In this document: positions 1-42,040 of the stretch, in pieces
Position numbering within the stretch: the stretch's first letter is position 1
How the letters are laid out: the number at the start of each line of letters is the position of its first letter
DNA from: Flavobacteriales bacterium
Lineage (GTDB): Bacteria; Bacteroidota; Bacteroidia; NS11-12g; UBA955
DNA: 42,040 nucleotides
Reading direction: 5' to 3'
NCBI GenBank assembly: GCA_947487055.1
Contig: CANKVN010000008.1
Location: 1 to 42,040 of the forward strand
Program-made: the position numbers and the translations under genes
Notes under the pieces: model-generated
What the model saw: only the letters and a program-made list of their open reading frames with translations
Database searches by the model: none
Told to the model about the DNA's origin: nothing

Positions 1-650
1 AGTCGTTGATGGTCTGTGCACCGGCTCCGTTGAAATTTATTGTGCTGCCAGTTGTAGTGTAGGTATTGGTGCCAGGGGTAAATGTGCCTGCCACGCCGAT
101 GGAACCTGTTGAAGCTAAAGTTCGGCCACCGCTATTGCTGCTTGCGAGGTTGTTGTAGTTGAAGGCGTTAATGCTCTGAGCCGCGGGTCCGTTGAAGTTT
201 ATGGTACTGCCTGTTGTGGTGTAGCTATTGGTGCCAGGGGTAAATGTGCCTGCCACGCCGATGGAACCTGTTGAAGCTAAAGTTCGGCCGCCGCTATTGC
301 TGCTGGTAAGGTTGTTATAGTTGAAGTCGTTGATGGTCTGTGCACCGGCTCCGTTGAAATTTATTGTGCTGCCAGTTGTAGTGTAGGTATTGGTGCCAGG
401 GGTAAATGTGCCTGCCACGCCGATGGAACCTGTTGAAGCTAAAGTTCGGCCGCCGCTATTGCTGCTTGCGAGGTTGTTGTAGTTGAAGGCGTTAATGCTC
501 TGAGCCGCGGGTCCGTTGAAGTTTATGGTACTGCCTGTTGTGGTGTAGCTATTGGTGCCAGGGGTAAATGTACCTGCTACGCCAATAGTTCCTGAAGCTT
601 GTAGTGTTCGGGCACCGCTGCTGCTGCTGGTTAGGTCGTTGTAGTTGAAG
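1..650 (-). repeat. Tandem 162-bp (54-residue) coding repeats in a 324-bp higher-order unit
   Basis: The block at 1-324 recurs at 325 onward. Each 324-bp block holds two related 162-bp subunits (A at 1 and 325, B at about 163 and 487). The two blocks are almost identical for more than 500 bp, then diverge near 575. Each subunit encodes a 54-residue repeat with GGRTLASTGSIGVAG and STINFNG motifs. More degenerate copies of about 175-190 bp continue to roughly 1260. The near-identity indicates recent duplication or gene conversion, and it is a risk point for assembly collapse. The array continues past the left edge. Confidence 0.9.
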
Positions 651-3043
651 GCCCCGATCTGTTGGGCTGCAGTCCCATTGTAATTGATCGTATTGCCGGT
701 ATTGATCCAACTACCTACTCCTGTAGCAGAGAACGTCGCATCCCCTGCGATATTGATGGTACCGCTTTGGAGGGTGATGGCTGGTGAACCGGTGCGTGCA
801 CCACTGATGGTGAGGTTGTTGTAGGTAAAGGGTGCTGCTTGGATCGTTTGCGCACCGGATCCGTTGTATTCGATCGTATTATTAGTTGTGATCCAACTAC
901 CTACACCAGCTACGTTGAGTATGGCGTTGCCTGCTATTCGAATGGTTCCACTTCCCAGGGTAATGGTTGGGGAGCCGGTGCGTGCACCACCTATGACTAG
1001 ATTATTGTAGTCAATGGGGGCGATGGTTTCGGCTCCGGTGCCGCCATAAGTAAATGTATTACCGGTATTGATCCAACTGCTCACATTGCTCGCTGAAATC
1101 ACAGCTGTGTTGCGGGCAGTAATTAATCCGCTGGCTAGTGTAAGACCATTACCGCCCCGGTTTCCGCTGATATTCAGGGTGTGGTAATTGCCCGGTGCAA
1201 TGGTTTGTGCGCCACTTCCGTTGTAGGTGACCGTTGATCCGTTTTCGCAGGCGAAACTCAGACCGGTTGAATTGGAACCCAATTCCAAAGTGGAATTGTT
1301 GGCCAGTTTGCAGGCACCGGCGATGGTATTGGTTCCCGTTGTAAAGGTGATTGCATTGGTTCCGTCTCCAAGTATCACCAGCGAATTGGCTCCGGTGGTA
1401 GACCAGTTTCCGCTGAGGCTAGCCGTGCTTCGGTTTCTTATGGCAAAATATTGATCGGGGTCTGTAAAGTCGGTTGGGGGCGTACCGGTTCCGTTGGTAT
1501 TGGTACCCCAATTGGCTACATCGTCGAGGTTGCCGGTGCTTTTGGAGTAAAAAACAGTGGGGCCACAGGTTCCGGAAGCTGCATCGCCGGCGATGGTCCA
1601 TCCCTTTCCGCCCGTCAATAGCGTTCGAAGCGCACTCACATTGGTGCCATAGGTTCGTCCGCTTGCATCCAAACTTCGTCCGGTAGCGGAGGTGGTTAGT
1701 GCCCAGCCAGCGAGGGTGCGGGAGTAGTTGTCGCAATTCATGCCGCAGCTATTGAGCATACTAGCCATATTAACTGACGCATTCAGCACCCAGTTGCCCA
1801 GATTTTGGTTAAAGGCCGTGGCAGAACTAAACATCGAACTCATATTCGTAACCTTCGCCGTATTCCAGTTGCCCAGATTTTGGTTAAAGGCCGTGGCAGA
1901 ACTAAACATCGCCTCCATAGTCGTAACGTTCGCTGTATTCCAAGCCCCGATATTTTGGTTGAAGGCCGTGGCAGAACTAAACATCGAACTCATGCGGGTT
2001 ACATTGTCAGTATTCCAAGCCCCGATATTTTGGTTAAAGGCCGTGGCAAAACTAAACATATAACTCATATCCGTAACCTTCGCCGTATTCCAGTTGCCGA
2101 TGTTTTGGTTGAATGCGGTTGCATCCCAAAACATATTATTCATGACGGTTACATTGGCAGTATTCCAAGCCCCGATATTTTGGTTAAAGGCGATCGCGCC
2201 AATAAACATATCACTCATAACGATAACGTTCGCTGTATTCCAAGCCCCGATATTTTGGTTGAATGCAGATGCATAAAAAAACATCGAACCCATGGTTGTC
2301 ACCTTGGCGGTATTCCAGTTGCCGATATTTTGATTGAACGCATATGCTTCCTCAAACATGCCATACATGCTGGTTACATTGGCGGTATTCCAGTTGCCAA
2401 TGTCTTGGTTGAATACTGAGCAGTATCGAAACATGGCATCCATGTTGGTTACATTGGCGGTATTCCAGTCGCCGATGTTGGTTGGGCCATTGAGCCCGTC
2501 AACAGAATAAAACATGTTTGACATATTGGATACATTTGTTAGATTGGGCAAGTCGGTGGAACTGATATTCTGCAAGCTTTCACAATCATGGAACATATTT
2601 TCCATACTGGTCCACACGGTGCTGCCCCACTGGGTTATATCGACTAGTCGCAATCGGGCGTCATTCCCATAGTTGTAGAACCGCTGCAGGTTGGTAGGAG
2701 CCAGGCGCAGTTCAATAGTCGCCCCGGCGGGCAGGCCGGATATGGTTCGGAGTTGTTCGGTTCCGGCAGCAAAGCTTCCCGAGCCGCTGCTGCTGCCCGG
2801 CGAGAGCTCTTGCCAGGTATAAGCAACAGAGCCTGCGGCATTGGTGGTGTAAAAGTCGATGGTGTTGTTCGGTAAGCTGTAGGGGGGTTTGGAAAGGTCC
2901 CATTTGGTTACAAAGTCGGAGGCTTGTGCATACCCAATGTTGGCGCAAATACAAAACAACAGCATCATTAACCCATTTTTAAGGGGTGTTATTTTTTCGG
3001 AAAAATTGAGAAGAAATCTTGATTTCTTGATTGAGGTAATCAT
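1..3043 (-). CDS. Giant repeat-rich surface protein, BspA-like/DUF285 (N-terminal part, runs off left edge)
   Basis: The minus-strand frame is open from ATG at 3043 to the window edge, about 1014 codons, so the C-terminus is missing. The N-terminus has basic residues followed by the hydrophobic run LMMLLFCICANIGYAQA, a signal peptide with likely cleavage after AQA. Another in-frame ATG pair at 2968/2965 would start directly at this run; 3043 is preferred because it supplies the basic n-region. The mature protein begins SDFVTKWDLS, then come about twelve 25-residue repeats of the type MSSMFSSATAFNQNIGNW (DUF285/BspA-like), a spacer, and longer beta-type repeats containing GSTINFNG and FTPGTN. 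DUF285 proteins are generally exported surface proteins, often adhesive. A T9SS sorting domain would be expected beyond the left edge but is not visible. Adhesion or a surface-layer role is inference; export is well supported. Confidence 0.85.
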   Translation of the reverse strand, partial: MITSIKKSRFLLNFSEKITPLKNGLMMLLFCICANIGYAQASDFVTKWDLSKPPYSLPNNTIDFYTTNAAGSVAYTWQELSPGSSSGSGSFAAGTEQLRTISGLPAGATIELRLAPTNLQRFYNYGNDARLRLVDITQWGSTVWTSMENMFHDCESLQNISSTDLPNLTNVSNMSNMFYSVDGLNGPTNIGDWNTANVTNMDAMFRYCSVFNQDIGNWNTANVTSMYGMFEEAYAFNQNIGNWNTAKVTTMGSMFFYASAFNQNIGAWNTANVIVMSDMFIGAIAFNQNIGAWNTANVTVMNNMFWDATAFNQNIGNWNTAKVTDMSYMFSFATAFNQNIGAWNTDNVTRMSSMFSSATAFNQNIGAWNTANVTTMEAMFSSATAFNQNLGNWNTAKVTNMSSMFSSATAFNQNLGNWVLNASVNMASMLNSCGMNCDNYSRTLAGWALTTSATGRSLDASGRTYGTNVSALRTLLTGGKGWTIAGDAASGTCGPTVFYSKSTGNLDDVANWGTNTNGTGTPPTDFTDPDQYFAIRNRSTASLSGNWSTTGANSLVILGDGTNAITFTTGTNTIAGACKLANNSTLELGSNSTGLSFACENGSTVTYNGSGAQTIAPGNYHTLNISGNRGGNGLTLASGLITARNTAVISASNVSSWINTGNTFTYGGTGAETIAPIDYNNLVIGGARTGSPTITLGSGTIRIAGNAILNVAGVGSWITTNNTIEYNGSGAQTIQAAPFTYNNLTISGARTGSPAITLQSGTINIAGDATFSATGVGSWINTGNTINYNGTAAQQIGAFNYNDLTSSSSGARTLQASGTIGVAGTFTPGTNSYTTTGSTINFNGPAAQSINAFNYNNLASSNSGGRTLASTGSIGVAGTFTPGTNTYTTTGSTINFNGAGAQTINDFNYNNLTSSNSGGRTLASTGSIGVAGTFTPGTNSYTTTGSTINFNGPAAQSINAFNYNNLASSNSGGRTLASTGSIGVAGTFTPGTNTYTTTGSTINFNGAGAQTIND
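1785..2490 (-). repeat. Tandem 75-bp (25-residue) BspA/DUF285 repeats
   Basis: The plus-strand text repeats every 75 bp around 'ttttggtt(a/g)aa'; for example the ccag/ccaa boundary falls at 2090 and again at 2165. On the minus strand nine consecutive units carry FNQ(N/D)(I/L)G(N/A)W, each preceded by a V(T/I)xM..MF segment. Degenerate units flank the array on both sides (about 2500-2640 and 1700-1780). The units vary much more than the 324-bp blocks nearer the left edge, so this array is older. Confidence 0.88.
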
Positions 3044-3086
3044 AAACAAAGAGCGTGGGTTGGCTATCATTGTAGAAATAAAATGA

Positions 3087-3094
3087 CAAAAATA
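3087..3094 (-). promoter_or_regulatory. -7 element TATTTTTG upstream of the BspA-like gene
   Basis: On the minus strand this reads TATTTTTG, an exact match to the Bacteroidota -7 consensus TAnnTTTG. It lies 43 nt upstream of the ATG at 3043, giving a leader of about 37-40 nt. No well-spaced -33 TTG is evident. The rest of the 3044-3256 gap is AT-rich with no convincing gene. Confidence 0.5.
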
Positions 3095-3256
3095 GTACAA
3101 AAACACAAATAAAGTATGAAATATCTACAAAATAAATTTGACAAGACGTTATCTGCTGATTGGATGCACCAACCAAGCATATTTATCCGAAAGGATGTCC
3201 CAGGGCACCAATACCAAAATAAAACTGCCCCTTAAGAAAGCCAAGGCTTACTTATA

Positions 3257-3264
3257 TACCTTTG
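3257..3264 (+). promoter_or_regulatory. -7 element TACCTTTG at the lpxK start
   Basis: TACCTTTG matches TAnnTTTG exactly. It overlaps the first possible lpxK start (TTG 3262) and lies 6 nt before the next in-frame TTG at 3271. If used, the transcript would start at or next to 3271, so the mRNA would be leaderless and the 3262 start excluded. Confidence 0.5.
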
Positions 3265-3270
3265 CATAGC

Positions 3271-4281
3271 TTGGTTAGCCGCATTGTCACATACCTGTTG
3301 CTGCCTTTTGGTTATGTCTACGCCAGTGTTGCCTGGTTGCGAAGGCGCTTGTTTACCATGCTGGGCTTGCGCAAGCCGGCAAGTGTTTTTACCATTGCGG
3401 TTGGCAACCTTACGGTTGGTGGCACAGGTAAAACGCCCATGACCGTGTTTCTGGCAAACCAACTCCATAAAAATACAGCTATTCTGTCGCGGGGGTATGG
3501 CCGCAAAACAACAGGTTTTCGGGAGGTGGCTGTTTCGGACAATGCCGTTACCTGTGGTGATGAACCGCTGGAAATGAAACTGGCCCTGGAAACCACACCG
3601 GTATTTGTTTGCGAAAACAGGCATGAAGGCATTCGCCGTTTATTGGAAACACATTCCAACATAGATTCGGTTATCTTGGATGACGCTTTTCAGCATTTGC
3701 CATTGATGGCCCACCGCTATGTTTTGCTCTGTGATTACAAAAACCCTTTCTACAAGGATTTTCCGATGCCAGCAGGGCGCTTGCGCGAATTTAGGTGTAC
3801 CGCAAAAAATGCCCATGCCCTTGTGGTGACAAAGTGCCCTGAAAACATGAGCACAGCTGAAGCTGAAGCCATGCGTAAGGATTTAGGCAAGTACCAGGTG
3901 CCCGTATTCTTTTCAACTTACCAAAATGCAGAACCAAAAAACATGGCGGGAGAAGCATTGACTGCGCATCAACCCTGCATGGTGGTTTCGGGCCTGGCCC
4001 GCAATGATGCATTTCAGCAGTGGGCGCGCGCGCATTACAGCATCACGCATACCCTGGCCTACCGCGATCATCAGACCTACACAGAATCTGATTTTGCCCA
4101 TTGGGAGCATTTATTGAAGGAAAACCCAGACCTAAGCATAATCACCACACGCAAAGATTTCATGCGCATGCAACCCGTGCCTGGTTTCTTAAAAAACCGA
4201 ATTTTTATAACCCATACCATCCCAAAATTTCTTTTTCAGGAAGAAGATTTGTTTCTTCGCATATTATTAGGTAAAAATTAA
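3271..4281 (+). CDS. lpxK: LpxK, tetraacyldisaccharide 4'-kinase
   Basis: This enzyme phosphorylates the 4' position of the tetraacyldisaccharide lipid A precursor at the inner face of the cytoplasmic membrane. The family signature is clear: an N-terminal membrane-associated helix (YLLLPFGYVYASVAWLRR), the Walker A region GNLTVGGTGKTP, the ILSRGYGRK segment, and VILDDAFQH, the DDxFQH motif of LpxK. The length of about 336 residues is normal. No ATG precedes the conserved N-terminus; the in-frame candidates are TTG at 3262 and TTG at 3271. I choose 3271 because a perfect -7 box covers 3262. The gene is followed after 10 bp by gldH and then comM, probably one transcript. Identity is very likely; the exact start is uncertain. 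Confidence 0.93.
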   Translation: MVSRIVTYLLLPFGYVYASVAWLRRRLFTMLGLRKPASVFTIAVGNLTVGGTGKTPMTVFLANQLHKNTAILSRGYGRKTTGFREVAVSDNAVTCGDEPLEMKLALETTPVFVCENRHEGIRRLLETHSNIDSVILDDAFQHLPLMAHRYVLLCDYKNPFYKDFPMPAGRLREFRCTAKNAHALVVTKCPENMSTAEAEAMRKDLGKYQVPVFFSTYQNAEPKNMAGEALTAHQPCMVVSGLARNDAFQQWARAHYSITHTLAYRDHQTYTESDFAHWEHLLKENPDLSIITTRKDFMRMQPVPGFLKNRIFITHTIPKFLFQEEDLFLRILLGKN

Positions 4282-4291
4282 TTGTTGAGTT

Positions 4292-4777
4292 ATGAATCGT
4301 TATTTATCATTTTATTTGTTTTCTGTTGTAGGTTTTTCGCTGCTCTTTTCCCGGTGCAGCGTGGATGAACGGGTCGTTTTAAATCAGTTTGAGAAGGTAG
4401 ATGTAGGCGGCTGGCACTGGAACCAGGGCAAAAAATTCTCTTTCACCATCACCGACACCACCCATTATTACGACTTTTCCTGTGGCTTGCGTATCACAGG
4501 CAGTTACAGTTATTCAAACATCTGGCTGATGTATAAGCTGGAAGGCCCAAGGCTGGCCCAAAAAAATCAGTTTGAGGTTGTTTTGTCCGATAATACCGGC
4601 AAATGGCTTGGCAGCGGTCAAAGCAATTTAATCAGCTACGACCAGCCTTTTGCAAAGGGCTTAACCTTAAAAGCGGGTACGTATACCTTGGAATTGGCTC
4701 AAAACATGCGGGATGAGCGGTTGAAAGCAGTTTCAGATGTTGGTTTGAAGGTCATTAAGGCCGCAAAAATTTACTGA
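4292..4777 (+). CDS. gldH: GldH, gliding-motility lipoprotein
   Basis: A 161-residue exported protein. The N-terminus MNRYLSFYLFSVVGFSLLFSRC looks like a lipoprotein signal peptide, with acylation expected at Cys22; the residue before the cysteine is Arg, which is unusual for a lipobox. The body fits GldH: a region with FSCGLRITGSYSYSNIWL, then GKWLGSGQ and a C-terminal beta segment with GTYTLELAQNMR. In Flavobacterium johnsoniae GldH is needed for gliding, which depends on the T9SS and cell-surface adhesins; GldH homologues also occur in non-gliding Bacteroidota. It sits 10 bp after lpxK and 3 bp before comM, so co-transcription is likely. Gliding in this organism is not proven by this gene alone. 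Confidence 0.85.
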   Translation: MNRYLSFYLFSVVGFSLLFSRCSVDERVVLNQFEKVDVGGWHWNQGKKFSFTITDTTHYYDFSCGLRITGSYSYSNIWLMYKLEGPRLAQKNQFEVVLSDNTGKWLGSGQSNLISYDQPFAKGLTLKAGTYTLELAQNMRDERLKAVSDVGLKVIKAAKIY

Positions 4778-4780
4778 GCC

Positions 4781-6328
4781 ATGTTGGTAAAATTGTTTGC
4801 CAGCGCCGTAAACGGCGTGAACGCTACCCCTATAACGGTTGAGGTGAATGCCACCACGACCTCTGAATTTAAAACATTTGTTATCGGCTTGCCCGACAAT
4901 GCGGTAAAAGAAAGCATGTTCCGCACCGATGCAGCCATCAAAAACAGTGGTCTGGAACCCTTACGGCAGCGGCTGGTGGTGAATCTTGCTCCCGCAGATT
5001 TGCGCAAAGAGGGCAGCGCCTATGATTTGCCGATAGCGGTTGGGATGCTCGCCGCGACCTATCAGATACCGGAGCAGCCCCTGGCAGAATTCATTATCAT
5101 GGGGGAACTGGGTCTGGATGGCAGTATTCTTCCTATTCGTGGCGCCTTGCCCATAGCCATTCAGGCCATGAAAGATAAGTTCAGGGGGTTTATCCTTCCC
5201 GAACAAAATGCGCGTGAAGCTGCGATTGTCAAAGATTTGGAGGTTTATGGGGTTAGCAACCTCAGGCAGGTTGCAGATTTTCTTTTAGGCAAGCTGAAAC
5301 TGGAGCGCACCATTGCCGATCCAAGGGGTGAATTTGAAGAATCGCAGCACCTGTACGATGTGGATTTTTGTGATGTACAGGGTCAGGAAAACATAAAACG
5401 GGCCATGGAAATAGCGGCAGCGGGTGGTCACAATATCATTTTAATCGGACCTCCGGGAGCAGGCAAAACCATGCTGGCAAAGCGTCTTCCAACCATCATG
5501 CCGCCCATGAGCCTGCACGAAGCGCTGGAAACCACCAAAATACATTCGGTGGCGGGCAAGCTGGGCAATACCGGCGGATTGGTTTCACACAGGCCATTTA
5601 GAAGTCCACACCACACCATAAGCGATGTGGCCCTGGTGGGCGGCGGCAATCATCCGCAGCCGGGTGAAATCAGTTTGGCCCATAATGGGGTATTGTTTTT
5701 GGACGAGTTACCGGAATTTAAAAGAACAGTGTTGGAGGTAATGCGACAGCCTTTGGAAGAACGAAAGGTTACCATTTCCAGGGCGCGCTGGACGGTGGAT
5801 TATCCGTCGAGCTTTATGCTGGTAGCGAGCATGAATCCTTGTCCTTGTGGATATTACAACCATCCGGATAAAGAATGCGTGTGTGCACCGGGGGTGGTGG
5901 AACGTTATTTAAGCCGCATTTCGGGCCCTTTGCTGGACCGGATAGACATCCATATAGAAGTTACCCCGGTAGGCTTTGATGAGCTCACCTCGCGGAACAG
6001 GAATGCGGAAAAAAGCGAGGCCATACGGCAGCGGGTTCAGCAAGCGCGGGAAGTACAGCAGCAGCGCTATGTGGAATCGGCAGGTGTTTATTGCAACGCC
6101 CAGTTGCCCAGCAATAAAGTGCAGGATACTTGCGAAATCAATGCGGCTGGCCAAATGTTGCTTAAGGCGGCCATGCAAAAGCTGAATCTCAGCGCCAGGG
6201 CTTACGACCGCATTTTAAAGGTAAGCCGCACGATAGCCGATTTGGCTGGTGCGGAACAAATTCAGATAGAGCATTTGGCAGAGGCAATCCATTACCGCAG
6301 CCTGGACCGGGAAAACTGGGGCGGGTAG
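4781..6328 (+). CDS. comM: YifB/ComM-family Mg-chelatase-like AAA+ ATPase
   Basis: The 515 residues match the full family length. The N-terminal part (about 1-170) is the Lon-protease-like fold typical of YifB, with KESMFRTDAAIKNSG. The AAA+ core has Walker A GPPGAGKT at 223-230, Walker B LFLDE at 305-309 and the RSPHHTISD segment. A cysteine cluster (CPCGY at 354-358, then CVC) is the family zinc-binding type, and a C-terminal Mg-chelatase helical domain includes LSARAYDRILKVSRTIADLA. ComM in naturally transformable bacteria is a hexameric helicase that promotes branch migration during integration of incoming DNA. It starts 3 bp after the gldH stop and probably ends the lpxK operon. The family is certain; the transformation role here is inferred from relatives. 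Confidence 0.93.
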   Translation: MLVKLFASAVNGVNATPITVEVNATTTSEFKTFVIGLPDNAVKESMFRTDAAIKNSGLEPLRQRLVVNLAPADLRKEGSAYDLPIAVGMLAATYQIPEQPLAEFIIMGELGLDGSILPIRGALPIAIQAMKDKFRGFILPEQNAREAAIVKDLEVYGVSNLRQVADFLLGKLKLERTIADPRGEFEESQHLYDVDFCDVQGQENIKRAMEIAAAGGHNIILIGPPGAGKTMLAKRLPTIMPPMSLHEALETTKIHSVAGKLGNTGGLVSHRPFRSPHHTISDVALVGGGNHPQPGEISLAHNGVLFLDELPEFKRTVLEVMRQPLEERKVTISRARWTVDYPSSFMLVASMNPCPCGYYNHPDKECVCAPGVVERYLSRISGPLLDRIDIHIEVTPVGFDELTSRNRNAEKSEAIRQRVQQAREVQQQRYVESAGVYCNAQLPSNKVQDTCEINAAGQMLLKAAMQKLNLSARAYDRILKVSRTIADLAGAEQIQIEHLAEAIHYRSLDRENWGG

Positions 6329-6455
6329 GGTTGATTACCTTGGAAAAACAAAGCAAAAGATACCTTTAAGGCTTGGAAATATAAAATAAAAGATTACATA
6401 AAACCTTGTTATATTAAAACCTTAATATTAAAATCGCCTTTTAATTTTAATAAAT

Positions 6456-7745
6456 ATGTTTAGAAATGCAACGTACCAACTGGAAAAATGGGCCGTAAAA
6501 CCCAGGCGAAAGCCCCTGATTATCAATGGTGCAAGGCAAATCGGCAAAAGCTGGACTGTACGTCAACTTGGCAAAACCAAATTTCGAGGCAATTATGTAG
6601 AAGTTAACTTTGAAAAAACACCGCAGCTGGCAGAAGTCTTTGCGCAGGACCTGGATGTTAGCCGCATTCTGAATGAACTTGAGATGTTGCTGAACATTTC
6701 CATCGACAAAAACACCCTGCTGTTCTTTGATGAAATACAGCAATGCCCCAAAGCCATTGTTTCACTTCGTTATTTTTACGAAGACATGCCGCACATCCCA
6801 GTCATTGCTGCCGGCTCTCTGCTGGAATTTCAGCTTAAGGAAATTGCATTCCCAGTAGGCCGGGTTGAGTTAATGGATATGTTTCCGATGAACTTTGAGG
6901 AATTTCTCAGGGCTACCCGCAATGAGGCCTTGCTACCCTTTCTATGCGATCCTGGGAAAACTGTTTCACCATTGGTTGAGCAGAAAATATACACCGAATT
7001 GCTTAATTATTTCTGGGTTGGGGGTATGCCGGCATGTGTTTATGAATTTACCCAAAACAGAAGTCATCGGGATGTAAGGAAAATACAGCAGGATTTGCTG
7101 TACACCTTCCAACAGGACTTTTCCAGCTATAATCCTATGGTAAATAAAGATTGTCTGCTGGATATTTTGGGTAATGTTTCCCTTAACATTGGCTCACAGA
7201 TAATCTATACGCGGCTTAGCAATCGTTTTACCTCACCCACCATCAAAAAGGGATTTGAAGTGCTGAGCACAGCCAAGCTGTTGTATAAGGTCAGCAATGT
7301 ATCAGTGCAGGCATTGCCGTTTTCCGTCACCGGCAAACAATTCAAAGCATTATTTCTGGATATAGGATTATTGCTGTGTATGAGTAACGTGGCTTGGGAA
7401 AATCTTTTTCACAACAAGGATACAAACTCCAATTTCACAGGTTCATGGGCGGAACAATTTGTAGGCCAGCAATTGATTTGCGGGGGCTGCAAACCCTTGT
7501 ATTTTTGGGCAAGAACACAGAAAAACAGCAGTGCGGAAGTGGATTATGTTATTGAAAAAAATGGCGAAATTATACCCATTGAAGTAAAATCCGGCCGTTC
7601 AGGCAAATTGCGGAGCATGCACCTGTTGCTAAAGGAAAACAGCCATGTTAAACAGGGAATGGTACTGGCAAAGGTGGCTATGGGAAACGACGGTCCCTTG
7701 CAATTCCGGCCTATCTATGGTGCCGGGAGTTTGGTATCGGAATAA
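6456..7745 (+). CDS. AAA ATPase with DUF4143 C-terminal domain
   Basis: A 429-residue protein of the COG1373 type. Walker A is GARQIGKS (25-32), Walker B is LLFFDEIQ (88-95), and the conserved AAGSLLEF follows at 118-125. The C-terminal half is DUF4143, ending with a PD-(D/E)xK-like signature: AEVDYV near 360-365 and IEVKSG near 375-380. Such proteins are common, often horizontally mobile in Bacteroidota, and their function is poorly defined; the nuclease-like fold suggests action on nucleic acid, but this is not shown. The 127-bp upstream gap is strikingly AT-rich compared with its neighbours, and the gene stands alone with no partner. It is intact and has no recognisable -7 box close to the start. 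Confidence 0.88.
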   Translation: MFRNATYQLEKWAVKPRRKPLIINGARQIGKSWTVRQLGKTKFRGNYVEVNFEKTPQLAEVFAQDLDVSRILNELEMLLNISIDKNTLLFFDEIQQCPKAIVSLRYFYEDMPHIPVIAAGSLLEFQLKEIAFPVGRVELMDMFPMNFEEFLRATRNEALLPFLCDPGKTVSPLVEQKIYTELLNYFWVGGMPACVYEFTQNRSHRDVRKIQQDLLYTFQQDFSSYNPMVNKDCLLDILGNVSLNIGSQIIYTRLSNRFTSPTIKKGFEVLSTAKLLYKVSNVSVQALPFSVTGKQFKALFLDIGLLLCMSNVAWENLFHNKDTNSNFTGSWAEQFVGQQLICGGCKPLYFWARTQKNSSAEVDYVIEKNGEIIPIEVKSGRSGKLRSMHLLLKENSHVKQGMVLAKVAMGNDGPLQFRPIYGAGSLVSE

Positions 7746-7915
7746 CCTATAACTCACACGCCACCCAAATATGCGGTGCAGTTACCCTCATTCTACGAAA
7801 CAGAGGCTTGAAAAGTGATGCCGATTTTACCGGCTTTTCGTATGCTTCAATTTTACAATTCAGGAAATCTGACCAAGCTATGCGGGTGGTTTATTCCGTG
7901 GTGTGATGATTGATA

Positions 7916-7946
7916 AAAAGGAAGCGGCGCCTTTAGGCGCCGCTTC
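7916..7946 (-). terminator. Rho-independent terminator of the S46 peptidase gene
   Basis: A perfect 11-bp GC-rich stem, GAAGCGGCGCC paired with GGCGCCGCTTC (7921-7931 and 7936-7946), has a 4-nt loop. On the minus strand it is followed by CTTTTT (7921 down to 7916), so it terminates the gene whose stop codon is at 7955. The remaining bases from 7746 to 7915 hold no gene I can support. Confidence 0.85.
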
Positions 7947-7954
7947 AAAAGAAA

Positions 7955-10126
7955 TTATTTAATCAGGCTCATCTCATTCAGCAGGTGGCCGGCACCGCCC
8001 AGTTTATCCATGATAAACAGGGTGAAGCGAATGTCAACGCTGATGGTGCGCTGAACAGCAGGCATAAATCCGAAATCGCTGGCAATGGCTTCCCAGTTGC
8101 CGTCGAATGCGGTACCAATCAGTTCGCCGTTTCCATTGATGACAGGGCTTCCGCTGTTTCCGCCGGTAATATCATTATCGGTCAGGAAGCAGGTGTGCAG
8201 CTCACCGTCTTTGTCGGCATACTGGCCGTAATCCTTGTTTTTAATGAGGTCGAGCAAAGTTTTTGGGGCATCAAATTCAAAGTCGCCAGCCTTGAATTTT
8301 TCAAGGTATCCATTGGCGGTGGTAAATGCTTTATATTGAACACCATCCTTTGGATCGTACTTCATGACAGTTCCGTAGGTCATGCGCATGGTACCATTGG
8401 CATCGGGGGCCATGGCTTTATCGGGGTTCATTTCAGACAATGCAGCCAGGAACAACCGGTCGGCGCGTGCTTTTTTGGCATTGATATCATCAAAAATGGG
8501 CTTTAATTCAACATTAAGTTTGGTGTTGTAGCCATTAACGATAGCAAAAATTGGATCCTTGGTAAGTTTGCCGTAGTTGGGCGCTTTCAGGAATTTAGCC
8601 ATTTTGGCCTTGTCGGTAAACATGGAAGTTTTCCAGAGGTAATCGGCCAGTTTGTTGTAATCGCGCTTGTATTTGGTAACCAGGTTATTCAGGTATACAG
8701 GCAGGTTAGCGTGATCAAGGTCTTCATACAGGTGGCGCAAGACAGCGGCAAGAACTTCTTTTTCGATGGGGGCGTGGAATTCCTTGAACATTTCATCCAG
8801 GCCTGCAGCCATTTGGCCGGCCATTTTCTGTGCTTCAGGCCCGAATTTGCCATCCTTCACCTCACGCGTCATACCACTGGTTTGCAATGCAAATACCATG
8901 GCCTGGCTGTTGGCGATACCATCCTGGAAATACACAGGGTAAAGGCCATACTGGTTCAGTTTCAGGTAAACTTCGTCATACAGCGAGGTTACTTCTCCGT
9001 ATAGGTCTTGTTTGTTATTGGCTTTCACCCAATTTTCGAATTCACGTTCAATCTTTTTGCGGTTTTCGAACATTTGTGGTTTGCTCAATTCTCCGGCTTC
9101 GCCGTTAAATTTATTCCAGTAGTTGCCCAGGCCGGCGAGTTTATCGCTGTACATGAGGCGAATGGTGGGATCCTGTTTCATGTACTTTTCGTACACATCC
9201 ATAATGTCGCGACGAACCTGCACACGCATGGGGCGCTCTTTGCTGCCAAGGTAGCGAACGCCCTCGCTGTAGGTGTAGCGGGTGGTGCGGCCTGGATATC
9301 CCATAATCATTGCAAAATCGCCTTCAGTTGTGCCTTTCAGGCTCACAGGGAAGAACTTTTTGGGCTCATAAGGCTTGTTGTTTACATTCATATCTGCAGG
9401 CTTATTGTTGGTGCCTGAATAGATGCGGAACATGCTGAAATCGCATGTGTGGCGGGGCCAGCGCCAGTTGTCGGTTTCGCCGCCGAATTTGCCCACATTT
9501 TCGGGCGGTGTTCCTACAAGTCGAATGTCCCTGTATACTTCGTAATACATGGCCAGGAAGCGGTTGCCGCCCCAGAAGGGCACTACTTCAACGGCGTAAT
9601 TGCTTTTTTCTTCACCCAATGATTCTATCAGGTCTTTCTTGGCTTTGGTAGCAGCTTCATTTACCGCTTTGGTGCGGTCGGCTTCGGTCATGTTTAGGGC
9701 AATACCGTTCAATACCTTTTCGGTTATGTCTTCTACTTTTCTAAGCAAACCGATATTGAAACTGGCAGGGCGCTCTTCCTGTTTGGATTTTGCCCAAAAA
9801 CCATTACTAAGAATGTTGTCCTGTGGTGTGCTCAGTTCCTGAATGGCTCCATAACCGCAGTGGTGGTTGGTGAGGAAAAGGCCTTCACGGCTGATGATTT
9901 CGCCGGTGCAGAACATGCGTCCCTGCTTGCTCATCAGTCGCACAACAGCGTCTTTCAGTGAAGCGTTGTTGATGCTGTAAATGTCTTCAGCAGTCAGTTT
10001 CAATCCTTTTGCCTGCATGGGGTCTTGTAGTTTGGCCACCATGGTCAGGGGCCACATGCCCTCATCGGCGTGCAACATGGCCATACTTCCTATGGCCAGT
10101 AGTAACGAAAGAATACGTTTTTTCAT
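7955..10126 (-). CDS. S46-family dipeptidyl-peptidase, DPP7-like
   Basis: A full-length 723-residue S46 serine peptidase. It has a signal peptide (MKKRILSLLLAIGSMAMLHA) and a mature start DEGMWPL typical of the family. The catalytic triad is visible as His89 in LTNHHCGYG, Asp229 in RHTCDFSMFR and Ser658 in TGGNSGSPV. S46 enzymes remove dipeptides from peptide N-termini in the periplasm or at the surface and feed amino-acid catabolism. The residue 18 after the catalytic Ser is Gly676 (FDGNWE). In Porphyromonas enzymes Gly at this place marks DPP7 (hydrophobic P1) and Arg marks DPP11 (acidic P1), so DPP7-type specificity is inferred. The gene is monocistronic, with a strong terminator downstream; a weak -7-like CATCTTTG lies upstream. 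Confidence 0.95.
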   Translation of the reverse strand: MKKRILSLLLAIGSMAMLHADEGMWPLTMVAKLQDPMQAKGLKLTAEDIYSINNASLKDAVVRLMSKQGRMFCTGEIISREGLFLTNHHCGYGAIQELSTPQDNILSNGFWAKSKQEERPASFNIGLLRKVEDITEKVLNGIALNMTEADRTKAVNEAATKAKKDLIESLGEEKSNYAVEVVPFWGGNRFLAMYYEVYRDIRLVGTPPENVGKFGGETDNWRWPRHTCDFSMFRIYSGTNNKPADMNVNNKPYEPKKFFPVSLKGTTEGDFAMIMGYPGRTTRYTYSEGVRYLGSKERPMRVQVRRDIMDVYEKYMKQDPTIRLMYSDKLAGLGNYWNKFNGEAGELSKPQMFENRKKIEREFENWVKANNKQDLYGEVTSLYDEVYLKLNQYGLYPVYFQDGIANSQAMVFALQTSGMTREVKDGKFGPEAQKMAGQMAAGLDEMFKEFHAPIEKEVLAAVLRHLYEDLDHANLPVYLNNLVTKYKRDYNKLADYLWKTSMFTDKAKMAKFLKAPNYGKLTKDPIFAIVNGYNTKLNVELKPIFDDINAKKARADRLFLAALSEMNPDKAMAPDANGTMRMTYGTVMKYDPKDGVQYKAFTTANGYLEKFKAGDFEFDAPKTLLDLIKNKDYGQYADKDGELHTCFLTDNDITGGNSGSPVINGNGELIGTAFDGNWEAIASDFGFMPAVQRTISVDIRFTLFIMDKLGGAGHLLNEMSLIK

Positions 10127-10175
10127 ATAGTTTTAGGAAATGCAAAGATGCGGATTTTTACCCAAATCACAGGAC

Positions 10176-10206
10176 TTGAAAAATTCGTTGGGAGCGTGTA
10201 TATTTG
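10176..10206 (+). promoter_or_regulatory. Promoter TTG-N20-TATATTTG for the DUF2892 gene
   Basis: TTG at 10176-10178 and TATATTTG at 10199-10206 are separated by 20 bp, fitting the Bacteroidota -33/-7 promoter (TTG, about 17-23 bp, TAnnTTTG). The start codon at 10238 is 31 nt downstream. This is one of only two promoters in the window with both elements recognisable. Confidence 0.65.
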
Positions 10207-10237
10207 TTAGTAAGCAGGATAATTAATATAATCAAAC

Positions 10238-10447
10238 ATGAAAAGCAATATAGGAACCATCGATAAAGTCATCAGAATAAGCCTGGCTGTGGCCTTCAAC
10301 GTTTTGTTTTTTACCGGCACGGTAACGGGAACCCTGGGATTGGTTTTGCTGGTTTTAGGAGGTGTTTTATTGTCTACTTCCGTTATTGGATTTTGCCCGG
10401 TTTATACGCTTTTAGGCATCAATTCCTGCGGCATTAAAAAGGGCTGA
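10238..10447 (+). CDS. Small DUF2892 (YgaP-like) inner-membrane protein
   Basis: A 69-residue protein with two hydrophobic segments (about 12-27 and 29-51) and the signature of PF11127: MKSNIGTIDKVIRIS at the N-terminus, then GFCPVYTLLGINSC near the end. In YgaP this domain anchors a rhodanese, but here it stands alone, as is common. The Cys of the CPVYxxxGxxSC segment may be redox- or sulfur-active, which is speculation. The gene has its own well-formed promoter and ends 3 bp before the convergent porin gene. Confidence 0.85.
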   Translation: MKSNIGTIDKVIRISLAVAFNVLFFTGTVTGTLGLVLLVLGGVLLSTSVIGFCPVYTLLGINSCGIKKG

Positions 10448-10450
10448 CCT

Positions 10451-11593
10451 TTAAAACCATACCGCCATGGATCCGGTGAGCAGGTCCATGTTGTTTCGGT
10501 AAAAAGAACCAAACAGGTAGTAGCTTTGGTTTGTTTCGGCAAAAAACCTCCGGTATTCCAAACGCAGCAAAGCATTGCTGTTTACTTTTCTGTTCAGGCA
10601 AAGGCTGTAGCTCCCAGTTTTGTAGCCTGAAGTGGTCGTATTCATGGGGGTTTGGAACACAGTTCCGGGATCATTGAACCACTCGGCCCTTGCCGAAATG
10701 GAGAAATTGTCGGTGGCGGTATAGCGCAGCTGCGCATTGGCATTCCACCATCGGTGCTGTCGTTTGCGAAGATGCGGTGGTGGCCCAAAAATACTGTCGG
10801 CGCGCAGTGTGAGGTGGTAATTTTGAATGCCGGCGTACACACATGCTGACGCATCCCAGCGTTTACCCAATTTCCCAATCCAGTATAAGTCGGTGAAGTA
10901 CCGCATCATGTAATTTGGGCGGACTGTACTTTCTTCATTGCCCACGTAGGTATTCCAGTTGATGAGGTGGTTTTTACCAATATTCCATTCCAGTTGGGAA
11001 CCGAAAGCCGGTTCGCTGTTGTAGTCCTGTATTTGCTGCCAGCCATTGATTAAATAGGCGTAAAAATGGAGGTTTTCGCTTAGCGGCAAACCGAGTTTTA
11101 ATCCACTGAGGTAGTAGGGCGAGTTTTCGGCAGACATCGAGCGCGTATAGAGCAACTGGTCTTTGCTTACTGGATTTTCATTGGTATATGGGGAACCCAG
11201 GATTCCGGCGTCCAGCCACACATTGTATTTTTTGGAAACCCTTATTCCCGCACTGGCTTCCAGCAGGTTTTTCAGGGTGCCGGGTTCGCCGGCAAGGTTT
11301 GCATTCATGTAGGTTCCAAACGCGGGTACCAGGCGCGCCCTTAAGTTCTCGGAGCGGTATCGGAAATCAAGAAATACCAGATTAGCGGTTATTTCATTTC
11401 CACGGGCTGAAGACACCATGTAGGGGACGGATTTCCCGGCCGGGCAGTTGTTTCCATAAATGTCCACATATCCTGCAATGCTCACTTTCCCCAAGTGTTC
11501 TCCGCCTGCGGTGTCAACAAATCCGGTGTTCAGCACCTGCCCAAAAGCCGGAGCCACGCTCAACAGTCCGATAAACAAGGCGGATAATCTCAT
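10451..11593 (-). CDS. Outer-membrane beta-barrel protein (BBP2/OmpL-like porin)
   Basis: A 380-residue protein with a signal peptide (MRLSALFIGLLSVAPAFGQ), alternating aromatic beta-strands throughout, and a terminal Phe (GSMAVWF), as expected for a BAM-assembled barrel. The N-terminal mature part (VSIAGYVDIYG) and strands such as YYLSGLKLGLPL and FSISARAEWFNDPG fit the putative beta-barrel porin-2 family. The substrate is unknown. Its ATG overlaps the arsC-like stop codon (ATGA), so it is translated as the downstream gene of that pair. It converges with the DUF2892 gene across a 3-bp gap without a clear terminator. Confidence 0.8.
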   Translation of the reverse strand: MRLSALFIGLLSVAPAFGQVLNTGFVDTAGGEHLGKVSIAGYVDIYGNNCPAGKSVPYMVSSARGNEITANLVFLDFRYRSENLRARLVPAFGTYMNANLAGEPGTLKNLLEASAGIRVSKKYNVWLDAGILGSPYTNENPVSKDQLLYTRSMSAENSPYYLSGLKLGLPLSENLHFYAYLINGWQQIQDYNSEPAFGSQLEWNIGKNHLINWNTYVGNEESTVRPNYMMRYFTDLYWIGKLGKRWDASACVYAGIQNYHLTLRADSIFGPPPHLRKRQHRWWNANAQLRYTATDNFSISARAEWFNDPGTVFQTPMNTTTSGYKTGSYSLCLNRKVNSNALLRLEYRRFFAETNQSYYLFGSFYRNNMDLLTGSMAVWF

Positions 11594-11925
11594 GGCTTAA
11601 TCTTATTTATGGCTTTTTCGCTGCGCACTATCCAGGCTTTATTGCCTATTACCACAATGGGTCTTTCCATGAGGATGGGATGGGTGGCCATTGCCTGCAG
11701 CAATGCCTCTTCGGTGGGGATGGTATTGCCGAAAAGTTCCCGGTAAACGGGTTCTTTGGTGCGGGTAAATTCCAGCGGTTTTAATCCCAGTAGCCGGGAT
11801 AGCTCGCGGAGCCCATCAACGGTAAGTGGATTTTTCAGGTATTCTACCACCTCGCACGGTGCAGATTGCAGTGCCTGCAGTGCATTGCGGCTTTTTCCGC
11901 AGCGGGGGTTGTGGTAAATAATCAT
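11590..11925 (-). CDS. ArsC/Spx-family thioredoxin-fold protein (arsenate reductase-like)
   Basis: A 111-residue protein beginning IIYHNPRCGKSRNAL, the HNPxCxxSR active-site segment of the glutaredoxin-dependent ArsC family with Cys9. ILMERPIVV and a C-terminal GNKAWIVR segment also fit. Members such as YfgD reduce arsenate or act as undefined thiol proteins. No ars operon genes are nearby, so arsenate reduction is only one option. A near-consensus -7 box, TAACTTCG (11930-11937, minus strand), stands 4 nt before the ATG. It overlaps the porin gene by 4 bp. Confidence 0.85.
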   Translation of the reverse strand: MIIYHNPRCGKSRNALQALQSAPCEVVEYLKNPLTVDGLRELSRLLGLKPLEFTRTKEPVYRELFGNTIPTEEALLQAMATHPILMERPIVVIGNKAWIVRSEKAINKIKP

Positions 11926-11993
11926 GCAGCGAAGTTAATGGATAGTTTTTCAGCTTGAAAAACGGAACCAACAGGAACAAACTTCAGCATTTA

Positions 11994-12578
11994 TTATTTC
12001 ATCAACCGGAAGGTGATATTAATCCGGGGGATGCTAACCTTTTTGGTCTTTGGCAGTTCATGCCACCAGCATTCCTGGCATTTACCAACCATGAGCAATA
12101 GACTACCCGAGGGCAGGGAAATCCGTATTTTTTCTTTGGTGGTTTTATGTTGCAACGCAAAAGTTCTTTCGGCACCGAAACTCAGGGAGGCAATACCGCT
12201 TTGGGGAACAATGCTGTCTTCATCGTCGCTGTGCTTGCCCATGCCTTCCATGCCATGGTGGTAAAGGTTTAGCAAGGCACTGTTGAACAGACATTGGGTA
12301 TGCGTGGAAACCAATGCCTGCAGGTTGTTCAGCACCGGTGTGAAAGGCAATGCCACCCTTGGGATTTTGGAGTAGGTATAGGAAAAAGGTTCCGTTCCAT
12401 ACCAGGCTGTTTTGCGGCTCATGGTAAGGTGTTTCCCAAACATAACCACTTCATCGTTTTGCCAGGCAGCAGTGTTTAGGATTTCATCAAAGTATGCCGA
12501 AGCCTCTGTTGGGGTAAAAAAATCCTGAATGAACCATGTTTCGCCATCGTATGGCAGCAACTGAATTCCCCCTTTCAT
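11994..12578 (-). CDS. AlkB-like 2-oxoglutarate/Fe(II) dioxygenase
   Basis: A 194-residue protein of the AlkB/ALKBH2 type. The iron ligands are visible as His116 and Asp118 in GKHSDDED and His173 in CWWHELPK. The 2-oxoglutarate-binding arginines are in PRINITFR (Arg185 and Arg191). NLYHHGMEGMGKHSDDE is a close match to the family core, and MSRKTAWYG matches the substrate-lid region of bacterial AlkB2-like enzymes. These proteins remove methyl or etheno lesions from DNA bases by oxidation. The gene starts 5 bp after the pyrE stop and is probably co-transcribed with it; no adaptive-response partner (ada) is present. Confidence 0.9.
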   Translation of the reverse strand: MKGGIQLLPYDGETWFIQDFFTPTEASAYFDEILNTAAWQNDEVVMFGKHLTMSRKTAWYGTEPFSYTYSKIPRVALPFTPVLNNLQALVSTHTQCLFNSALLNLYHHGMEGMGKHSDDEDSIVPQSGIASLSFGAERTFALQHKTTKEKIRISLPSGSLLLMVGKCQECWWHELPKTKKVSIPRINITFRLMK

Positions 12579-12583
12579 GGCAA

Positions 12584-13216
12584 TCAGGATTTCCAGCCTT
12601 GCGGGTTGGAAGCAAAATCCAGCACGGGTTGCAGCTTATCCTGTGGTAAAAAACCTTCTTTAACCGCAACTTCGCACAATACAGGGAAGTTGCTGATGGT
12701 GTAAAAGGGAACACCAGCTTCATGGAATTTGGCTTCAGCATCTGCAAATCCGTAGGTAAACAAAGCCAGCAGGCCTATGACTTCACCGCCAGCCTCTCTC
12801 ACGGCCTGCACAGCTTGCAAGCTGCTTTTGCCCGTGCTTATTAGGTCTTCAATCAACACCACCTTATCGCCAGGATTCATGTGGCCTTCAATTTGGTTTT
12901 TGAGTCCATGTTTTTTTGGTTCGGGCCTCACGTAGCAATAGGGCATGCTCAGCAAATCGGCTGCCAGGGCTCCGTGTGCAATGCCTGCTGTGGCGATTCC
13001 GGCCAGCAGGGTTGCTTCCGGAAAATGCATTTTAGTCATCTCGGCCAAGGCTTCTTTTACCAGGTTGCGAACAGGCGGAAACGACAGCACCATGCGGTTA
13101 TCGCAGTAAATTGGGGATTGAATTCCGGAGGTCCAGGTAAAAGGATTATCGGGATTAAGTTTAACAGCGTTTATTTCCAGAAGAAATTTTGCTAAATTTG
13201 CAGCTCTTTGGTCCAT
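12584..13216 (-). CDS. pyrE: PyrE, orotate phosphoribosyltransferase
   Basis: Joins orotate to PRPP to make orotidine 5'-monophosphate in pyrimidine synthesis. The PRPP-binding motif VVLIEDLISTGKSS is at 119-132, and the N-terminal region has LNPDNPFTWTSGIQSPIYCDNR, typical of the family. The length of 210 residues is normal. The ATG (13214-13216 on the minus strand) overlaps the ATG of the divergent NUDIX gene by two bases. A perfect -7 box TAGCTTTG (13231-13224) lies 7 nt upstream, inside the NUDIX coding region, so the mRNA probably has almost no leader. The alkB-like gene follows after 5 bp. The function is secure. Confidence 0.96.
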   Translation of the reverse strand: MDQRAANLAKFLLEINAVKLNPDNPFTWTSGIQSPIYCDNRMVLSFPPVRNLVKEALAEMTKMHFPEATLLAGIATAGIAHGALAADLLSMPYCYVRPEPKKHGLKNQIEGHMNPGDKVVLIEDLISTGKSSLQAVQAVREAGGEVIGLLALFTYGFADAEAKFHEAGVPFYTISNFPVLCEVAVKEGFLPQDKLQPVLDFASNPQGWKS

Positions 13217-13231
13217 GGGCCTGCAAAGCTA
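13193..13231. promoter_or_regulatory. Facing -7 boxes around overlapping pyrE/NUDIX start codons
   Basis: TAAATTTG at 13193-13200 on the plus strand points at the NUDIX start (14-nt gap). TAGCTTTG at 13231-13224 on the minus strand points at the pyrE start (7-nt gap). Both match TAnnTTTG exactly. Each lies inside the first codons of the opposite gene, so RNA polymerases at the two sites would compete and the transcripts would overlap at their 5' ends. No clear TTG -33 element is seen for either. Confidence 0.6.
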
Positions 13232-13856
13232 TAAAATATACTTTAACGATGGTGCGCTGGTGATCGCTGATTCTCCGGCTGCTTTTAAGGGCTTGCCCAA
13301 TTTGTTTTACATCGATGATGATGAAATCCATAAAAGTTTCAACATCCTTACCTCTTCTGTTAGTACCGGAAAAGCCCTGAATTACGGGTTAATCAGCCCT
13401 GAACCAGAAGTTATTTTCAAGGATTTTTTGGATCATTACACCGTTATACAAGCCGCAGGCGGTTTGGTGCTGAACAAAGAAAAACAACTGTTAACCATAA
13501 AGCGCAACGGGCTTTGGGACTTGCCCAAAGGCAAAATAGAAAGGCACGAAGACCAGCGCGCAGCTGCATTGCGCGAAGTGATGGAGGAAACCGGTTTGAA
13601 TATGCTGAACATCAGCGATAAGATTGGGGAAACCTACCACGCCTATTTCGAAGACGAAATTCTTCAGTTGAAAGAAACACACTGGTATAAAATGAACAGC
13701 AGCGGCAAGGGCAAACTAAAGCCACAGGAAGAGGAGGGTATTTCTGAGGTAAAGTGGGCAGATCTTGAATGGTTCCGCAGTCCGGAGTTCGACACCTACC
13801 ACAGTGTAAAGGACATTATCAGCAAATTGCTGATTCTCGAAGAGGCCAATTCATAA
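13215..13856 (+). CDS. NUDIX hydrolase
   Basis: A 213-residue protein with a complete Nudix box at 106-128 (GKIERHE...REVMEETGL, pattern Gx5Ex7REUxEExGU), which binds Mg and cleaves nucleoside-diphosphate-linked substrates. The N-terminal 70 residues (SYKIYFNDG..., then FKDFLDHYTVIQAAGGLVL) match a Bacteroidota-type NUDIX family with an extra N-terminal domain. The substrate cannot be told from the sequence. It starts on top of the pyrE start codon in the opposite direction and ends 24 bp from the coaD stop. The upstream -7 box TAAATTTG supports the chosen start. Confidence 0.9.
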   Translation: MGLQSYKIYFNDGALVIADSPAAFKGLPNLFYIDDDEIHKSFNILTSSVSTGKALNYGLISPEPEVIFKDFLDHYTVIQAAGGLVLNKEKQLLTIKRNGLWDLPKGKIERHEDQRAAALREVMEETGLNMLNISDKIGETYHAYFEDEILQLKETHWYKMNSSGKGKLKPQEEEGISEVKWADLEWFRSPEFDTYHSVKDIISKLLILEEANS

Positions 13857-13880
13857 AGGGCCAAGCACTGATTTATTGTT

Positions 13881-14342
13881 TTAAGGTCTTACCTCAGCGG
13901 GAACGAATTCGGTATAATTTCCGCCATAAATAATCAAATCCCTTACCAGGCTGCTGCTGATATAGCTTACCTCGGGTGAGGTAATGATGAAAAAAGTTTC
14001 AATGCTTTTGTCCAATGCCTGGTTAAGCTGGGCAATGTGTGCCTCATAATCATAATCGCTGCCGTTGCGCAAGCCCCGGAGGATGAATCGGGCGTCCGTT
14101 TTTTTGCAAAAATCCACTGTGAGTCCTGTGTAGGATGCCACCGATATTTTTGGTTCATCGGAGAAAATTTCTTTTATCCAGCCCAGGCGTTTTTCGGTAT
14201 CAAAAAGCGTTTGCTTTTTGGTGTTTTCGCCAATAGCAATGATGATTTGGTCGAACAGGGGCAAGCTGCGCCGCACCACATCCACATGGCCGTTGGTAAT
14301 GGGATCAAAGGTGCCTGCAAATACGGCGATGCGCTGTTCCAT
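13881..14342 (-). CDS. coaD: CoaD, phosphopantetheine adenylyltransferase
   Basis: Transfers AMP from ATP to 4'-phosphopantetheine, the penultimate step of coenzyme A synthesis. The nucleotidyltransferase motif GTFDPITNGH (10-19) holds the T/HxGH signature. RFILRGLRNGSDYDYE and ISSSLVRDL are the other family blocks. 153 residues is the normal length. It lies downstream of rsmD on the same strand, but a perfect -7 box (TAAATTTG) 4 nt before its ATG, inside the rsmD stop region, gives it a likely promoter of its own with essentially no leader. Confidence 0.96.
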   Translation of the reverse strand: MEQRIAVFAGTFDPITNGHVDVVRRSLPLFDQIIIAIGENTKKQTLFDTEKRLGWIKEIFSDEPKISVASYTGLTVDFCKKTDARFILRGLRNGSDYDYEAHIAQLNQALDKSIETFFIITSPEVSYISSSLVRDLIIYGGNYTEFVPAEVRP

Positions 14343-14346
14343 GAGA

Positions 14347-14354
14347 CAAATTTA
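14347..14354 (-). promoter_or_regulatory. -7 element TAAATTTG directly before coaD
   Basis: Read on the minus strand, TAAATTTG matches TAnnTTTG exactly. It ends 4 nt before the coaD ATG at 14342 and overlaps the rsmD stop codon at 14352. The predicted transcript starts at or beside the start codon. Confidence 0.55.
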
Positions 14355-14873
14355 AGGGATAAAAATACTAATTGCCGAACTGCCGTACAACCGTGTTTCC
14401 GAAGCGGAAGGCTGAAACTCAATACCAGGGCGGTGTTCAAGGATAAATAATCCTTCAGGTTTTAGCGCTTTCACAGCCAATGCCGGCAATTGGTTAATGC
14501 CGGTTAAATCATAGGGAGGGTCCGCAAAAATGATGTCGTAAGCCGGTTCTGCTGATTGCAAAACCTTGAAAACGTTGTTCTTCATCACCGTCCAGTTATT
14601 AAGGCCTTTTTCAGCCCGAATGGCTTGCTGATGGCGTATGTTTTTATGGTCTAAATCAACCGATAATACGGCGGTGGCTCCCCTGCTGATAAATTCAAGT
14701 GCCATGATTCCAGATCCGGAGAACAAATCCAGCACCGTGGCTTCTGATAAATCAATGCGGTGCTGAAGCATGTTCATCAGTGCTTCGCGAACAAAATCGG
14801 TGGTTGGCCGCACATGGCTTGCAAATCCGCCGGGTAAACGCTGTCCTTTTAGGCTTCCTCCGGTAATCCGCAT
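14352..14873 (-). CDS. rsmD: RsmD, 16S rRNA (guanine-966 N2)-methyltransferase
   Basis: Methylates G966 of 16S rRNA in the small subunit. MRITGGSLKGQRL and RPTTDFVREALMN are the family N-terminus, VLDLFSGSGIMALEF (48-62) is the SAM site and FADPPYD (116-122) is the catalytic DPPY motif. 173 residues is normal. Its start lies inside the end of the DUF3822 gene (25-bp overlap), so translation is probably coupled; this pairing of rsmD and DUF3822 is common in Bacteroidota. Confidence 0.94.
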   Translation of the reverse strand: MRITGGSLKGQRLPGGFASHVRPTTDFVREALMNMLQHRIDLSEATVLDLFSGSGIMALEFISRGATAVLSVDLDHKNIRHQQAIRAEKGLNNWTVMKNNVFKVLQSAEPAYDIIFADPPYDLTGINQLPALAVKALKPEGLFILEHRPGIEFQPSASETRLYGSSAISIFIP

Positions 14874-15562
14874 TGGGGTAAAAGGTGCATGAGGGCTGAG
14901 ATGTCGCTGTGTGGCGGATATTGGCCTGCAGGATAAGGCAAATCTATTTTTCCGGCAGAAACATGCGAAAGAAAGCGTCCAAACAGCTGCAACATTGGTT
15001 GCAACTGGTTTTCAGCGGTTAATATTTCCACCACCACTTCGGTAACCGGTATGCCTGCTCGTTTAAATGGTGCCAGCGCAAAGTACAGCGCCTCCGATTC
15101 GTTCATTGCTGAAAAGTGATTGAGCAATAACGGAACACCGTCGGAGAATGCAGCCACATTCACGGAATTGTTGTGAACATGAATCAGGGTGTAGTGCTTG
15201 TTCTGCAAGGCTTTTGATTTGGCCAGAAAAAATAACGGCAACAACAGGGGCACCGCTTTGTTTTTTGGATATGACAATACCCAGTCTCCGGAAAGTGGTA
15301 TTTGTTCCTGCTCGGTGGTTGTTTCTGTTAGCGGAGCTTCCCGAAAAGCAGCAGGAATTAGGGTTACAGGCACATTCATACCCAGCATGGTTCCCTCTGT
15401 AAAAAGGGCGAAAAAATCTTGGGATTCTGATTTTAGTATCTGGTGCAAAACCATGTCACCATTGGCATTGAATGCCATCGCATGTCCAATTTCTCCATCG
15501 TGGTAGAGAAATTGTCTGGCTCCTGCGTTATCGCCGTGGCGATAGTCCCAAAGGTTCTGCAT
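14849..15562 (-). CDS. DUF3822-family protein
   Basis: A protein of about 237 residues assigned to DUF3822 on context (it overlaps rsmD by 25 bp) and general features: an early segment with DGEIGHAMAFN, a central FLAKSKALQNKHYTLIHVHN block and a C-terminal HVSAGKIDLPYP segment. The family is Bacteroidota-specific, has an actin/ATPase-like fold, and has no established function. Two starts are possible: TTG at 15580 and ATG at 15562. I prefer 15562 because a near-consensus -7 box (GAAATTTG) lies 5 nt upstream of it. It diverges from the M1 peptidase gene across a short gap. Confidence 0.72.
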   Translation of the reverse strand: MQNLWDYRHGDNAGARQFLYHDGEIGHAMAFNANGDMVLHQILKSESQDFFALFTEGTMLGMNVPVTLIPAAFREAPLTETTTEQEQIPLSGDWVLSYPKNKAVPLLLPLFFLAKSKALQNKHYTLIHVHNNSVNVAAFSDGVPLLLNHFSAMNESEALYFALAPFKRAGIPVTEVVVEILTAENQLQPMLQLFGRFLSHVSAGKIDLPYPAGQYPPHSDISALMHLLPQCGLPEEA

Positions 15563-15597
15563 GTTGGCAAATTTCTGCAATCCATGGCTTTAAATCC

Positions 15598-15605
15598 TAT
15601 TTTTG
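15598..15605 (+). promoter_or_regulatory. -7 element TATTTTTG for the M1 peptidase-barrel gene
   Basis: TATTTTTG matches TAnnTTTG exactly and is 21 nt upstream of the ATG at 15627, giving a leader of about 15 nt. No well-placed -33 TTG is seen. Confidence 0.5.
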
Positions 15606-15626
15606 CCATAATATTTTCTATTTCAT

Positions 15627-18600
15627 ATGCGCAAAATTTTATTTTTGACTTGCCTGATGGCCTCGTTAAGCAGCCTTTCAGCCCAGTTATTGCCATGGGC
15701 CAAAGGGAATACCTACAGGCGCGCCGACAACCCCATGTACTGGAAAAACAAAAAGCCATATGAAGGATACTGGCAGCAGGATGTTTATTACCAAATAAAA
15801 GCCACACTGGATGATTCTGCAGAAACAGTTTCCGGGTCACTTCAGCTGGTGTATTACAACAATTCGCCTCACGTATTGAATGAAGCCTACTTTCACTTGT
15901 ACCAAAATGCGGTGCAGCCAGGAAGTCTGGTGGACGAGCTGTACACCTCAAATAAAACCCCGCACACCTTTGGCCGTTATGAGCAACAACAAAAAGGAAC
16001 CGAGATAAGCAGTTGCGCCATTGACGGCAAGGCTGTTGATTTTTCCATTGATTTCACGGTCATGAAATGTGCATTGGATAAACCTTTGCAACCTGGCGAC
16101 AGCTGTGTTTTCAACATCCAATTCAAAACGTATTTCGACCGCGGAAGCATTCGCCGCCGCATGAAAGTATATGACCACCACGGCTACAAACATTTTAATG
16201 GTGTTCACTGGTATCCTCGGATTTGTGTTTACGATAGAAAATTTACCTGGGAAACAGCACAGCACATGGAGCACGAGTTTTACGGTGATTTTGGCGCGTA
16301 TGATGTGGAGCTGAATTTGCCCAACCATTATGTGAACGAAGCCACCGGAGCACTGCAAAATCCCGAAGAGGTGTACCCCGGAGATTTGCGTCAGAAGCTG
16401 GACATTAAAAATTTTGAAGCAAAGCTGGTAGGCTCACAGCCATCCGTTATTGTGGATCCAAATGGTTCGTTGAAGGCGTGGCGCTACCATGCAAGAAATG
16501 TGCATGATTTTGCCTGGACGGCAGATCCCACTTACCGCATAGGTGAAGTAAACTGGAATGGTGTTCAGTGTATAGCACTGGCGCAGGAAAATAATGCTGC
16601 CGGATGGCAACAAACAGCTCAGTTTACAGCGGATGTCATTGCCACCTACAGTGAGGATTTTGGCATGTATGAATATCCTAAAATGGTGGCAGCAGATGCT
16701 GCAGATGGCATGGAGTATCCCATGCTCACGCTTGACGGAGGTATGTACCCCAGCCACCAGGGTCTGATTGCCCACGAAGTAGGCCACAACTGGTTTTTTG
16801 GCATGGTTGGCAACAACGAAACATACCGCGCCAGCCTGGATGAAGGATTTACCCAGTTTTTAACATCGTGGAGCATGAAGAAACTAAGTGGCAGAAAGGG
16901 ATTGGGCGTGGATTACGGTACGGTGTATGCCGGTTATATGTTTGATGCACTCGATGGCGAAGATGCCGTGCTGAACACCCACAGCGATGATTTTGAAAAC
17001 GCAATTGGCCATGGCGGCGGATACCGTCATGTATATTACAAAACCGCAACCATGTTGTACAACCTGCAATATGTATTGGGCGATGAGGTGTTTTCTCAGG
17101 CCATGAAGGATTATGTTAAAAGTTGGAAAATCTGTCATCCTTACGTGGAAGATTTCCGTCAGAGCATCATCATGAGCGCAAAAACGGATTTAAACTGGTT
17201 TTTTGACCAGTGGTTCGAGACCCGAAAGGCCGCAGATTATGCCGTTAAGGTAAAAAAAGCAAAAGATAATTATACCATTACCCTGAAACGCAAAGGCGAT
17301 ATGGTGATGCCGCTGGATGTTGTGGTTATTGGCAAACAGGCGAACAATCAGCCATTTGCCTTAACCTATACGATTCCCGTGAGCCAATACCAAAAACCGG
17401 GCTCGGTGAACCTGAAACCCTGGATTGGATGGGGTAAGCTGAGGCCTTCTTATGATTTCAGCATCCTTGCACCAGGAAAAGTAGACCTTATCATCATTGA
17501 TCCATCGCAGCGTTTGGCAGACATCAACCGTATGAACAACCAATGGCCCCGCAGTTATTCCTGGCAGTTCGATAAAGAAAACGGCAAGGACAACAGCTTT
17601 TTGGGTGGGTATAAAATGCAGTTGCGCCCCGATCTTTGGTACAACACAACGGACGGAATCAAGACGGGCATAAAGTGGAACGGCCAATACGCCATGCGCA
17701 GGCATGTTGCCGAATTGTTTGCCTGGTATGGCACCGGGTTGGGAACATATTTAGGAACAAATGCACCACAGGACCGCATATCGTATTTGTTCAATTACAC
17801 GCACGAAATTCGCCGCAAAGGCAGTATTACCCTGCAAAGCCGCTTTTTGGCAGGTTTGGAGCAGCACAAAGCAGGCTGGTTTATGGAAGATGCCCACGGT
17901 AAGTGGTACACCGACCTGAAACTCATGCGGAGACACCGTTTTGCGTATTTGTATCCTTATGGTGATGTCAATTTACGTGCGGGATTCATACCCACGGATG
18001 GATTCTGGAGCCCGGGCAGCAACCATACCTTCACGCTGGGCCGAAAACAGGATTACCGCACCCTTCGCGGTTCCGGCAGCATAGATGTAAACTTCCGCAA
18101 CGCCCTTCCCTGGAGCGATGCGCAGTTTGGAATGGTTAAGCTAACCTGGCTAAACGAAATAAAATGGAGCAAGATTGATTTGAAAACCCGGGTTTTTGGC
18201 GCGCTTGGCAAAGGCACACGGATACCCGCAGAATCTGCATTGTATGCCTGGGGCGCATCGCCAGAGGACTTGCAGGACAATAAATTTACCCGCGATTTAG
18301 GAAGCATTCCTATGGGCGATTTGAACCTAAACTATGCCTCTATCGGAAATGCCCTGGGCATGGGCGGTGGATTGAATATCAGGGGAATGCAGGGCTACCT
18401 CGTCCCCACCAAAACCAAGGATACCACCATTGCCATGTTCAGGGGCAATCGTGGATTGTCGTTGAATACAGAGCTCGATTTTTCAAGGCTGTTTTCATTT
18501 TTACCCAAATTGGGCTGGCTGTCTGCGAATGTTTATTTGTTTGGCGATGCCGGTGTTATTGGACTTCCATTGCAAGGCAAACCCGTATATTCCGGATTGT

Positions 18601-18794
18601 TGGCCGATGCGGGCCTGGGCACCATGTTCAGCATCAAAAACTGGCAAATGTTCAGCCCGCGCAAGCGTGCGTGGTTTAAGGCGGCTTCACCGTTGCAAAT
18701 ACGCTTCGATATGCCCGTTTTTGTCAATGCAGTGGCCAAAGGCGATGATTACTTGAAATTCCGCTGGGTGCTGGGCATCAACAGGGCGTTTTAA
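15627..18794 (+). CDS. M1-family metallopeptidase with C-terminal outer-membrane barrel-like domain
   Basis: A 1055-residue exported protein with a signal peptide ending near SLSAQ20. The M1 catalytic domain holds HEVGH (383-387) and the third zinc ligand Glu406 (HEXXH-x18-E); GMEYP at 361-365 replaces the usual GxMEN. M1 enzymes are normally aminopeptidases. After about residue 630 the sequence turns to alternating beta-strands. It contains GGGLNIRGMQGY near 911-922, resembling the RGY/F loop of Omp85 barrels, and ends FRWVLGINRAF with a terminal Phe. I infer a surface or periplasmic peptidase tethered by its own barrel. It lacks a T9SS-type sorting domain. The catalytic assignment is firm and the barrel assignment moderate. 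Confidence 0.88.
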   Translation: MRKILFLTCLMASLSSLSAQLLPWAKGNTYRRADNPMYWKNKKPYEGYWQQDVYYQIKATLDDSAETVSGSLQLVYYNNSPHVLNEAYFHLYQNAVQPGSLVDELYTSNKTPHTFGRYEQQQKGTEISSCAIDGKAVDFSIDFTVMKCALDKPLQPGDSCVFNIQFKTYFDRGSIRRRMKVYDHHGYKHFNGVHWYPRICVYDRKFTWETAQHMEHEFYGDFGAYDVELNLPNHYVNEATGALQNPEEVYPGDLRQKLDIKNFEAKLVGSQPSVIVDPNGSLKAWRYHARNVHDFAWTADPTYRIGEVNWNGVQCIALAQENNAAGWQQTAQFTADVIATYSEDFGMYEYPKMVAADAADGMEYPMLTLDGGMYPSHQGLIAHEVGHNWFFGMVGNNETYRASLDEGFTQFLTSWSMKKLSGRKGLGVDYGTVYAGYMFDALDGEDAVLNTHSDDFENAIGHGGGYRHVYYKTATMLYNLQYVLGDEVFSQAMKDYVKSWKICHPYVEDFRQSIIMSAKTDLNWFFDQWFETRKAADYAVKVKKAKDNYTITLKRKGDMVMPLDVVVIGKQANNQPFALTYTIPVSQYQKPGSVNLKPWIGWGKLRPSYDFSILAPGKVDLIIIDPSQRLADINRMNNQWPRSYSWQFDKENGKDNSFLGGYKMQLRPDLWYNTTDGIKTGIKWNGQYAMRRHVAELFAWYGTGLGTYLGTNAPQDRISYLFNYTHEIRRKGSITLQSRFLAGLEQHKAGWFMEDAHGKWYTDLKLMRRHRFAYLYPYGDVNLRAGFIPTDGFWSPGSNHTFTLGRKQDYRTLRGSGSIDVNFRNALPWSDAQFGMVKLTWLNEIKWSKIDLKTRVFGALGKGTRIPAESALYAWGASPEDLQDNKFTRDLGSIPMGDLNLNYASIGNALGMGGGLNIRGMQGYLVPTKTKDTTIAMFRGNRGLSLNTELDFSRLFSFLPKLGWLSANVYLFGDAGVIGLPLQGKPVYSGLLADAGLGTMFSIKNWQMFSPRKRAWFKAASPLQIRFDMPVFVNAVAKGDDYLKFRWVLGINRAF

Positions 18795-18837
18795 AGGATT
18801 GGGTGTAAAGAAATTCTTACAATATTAAATTTTCATC

Positions 18838-18963
18838 ATGGTTATAATTCTTTCAACATACCTCATGTATCAGAAGCAGGAGCCTACCAATATCTGGCTG
18901 CCCCTGGTGTCCGGTGCAGTGCTCGGAATTGCCCTGGCATTATGGTTGCGCCGCAAGCGTTGA
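18838..18963 (+). CDS. Possible 41-residue single-pass membrane peptide
   Basis: An ORF from ATG 18838 to TGA 18961-18963 encodes 41 residues: a short N-terminal part, one hydrophobic helix (about 20-36, WLPLVSGAVLGIALALW) and a basic tail (LRRKR). The topology suggests a small inner-membrane protein. It fills the gap between the M1 peptidase and E1 genes, and its stop codon overlaps the TTG of the E1 promoter. I do not recognise a family. Small size makes a chance ORF possible, although the helix plus basic end is coherent. Confidence 0.4.
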   Translation: MVIILSTYLMYQKQEPTNIWLPLVSGAVLGIALALWLRRKR

Positions 18964-18991
18964 TTAGTATCGCAAGAAAGCCGTATTTTTG
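18960..18991 (+). promoter_or_regulatory. Promoter TTG-N21-TATTTTTG for the E1 gene
   Basis: TTG at 18960-18962 and TATTTTTG at 18984-18991 are 21 bp apart, a good Bacteroidota -33/-7 pair. The E1 ATG at 18999 is only 7 nt after the -7 element, so the mRNA should begin at or within a few bases of the start codon. Confidence 0.65.
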
Positions 18992-18998
18992 CGCCTGA

Positions 18999-21407
18999 AT
19001 GGAAGAAGCTGCGAATGCCTCCACCGCCCTGACGAGGGAAGATTTTCGTCAACAGGTGTTAAACGATTACCGACTGGCCTTCGAAAGCCGTCAGGCCAGC
19101 CTTATTGGCCGCAAAGAAGTACTCACGGGTAAAGCCAAATTTGGCATTTTTGGCGATGGAAAAGAAGTTGCCCAGATTGCCATGGCCAAGGTGTTTCAAA
19201 ATGGCGACTGGCGCAGCGGTTATTACCGCGACCAGACTTTTATGTTTGCCCGCGGCATGAGCACGGTTAAGCAATTTTTTGCCCAGCTGTATGCAGATCC
19301 GGATACAGATCGCGAACCCGCCAGCGGCGGACGCAGCATGAACGGGCACTTTGCTACCCGCCTGCTCGATGAGCAGGGCAACTGGCTGCCACAAACCGAC
19401 CGTCCCAATTGCAGCGCAGACATTTCGCCCACAGCAGGCCAAATGCCCCGTTTGCTGGGATTGGCACTTGCCAGCAAGCTATACCGCCAAAATGCGGATC
19501 TGCACGGGCTCACCAATTTTTCCAACAAAGGGAATGAAATAGCATTTGGTACCATAGGCAACGCCAGTACCAGCGAAGGTATTTTTTGGGAAACCATCAA
19601 TGCCGCCTGTGTGATGCAGGTGCCATTGCTAATGAGTGTTTGGGATGATGGATACGGCATTTCTGTGCCTGCCAAATACCAGACCACCAAGGAAAACATT
19701 TCCCACATCCTCAAAGGTTTTCAAACCGACAGCAATGGGAAAGGCATGGAAATTTTAACCGTTAAAGGTTGGGATTATGCCGAACTGTGCAAGGTTTACA
19801 AACAAGCCGCCGATATCTGCCGCGAAAAACACACGCCCGTCCTGGTGCATGTTACAGAGGTTACACAACCCCAGGGACACAGCACAAGCGGTAGCCACGA
19901 GCGCTACAAAAACAAAGAACGCCTGGATTGGGAACAACAATACGATTGCTTGGTAAAAATGCGGGAATGGCTGCAGGAAAACCAGCTGGCAACTGCCGAT
20001 GAAATCGATGCGATAGAAAAAACAGCTACCGAAGCCGTTCGCGATATGCAGAAACAGGCCTGGGCAGATTTTCTGAGCAGCATTAAAGCAGAAACCAATG
20101 AATATTGCGAAATCATCAATGCATTGGCAGCACAGGGAATAGCCACAGCAGAGTTTGCGGAAATGAGCGCCAGCCTGCAAAGCAAAGCCGACCCCCTGCG
20201 CCGCGATTTGGGCAATGCCGTGCATGCTGCCTTGCGCCTCACTGCAGGCCTGCATGCGGATGTGCGCAAGCCGCTAACCGATTACTATGCGCAGTTTATG
20301 GAACTAAACCTAAACCGCTACAGCAGCCATTTGCACAGCCAAAGCGAGCAAAATGCGTTGTCGGTTCCGGAAATATTGCCCCAGTTTAGCGATGAAACCG
20401 CCGATGGATACCTTGTGGTGCGTGCTTGTTTTGATGCCGCCATGGAACGCGATCCGCGTGTGTTTGCCTTTGGCGAAGATGTAGGAAAAATAGGAGATGT
20501 AAATCAGGGATTTAGTGGCTTGCAGGAGAAATTTGGCGAGTTACGGGTAAGCGATAAAGGCATACGGGAATGGAGTATTGTGGGTGAAGGCATAGGAGCT
20601 GCCATGCGCGGACTAAGGCCCATCGCCGAAATTCAATACCTGGATTATTTGCTCTATGCACTGGAAGTGATGAGCGATGATATCGCCACCTTGCAGTACA
20701 GAACCAAAGGAGGGCAAAAAGCCCCGGTGATTATCCGCACCCGCGGGCACCGCCTGGAAGGTATCTGGCACAGCGGCAGCCCAATGGGAACCATTATTCA
20801 CGCCGTTCGCGGAATGTATGTTTGTGTTCCAAGAAATATGACGCAGGCGGCGGGAATGTACAACACCCTGCTTCAGAGCGATGAACCGGCCCTGGTGGTG
20901 GAATGCCTGAACGGATACCGCATAAAGGAAAAACTGCCAACCAACATCGGAACATTTACCGTGCCTTTGGGACGTCCGGATGTGTTGCGTTATGGCGAAC
21001 ATGTTACCCTGGTAACCTACGGCAGCAGCTGTCGTATTGCCCAGGAAGCTGCGGATATGCTGCAAAACCACGGAATAAGCCTGGAAATAATTGATGCACA
21101 AACGCTGTTGCCTTTTGATATCAATCACATTATAGCAGGAAGCCTGAAAGAAACCAACCGCCTTGTGGTGCTGGATGAAGATGTTCCGGGAGGAGCTTCT
21201 TCATACATACTGCAGCAGGTACTGGAAGTGCAGGGCGGTTATCGCTGGTTGGACAGTGCACCCCTCACCATTGCCGCAAAGGCCCACAGGCCCGCTTATG
21301 GCACCGATGGCGACTATTTCAGCAAACCCAGCGCCGACGAGGTGTTCATGCGCATTTATGCAATGATGCACGAGGCCGATCCACTTAGGTGGCCTGCGTT
21401 GGTTTAA
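18999..21407 (+). CDS. Fused alpha/beta 2-oxoacid dehydrogenase E1 component
   Basis: An 802-residue thiamine-diphosphate enzyme. The alpha-like half (about 20-330) carries YYRDQTFMFARG and the TPP-binding stretch FGTIGNASTSEG (183-194) followed by WDDGYGIS. The beta-like half (about 470-802) has FGEDVGKIGDVNQGF, a central VGEGIGAAMRGLRPIAEIQ and the C-terminal EDVPGGASSYIL. In most bacteria these are two polypeptides; fused forms are common in Bacteroidota. E1 decarboxylates a 2-oxoacid and passes the acyl group to E2 lipoamide. Branched-chain 2-oxoacids are the likeliest substrate, but pyruvate or acetoin cannot be excluded. No E2 or E3 gene is adjacent. The 3' end overlaps the convergent deacetylase-like gene by 23 bp. 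Confidence 0.92.
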   Translation: MEEAANASTALTREDFRQQVLNDYRLAFESRQASLIGRKEVLTGKAKFGIFGDGKEVAQIAMAKVFQNGDWRSGYYRDQTFMFARGMSTVKQFFAQLYADPDTDREPASGGRSMNGHFATRLLDEQGNWLPQTDRPNCSADISPTAGQMPRLLGLALASKLYRQNADLHGLTNFSNKGNEIAFGTIGNASTSEGIFWETINAACVMQVPLLMSVWDDGYGISVPAKYQTTKENISHILKGFQTDSNGKGMEILTVKGWDYAELCKVYKQAADICREKHTPVLVHVTEVTQPQGHSTSGSHERYKNKERLDWEQQYDCLVKMREWLQENQLATADEIDAIEKTATEAVRDMQKQAWADFLSSIKAETNEYCEIINALAAQGIATAEFAEMSASLQSKADPLRRDLGNAVHAALRLTAGLHADVRKPLTDYYAQFMELNLNRYSSHLHSQSEQNALSVPEILPQFSDETADGYLVVRACFDAAMERDPRVFAFGEDVGKIGDVNQGFSGLQEKFGELRVSDKGIREWSIVGEGIGAAMRGLRPIAEIQYLDYLLYALEVMSDDIATLQYRTKGGQKAPVIIRTRGHRLEGIWHSGSPMGTIIHAVRGMYVCVPRNMTQAAGMYNTLLQSDEPALVVECLNGYRIKEKLPTNIGTFTVPLGRPDVLRYGEHVTLVTYGSSCRIAQEAADMLQNHGISLEIIDAQTLLPFDINHIIAGSLKETNRLVVLDEDVPGGASSYILQQVLEVQGGYRWLDSAPLTIAAKAHRPAYGTDGDYFSKPSADEVFMRIYAMMHEADPLRWPALV

Positions 21408-22470
21408 GTTTTTTTTGGAGAATTAATCGGTTATTCAACCAGATTAGAAAGGCGATAACCAGGGTTTTATGCAGGAATATCCAGCGGTAGCTGTCCTGTC
21501 CGTTTGTGTAGGAAATTATTAACAAGGAAAATAAGACAATTCCCACAACAATAGATTGATAATGAGAGAATGTAAAGACTATTTTAAGGTGTAAATAAAT
21601 CAATAAAAAAATCAGCATAAACCATTCTAAAACATTGATGAACATAAGCGAAGCTATTTCATAATATATATTTTTGTTTAAACCCAATAGATTATTGCTT
21701 CTTAGAAAATAAAACAAGGGGTTACGATGGTATTGAAGCCTTTTAGATGTAATGTTCTCATCTAATGAATTTAAATTCGAAAAATAAATGGCTTCCACTT
21801 TGTTTAATTGTACTGTAATTAATAATTTTTCCAGTAATTGAAAATCGTTTTCTGAATTAAATTCATATGGATGTATTAACAATACAATAATTCCATTAAA
21901 TACAGAACCTTTACGGATAATGTTTATAGCGTCTCTTACCGAATAACAAGTAGAAGGCACATATTTAATTTTGGGATTGTTTTTGCAGCCAAATTCATTG
22001 GCAGATACAATTAAAAAATTATGTTTTGTTAGTGCCGTAAGGGTGTTTTCATCGTAGCCATTCCAGGGTGGGGCAAAACAACATGGGTAAACATTGCACG
22101 CTTTCAGTATCTCTGTACCCGCTTTTATTTTCTCTGATTGGATCAGATAAGGGATTCCTGAAAATTCATCACTTTTGTATTTTTCATGTTTGTATCCGTG
22201 TACAAATATTTCCGTATACACATTCTGATAAATCGGGTTAAATGTATCCGGCTGATTGTTTTTATGGGCCCCAAAAGGAATGATACCTGCGTTTAGTGGG
22301 GTTTTGTAACGGGCAAATAATTTGATAATCCTTTCTGTTTTAGCATCGCCTGACAAATGGCAGTCATCCAGCCTAACAAGGATACGCAGGTTGTGCTTTG
22401 ATGCAAACATTGTGTTTGTAAACATCAAACCGATAATCAGGTAAATACATCGAAAAATCAGCAAGTTCAT
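21385..22470 (-). CDS. Polysaccharide-deacetylase-like (DUF2334/NodB-fold) membrane protein
   Basis: A 361-residue protein with a signal peptide or first helix (about 1-23), then a NodB-like fold: ILVRLDDCH (metal Asp-Asp), LNAGIIPFG, EIFVHGYKH, CFAPPWNGYDENT and VLLIHPYEF. These are the motif blocks of the CE4/DUF2334 superfamily. The C-terminal third has about three transmembrane helices, so the catalytic part probably faces the periplasm. The likely role is deacetylation of a surface glycan, but the substrate is unknown. Codon use is clearly more AT-rich than in both neighbours, which suggests acquisition by transfer. Its last 23 bp overlap the convergent E1 gene. Confidence 0.75.
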   Translation of the reverse strand: MNLLIFRCIYLIIGLMFTNTMFASKHNLRILVRLDDCHLSGDAKTERIIKLFARYKTPLNAGIIPFGAHKNNQPDTFNPIYQNVYTEIFVHGYKHEKYKSDEFSGIPYLIQSEKIKAGTEILKACNVYPCCFAPPWNGYDENTLTALTKHNFLIVSANEFGCKNNPKIKYVPSTCYSVRDAINIIRKGSVFNGIIVLLIHPYEFNSENDFQLLEKLLITVQLNKVEAIYFSNLNSLDENITSKRLQYHRNPLFYFLRSNNLLGLNKNIYYEIASLMFINVLEWFMLIFLLIYLHLKIVFTFSHYQSIVVGIVLFSLLIISYTNGQDSYRWIFLHKTLVIAFLIWLNNRLILQKKLKPTQAT

Positions 22471-22766
22471 GGAAAAACCACAGCAATATAGGATGTAGTT
22501 TTCTGTTTTTGGATAAATTTCTTTTTATTTGAATAGCCTTATCGTCAGTATGGTATTTACATTTGCTAAGTTGTTTATTTTTGCCGGGCAAATGGTTTCT
22601 GATTTTGTAAACTTTGCTTTTTCATTAATGAAAATTACATTAATCCAAACAGGGGGTATTCATGGAAATATTATATTCGGTGTAATATGTAGAGGAATAC
22701 CCTGTAAAACCCTATGTGCTTGTTAAATCGTAATATTACGATAAATATTTAATAAAACCTTAAACC
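22471..22766. other. AT-rich intergenic region between the deacetylase-like gene and the flippase
   Basis: About 300 bp with no supported gene. It continues the AT-rich composition of the deacetylase-like gene. A TATTTTTG (-7-like) sequence occurs at 22576-22583 on the plus strand, but it is about 190 nt from the flippase start and has no matched -33 element. No terminator or repeat is obvious. Confidence 0.5.
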
Positions 22767-24242
22767 ATTAATCCCTTAATTAAAAAACTCGCCTCTCAAA
22801 CAGCCATTTATGGTTTAACCACCATGGTAGGCCGGTTGTTGAATTTTTTACTGGTTCCCTTATATACAGCCAGCCTTGCCAAGGTAGACGATTATGGCCA
22901 GGTAAATGTGATATTTAGCTATGCCTCGTTTTTGGTGGTGGTTTTTACCTTTGGCATGGAAACCGGTTTTTTTAATTTTGCCCGCTCCAGTGATAAGCCG
23001 GCAAAAGTATTCTCCACAGCGGTTATCGCATTGCTTGGTTCAGGGTTTTTGCTGGTGCTGCTTGGCAATATGTACGCTGATGGATTGATGCAAATTGCAG
23101 GATACCCCACAAAAGTGCATTATGCCGTTTGGTTTACCGCCATATTGGCCGCAGATGCCCTTTCTTCGCTGGGTTTTGCCTGGCTGCGTTTTGCCGAAAG
23201 ACCCTGGCGTTTTGTGCTGGTGCGTTCCATTAATATTGGGGTGAATGTAGGCCTGAATTTATTTTTCCTTTTGCTGTGCCCATGGCTCCTTGCCAACGGC
23301 TATACCTGGGTTTCTAACTTCTACAATCCAAACCGCATGCTGGATTACATTTTCCTAAGCAACCTCGTGGCTTCCCTCATAACCCTGCCATTGCTGGGAA
23401 GGGTGTGGTTGAACCTGAAGGCAGGATTTGATTTTGCTTTGTATAAAAAAATGTTGGTTTACAGCCTGCCCATGGTGCTGGTGGGTCTGGCCGGGATGGT
23501 AAATGAAACCCTCGACCGCATCCTGATTAAACAAATTTTACCGGAGAATATTGGCGATTATGAGGTGGGAATCTATGGCGCATTTTATAAACTCAGCATG
23601 GTGCTGACCCTTTTTGTTCAGGCATTTCGCTTTGCTGCAGAGCCATTCTTTTTCAAACATGCAGAGGATGGCAATGCCCCGCAAACCTATGCCAAGGTGA
23701 TGACCTGGTTCGTGTATGTGTGCGGGCTCATTTTTGTAACCACCATTGCCTGTTTGCCCTGGCTGTCGCCCTTGCTCATCCGCAACCAGGCGTATTTTGC
23801 AGACGGCAGGGGATTGCAGGTAGTCCCTGTTCTGCTTATGGCCAACATAATGCTGGGTATTTATTACAACCTGAGTATCTGGTATAAAATCAGCAACAAA
23901 ACCATACTGGGTGGCATTACCGCTCTTTTTGGTGCAGCCATAACCCTTGTTGGCAACGGGCTTTTTATTTCCCATTATTCATTTATAGCCAGCGCCTGGA
24001 CCACCCTTGCCGCATACTCGGGTATGGTTTTGCTGGGTTACTTCTGGGGCCAGAAACACTATCCCGTTCCCTACAGAAGCATGACCTTAATCAGCATCAT
24101 CGCCTTTGCGGGCTTGCTGGGGTGCCTGGCAGTTGCATATCAGGAAGTTGTTCCGTATCTTGCATATCTCACCATTCCAGCCTACCTGCTAGCCGTATGG
24201 TATGCAGAGGCGCCCAGAAATGCTGCTCGTAAAAATCATTAA
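22767..24242 (+). CDS. Polysaccharide/oligosaccharide flippase (Wzx/MATE-like)
   Basis: A multi-pass membrane protein of about 491 residues in the MOP/Wzx superfamily, which flips lipid-linked glycans across the inner membrane. The first ATG in frame is at 22824 ([15 protein letters not shown]), but the preceding 19 codons encode [19 protein letters not shown], the amphipathic N-terminus normally found in Bacteroidota members of this family. The frame is closed by a stop at 22761 and offers no ATG, GTG or TTG. I therefore place the start at the ATT codon 22767, a rare initiation codon. Twelve or more hydrophobic helices follow. The end overlaps dut. The neighbouring deacetylase-like gene and this flippase may both act on surface glycans, which is inference. 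Confidence 0.82.
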
Positions 24243-24654
24243 TCAATCTGGCAATCCTATGCCGCAATACCAAACCCCGCACAGTGCGGGTATGGACCTG
24301 CACGCCAATTTATTGGAGCCCGTTATGCTAATGCCTGGAGAGCGCAAGCTCATCCCCACAGGATTGTCTATTGAATTGCCAGAAAGTTATGAAGCCCAGA
24401 TAAGGCCAAGAAGTGGTCTGGCTCTGAAACATGGCATTACTGTTCTTAACTCTCCCGGAACCATCGATGCAGATTACCGTGGCGAAATAAAGGTGTTATT
24501 GATAAACCTGGGAAGTGAACCTTTCGATATACAGCATGGTGAGCGCATTGCCCAAATGGTAATAGCACGTCATGAGCAGGTTAAGTGGATGAGTGCGGAG
24601 CATTTAACCGAAACCAGTCGTGGCTCCGGCGGGTATGGCAGTAGCGGGAAATAA
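24220..24654 (+). CDS. dut: Dut, dUTP diphosphatase
   Basis: Hydrolyses dUTP to dUMP, keeping uracil out of DNA and feeding thymidylate synthesis. All five motifs of the trimeric family are present: [43 protein letters not shown] and the C-terminal [10 protein letters not shown]. About 144 residues is normal. An upstream in-frame ATG at 24202 would add six residues; ATG 24220 ([10 protein letters not shown]) fits the family N-terminus better. It overlaps the flippase end by 23 bp and is probably co-transcribed with it. Confidence 0.95.
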
Positions 24655-24667
24655 ATCCGCTTAAAAA

Positions 24668-24698
24668 GACAAAATCCGGAACCAGTCCGGATTCTGTC
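24668..24698. terminator. Stem-loop downstream of dut
   Basis: An inverted repeat GACAaAATCCGGA / TCCGGATTcTGTC with one mismatch and a 5-nt loop lies 13 bp after the dut stop. On the plus strand no T-run follows. On the minus strand the hairpin is followed by TTTTT. It may stabilise or end the dut transcript, but the missing plus-strand T-run makes intrinsic termination uncertain. The rest of the gap to 24829 holds no supported gene. Confidence 0.45.
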
Positions 24699-24829
24699 TG
24701 TTATGAAAACTTAAACTACCCCACATAGAAAACCCATATTTGTGGTTTTTTGTTTTTGTGTTGGGTGAAATTATTTTCTTTACAACCAAAATCATCCAAA
24801 GCCTTGGAAATTTTACGCAACTTTGTACC

Positions 24830-25579
24830 ATGTTGAGATTAATTGTATTCCCCGTAATGGCATTGCTTTCATTATCGGCATGCTCGCAGCAAGCCAAGCA
24901 AAAGTCTGAAACAACGGCCACATCGGTTGATGTTGTTAATTTGGGTACCGCTGATTTTGATGAAAAACTTAAATCCACTGCATCCAAAATAGTGTTGGAT
25001 GTGCGCACCGATGAAGAGTTCAACAGCGGTCATTTGCAAGGTGCAATCAACATGAATGTGAATGACCCGTCATTCGGGGATCGCCTGAAACAGCTGGACA
25101 CGGCCCAGCCGGTGTTTGTGTATTGTTTGGCCGGAGGAAGAAGTGCAAGGGCAGCTGAAATCTTGAAGGATATGGGATTTCCTGCAGTGTATAATATGGA
25201 AGGTGGCGTTAGCCGATGGACCTACGAAAACCGCCCATTGGAGCGCCCGGAAGGCGTTGCCGAAAAAGGCATGAGAAAAGCAGCATTTGAAACCATGATG
25301 GCTTCAGTCAAAGACACCCTGGTGCTTGTTGATTTCTGGGCCAAATGGTGTGCGCCCTGCAAAAAAATTACCGCCTACATGCCCGACATAGAAAAGGCAT
25401 ATACAGGAAAGTTTAAGGTGGTGAAAATCAACTACGACGACAATCCTGCATTGGTGAAGGAACTGGGGCTTGATAATGTGCCCTACCTGTTTCTGTACAA
25501 AAATGGCAAGCAACTTTGGCAACAGAGCGGTTACCTGGAAGCCGACCGCCTCAAAGAAGCCATCAACAAGCAGCGTTAG
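24830..25579 (+). CDS. Lipoprotein with rhodanese and thioredoxin domains
   Basis: A 249-residue protein. The start at 24830 gives a lipoprotein signal peptide (MLRLIVFPVMALLSLSAC, acylated Cys18); an upstream in-frame start at 24740 would bury it. The rhodanese domain (about 35-135) has LDVRTDEEF and the active-site loop YCLAGGRSA with Cys99. The thioredoxin domain (about 150-249) has WCAPC (173-177) and NVPYLFL with the cis-Pro. The protein therefore combines sulfur-transfer and dithiol chemistry on a membrane-anchored periplasmic protein; the substrate is unknown. A near-consensus -7 box (CAACTTTG) is 4 nt before the ATG. Its stop codon overlaps the stop of the convergent serine hydrolase gene. 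Confidence 0.9.
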   Translation: MLRLIVFPVMALLSLSACSQQAKQKSETTATSVDVVNLGTADFDEKLKSTASKIVLDVRTDEEFNSGHLQGAINMNVNDPSFGDRLKQLDTAQPVFVYCLAGGRSARAAEILKDMGFPAVYNMEGGVSRWTYENRPLERPEGVAEKGMRKAAFETMMASVKDTLVLVDFWAKWCAPCKKITAYMPDIEKAYTGKFKVVKINYDDNPALVKELGLDNVPYLFLYKNGKQLWQQSGYLEADRLKEAINKQR

Positions 25580-26862
25580 GGCTGTTTCACGAAACGAAGA
25601 TTGCCGGATGGTCCGCAAATCAGGTAAATACCTGGTTTCAGCCAGGCAATGTCCAGTGTTTCATTGGCGCTGGTTGTAAACAATTGAAGGGTTTTTCCTG
25701 CCGCATCTGTTAACCGGTAATTGCCAGCCTGCTGAATATGCAACAAATCCTGAGCAGGATTGGGATAAATGCCCATTTTGTTATGCTGTAATTGCGCCGT
25801 GCCGGTGCTTTTGCAGGCAAGGCGGTTAATGCGTGCCCAAACCTTGTCGGCAAGCAGAAAAGGTACATCTCCCAGCGATCCTGCAGGTTCATTACCCATC
25901 CTGATCCAAACAATTTTGTTTGAAGGCGAAATAGAGGCAATCTGCCCATTTTTGCCAATGGCCGCAAACATGTCTTTGGGTGCTGCAGGGATAAAGGAGC
26001 CCGGAAATACAAATTGGGAGGTCGGCACCATGTAGGATGATTTTCCATTCAGCCACCACAGGTAACCGTAGCTAAGATTAAGGTTTTGTGAAGTATTCAC
26101 CGATTGCCTGGCGAAGCCGGTATCTATCAACGGAACACCGTTCCATTTAAAACCATTTTGGGCCAGCAGGCCCCAGCGGGCAAAAGTGCGGGCTTTGCTA
26201 AAGAATACGTTGTTGCTACCTGCTTTAACCCACAAGCCACTGATGCCGGTTTTGGAGGCCAGTTTTTGTTGGGTGTAAAGGTTCATGGTAGATCCGGTAG
26301 ATGTTTCAATAACCTTATCCAGAAGGGTGTATGGAGCATTGTGGTAGGCCCATCGCGTTCCTGCAGGTGCTTTGTAAACCAAACAGGGCTTGTCAGTGCA
26401 AGCGTTGTCGGTTACACCATCGTCAAGGCCGGTGGACATCGTAAGCTGGTGTCGAACCGTAATGGCATCTTCCTGCGTCTGGGTAAGGCTGCTCCAGCCG
26501 TTGCCGAGGTAGTCGGAAGTTTTATCAGTGATTAACAATTTGCCTTCCTCCTGTGCTTTTCCCACCAGAAATCCGGTGAGTGTTTTACCGGCCGATGCCC
26601 AGTACCAGGCGCTATCCTGGGTGAAGGTGCCATAGTATTTTTCGAGGGCAATTTTGCCATCAACAAGCAGGATAAAGGCTTTCGAGTTTTCGTATTGAAG
26701 GTATTGGTAAAGGCTGTTCACCGAATCTTTGCACCAGCCCAAACTGTTCAGCGAAACGGTATCCCAAAAGGCAGTCTGGCTTACAGGCGGGTAATACGTG
26801 GTTTGGCTTTTGCCGATATTCGAAACAAAGAAGAGCACCAGTATCAGGATTAATTTTTGCAT
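25576..26862 (-). CDS. Serine hydrolase (beta-lactamase/PBP fold) with T9SS-type C-terminal domain
   Basis: A protein of about 428 residues. I place the start at ATG 26862 (MQKLILILVLFFVSNIGKSQ, a clean signal peptide); the longer start at 26886 falls inside a -7-like box (GAACTTTG, 26891-26884). The hydrolase domain has SAGK (90-93, the SxxK nucleophile motif) and YHN (172-174, the YxN motif) of the beta-lactamase/class C family, so an esterase or peptidase activity is likely rather than antibiotic resistance. After an extra cysteine region the last 80 residues begin MGIYPNPAQDLLHI and end KPGIYLI...RFVKQ, the pattern of a type A sorting domain for T9SS export to the surface. It converges with the rhodanese-thioredoxin gene with a 4-bp overlap. 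Confidence 0.88.
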   Translation of the reverse strand: MQKLILILVLFFVSNIGKSQTTYYPPVSQTAFWDTVSLNSLGWCKDSVNSLYQYLQYENSKAFILLVDGKIALEKYYGTFTQDSAWYWASAGKTLTGFLVGKAQEEGKLLITDKTSDYLGNGWSSLTQTQEDAITVRHQLTMSTGLDDGVTDNACTDKPCLVYKAPAGTRWAYHNAPYTLLDKVIETSTGSTMNLYTQQKLASKTGISGLWVKAGSNNVFFSKARTFARWGLLAQNGFKWNGVPLIDTGFARQSVNTSQNLNLSYGYLWWLNGKSSYMVPTSQFVFPGSFIPAAPKDMFAAIGKNGQIASISPSNKIVWIRMGNEPAGSLGDVPFLLADKVWARINRLACKSTGTAQLQHNKMGIYPNPAQDLLHIQQAGNYRLTDAAGKTLQLFTTSANETLDIAWLKPGIYLICGPSGNLRFVKQP

Positions 26863-26960
26863 ATTTATCTTAAGTTGGAAGTCCAAAGTTCAGTAAGGAT
26901 TTTGGTTTTTCCATGAATTTCTTTTTACCTTGCCTCAACAATTGTTTTCTTTGCAGCAGC

Positions 26961-27770
26961 ATGTATGAATTTCATGGCGATAAGGCACGGTATTTCGATC
27001 TCACCAAAAAGGTAACAGAAAACCATATTATTCCTTTTTTACAGCATCAAGGTTCGTTTACGGCAGGGATGCGGGTTTTGGAAATAGGATGCGGCGAGGC
27101 AGGTGTGCTGAAAGCTTTTACCGATTTGGGTTGCCAGGCTTTTGGCATCGAATTGGAAGAGTCCAGGCTGGAACATGCCCGGCATTTTATGGCTGCGGAG
27201 CTGCAGGACGGCAAGGTGGCTTTTCTGAATAAAGACATTTACGATGTGGATGTGCAAACGGATATTGGCTACACCTTTGATCTGGTTATCCTGAAAGATG
27301 TGATAGAGCATATTCCCAACCAGGAGAAATTTATGCCGCAACTGCATAAGTTATTATCTCCCGGAGGCCGCGTATTTTTTGCTTTCCCGCCATGGTGCAT
27401 GCCATATGGAGGTCATCAGCAGGTGTTGCCTGGAAAACTGGCATCGCGCTTGCCCTGGTATCATTTGTTGCCTGGTCCGGTTTATCCCTGGGTGCTTAAG
27501 TTGTTTGGCGTAAACCAGTCAGGCATCGCCACCATGAAGGAAATCAGGTCTACCGGTATTTCCATCAATCGGTTTTTGCGCATCATCAGGCATGCGGATT
27601 TTCAGGAAGTGGCACGCCGGTTTTATTTATTCAATCCTGTTTATGAATATAAATTTGGGGTTAAGCCCCGCAGGCAAAACACCTTGCTGGCAGCAATACC
27701 ATGGCTTAGGGATTGGGTAACGATGGGCGTATATTTTGTGGTCGAAGCTGCTCCTAAATCAAATAAATAA
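26961..27770 (+). CDS. Class I SAM-dependent methyltransferase
   Basis: A protein of about 269 residues from ATG 26961 (MYEFHGDKARYFDLTK). An in-frame ATG at 26913 would add 16 unconserved residues and would place the -7-like TTTCTTTG (26946-26953, 7 nt before 26961) inside the gene. The SAM-binding core is visible: VLEIGCGEAGVLKAF (motif I), FGIELEESRLEHA (motif II), DLVILKDVIEHIPN and LLSPGGRVFFAFPPW. The substrate is unknown; similar proteins methylate small molecules, sugars or lipids. It lies between the serine hydrolase (divergent) and the DUF6089-like pair; shared function is not evident. Confidence 0.85.
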   Translation: MYEFHGDKARYFDLTKKVTENHIIPFLQHQGSFTAGMRVLEIGCGEAGVLKAFTDLGCQAFGIELEESRLEHARHFMAAELQDGKVAFLNKDIYDVDVQTDIGYTFDLVILKDVIEHIPNQEKFMPQLHKLLSPGGRVFFAFPPWCMPYGGHQQVLPGKLASRLPWYHLLPGPVYPWVLKLFGVNQSGIATMKEIRSTGISINRFLRIIRHADFQEVARRFYLFNPVYEYKFGVKPRRQNTLLAAIPWLRDWVTMGVYFVVEAAPKSNK

Positions 27771-27823
27771 GTCTTTTAAAGCGTTTTATAACAATCAGGA
27801 AGATATTAATGAGCAGGAATTAT

Positions 27824-27831
27824 TATATTTG
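27824..27831 (+). promoter_or_regulatory. -7 element TATATTTG ahead of the DUF6089-like pair
   Basis: TATATTTG matches TAnnTTTG exactly and lies 16 nt before the ATG at 27848. It lies downstream of the alternative ATG at 27809, which argues for the 27848 start. It probably drives the DUF6089-like pair, uppS and bamA together, since the genes are separated by overlaps or a few bases. Confidence 0.55.
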
Positions 27832-27847
27832 CCCTTCAACCTCTACC

Positions 27848-28762
27848 ATGAGAACCGCAAAAGCCCTCATATTGTGCTCGATTGCGTTTATCGCCTGGCC
27901 GCTGCATGCGCAAAAAAAGTTGTTCAAAGGCAAACCCATCGAATTTGGTATTACCCTTGGAGCAGCCAACTACATGGGCGACTTATCTAAATCCGTAGCA
28001 CTGCAAGAAACCAAACCCATGGGCGGCTTAATCTGTCGTTTCAACCTCAGTGATTGGGTTACCCTGCGCGGAAATGCGTTGTTTGGCCAAATTAGCGCAG
28101 ACGATAAAAACTATGCCGATGTGGATGCCTTCCGCAAGCAGCGCAATTTAAATTTCAGGAGCAATATTGTTGAATTTGGTGGTACCATAGAATGGAACTT
28201 AGCCGGATTCGGAGAAACACAAACAGGAACACCTTCGACGCCATTCCTCTTCGCCGGTGTGTCTGTTTTTAAATTTAACCCCAAAACATTGTTCAAATAC
28301 ATGCCTGCCGATCCTAATGGTGTGGCTTTGCATGGATCTGAACTGCAGAAATACGACAACCAGTGGATAGAACTTCAGCCCTTGGGCACAGAAGGTCAGG
28401 AAACCACCAAATACAATGACCGCAGGCGCTATCCGCTAACCCAGATCAGCATTCCCATCGGTGCAGGTTATAAACGTCAATGGAATGATGTGTGGGCCTG
28501 GGGTGTGGAGTTAGGCGTTCGCAAAACATTCACCGACTACCTGGACGATGTGAGCATTGATTATGTGGATGATCAAATCGTGGGTGGCAATAGTGGATCG
28601 CTGGCAGCTGCATTGAAAGACCGTGGACCTGAAGTGGGTTATCAAAAATTTGATAACGGCCTTGGCCGCGGAAATTCAGCCAATAAAGACTGGTATATGT
28701 TTTTAAACTTTACCATTACAAGGAAAATCATTGGTGGTAAAACCATTTGTTTCCAGTTTTAA
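27848..28762 (+). CDS. DUF6089-family outer-membrane beta-barrel protein (first copy)
   Basis: A protein of about 304 residues from ATG 27848 (MRTAKALILCSIAFIAWPLHAQ, signal peptide). The mature part is an outer-membrane barrel: GITLGAANYMGDLSKS, the family N-terminal GNYxGDL-type motif, then FLFAGVSVFKFNP, IGAGYKRQW and the conserved GVRKTFTDYLDDV. DUF6089 is a Bacteroidota family often placed next to uppS-bamA; its function is not established. It overlaps the second copy by 32 bp. A link to envelope biogenesis is inferred from position only. Confidence 0.85.
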   Translation: MRTAKALILCSIAFIAWPLHAQKKLFKGKPIEFGITLGAANYMGDLSKSVALQETKPMGGLICRFNLSDWVTLRGNALFGQISADDKNYADVDAFRKQRNLNFRSNIVEFGGTIEWNLAGFGETQTGTPSTPFLFAGVSVFKFNPKTLFKYMPADPNGVALHGSELQKYDNQWIELQPLGTEGQETTKYNDRRRYPLTQISIPIGAGYKRQWNDVWAWGVELGVRKTFTDYLDDVSIDYVDDQIVGGNSGSLAAALKDRGPEVGYQKFDNGLGRGNSANKDWYMFLNFTITRKIIGGKTICFQF

Positions 28763-29579
28763 TGCCGTTCTAAAAAAAGGCATGTTGGCTGTTGCGGTCC
28801 TTTTCGCAGCAGGTCCTTTGCTTTCGCAAAAATATTTCAGCGGAAGGTTTGAAGTAGGAACCGGTGTTGGTTTATCCAATTACCATGGAGACCTGGAGCA
28901 CGGCACTTTTACCCAACATTTTCATCCCTCGGGCCTGTTGTTTACCAAATACAACCTCAGCAGTTACTTCTCCTGGCGCAACCAATTGTCGTACCTGAAA
29001 ATTAGCGGTTCCGATGAGGGGGTTAAAGGCTACAACAACAGGAATTTTACATTCCAATCGGATATCTGGGAATTGAGCAGCACGTTCGAGTTCAATTTCC
29101 AGGCATTTGGCACCAACGTAAACGATAAACACTGGACCCCCTATTTTTATTCAGGTTTAAACTTTTTTGTGTTTGATCCTACCAGGCTGGAAAACAGCGA
29201 CATTAACCTCAGAAAATTGCGGACCGAGGGCCAAAGTAAGGCATATTCAAGGTTTCAGCCTGCCATTCCCATTGGTTTTGGCATAAAAGCCATGCTTAAG
29301 CCGGAACGCAATCGCGGTGTCTGGATTTTTGGGCTGGAAGGCTGCTGGCGCAAAACATTTACCGATTATCTGGATGATGTGGGAGGCAACTACCCGGACT
29401 ATAAAACCATGGTTGATAACCAGGGTTTGGCTTCTGCCCAATACAGCCACGCTCAAACACTAAATGGACTGCCTTTCTCAAAAACCGGAACCATGCGTGG
29501 TGATAATCACTTCAAAGATTGGTATTATTTCGTCGGGTTTACGGCATCTTACCGATTTACACCCTTAATTTGCAGGTAA
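28731..29579 (+). CDS. DUF6089-family outer-membrane beta-barrel protein (second copy)
   Basis: A 282-residue paralogue of the preceding gene. It shares VGLSNYHGDLEHG, YFYSGLNFFVFDP, IGFGIKAML and GCWRKTFTDYLDDV in the same order, so the pair arose by tandem duplication. The start is not certain: TTG at 28731 and GTG at 28734 give a basic n-region (VLKKGMLAVAVLFAAGPLLSQ), while the first ATG at 28782 would leave a signal peptide without positive charge. I use 28731, which overlaps the first copy by 32 bp. uppS begins 7 bp downstream. Confidence 0.85.
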   Translation: MVVKPFVSSFNAVLKKGMLAVAVLFAAGPLLSQKYFSGRFEVGTGVGLSNYHGDLEHGTFTQHFHPSGLLFTKYNLSSYFSWRNQLSYLKISGSDEGVKGYNNRNFTFQSDIWELSSTFEFNFQAFGTNVNDKHWTPYFYSGLNFFVFDPTRLENSDINLRKLRTEGQSKAYSRFQPAIPIGFGIKAMLKPERNRGVWIFGLEGCWRKTFTDYLDDVGGNYPDYKTMVDNQGLASAQYSHAQTLNGLPFSKTGTMRGDNHFKDWYYFVGFTASYRFTPLICR

Positions 29580-29586
29580 TTTCACC

Positions 29587-30345
29587 GTGGCCGAAAAAGA
29601 GCTTTTGTCCCTTATTGATACTGCCCGTATACCAGAGCACGTAGCCATCATCATGGATGGTAATGGCCGTTGGGCAAAAAAGCAGGGGTATTTGCGGATT
29701 TTTGGCCATAAGCAAGGGGTTAATACCGTGAGAAATGTGGTTGAAACCGCTGCCCAGCTTGGGGTTAAATACCTGACTTTGTATGCGTTTTCCACGGAAA
29801 ACTGGAACAGACCCAAAATTGAGGTGAATGCCTTGATGGAACTACTGGTAGAAAGCATACGCAAGGAAACCCCCAGATTGATGGAAAACGGCATTAAACT
29901 GGAAACCATCGGCAATATGGAAAGTTTACCTTCAGGCTGTAACAAAACCCTGCAGGAAACCGTAGAAACAACCAAAAACAACCAGAAAATGACCCTCATC
30001 CTTGCACTGAGCTACAGTGGAAGGTGGGATATTATTGAAGCGGTGCGAAAAATTGCCGCCTCTGTAAAAGCAGGCGAACTGGAACCCGAAGCCATTGATG
30101 AAAAAGTCTTGAATGCTGCCTTAAATACTGCCCGCTATCCCAACCCGGATTTGTTGATTCGCACCAGCGGTGAGCAACGCATCAGCAATTTCTTGCTTTG
30201 GGAAATAGCCTACAGCGAAATCCACTTTACCCCGGTGTTGTGGCCGGAATTTACCTCTGTGGACTTTTACAGGGCAATCATAGATTACCAAAGCCGTGAA
30301 AGGCGGTTTGGCAAAACCAGCGAACAGTTTCTAAACCCAGCATGA
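29587..30345 (+). CDS. uppS: UppS, isoprenyl (undecaprenyl) diphosphate synthase
   Basis: Cytosolic cis-prenyltransferase that condenses isopentenyl diphosphate units into the C55 lipid carrier for peptidoglycan and surface glycans. The substrate motif IIMDGNGRWAKK (Asp24) and the C-terminal LLIRTSGEQRISNFLLW are diagnostic, with RERRFGKTSEQF at the end. The start is GTG at 29587; no ATG precedes the conserved block. 252 residues is normal. It overlaps bamA by 4 bp (ATGA), so the two are translationally coupled. This uppS-bamA order is a recurring Bacteroidota arrangement. Confidence 0.96.
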   Translation: MAEKELLSLIDTARIPEHVAIIMDGNGRWAKKQGYLRIFGHKQGVNTVRNVVETAAQLGVKYLTLYAFSTENWNRPKIEVNALMELLVESIRKETPRLMENGIKLETIGNMESLPSGCNKTLQETVETTKNNQKMTLILALSYSGRWDIIEAVRKIAASVKAGELEPEAIDEKVLNAALNTARYPNPDLLIRTSGEQRISNFLLWEIAYSEIHFTPVLWPEFTSVDFYRAIIDYQSRERRFGKTSEQFLNPA

Positions 30346-32915
30346 AAAAATATTTACTGACCATAGCACTGGGTTTATTGTTGCTGCCGATTTCAGCGCA
30401 GCAGACCGATACCGCCAGGTTTTTCAATTGGTATGCCTATAACTTTACCGAGGCGCAGGAATTTGTTATCAAAAATATACTGGTGGAAGAGGCGGAGAAT
30501 AAGCCCATACAAAAGTCTTTGGTGGTGGTTTATTCCGGGCTGAGTATCGGTCAAAAAATAAAAGTACCGGGAACAGAAATCCCCAAAGCCATCGATAACC
30601 TCTGGAAACTCAGCTATTACAGCGATATTCAGGTGTTTATGCGTATTACGGAATCGGCCGGAATTAAATATGCAACCCTGAATTTTGTTGTTAAGGAGCA
30701 GTTGCGCATCAATGGACACCGCTTTCCAGGATTGAGCAATTCGCAAGCCAAAAACGTTAAAGACGAGGCCGGTCTCAAGCGAGGCATGTACATTACGCCA
30801 AACCTGATTAACAAAACCAGTGCAAAACTGGTAACCTATTACCGCGACAAGGGGTATTACAATGTTTCGGTGAAATTTAACAGGCTTCCCGCTGTTGACG
30901 AAAAAACAGGTAAACCCATGCCCGGTTTTGAGAATTTTGATATCGTCATCGATAAGGGCCCCAAGGTGAAGGTGTATGATTTCGCCTTTCATGGCAATGA
31001 TCAGCTTACGGATAAGCAATTGCGTCAGACAATTAAAAAACTGAAACGCAGGTATAATAAGGTAAATATTTTTGCTTCGTCCAAGTATATCTCCGGAAAA
31101 TTTGAAGAGGAAAAGGCAAACATACTTACCCGCTACCTCTCCAAGGGCTTCCGGGATGCCCGTATTGTCAACGACAGTGTGCATTTGATAAACCCCAAAC
31201 GTGTGGTGGTACATGTGAGTTTGTTTGAGGGAAACAAATACTATTTCAGGAATATCGTTTGGAAAGGAAATACCAAATACCGTTCAGGCTTTTTAGATAC
31301 CGTTCTGGCTATTAAAAAAGGAGACATATTCAACCAAACGCTTATGGATGAAAGACTGGGTCTGGTTAATACCACCGGAGGCCTGGATATTCAGAGTCTG
31401 TATATGGATGATGGCTATTTGTTCTTCCAGATGACACCGGTAGAGACGGGTGTTACAGACAATTCCATAGATCTGGAAATACGCATAAACGAAGGCGCAC
31501 AGGCTAAAGTAGGGCGTATCACCTGGACGGGAAACACCAAAACAACAGATAAGGTTATCCTGCGCGAAATTCGCACCAAGCCCGGTGATGTTTTCTCACG
31601 TTCCGAAATACAACGAACCATGCGCGACCTGGCTGCTGTGGGCTTATTTGATCCCCAACAGCTGAATGTAAATCCAAAACCGAATCCTGCCGACGGAACG
31701 GTTGATATTGATTATAAGCTTGTGGAGAAAGCGTCTGACCAGATTGAACTTTCAGGTGGCTGGGGTGGTAATGCATTCACCAGAAGGGCAACCCTGATAG
31801 GCACCGCTGGTATAACCTTGAACAATTTCAGTACCCGCCAGATAGCCCACCCAAAAAACTGGAATCCAGTGCCAACAGGAGACGGACAAAAATTATCAAT
31901 CCGTGCCCAAAGCAACGGCTCCAACTACCAGGGCTATAATTTTAGTTTCACAGAACCCTGGTTTGGTGGCAAAAGGCCAAATTCGTTTTCGGTGAGCTTG
32001 TTTAGGACCATCAATGCATTTGATTTCAGACAAAGAACAGACCCTTTGCGTAAGTATTTCATGAATACGGGTATGAGCGTTACGCTGGGCAAGCGGTTGA
32101 AATGGCCGGATGATTTTTTCAGTTTGCAATACATACTCAGTTTTCAGCAATACAGAATGCAGAATTTGGAGGGAGGCTTTTATGGCTTTCCGGGAGGCTT
32201 CAATGGTACCAGCTATAATCCATCTTTGCAGATTGTGCTCACGCGCAGCTCGGTAAGTGATCCTATATTCCCTACAAACGGAAGCACAATTACGCTAAGT
32301 GGCCAGGCAACACCGCCATTCTCCTTGCTCAATGGCCGCGATGTGAGCAAACTAACCCTTCAGCAAAAATATAAGTGGGCCGAGTTTTATAAGTGGAAGT
32401 TTGATATGGAATGGTATACGCCCATTACCAAAAAACTGGTGTTGATGAACAAAGCGCGTTTTGGATTTTTGGGCTATTACAACCGCAAAATGGGCCTCAC
32501 TTTCTTCGAGAGATACCAGGTGGGTGGTGCCGGTATTTTTGGTTTCAACATTGCAGCAGCAGAGATCATTTCGCAGCGTGGATACGATAACTACTCCGTG
32601 TCTTCGTCTGCTACCAACAGTGAGGCAGGTGCACCCATATTCAATAAATTTACCTCTGAGCTTCGCTATGCGATAACCACAGGCCAAACGGCCACGGTGT
32701 ATGCGCTGACATTTTTAGAAGCAGGAGATGCATGGTCCAGCATGAGCAAATACAATCCGTTCCAGCTAAAACGTTCCGCAGGTGTGGGCTTACGTTTATT
32801 TATGCCAATGTTTGGCCTTATCGGCCTTGATTATGCCTATGGTTTCGATTATCGCCAGGTTCCACGCAGTGGTAAACCGGGTCAGGTGCACTTCTTTATC
32901 GGTCAGCAGTTTTAG
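30342..32915 (+). CDS. bamA: BamA, outer-membrane protein assembly factor (Omp85)
   Basis: The central subunit of the BAM machine that inserts beta-barrels into the outer membrane. 857 residues with a signal peptide (MKKYLLTIALGLLLLPISAQ), a run of POTRA repeats over about 25-440, and a C-terminal Omp85 barrel beginning about IELSGGWGGNAFTRRATL. The loop-6 signature RGY is in IISQRGYDNYS near residue 747, and the protein ends FFIGQQF with the terminal Phe. It is the last gene of the cluster; no skp/ompH gene follows within the window, which differs from the frequent bamA-ompH order. Downstream (32916-33070) I see no gene. Confidence 0.95.
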   Translation: MKKYLLTIALGLLLLPISAQQTDTARFFNWYAYNFTEAQEFVIKNILVEEAENKPIQKSLVVVYSGLSIGQKIKVPGTEIPKAIDNLWKLSYYSDIQVFMRITESAGIKYATLNFVVKEQLRINGHRFPGLSNSQAKNVKDEAGLKRGMYITPNLINKTSAKLVTYYRDKGYYNVSVKFNRLPAVDEKTGKPMPGFENFDIVIDKGPKVKVYDFAFHGNDQLTDKQLRQTIKKLKRRYNKVNIFASSKYISGKFEEEKANILTRYLSKGFRDARIVNDSVHLINPKRVVVHVSLFEGNKYYFRNIVWKGNTKYRSGFLDTVLAIKKGDIFNQTLMDERLGLVNTTGGLDIQSLYMDDGYLFFQMTPVETGVTDNSIDLEIRINEGAQAKVGRITWTGNTKTTDKVILREIRTKPGDVFSRSEIQRTMRDLAAVGLFDPQQLNVNPKPNPADGTVDIDYKLVEKASDQIELSGGWGGNAFTRRATLIGTAGITLNNFSTRQIAHPKNWNPVPTGDGQKLSIRAQSNGSNYQGYNFSFTEPWFGGKRPNSFSVSLFRTINAFDFRQRTDPLRKYFMNTGMSVTLGKRLKWPDDFFSLQYILSFQQYRMQNLEGGFYGFPGGFNGTSYNPSLQIVLTRSSVSDPIFPTNGSTITLSGQATPPFSLLNGRDVSKLTLQQKYKWAEFYKWKFDMEWYTPITKKLVLMNKARFGFLGYYNRKMGLTFFERYQVGGAGIFGFNIAAAEIISQRGYDNYSVSSSATNSEAGAPIFNKFTSELRYAITTGQTATVYALTFLEAGDAWSSMSKYNPFQLKRSAGVGLRLFMPMFGLIGLDYAYGFDYRQVPRSGKPGQVHFFIGQQF

Positions 32916-33070
32916 GGGTTGGTTATTGGTTTAACCCGTCCTGAAAAGGTTGACAGTTTTTATGAATGAATTAATGAAGGGGTTTTGTTGGTCGTGCTAT
33001 GCTACGCCATGCTGAGCAAAGGCCGAAAATGGCTCCTGATAAACCAATAGGCGATTAAATCAATAAGCGA

Positions 33071-34606
33071 TCAAATGTCAAACTTGATACCCTGCGCCAG
33101 CGGTAGTTTACCGCTATAGTTAACGGTATTCGTTTGCCTGCGCATGTAGTTTTTCCATGAATCGCTGCCGCTTTCGCGGCCTCCGCCTGTTTCTTTTTCG
33201 CCGCCGAAGGCACCGCCAATTTCAGCACCGCTGGTACCAATGTTTACATTGGCTATACCGCAATCACTGCCTGCAAATGACAAGAACTGTTCGGCTTCCA
33301 GCAAACTATCGGTAAATATGGCACTGCTAAGGCCTTGTTTTACATCATTCTGCATGGCGATGGCTTGCTCCAGGGTATCGTAGGGCATGGCATACAAAAT
33401 AGGGGCAAAGGTTTCTTCCTGCACAATCTCGAAATGGTTATGGGCCTCGGCCAGGGTCGGCTGAACATAGCAACCGCTTTCATAGCCGGTCCCTTCAAGT
33501 ACTTTTCCGCCATACAATACTTTTCCACCTTCTGCCTGCAAGCGGGAAAGGGCTTTGGTGAAAGCGGTAACAGCATCTTTATCAATCAGTGGACCCATCA
33601 GGATATTTTCATTAAGCGGGGAGCCGATGGTGATTTGCCCGTAGGCGCTGATTAATTTTTGCAAAAACGCCTTGTAAATCGATTGGTGTATGATTACACG
33701 GCGCGTGGTGGTACAACGCTGTCCGGCTGTACCTACGGCACCAAATACCACAGCCCTTAGGGCGAGGTCCAGGTTTGCCTTTTCGCTCACGATAATGGCG
33801 TTATTTCCACCCAGTTCAAGTAAGCTTTTGCCCAAGCGCAATCCCACAACTTCGGCAACCGTTTTACCCATTCGGGTGCTGCCGGTGGCGCTCACCAGCG
33901 CCACACGTTTGTCTGCGGCCATACGTGCGCCTATTTCCCTGTCACCTTGAATGATGGTGAAAATACCTTCAGGTAATTTATTGGCAATGAGTACTTTTTG
34001 AATAATATGCTGAACAGCTGCAGCACTGGCTGGTGTTTTTTCACTGGGTTTCCAGATACATACATCGCCGCATACAGCAGCAAGCATGGCATTCCAGCTC
34101 CACACGGCTACTGGAAAATTAAATGCGGAAATAATGCCTACAATGCCCAAAGGGTGCCACTGTTCAACCATGCGGTGACCGGGGCGCTCGCTTTGCATCG
34201 TTAAGCCATAGAGCTGACGGCTAAGGCCAACGGCAAAATCGCAGATATCAATCATTTCCTGTACTTCACCCATGCCTTCCTGCAGGCTTTTTCCCATTTC
34301 ATAGCTTACCAGCGTGCCCAGGTTGCGTTTGTTTTCGCGCAGCGCCTCACCTATCTGACGAACGATTTCACCACGTGCAGGCGCGGGCATGGCCCTCCAA
34401 AGAGGAAAAGCTACTTCAGCACGCCTGATGATGGCTTCATACTCGGTTTCACCTGCGTATACCACAGATGCCAGCTTTTTTCCATCCACTGGGCTTATGA
34501 TTTCCCTTGTGCTGGTGCCTAAGGCCGTTAACCATTGGGTGCCGGTGCTGGCGCTTTCCAGCTGCCCGCTGATACCCAGTTCTTTCAGTACATTGTTGAT
34601 GTCCAT
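33071..34606 (-). CDS. ALDH7-type aldehyde dehydrogenase (probable aminoadipate-semialdehyde dehydrogenase)
   Basis: A 511-residue NAD(P)-dependent aldehyde dehydrogenase. Catalytic residues are visible: Asn163 in SAFNFPVAVW, Glu264 in LELGGNN and Cys298 in GTAGQRCTTTRR. The overall pattern (RPGHRMVEQWHPLGIVGIIS, GGRESGSDSWKNYMRRQT) is that of the antiquitin/ALDH7 group, which oxidises 2-aminoadipate 6-semialdehyde in lysine breakdown. The substrate is inferred from the subfamily; no other lysine-catabolism gene is beside it. The start is supported by a perfect -7 box 7 nt upstream. It is monocistronic. Confidence 0.9.
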   Translation of the reverse strand: MDINNVLKELGISGQLESASTGTQWLTALGTSTREIISPVDGKKLASVVYAGETEYEAIIRRAEVAFPLWRAMPAPARGEIVRQIGEALRENKRNLGTLVSYEMGKSLQEGMGEVQEMIDICDFAVGLSRQLYGLTMQSERPGHRMVEQWHPLGIVGIISAFNFPVAVWSWNAMLAAVCGDVCIWKPSEKTPASAAAVQHIIQKVLIANKLPEGIFTIIQGDREIGARMAADKRVALVSATGSTRMGKTVAEVVGLRLGKSLLELGGNNAIIVSEKANLDLALRAVVFGAVGTAGQRCTTTRRVIIHQSIYKAFLQKLISAYGQITIGSPLNENILMGPLIDKDAVTAFTKALSRLQAEGGKVLYGGKVLEGTGYESGCYVQPTLAEAHNHFEIVQEETFAPILYAMPYDTLEQAIAMQNDVKQGLSSAIFTDSLLEAEQFLSFAGSDCGIANVNIGTSGAEIGGAFGGEKETGGGRESGSDSWKNYMRRQTNTVNYSGKLPLAQGIKFDI

Positions 34607-34613
34607 CGTTATA

Positions 34614-34621
34614 CAAAGTTA
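34614..34621 (-). promoter_or_regulatory. -7 element TAACTTTG directly before the ALDH gene
   Basis: TAACTTTG on the minus strand matches TAnnTTTG exactly and ends 7 nt before the ATG at 34606, predicting an mRNA with little or no leader. The 34607-34807 gap holds only this element and AT-rich sequence upstream of the HU gene; no clear -7 box was found for HU. Confidence 0.55.
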
Positions 34622-34807
34622 GTATTTACAACACATTCAGGCATGGTGAAATGTAAAAAATAGCCATGATAAAGGGTTTGAGCGGGTGTAAAACTCTGAA
34701 ATGTGGATAAAATATGGATTACAAATTGGTCAATAATGACAAAACACTTGCAGGGATGGGTGCTTCATGTCTTATTTAGCGGCACATCCTATAAATAAAT
34801 AGATAAT

Positions 34808-35083
34808 ATGAACAAATCAGAACTCATCGACGCAATCGCAGCCGGTTCAAAATTGACCAAGGCTGACTCAGGTAAGGCTCTTGATGCTTGCATCGACGCC
34901 ATCAGCAAATCATTGAAAAAAGGTGACAGCGTTACCCTCGTAGGTTTCGGTACCTTCTCAATTGGTAAGCGTGCTGCACGTACCGGCCGTAACCCACAGA
35001 CTGGTAAAAGCATCCAAATCAAAGCTAAAAAAGTTGCCAAGTTCAAAGCTGGTGCTACTTTGGCCGCTACCGTTAACAAGTAA
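34808..35083 (+). CDS. HU-family DNA-binding protein
   Basis: A 91-residue nucleoid protein of the HU/IHF family. [11 protein letters not shown] is the classic start, [19 protein letters not shown] and [13 protein letters not shown] are the dimerisation and DNA-arm region, and [13 protein letters not shown] is the C-terminal helix. HU binds and bends DNA without strong sequence preference. The codons are regular and common, as expected of a highly expressed gene. A strong terminator follows 23 bp after the stop. No convincing TAnnTTTG lies close upstream. Confidence 0.96.
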
Positions 35084-35106
35084 TTGTTTACGAAAAAAAA
35101 ACTTAA

Positions 35107-35130
35107 AACCCGGCTCTGCCGGGTTTTTTT
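35107..35130. terminator. Bidirectional terminator between HU and the EamA transporter
   Basis: The inverted repeat AACCCGGC / GCCGGGTT (35107-35114 and 35118-35125) with a 3-nt loop is followed by seven T on the plus strand. On the minus strand the same hairpin is followed by TTAAG and a run of T. It can stop both convergent transcripts (HU stop 35083, EamA stop 35158). Confidence 0.85.
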
Positions 35131-35157
35131 GTTTTATTTAAATAACGCAAAAAGCGC

Positions 35158-36087
35158 TTAAGGCTTGGTTTTGCGGGTAATCATATAGATACCTGCCAAA
35201 GAAAAAAGCAGGCCCACCACCATATTCCAGGTAATGGGTTCGTTGTCGGCCACACCCCACATTACCGCCACCACCGGGATGATGAATGTGTTGGTGCTTG
35301 CCACCAAGGCTGTGGTATGCCTGATTAGCATGTTGAAAATAATCATGCTGACGGCGCTGCCAACAATACCCAGAATGGCCAGGTAGCCAAAAGCTTCCCA
35401 GGTTCGGGAAGGATTGTGTGCCCAAAGGTCCAAAATACCCGACATCAGCAATATCATGAAATACAAACTACCCATGAAGAAAAACGGATAGGCGGTTTTT
35501 ACCATGGCTGGCAAATGATGCAATTTGTGTTTGATAAGGTTGATGTTGTAGCCATACATCATGGCAGCTGCCATCACCATAATGCTTCCCAGGGGGCTGA
35601 TGCTGGCGGAACTGTTGAATATAAAGCCTGGAGCCAGAAGGATAATGGCACCCAAAATCCCCATCAATACGCCCCAGAGGCCGTTTTTGGAAAGTTTATC
35701 ACCGAAGAATAAAAATCCGATTACCAATGTGAACATGGGTGTAAACGCATTCATAATGCCGCTTAAACCACTCGGAATCATGGTGCCGGCGTAGGCAAAC
35801 AAAAATGCAGGAATGCCATTGCCAATTAAACCGGACAAAAACAGATGCAGGTAATCGGTGGAAATTAAACCGGCCGGCCGGTCTGGCTGGCTTGCCTCTT
35901 TCCTTGGATTGACAATGCTGTATTGCCAAACCCAGGGCAGCAGAACCAATCCGGCCAGAAACTGCCTGATTCCGGCGACCTGGATGGGCTGAAACACCTG
36001 CAACCCTTTTTTGATTAAAATGAAGGAACTGCCCCAAATGCTGCCCAGAAGAACAATAATGAGCAATGGTAGCCAAGATTTTTTCAC
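35158..36087 (-). CDS. EamA/DMT-family transporter
   Basis: A protein of about 309 residues with ten hydrophobic helices in two EamA repeats. Family marks include LLGSIWGSSFILIKKGL in helix 1, PSGLSGIMNAFTPMFTLVIG in repeat 1 and HTTALVASTNTFIIPVVAV in repeat 2. These carriers export or import metabolites, and the substrate is unknown. The frame is open upstream to 36207, but GTG at 36087 (VKKSWLPLL) gives the normal family start. A perfect -7 box (TACCTTTG) is 4 nt upstream of that GTG, inside the longer reading, which rules against the longer form. It converges with HU at a shared terminator. Confidence 0.9.
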   Translation of the reverse strand: MKKSWLPLLIIVLLGSIWGSSFILIKKGLQVFQPIQVAGIRQFLAGLVLLPWVWQYSIVNPRKEASQPDRPAGLISTDYLHLFLSGLIGNGIPAFLFAYAGTMIPSGLSGIMNAFTPMFTLVIGFLFFGDKLSKNGLWGVLMGILGAIILLAPGFIFNSSASISPLGSIMVMAAAMMYGYNINLIKHKLHHLPAMVKTAYPFFFMGSLYFMILLMSGILDLWAHNPSRTWEAFGYLAILGIVGSAVSMIIFNMLIRHTTALVASTNTFIIPVVAVMWGVADNEPITWNMVVGLLFSLAGIYMITRKTKP

Positions 36088-36091
36088 CTTA

Positions 36092-36099
36092 CAAAGGTA
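36092..36099 (-). promoter_or_regulatory. -7 element TACCTTTG directly before the EamA gene
   Basis: On the minus strand TACCTTTG matches TAnnTTTG exactly and ends 4 nt before the GTG at 36087, so the transcript should start at the start codon. On the plus strand the divergent M1 gene has a near-consensus GAACTTTG at 36192-36199, 6 nt before its ATG. Confidence 0.55.
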
Positions 36100-36205
36100 A
36101 GTGCTGCCGGTATTTAACCGGGCGGAATTGGCCACAACATTTACAAAGCAATTTGTATTAAAAACTGACACGTAAATGATAGTTAATTGCCGAACTTTGT
36201 AATTC

Positions 36206-38146
36206 ATGATTCGGATTACTTTGTTTATCGCACTGTTGCTGGGTGCAGTATCAACGGTAAAAACACAGGCTATCGTCCCTGATGCATTGCTGTGTGCCGA
36301 AAAACAACGTCTGGAAGGCCGGTTAAGGTTTAGGGTGAATCCCAGTATTTACCACGGTTACGATATTCACTACCACCGATATTTCTTTAGGGTAAATCCC
36401 AAGCGAAACGGCTATTTAAAAGCAAATGTTTACAGCGAGTTTACCGTGTTGAAGGATGCCGATAGCATTGGTTTTGACATGAAATCTTTTTTATTGGCCG
36501 ACAGTGTGCGTTACCATGGATTGCCGATACGCTTCACCCGAATTGGCGATATTATTTATGTGCACAAGCCGGGCAGGTGGCAAGCCGGGACCAGGGATTC
36601 GTTAACCATCTATTATCAGGGAAACCCGGCACTTTTTGGCGGCACCGGTTATTATGTTTACGATTTTCACGCTACCGGACCCTCGGTGCATACGTTGAGC
36701 CAGCCATACGGCGCCTATTATTGGTGGCCATGCAAGCAAACACTAACCGATAAAATTGATTCCCTGGATATGGTGGTAAGCACCCATCCCGATTTCAGGG
36801 TGGCCGGAAATGGTTTGTTGAAGGCAGAAACAGGGGTGAATGATACCGTTAAGCTGTTTCACTGGAAACACCGATATCCCATAGCAACCTATCTGGTGGC
36901 CATGGCCATTACCAATTACGAGCAGTTTAGCCAGTTTGCAACGTTTCACAACCGCCCGGATTCCCTGTTGGTGCTCAATTATGTTTTTCCGCAAAGCAAG
37001 GCTGATTTCGAAAAGGACGCGGCCCCCATTTTGCCCATGCTGCGGTTGTTCGACAGTCTTTTTGGCGAATATCCCTTCATGAAGGAAAAATACGGCCATG
37101 CGCAGTTTGCCTGGGGCGGCGGCATGGAGCACCAAACCATGAGTTTCATGGTGAATTTTAGTTTCGATCTGATGGCGCACGAACTTGCCCACATGTGGTT
37201 TGGTGATAAGGTTACCTGTGCCAGCTGGAAAGACCTTTGGCTGAATGAAGGATTTGCAACGTACCTCACAGCACTGGGTTATAAGTACCTTAAATCAAAG
37301 GATGAATGGCTGGATGTGATGCGGGGAATCAGGGATGATGTTACCGGGGTGGATGATGGCAGTATTTTTCCAAAAGACACCGTGCAGGTAAACCGGTTGT
37401 TCAATGGAAGGCTCACCTACAACAAGGCTGCATTTGTACTTCACATGCTTAGGGTAAAGGTAGGCGACACAACCTTTTATGCCGCTTGCCGCAAATATTT
37501 GGGCGGGCAGCGCGCCTATGGTTTTGCAACCACCAGCGATTTAAAAACATTGATGGAGCAGGAGTCCGGTATGAATTTGGATACCTTTTTTCAGCGCTGG
37601 TATATGGGTGAGGGTTTTCCGTATGTGAATATCAATTGGGTTCAAAAAGGAACAAAAATGCAGGTTTCGGTAAAGCAAAAACCCTCCAATCCTTCGGTAC
37701 CATTTTTTCAGTTGGCACTACCCATTTTGTTCAAAGGAAAAAGTAAAGATTCCTTGATAACCTTTTATCCATCTGCTTTGGAGCAAACCTTCGTTTTTCA
37801 GCTGCCATTCGCCGCGGATACCGCTGCATTTGATCCGGAAGTGACTGTTTTAACCAAAGCTGCCATTGGCGGAATGAATCAGGACAACGCTTTACCCAAT
37901 TGGGTTGTCATTAATGGAAATCCGGTCACAGGACGGTTTTTAGAATTAACCACCTTGAACATGAAAGTAGAAAAGCTGGAGATATTTGATTTAAACGGTA
38001 AAAAATGCCTTGAAACAGGCGCTGATTTTCTGCATGTTCCGGGAAAAAGCATTAAATTTGATGTAGGTACACTGGCGCCCGGAATGTACATGACCAAAAT
38101 TATTGGAAACGAGCAACAAACGACCTTAACGTTTATAAAACCATAA
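36206..38146 (+). CDS. M1-family aminopeptidase with T9SS-type C-terminal domain
   Basis: A 646-residue exported peptidase. The signal peptide is about 1-20. The zinc site is HELAH (325-329) with Glu348 in LNEGFATYL (HEXXH-x18-E). GGMEH (305-309) is the exopeptidase motif that holds the substrate N-terminus, so aminopeptidase activity is likely. The C-terminal 80 residues begin about WVVINGNPVTGRFLEL and run through IFDLNGKKCLE and LAPGMYMTKI to TLTFIKP, the form of a type A sorting domain for T9SS secretion. It is separated from the MbnP-like gene by 2 bp, so it belongs to the operon with the MbnP/MbnH-like pair. It differs from the M1 enzyme at 15627, which has a barrel instead. Confidence 0.9.
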   Translation: MIRITLFIALLLGAVSTVKTQAIVPDALLCAEKQRLEGRLRFRVNPSIYHGYDIHYHRYFFRVNPKRNGYLKANVYSEFTVLKDADSIGFDMKSFLLADSVRYHGLPIRFTRIGDIIYVHKPGRWQAGTRDSLTIYYQGNPALFGGTGYYVYDFHATGPSVHTLSQPYGAYYWWPCKQTLTDKIDSLDMVVSTHPDFRVAGNGLLKAETGVNDTVKLFHWKHRYPIATYLVAMAITNYEQFSQFATFHNRPDSLLVLNYVFPQSKADFEKDAAPILPMLRLFDSLFGEYPFMKEKYGHAQFAWGGGMEHQTMSFMVNFSFDLMAHELAHMWFGDKVTCASWKDLWLNEGFATYLTALGYKYLKSKDEWLDVMRGIRDDVTGVDDGSIFPKDTVQVNRLFNGRLTYNKAAFVLHMLRVKVGDTTFYAACRKYLGGQRAYGFATTSDLKTLMEQESGMNLDTFFQRWYMGEGFPYVNINWVQKGTKMQVSVKQKPSNPSVPFFQLALPILFKGKSKDSLITFYPSALEQTFVFQLPFAADTAAFDPEVTVLTKAAIGGMNQDNALPNWVVINGNPVTGRFLELTTLNMKVEKLEIFDLNGKKCLETGADFLHVPGKSIKFDVGTLAPGMYMTKIIGNEQQTTLTFIKP

Positions 38147-38148
38147 CC

Positions 38149-38919
38149 ATGAATAAAAAACACCTTCTGACCATAGCTGCAGGTATACTACTGGGTTTCT
38201 CAGCCTGCAGGGAAAAAACCGGGGAGCCATTGCAGGAGCCTTCCAAAGGCATAACCATTACCGTGCTGCCCACCTGGGAAGGGAATGCCATGGTTACCGG
38301 AAAAATGCAATACCAGAAGCCCGATGGTGAAGTGCTTCAATTGCGCACCTGGGGGATGATTATTGCCAAGCTTTCGTTGGTAAAGAACGACAACAGCCTG
38401 GTAATGCTTGGTGACGGCTATCAATGGATAGATGTGGCCAGCGGCCGCCTTTCATTTAACTATCCGGAAGCTCCAGTGGGAAGCTACAAAGGAATTCAGT
38501 TTCAGCTAGGTCCTGATTCTTCTGTAAACCACGGAGATCCAACCATTTGGCCTGCAAATCACCCATTGAATGGCAACCTTACAGGATTGCACTGGGGTTG
38601 GTCCGGTGGCTATATTTTTCAGGCATTCGACGGAGAGTTTAAAGACAGCATGAGCCAAACCGGTAACAAGGGTTTCTCGTTCCACACTGCCGGTAATCTG
38701 TTTAACCGCACTTTCTTTATGCCCGCTACCTTTGATTTGGATGGCACATGGAAAACCGCAGTTCTGGAATTTAAGGCAGAAGAATATTTTAAAAATCCTG
38801 TTGAAATTCATTTGAAAAACAAAGCGGTATCACACAGCACCGGAGCAGACGAAATAAACCTGATGAACAAGTTGATTGACAATGCGTCGGATGCATTTTC
38901 AGTGAAATCAGTGAAGTAA
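38149..38919 (+). CDS. MbnP-like lipoprotein (copper-binding family)
   Basis: A 256-residue protein with a lipoprotein signal (LLGFSAC, Cys20). The rest fits the MbnP-like domain: ITITVLPTW near the start, a central GLHWGWSGGYIFQAFDGEF (147-164, with Trp149 and Trp151), then FSFHTAG (177-182) and MPATFDLDGTW. In the described MbnP/MbnH pairs MbnP is a periplasmic protein in which a tryptophan is oxidised to kynurenine by MbnH to form a copper site. The modified Trp here cannot be picked from the sequence alone. It lies 2 bp after the M1 gene and 5 bp before the di-heme enzyme, a tight operon. No methanobactin or copper-export gene is present. Confidence 0.82.
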   Translation: MNKKHLLTIAAGILLGFSACREKTGEPLQEPSKGITITVLPTWEGNAMVTGKMQYQKPDGEVLQLRTWGMIIAKLSLVKNDNSLVMLGDGYQWIDVASGRLSFNYPEAPVGSYKGIQFQLGPDSSVNHGDPTIWPANHPLNGNLTGLHWGWSGGYIFQAFDGEFKDSMSQTGNKGFSFHTAGNLFNRTFFMPATFDLDGTWKTAVLEFKAEEYFKNPVEIHLKNKAVSHSTGADEINLMNKLIDNASDAFSVKSVK

Positions 38920-38924
38920 AAAAC

Positions 38925-40049
38925 ATGGTATACAGGGGCTTAATTGGTTGGTTTTTGCTTACTGCTGCGGTGGTGGTTTTCTCCTGCCGCAAAGAACCTG
39001 CATTGCCCAAGGAGGCTGCCACTTATGGCACAACCCCTATCAACCCCAAAAGCATTTTTCCCGAAAAATACGGGATGCCTGCTTTACCTTCCGATAATCC
39101 ATTAACGGAAGAAGGGGTTTACCTGGGCCGCATGTTGTTTTACGATCCTGTATTGTCCATAGACAGCACCATTTCTTGCGCCAGCTGCCATGCGCAGGAG
39201 CATGCATTTGCAGATCCCAACCGCTACTCAACCGGTGTTTTTGGACTCACCACCAACCGAAACGCGCCACCTTTATACAACCTCGCCTACAGCAGGGTGT
39301 TTTTCTGGGATGCCCGTCAAAAAACGCTGCGCGAGCTGGTTTTGGAACCCATACAGGCTCACAACGAGATGGCGCTGACCTTGCCATTGTTAAAGAAAAG
39401 GTTGTCTGCAATTCCAAGGTATCAGCAGTGGTTTAGAAAAGCATTTGGCAGCGAGCCGGATGTGTTCAACATGACCCTTGCGATGGAGCAGTTTTTATTG
39501 ACCCTGGTGAGCAAGGATGCCAAATTTACCAAAATGTGGCCTGGCAATTTTGATTTGCTAACAGCCCAGGAGCTGGACGGATTAAGGCTTTACAATGGAT
39601 TGGTGGATGTCAATCCGTTAACAGGAGCGCTCAGCGGCGGTGCAGACTGCTTTCATTGCCACGGCAGTGTTTTTGCGCAGGCGAACAATCCCAATTTTGG
39701 GGGTATAGCCAATAATGGACTGGACGCTGTAATCACCGATAAAGGTTTTGGTGGCATAACCGGCAGGTCATCGGACATAGGAACCTTCAAAACCCCTTCT
39801 TTGCTGAATGTGGGACTTACAGCACCATACATGCACGATGGCCGCTTCACAACACTGGATGAGGTAATCAACCATTACAGTGATCAAATAAAATATGCTT
39901 CGCCCAATTTGAATCCTCAGATTAAGGTGCATGGACCAAAACAGCGTTTGCTTTCACCGTCTGAAAAAGCAGCGTTGAAGGCATTTTTGCTAACCATGTC
40001 AGACACGGTATTCGTGAACAACCCGGCGTACAAAAATCCGTTTTTGTAA
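38925..40049 (+). CDS. MbnH-like di-heme cytochrome c peroxidase/MauG-family protein
   Basis: A 374-residue exported di-heme protein. It has a lipoprotein-like start (VVVFSC, Cys21), two heme-binding CxxCH motifs (CASCH 85-89 and CFHCH 242-246) and the family segments FFWDARQKTLRELVLEPI and TAPYMHDGRFTTLDE. This is the bacterial cytochrome c peroxidase/MauG family, to which MbnH belongs. Its position 5 bp after the MbnP-like gene favours MbnH-type modification of that partner over plain peroxide removal, but peroxidase activity is not excluded. It converges with metH across 19 bp without an evident terminator. Confidence 0.88.
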   Translation: MVYRGLIGWFLLTAAVVVFSCRKEPALPKEAATYGTTPINPKSIFPEKYGMPALPSDNPLTEEGVYLGRMLFYDPVLSIDSTISCASCHAQEHAFADPNRYSTGVFGLTTNRNAPPLYNLAYSRVFFWDARQKTLRELVLEPIQAHNEMALTLPLLKKRLSAIPRYQQWFRKAFGSEPDVFNMTLAMEQFLLTLVSKDAKFTKMWPGNFDLLTAQELDGLRLYNGLVDVNPLTGALSGGADCFHCHGSVFAQANNPNFGGIANNGLDAVITDKGFGGITGRSSDIGTFKTPSLLNVGLTAPYMHDGRFTTLDEVINHYSDQIKYASPNLNPQIKVHGPKQRLLSPSEKAALKAFLLTMSDTVFVNNPAYKNPFL

Positions 40050-40068
40050 GCGGTAAACTACAATTGTT

Positions 40069-42040
40069 TTAATAAGCCAGCACCGGACCAAGCCAGCGTT
40101 CGGCTTCCTGTAAGGTCCAGCCTTTGCGGGTTGCGTAATCCTGCACCTGGTCTTTGGCAATTTTACCCAAACCAAAATACTTGCTTTCCGGATGCGAAAA
40201 ATAAAACCCGCTTACCGATGCAGTTGGCAACATGGCCATGCTTTCCGTGAGGGAAATACCGGTGTTTTCTGGGGCTTTTAACAGGTTGAAAAGGGTTGTT
40301 TTTTCGGTATGTTCGGGGCATGCGGGATATCCCGGAGCCGGGCGAATTCCACGGTAGTTTTCGCGAATAAGGTCTTCGTTGCTTAAGGTTTCGTCCTGGG
40401 CATATCCCCACCAATGGGTGCGCACTTCGCGGTGCAAATATTCTGCAAAGGCTTCGGCCAGTCGGTCTGCCAGGGCTTTGGCCATAATGCTCTTGTAATC
40501 GTCGTTTTCTGCGTCGTACTGTTGAACCAGTTCATCAACCCCAATGCCTGAGGTTACTGCAAATCCGCCAATGTAATCGGTTTTTCCACTGTCTGCAGGA
40601 GCAATGTAATCAGACAGGCACAGGTTTGGCACACCGGCAGCCATTTTGCGTTGTTGTCTTAGGAAGTGGAAATCGGCCAGTGTTTGGGTGCAGGAATCGT
40701 CCGCAAAGACGGTAACGCTATCATTGCTGCTCTTGGCGGGGTAAATGAAAATTACGCCTTTTGCCTGAAGCTGGTTGTGGAGGATGATTTCATCCAGCAT
40801 GGCATTGGCATCGCTGAAAAGCTGTTTGGCTTCTTCGCCCACGATGGTATCGTTCAAAATATCGGGGTAGCGTCCTGCCAGTTCCCATGTTTGGAAAAAA
40901 GGTGTCCAGTCGATAACCTCCCTGAGGGTTGCCAAGTCAATGGCATCGATGCTCTTAACACCAGTAAATGCTGGCTTTTCCGGCGAATAGGCTTCCCAGT
41001 CCCAATGGAATTTATTGGCACGTGCTTCTGTCAGCGTGAGCAATTGTTTTTCACTTTGCCTTCTGGCGTGGTCTTCGGCCATGCGTTTGTAGTCTTCGCG
41101 CAGGTTTTGCTTATAGGCTCCGTTTGTTTCCGGGTTCAGCAAAGTACCTGCAACGGGCACACTGCGGCTGGCATCCAAAACATGCACCACGGGGTGGCTG
41201 TATTTGGGTGCAATTTTAACAGCGGTATGCACTTTGCTTGTGGTGGCGCCTCCAATCAGCAGGGGCGTATTCATGCCCAGTCGCTCCATTTCTGAAGCAA
41301 CATGCACCATCTCGTCCAGGCTGGGTGTAATCAACCCGCTTAGTCCGATTATGTCTGCGCCCCAGGCATTTGCCTCTGCCAGAATTTTATCGGCCGACAC
41401 CATAACCCCAAGGTCTTTTATTTCGTAGTTGTTGCAGGCCATGACCACCCCAACAATGTTTTTGCCGATGTCATGCACATCGCCTTTTACGGTTGCCAGC
41501 AATATTTTTCCCTGAGCACGCGAACCGGGGTTTGCTGCTTTTTGGGCTTCCAGATAGGGTTGGAGGTAAGCCACAGCCTTTTTCATGACGCGCGCACTTT
41601 TCACCACTTGTGGCAAAAACATTTTTCCTTCACCGAATAAGTCACCAACCACGTTCATGCCATCCATCAATGGGCCTTCAATCACGTTCAATGGTTCGCC
41701 CAGCTTAAGCCTTGCTTCTTCGGTATCGTCTTCAATAAATTCGGTTATGCCTTTGATAAGGCTATGGGTGAGCCGCGATTCCACGGTTCCCTTACGCCAT
41801 TCGGCTTCTTCAACAGTTTCTTCTTTTTTGGCTTTTACTGTTTCGGCAAATGTTACCAGGTTCTCGGTAGCATCGGGTCTGCGGTTCAGCAAAACATCCT
41901 CCACGCGGATGAGCAGTTCTTTTGGGATTTCATCATATACCTCAATCATCCCGGCATTCACAATGCCCATATCCAATCCCGCCTTGATGGCATGAAAAAG
42001 AAATGCACTGTGCATGGCCTCGCGTACCACATCGTTGCCC
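40069..42040 (-). CDS. metH: MetH, cobalamin-dependent methionine synthase (C-terminal half, runs off right edge)
   Basis: About 656 codons of the gene are present; the frame stays open through 42040 ([17 protein letters not shown]), so the homocysteine- and most of the folate-binding modules are outside. In order: the end of the methyltetrahydrofolate domain, the helical cap (about 41650-41800), the B12-binding domain with DVHDIGKNI (DxHxxG, whose His ligates cobalt) near 41460-41484, and the activation domain with [10 protein letters not shown] near 40320-40350, which binds SAM for reductive reactivation. MetH makes methionine from homocysteine using methyl-tetrahydrofolate. The C-terminus is intact, ending at TAA 40069. 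Confidence 0.97.

Follow-up and report, generated by a model that had tools for sequence, protein, structure and literature searches.

Why would an exported aminopeptidase be encoded directly beside a pair of proteins of the kind that turns a tryptophan into a kynurenine copper site? The question is raised by three open reading frames, all on the + strand and separated by gaps of 2 bp and 5 bp, at positions 36206-40049 of a 42,040-nucleotide stretch of DNA from a Flavobacteriales bacterium (the whole stretch is called the window here). A sequence-only reading of this DNA had described the three genes as a T9SS-type M1 aminopeptidase, an MbnP-like lipoprotein and a MauG-family di-heme enzyme, and the open reading frame coordinates and domain matches confirm both the gene set and its spacing. 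The lipoprotein signal assigned to the MbnP-like product also stands, with the refinement that the di-heme protein carries such a signal too. No methanobactin biosynthesis genes (mbnA, mbnB or mbnC) were found among the Pfam-annotated genes of the window, and no copper gene was seen in the flanks of its triad. A sigma-70 promoter scan scored under the shuffle mean; such a scan is uninformative for Bacteroidota.

The first gene (36206-38146, + strand) encodes an M1-family zinc aminopeptidase of 646 aa with a signal peptide (PF01433, 101 bits, E = 8.5e-29). Its zinc and catalytic residues are intact (HELAH at 325, NEGFA at 347, GGMEH at 305 and Tyr405), and the corresponding HEXXH-(18)-E motif, GXMEN-type loop and catalytic Tyr (H325, E326, H329, E348, GGMEH305 and Y405) are invariant in alignment A3. 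The C-terminal tail scores above the cut-off for the T9SS type A sorting domain TIGR04183 (29.3 bits against 23) and just under that for PF18962 (22.3 against 27), and a gene for the T9SS translocon protein SprA is found in the window's genome (G000). Together, the type A sorting domain and SprA identify M1 as predicted T9SS cargo, and these results support the identity first proposed for the enzyme. Elsewhere, the window encodes a second, larger M1-family protein (15627-18794, 1055 aa; PF01433, 59.9 bits) and a Peptidase S46 family protein (7955-10126), another peptide-degrading enzyme.

The second gene (38149-38919, + strand) encodes an MbnP-family lipoprotein of 256 aa, with the lipobox cysteine at Cys20. 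The protein scores 83.4 bits against PF20243, where the cut-off is 27. Against the NCBIfam MbnP equivalog TIGR04052 it reaches 35 bits, under the cut-off of 140, and five other Bacteroidota MbnPs reach 29-49 bits. A phmmer search with the window protein directly against the PDB gave no MbnP match. A profile search reached 7L6G, the MbnP of Methylosinus trichosporium OB3b, only weakly (E = 0.013), with the NHS...GMAWNW segment aligned with NHGD...LHWGW. An AlphaFold model, for which seven relatives were used alongside the window protein, has a mean pLDDT of 70.6. It matches 7L6G with a Z score of 14.6 (206 residues aligned, rmsd 3.4), and the next entry has a Z score of 5.4. Foldseek with this model returned six 7L6G chains (E = 6e-6) and nothing else below E = 0.001. 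This match of the predicted structure settles the MbnP fold, with low confidence for the WxW loop, around residues 144-154, where the model is weak. Identification as MbnP, based on the Pfam score and the predicted fold, is solid and bears out the earlier assignment. An MbnH-type di-heme gene lies 5 bp 3' of the window's mbnP, and the same arrangement is seen in 22 triads from fetched regions.

The third gene (38925-40049, + strand) encodes an MbnH/MauG-type di-heme c lipoprotein of 374 aa, with a lipobox cysteine and a CCP_MauG domain (PF03150, 160 bits, E = 6e-47). The best NCBIfam model for this protein is TIGR04039, a hypothetical equivalog for MbnH, at 203 bits and under its cut-off of 362.85; TIGR03791, for MauG, gives 139 bits against a cut-off of 444. 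Two CXXCH heme motifs are present (CASCH at 85-89 and CFHCH at 242-246), together with Trp128, Glu148 and Tyr318. The best solved relative is the MbnH structure 6E1C. Tyr318 aligns with the Met ligand position of cytochrome c peroxidases, and 6E1C also has Tyr here, as does MauG at its second-heme ligand position. In a tree of 88 di-heme proteins, which includes 6E1C and only two cytochrome c peroxidase references, the window protein groups with MbnP-linked enzymes on the 6E1C side (support 0.87, on a weak backbone) and not with ordinary cytochrome c peroxidases. The Tyr ligand position and the tree thus support the MbnH identity. As a specific marker of MbnH this Tyr was rejected: nearly all Bacteroidota homologues examined carry it, including unlinked di-heme paralogues in these genomes, and it is therefore not specific to MbnP partners. 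Because of this and the weak tree backbone, the pairing with MbnP is at least as important as the sequence in naming the protein MbnH.

We examined how regularly the genes recur together in 70 genomes of the window's own family, largely uncultured Bacteroidota. MbnP is present in 67 of them, and 62 of the 70 have a same-strand M1 gene immediately 5' of it, so the gene order is not unique to the window's genome. All 22 fetched triads are arranged as M1-MbnP-MbnH, and neighbouring genes in them overlap slightly or lie up to ~100 bp apart. That so many genomes share the M1-MbnP order, and that every fetched triad is ordered alike, indicates that the arrangement is not due to chance. Among the exceptions that encode MbnP, two are at contig ends (G004 and G033, the latter retaining the tail of M1), and two genomes that are 70-77% complete (G002 and G021) have MbnP and no close M1. 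In G024, M1 and MbnP are separated by three inserted genes, and no other clear break was seen. One genome of the window's genus (G039, 99% complete) is without MbnP and the linked M1. We rejected this case as evidence for co-loss of the triad because MetH and aldehyde dehydrogenase of the same region are missing too, which points to loss of a larger segment or to an absent contig. In G027, a tandem second MbnP/MbnH pair lies directly 3' of the triad (L146, 5397-9175).

The surroundings of the triad are less constant than the triad itself. Near genera retain EamA, aldehyde dehydrogenase and MetH neighbours around it. Eight genomes (G003, G011, G015, G026, G027, G031, G032 and G040), which belong to the distant genera g3, g4, g9, g11 and g12, have an intact triad and zero flanking genes in common with the window. 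Where the flanks of distant triads were checked, they held housekeeping genes, among them those for an rRNA-type methyltransferase, SecG and a sugar epimerase. Compared with the window, the most distant triads show identities of 33-38% for M1, 27-33% for MbnP and 42-50% for MbnH. The distance matrices of the three proteins across the 22 triads are correlated (r = 0.89, 0.91 and 0.87), and 0 of 2000 permutations gave values as high. Because the triad persists across the family as nearby genes vary, a joint role of M1, MbnP and MbnH in obtaining or handling copper is likely. We also considered M1 and an RlmI-like gene as an ancestral fixed pair and rejected it, as the two occur together only in genus g4 and the pair is absent from the sister family.

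Does the linkage extend beyond this family? MbnP occurs in 222-226 of the 296 Bacteroidia genomes sampled, and pairs of MbnP and MbnH without M1 are widespread in the class. Among the MbnP loci fetched from other families (57, a few of them overlapping, with ~1.5 kb of upstream sequence if the contig reached that far), no M1 gene above 100 bits was found near MbnP. M1 orthologues are likewise widespread in Bacteroidia without MbnP and common in other families, where those with flanks read are unlinked to MbnP; 17 named M1 loci, taken with flanks of at most 8 kb, contain no MbnP. Since each is widespread without the other, M1 and MbnP/MbnH do not need each other. The window's M1 shares domain order and an intact zinc site with T9SS-exported M1 aminopeptidases of Bacteroidia and differs from them in its linkage to mbnPH; with this link missing from the other sampled families, the operon belongs, as far as sampled, to the window's family. 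A comparison of linked and unlinked M1 enzymes revealed no triad-specific residues of note, so the M1 sequence gives no support for a dedicated copper role and the sole argument for one is the conserved linkage. The sequence-only reading had singled out the pair outside a methanobactin locus for follow-up. The weight given to this was overstated, in light of the MbnP counts above and of a 2013 description of MbnP/MbnH pairs far beyond methanobactin producers (PMC3621798). The window's genome contains a second MbnP/MbnH pair, of the ordinary GMYWSW type (L167, G000:C59, 6915-8572 and 8613-11432). The next genes encode a T9SS-tailed YHYH protein and an M28 peptidase, in that order, so here too a pair lies close to a metallopeptidase that is probably secreted.

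The window's MbnP carries the motif H148-W149-G-W151, in which Trp149 is the candidate modified residue. Across 113 MbnPs, the first Trp of WxW is present in all 113 and His179 in 112. The residue before this Trp is His148 in 54/54 HWxW proteins, whereas the 59 others usually have Phe, Tyr or Ile there, and His229 is found in all 54 HWxW proteins. Position 147 is Met in 57 of 59 ordinary MbnPs and Leu in 15 of 31 triad MbnPs, the window's included. In the weak sequence alignment described above, Leu147 of the window protein lies opposite the Met of the 7L6G segment GMAW. His and Met are reportedly copper ligands in OB3b MbnP, according to a 2021 paper. In the MbnP tree, the HWxW subfamily essentially makes up one clade (support 0.99), which also takes in three proteins of non-HWxW type; nested in it, the triad MbnPs fall together in a single clade (support 0.92). 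In CorA, Cu(I) sits among two histidines, a water and a kynurenine close by (PMC3912023), and by likeness to this protein we infer that the copper site of the HWxW subfamily may be a His-rich variant.

Members of the HWxW subfamily are also found in other settings. At L160 and L107-L110, an HWxW-type MbnP is followed by two di-heme genes, with an apparent aldehyde dehydrogenase upstream in L107, L108 and L110. In the sister family, which belongs to the same taxonomic order (loci L234-L245, L157 and L158), HWxW-subfamily pairs share one arrangement that recurs in several genomes: TonB receptor, HMA-MauE protein, MbnP, MbnH and a small heavy-metal-associated (HMA) domain protein. The downstream HMA protein is present at 13 of 14 loci and the upstream TonB receptor with HMA-MauE at 10 of 14; at L234, a second MbnP replaces HMA-MauE. 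These sister-family neighbours support a metal-trafficking role for the HWxW subfamily, although the triads themselves are without such neighbours.

These data lead us to propose, with a probability of about 0.5, that the triad is a conserved operon in which MbnH makes a kynurenine Cu(I) site on MbnP and peptide cutting by M1 is coupled to copper handling. M1, mbnP and mbnH would be made from one shared transcript. M1 would be exported by the type IX system and would cut peptides, presumably at the cell surface. After export, membrane-anchored MbnH would oxidise Trp149 of membrane-anchored MbnP to kynurenine. Kynurenine formation would create a Cu(I) site richer in His than that of classical MbnP, with His148, His179 and perhaps His128 as candidate ligands, assigned by analogy, and Leu147 in place of the Met. 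MbnP and MbnH most likely make a kynurenine-dependent Cu(I) site on the lipoprotein. The coupling of peptidase and copper is the weakest step: the fixed linkage most likely reflects joint use of the breakdown of peptides and the handling of copper, and our leading guess is that copper freed from peptides passes to MbnP. We think it unlikely that M1 and MbnP form one acquisition system, in which M1 would strip amino acids from copper-chelating peptides and MbnP would capture the freed copper at an unusual His-Kyn Cu(I) site.

The main rival to release of peptide copper is shared regulation without direct cooperation, which is nearly as likely. M1 would then be merely a co-regulated neighbour of a normal MbnP/MbnH copper pair, an old general surface aminopeptidase with a promoter that the pair came to use, and the genes would stay together because an operon break would silence mbnPH. 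This explanation is a serious if tentative one: it accommodates the M1 orthologues that occur across Bacteroidia without MbnP, the lack of residues of note specific to linked enzymes and a linkage that arose in one family, and the block AldDH-EamA-M1-MbnP-MbnH-MetH among close genera can be read as passive synteny. This rival, however, fits poorly with the five distant genera, where the flanks are fully replaced but the triad is kept in the same order and with mostly near-zero spacing, and with G024 as the only clear break.

Two further rivals concern the MbnP/MbnH pair rather than M1. Because the HWxW motif differs from that of characterised MbnP, the subfamily might use the same Trp oxidation to a different end or to bind a different metal, such as Cu(II) or zinc. 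The strict His148, the replacement of Met147 by Leu in about half of the triad proteins and the HMA domains of the sister operon, which are not metal-specific, would all agree with this. Cu(I) is, however, what the two-His and kynurenine site of CorA binds (PMC3912023); a site rich in His can thus accommodate copper, and we doubt that the subfamily serves another metal or purpose. It is less probable still that the di-heme protein acts as a peroxidase in defence against H2O2, with MbnP as a structural partner whose Trp stays unchanged. Such a function would suit the CCP_MauG domain match and the unlinked paralogues that share the Tyr, yet it sits badly with Tyr, not Met, at the second-heme ligand position, with the tight MbnP pairing and the invariant WxW, and with a position in the tree apart from the cytochrome c peroxidases.

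To our knowledge, all characterised MbnP/MbnH pairs are from methanotrophs. The window's pair resembles that of OB3b (7L6G and 6E1C) in its predicted MbnP fold, its WxW motif, the adjacent MauG-type enzyme and the Tyr ligand position. It differs in the M1 gene upstream, the lipoprotein signal of MbnH, Leu for Met before WxW, His directly before Trp, the lack of methanobactin genes among the Pfam-annotated window genes, and scores below the NCBIfam equivalog cut-offs. MauG, of tryptophan tryptophylquinone synthesis, is a di-heme enzyme that acts on a protein Trp, as proposed for the window's enzyme, and likewise has Tyr at a heme-ligand position, but the partner of the window's enzyme is MbnP and not methylamine dehydrogenase. 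The methanotroph systems CorA/CorB and MopE/SACCP have a surface copper protein with a protein-derived kynurenine copper site next to a di-heme enzyme, as is predicted for the window's pair, and HWxW could form a two-His site of that type. The CorA motif is Trp62-x-His64, whereas the window has His148-Trp149, and neither MopE nor CorA shows marked sequence similarity to MbnP (PMC3621798).

In the literature searched, we found no paper on a link between M1 and mbnPH or on the HWxW subfamily, and the peptidase operon and the altered motif are provisionally new variants, as far as checked. MbnP/MbnH pairs are common in Bacteroidia, and the peptidase operon and the changed motif offer two testable handles on copper sites outside methanobactin producers. 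With its TonB receptor and two HMA proteins, the sister-family operon is the setting that points most clearly to metal trafficking, and it lends itself well to tests of the HWxW subfamily.
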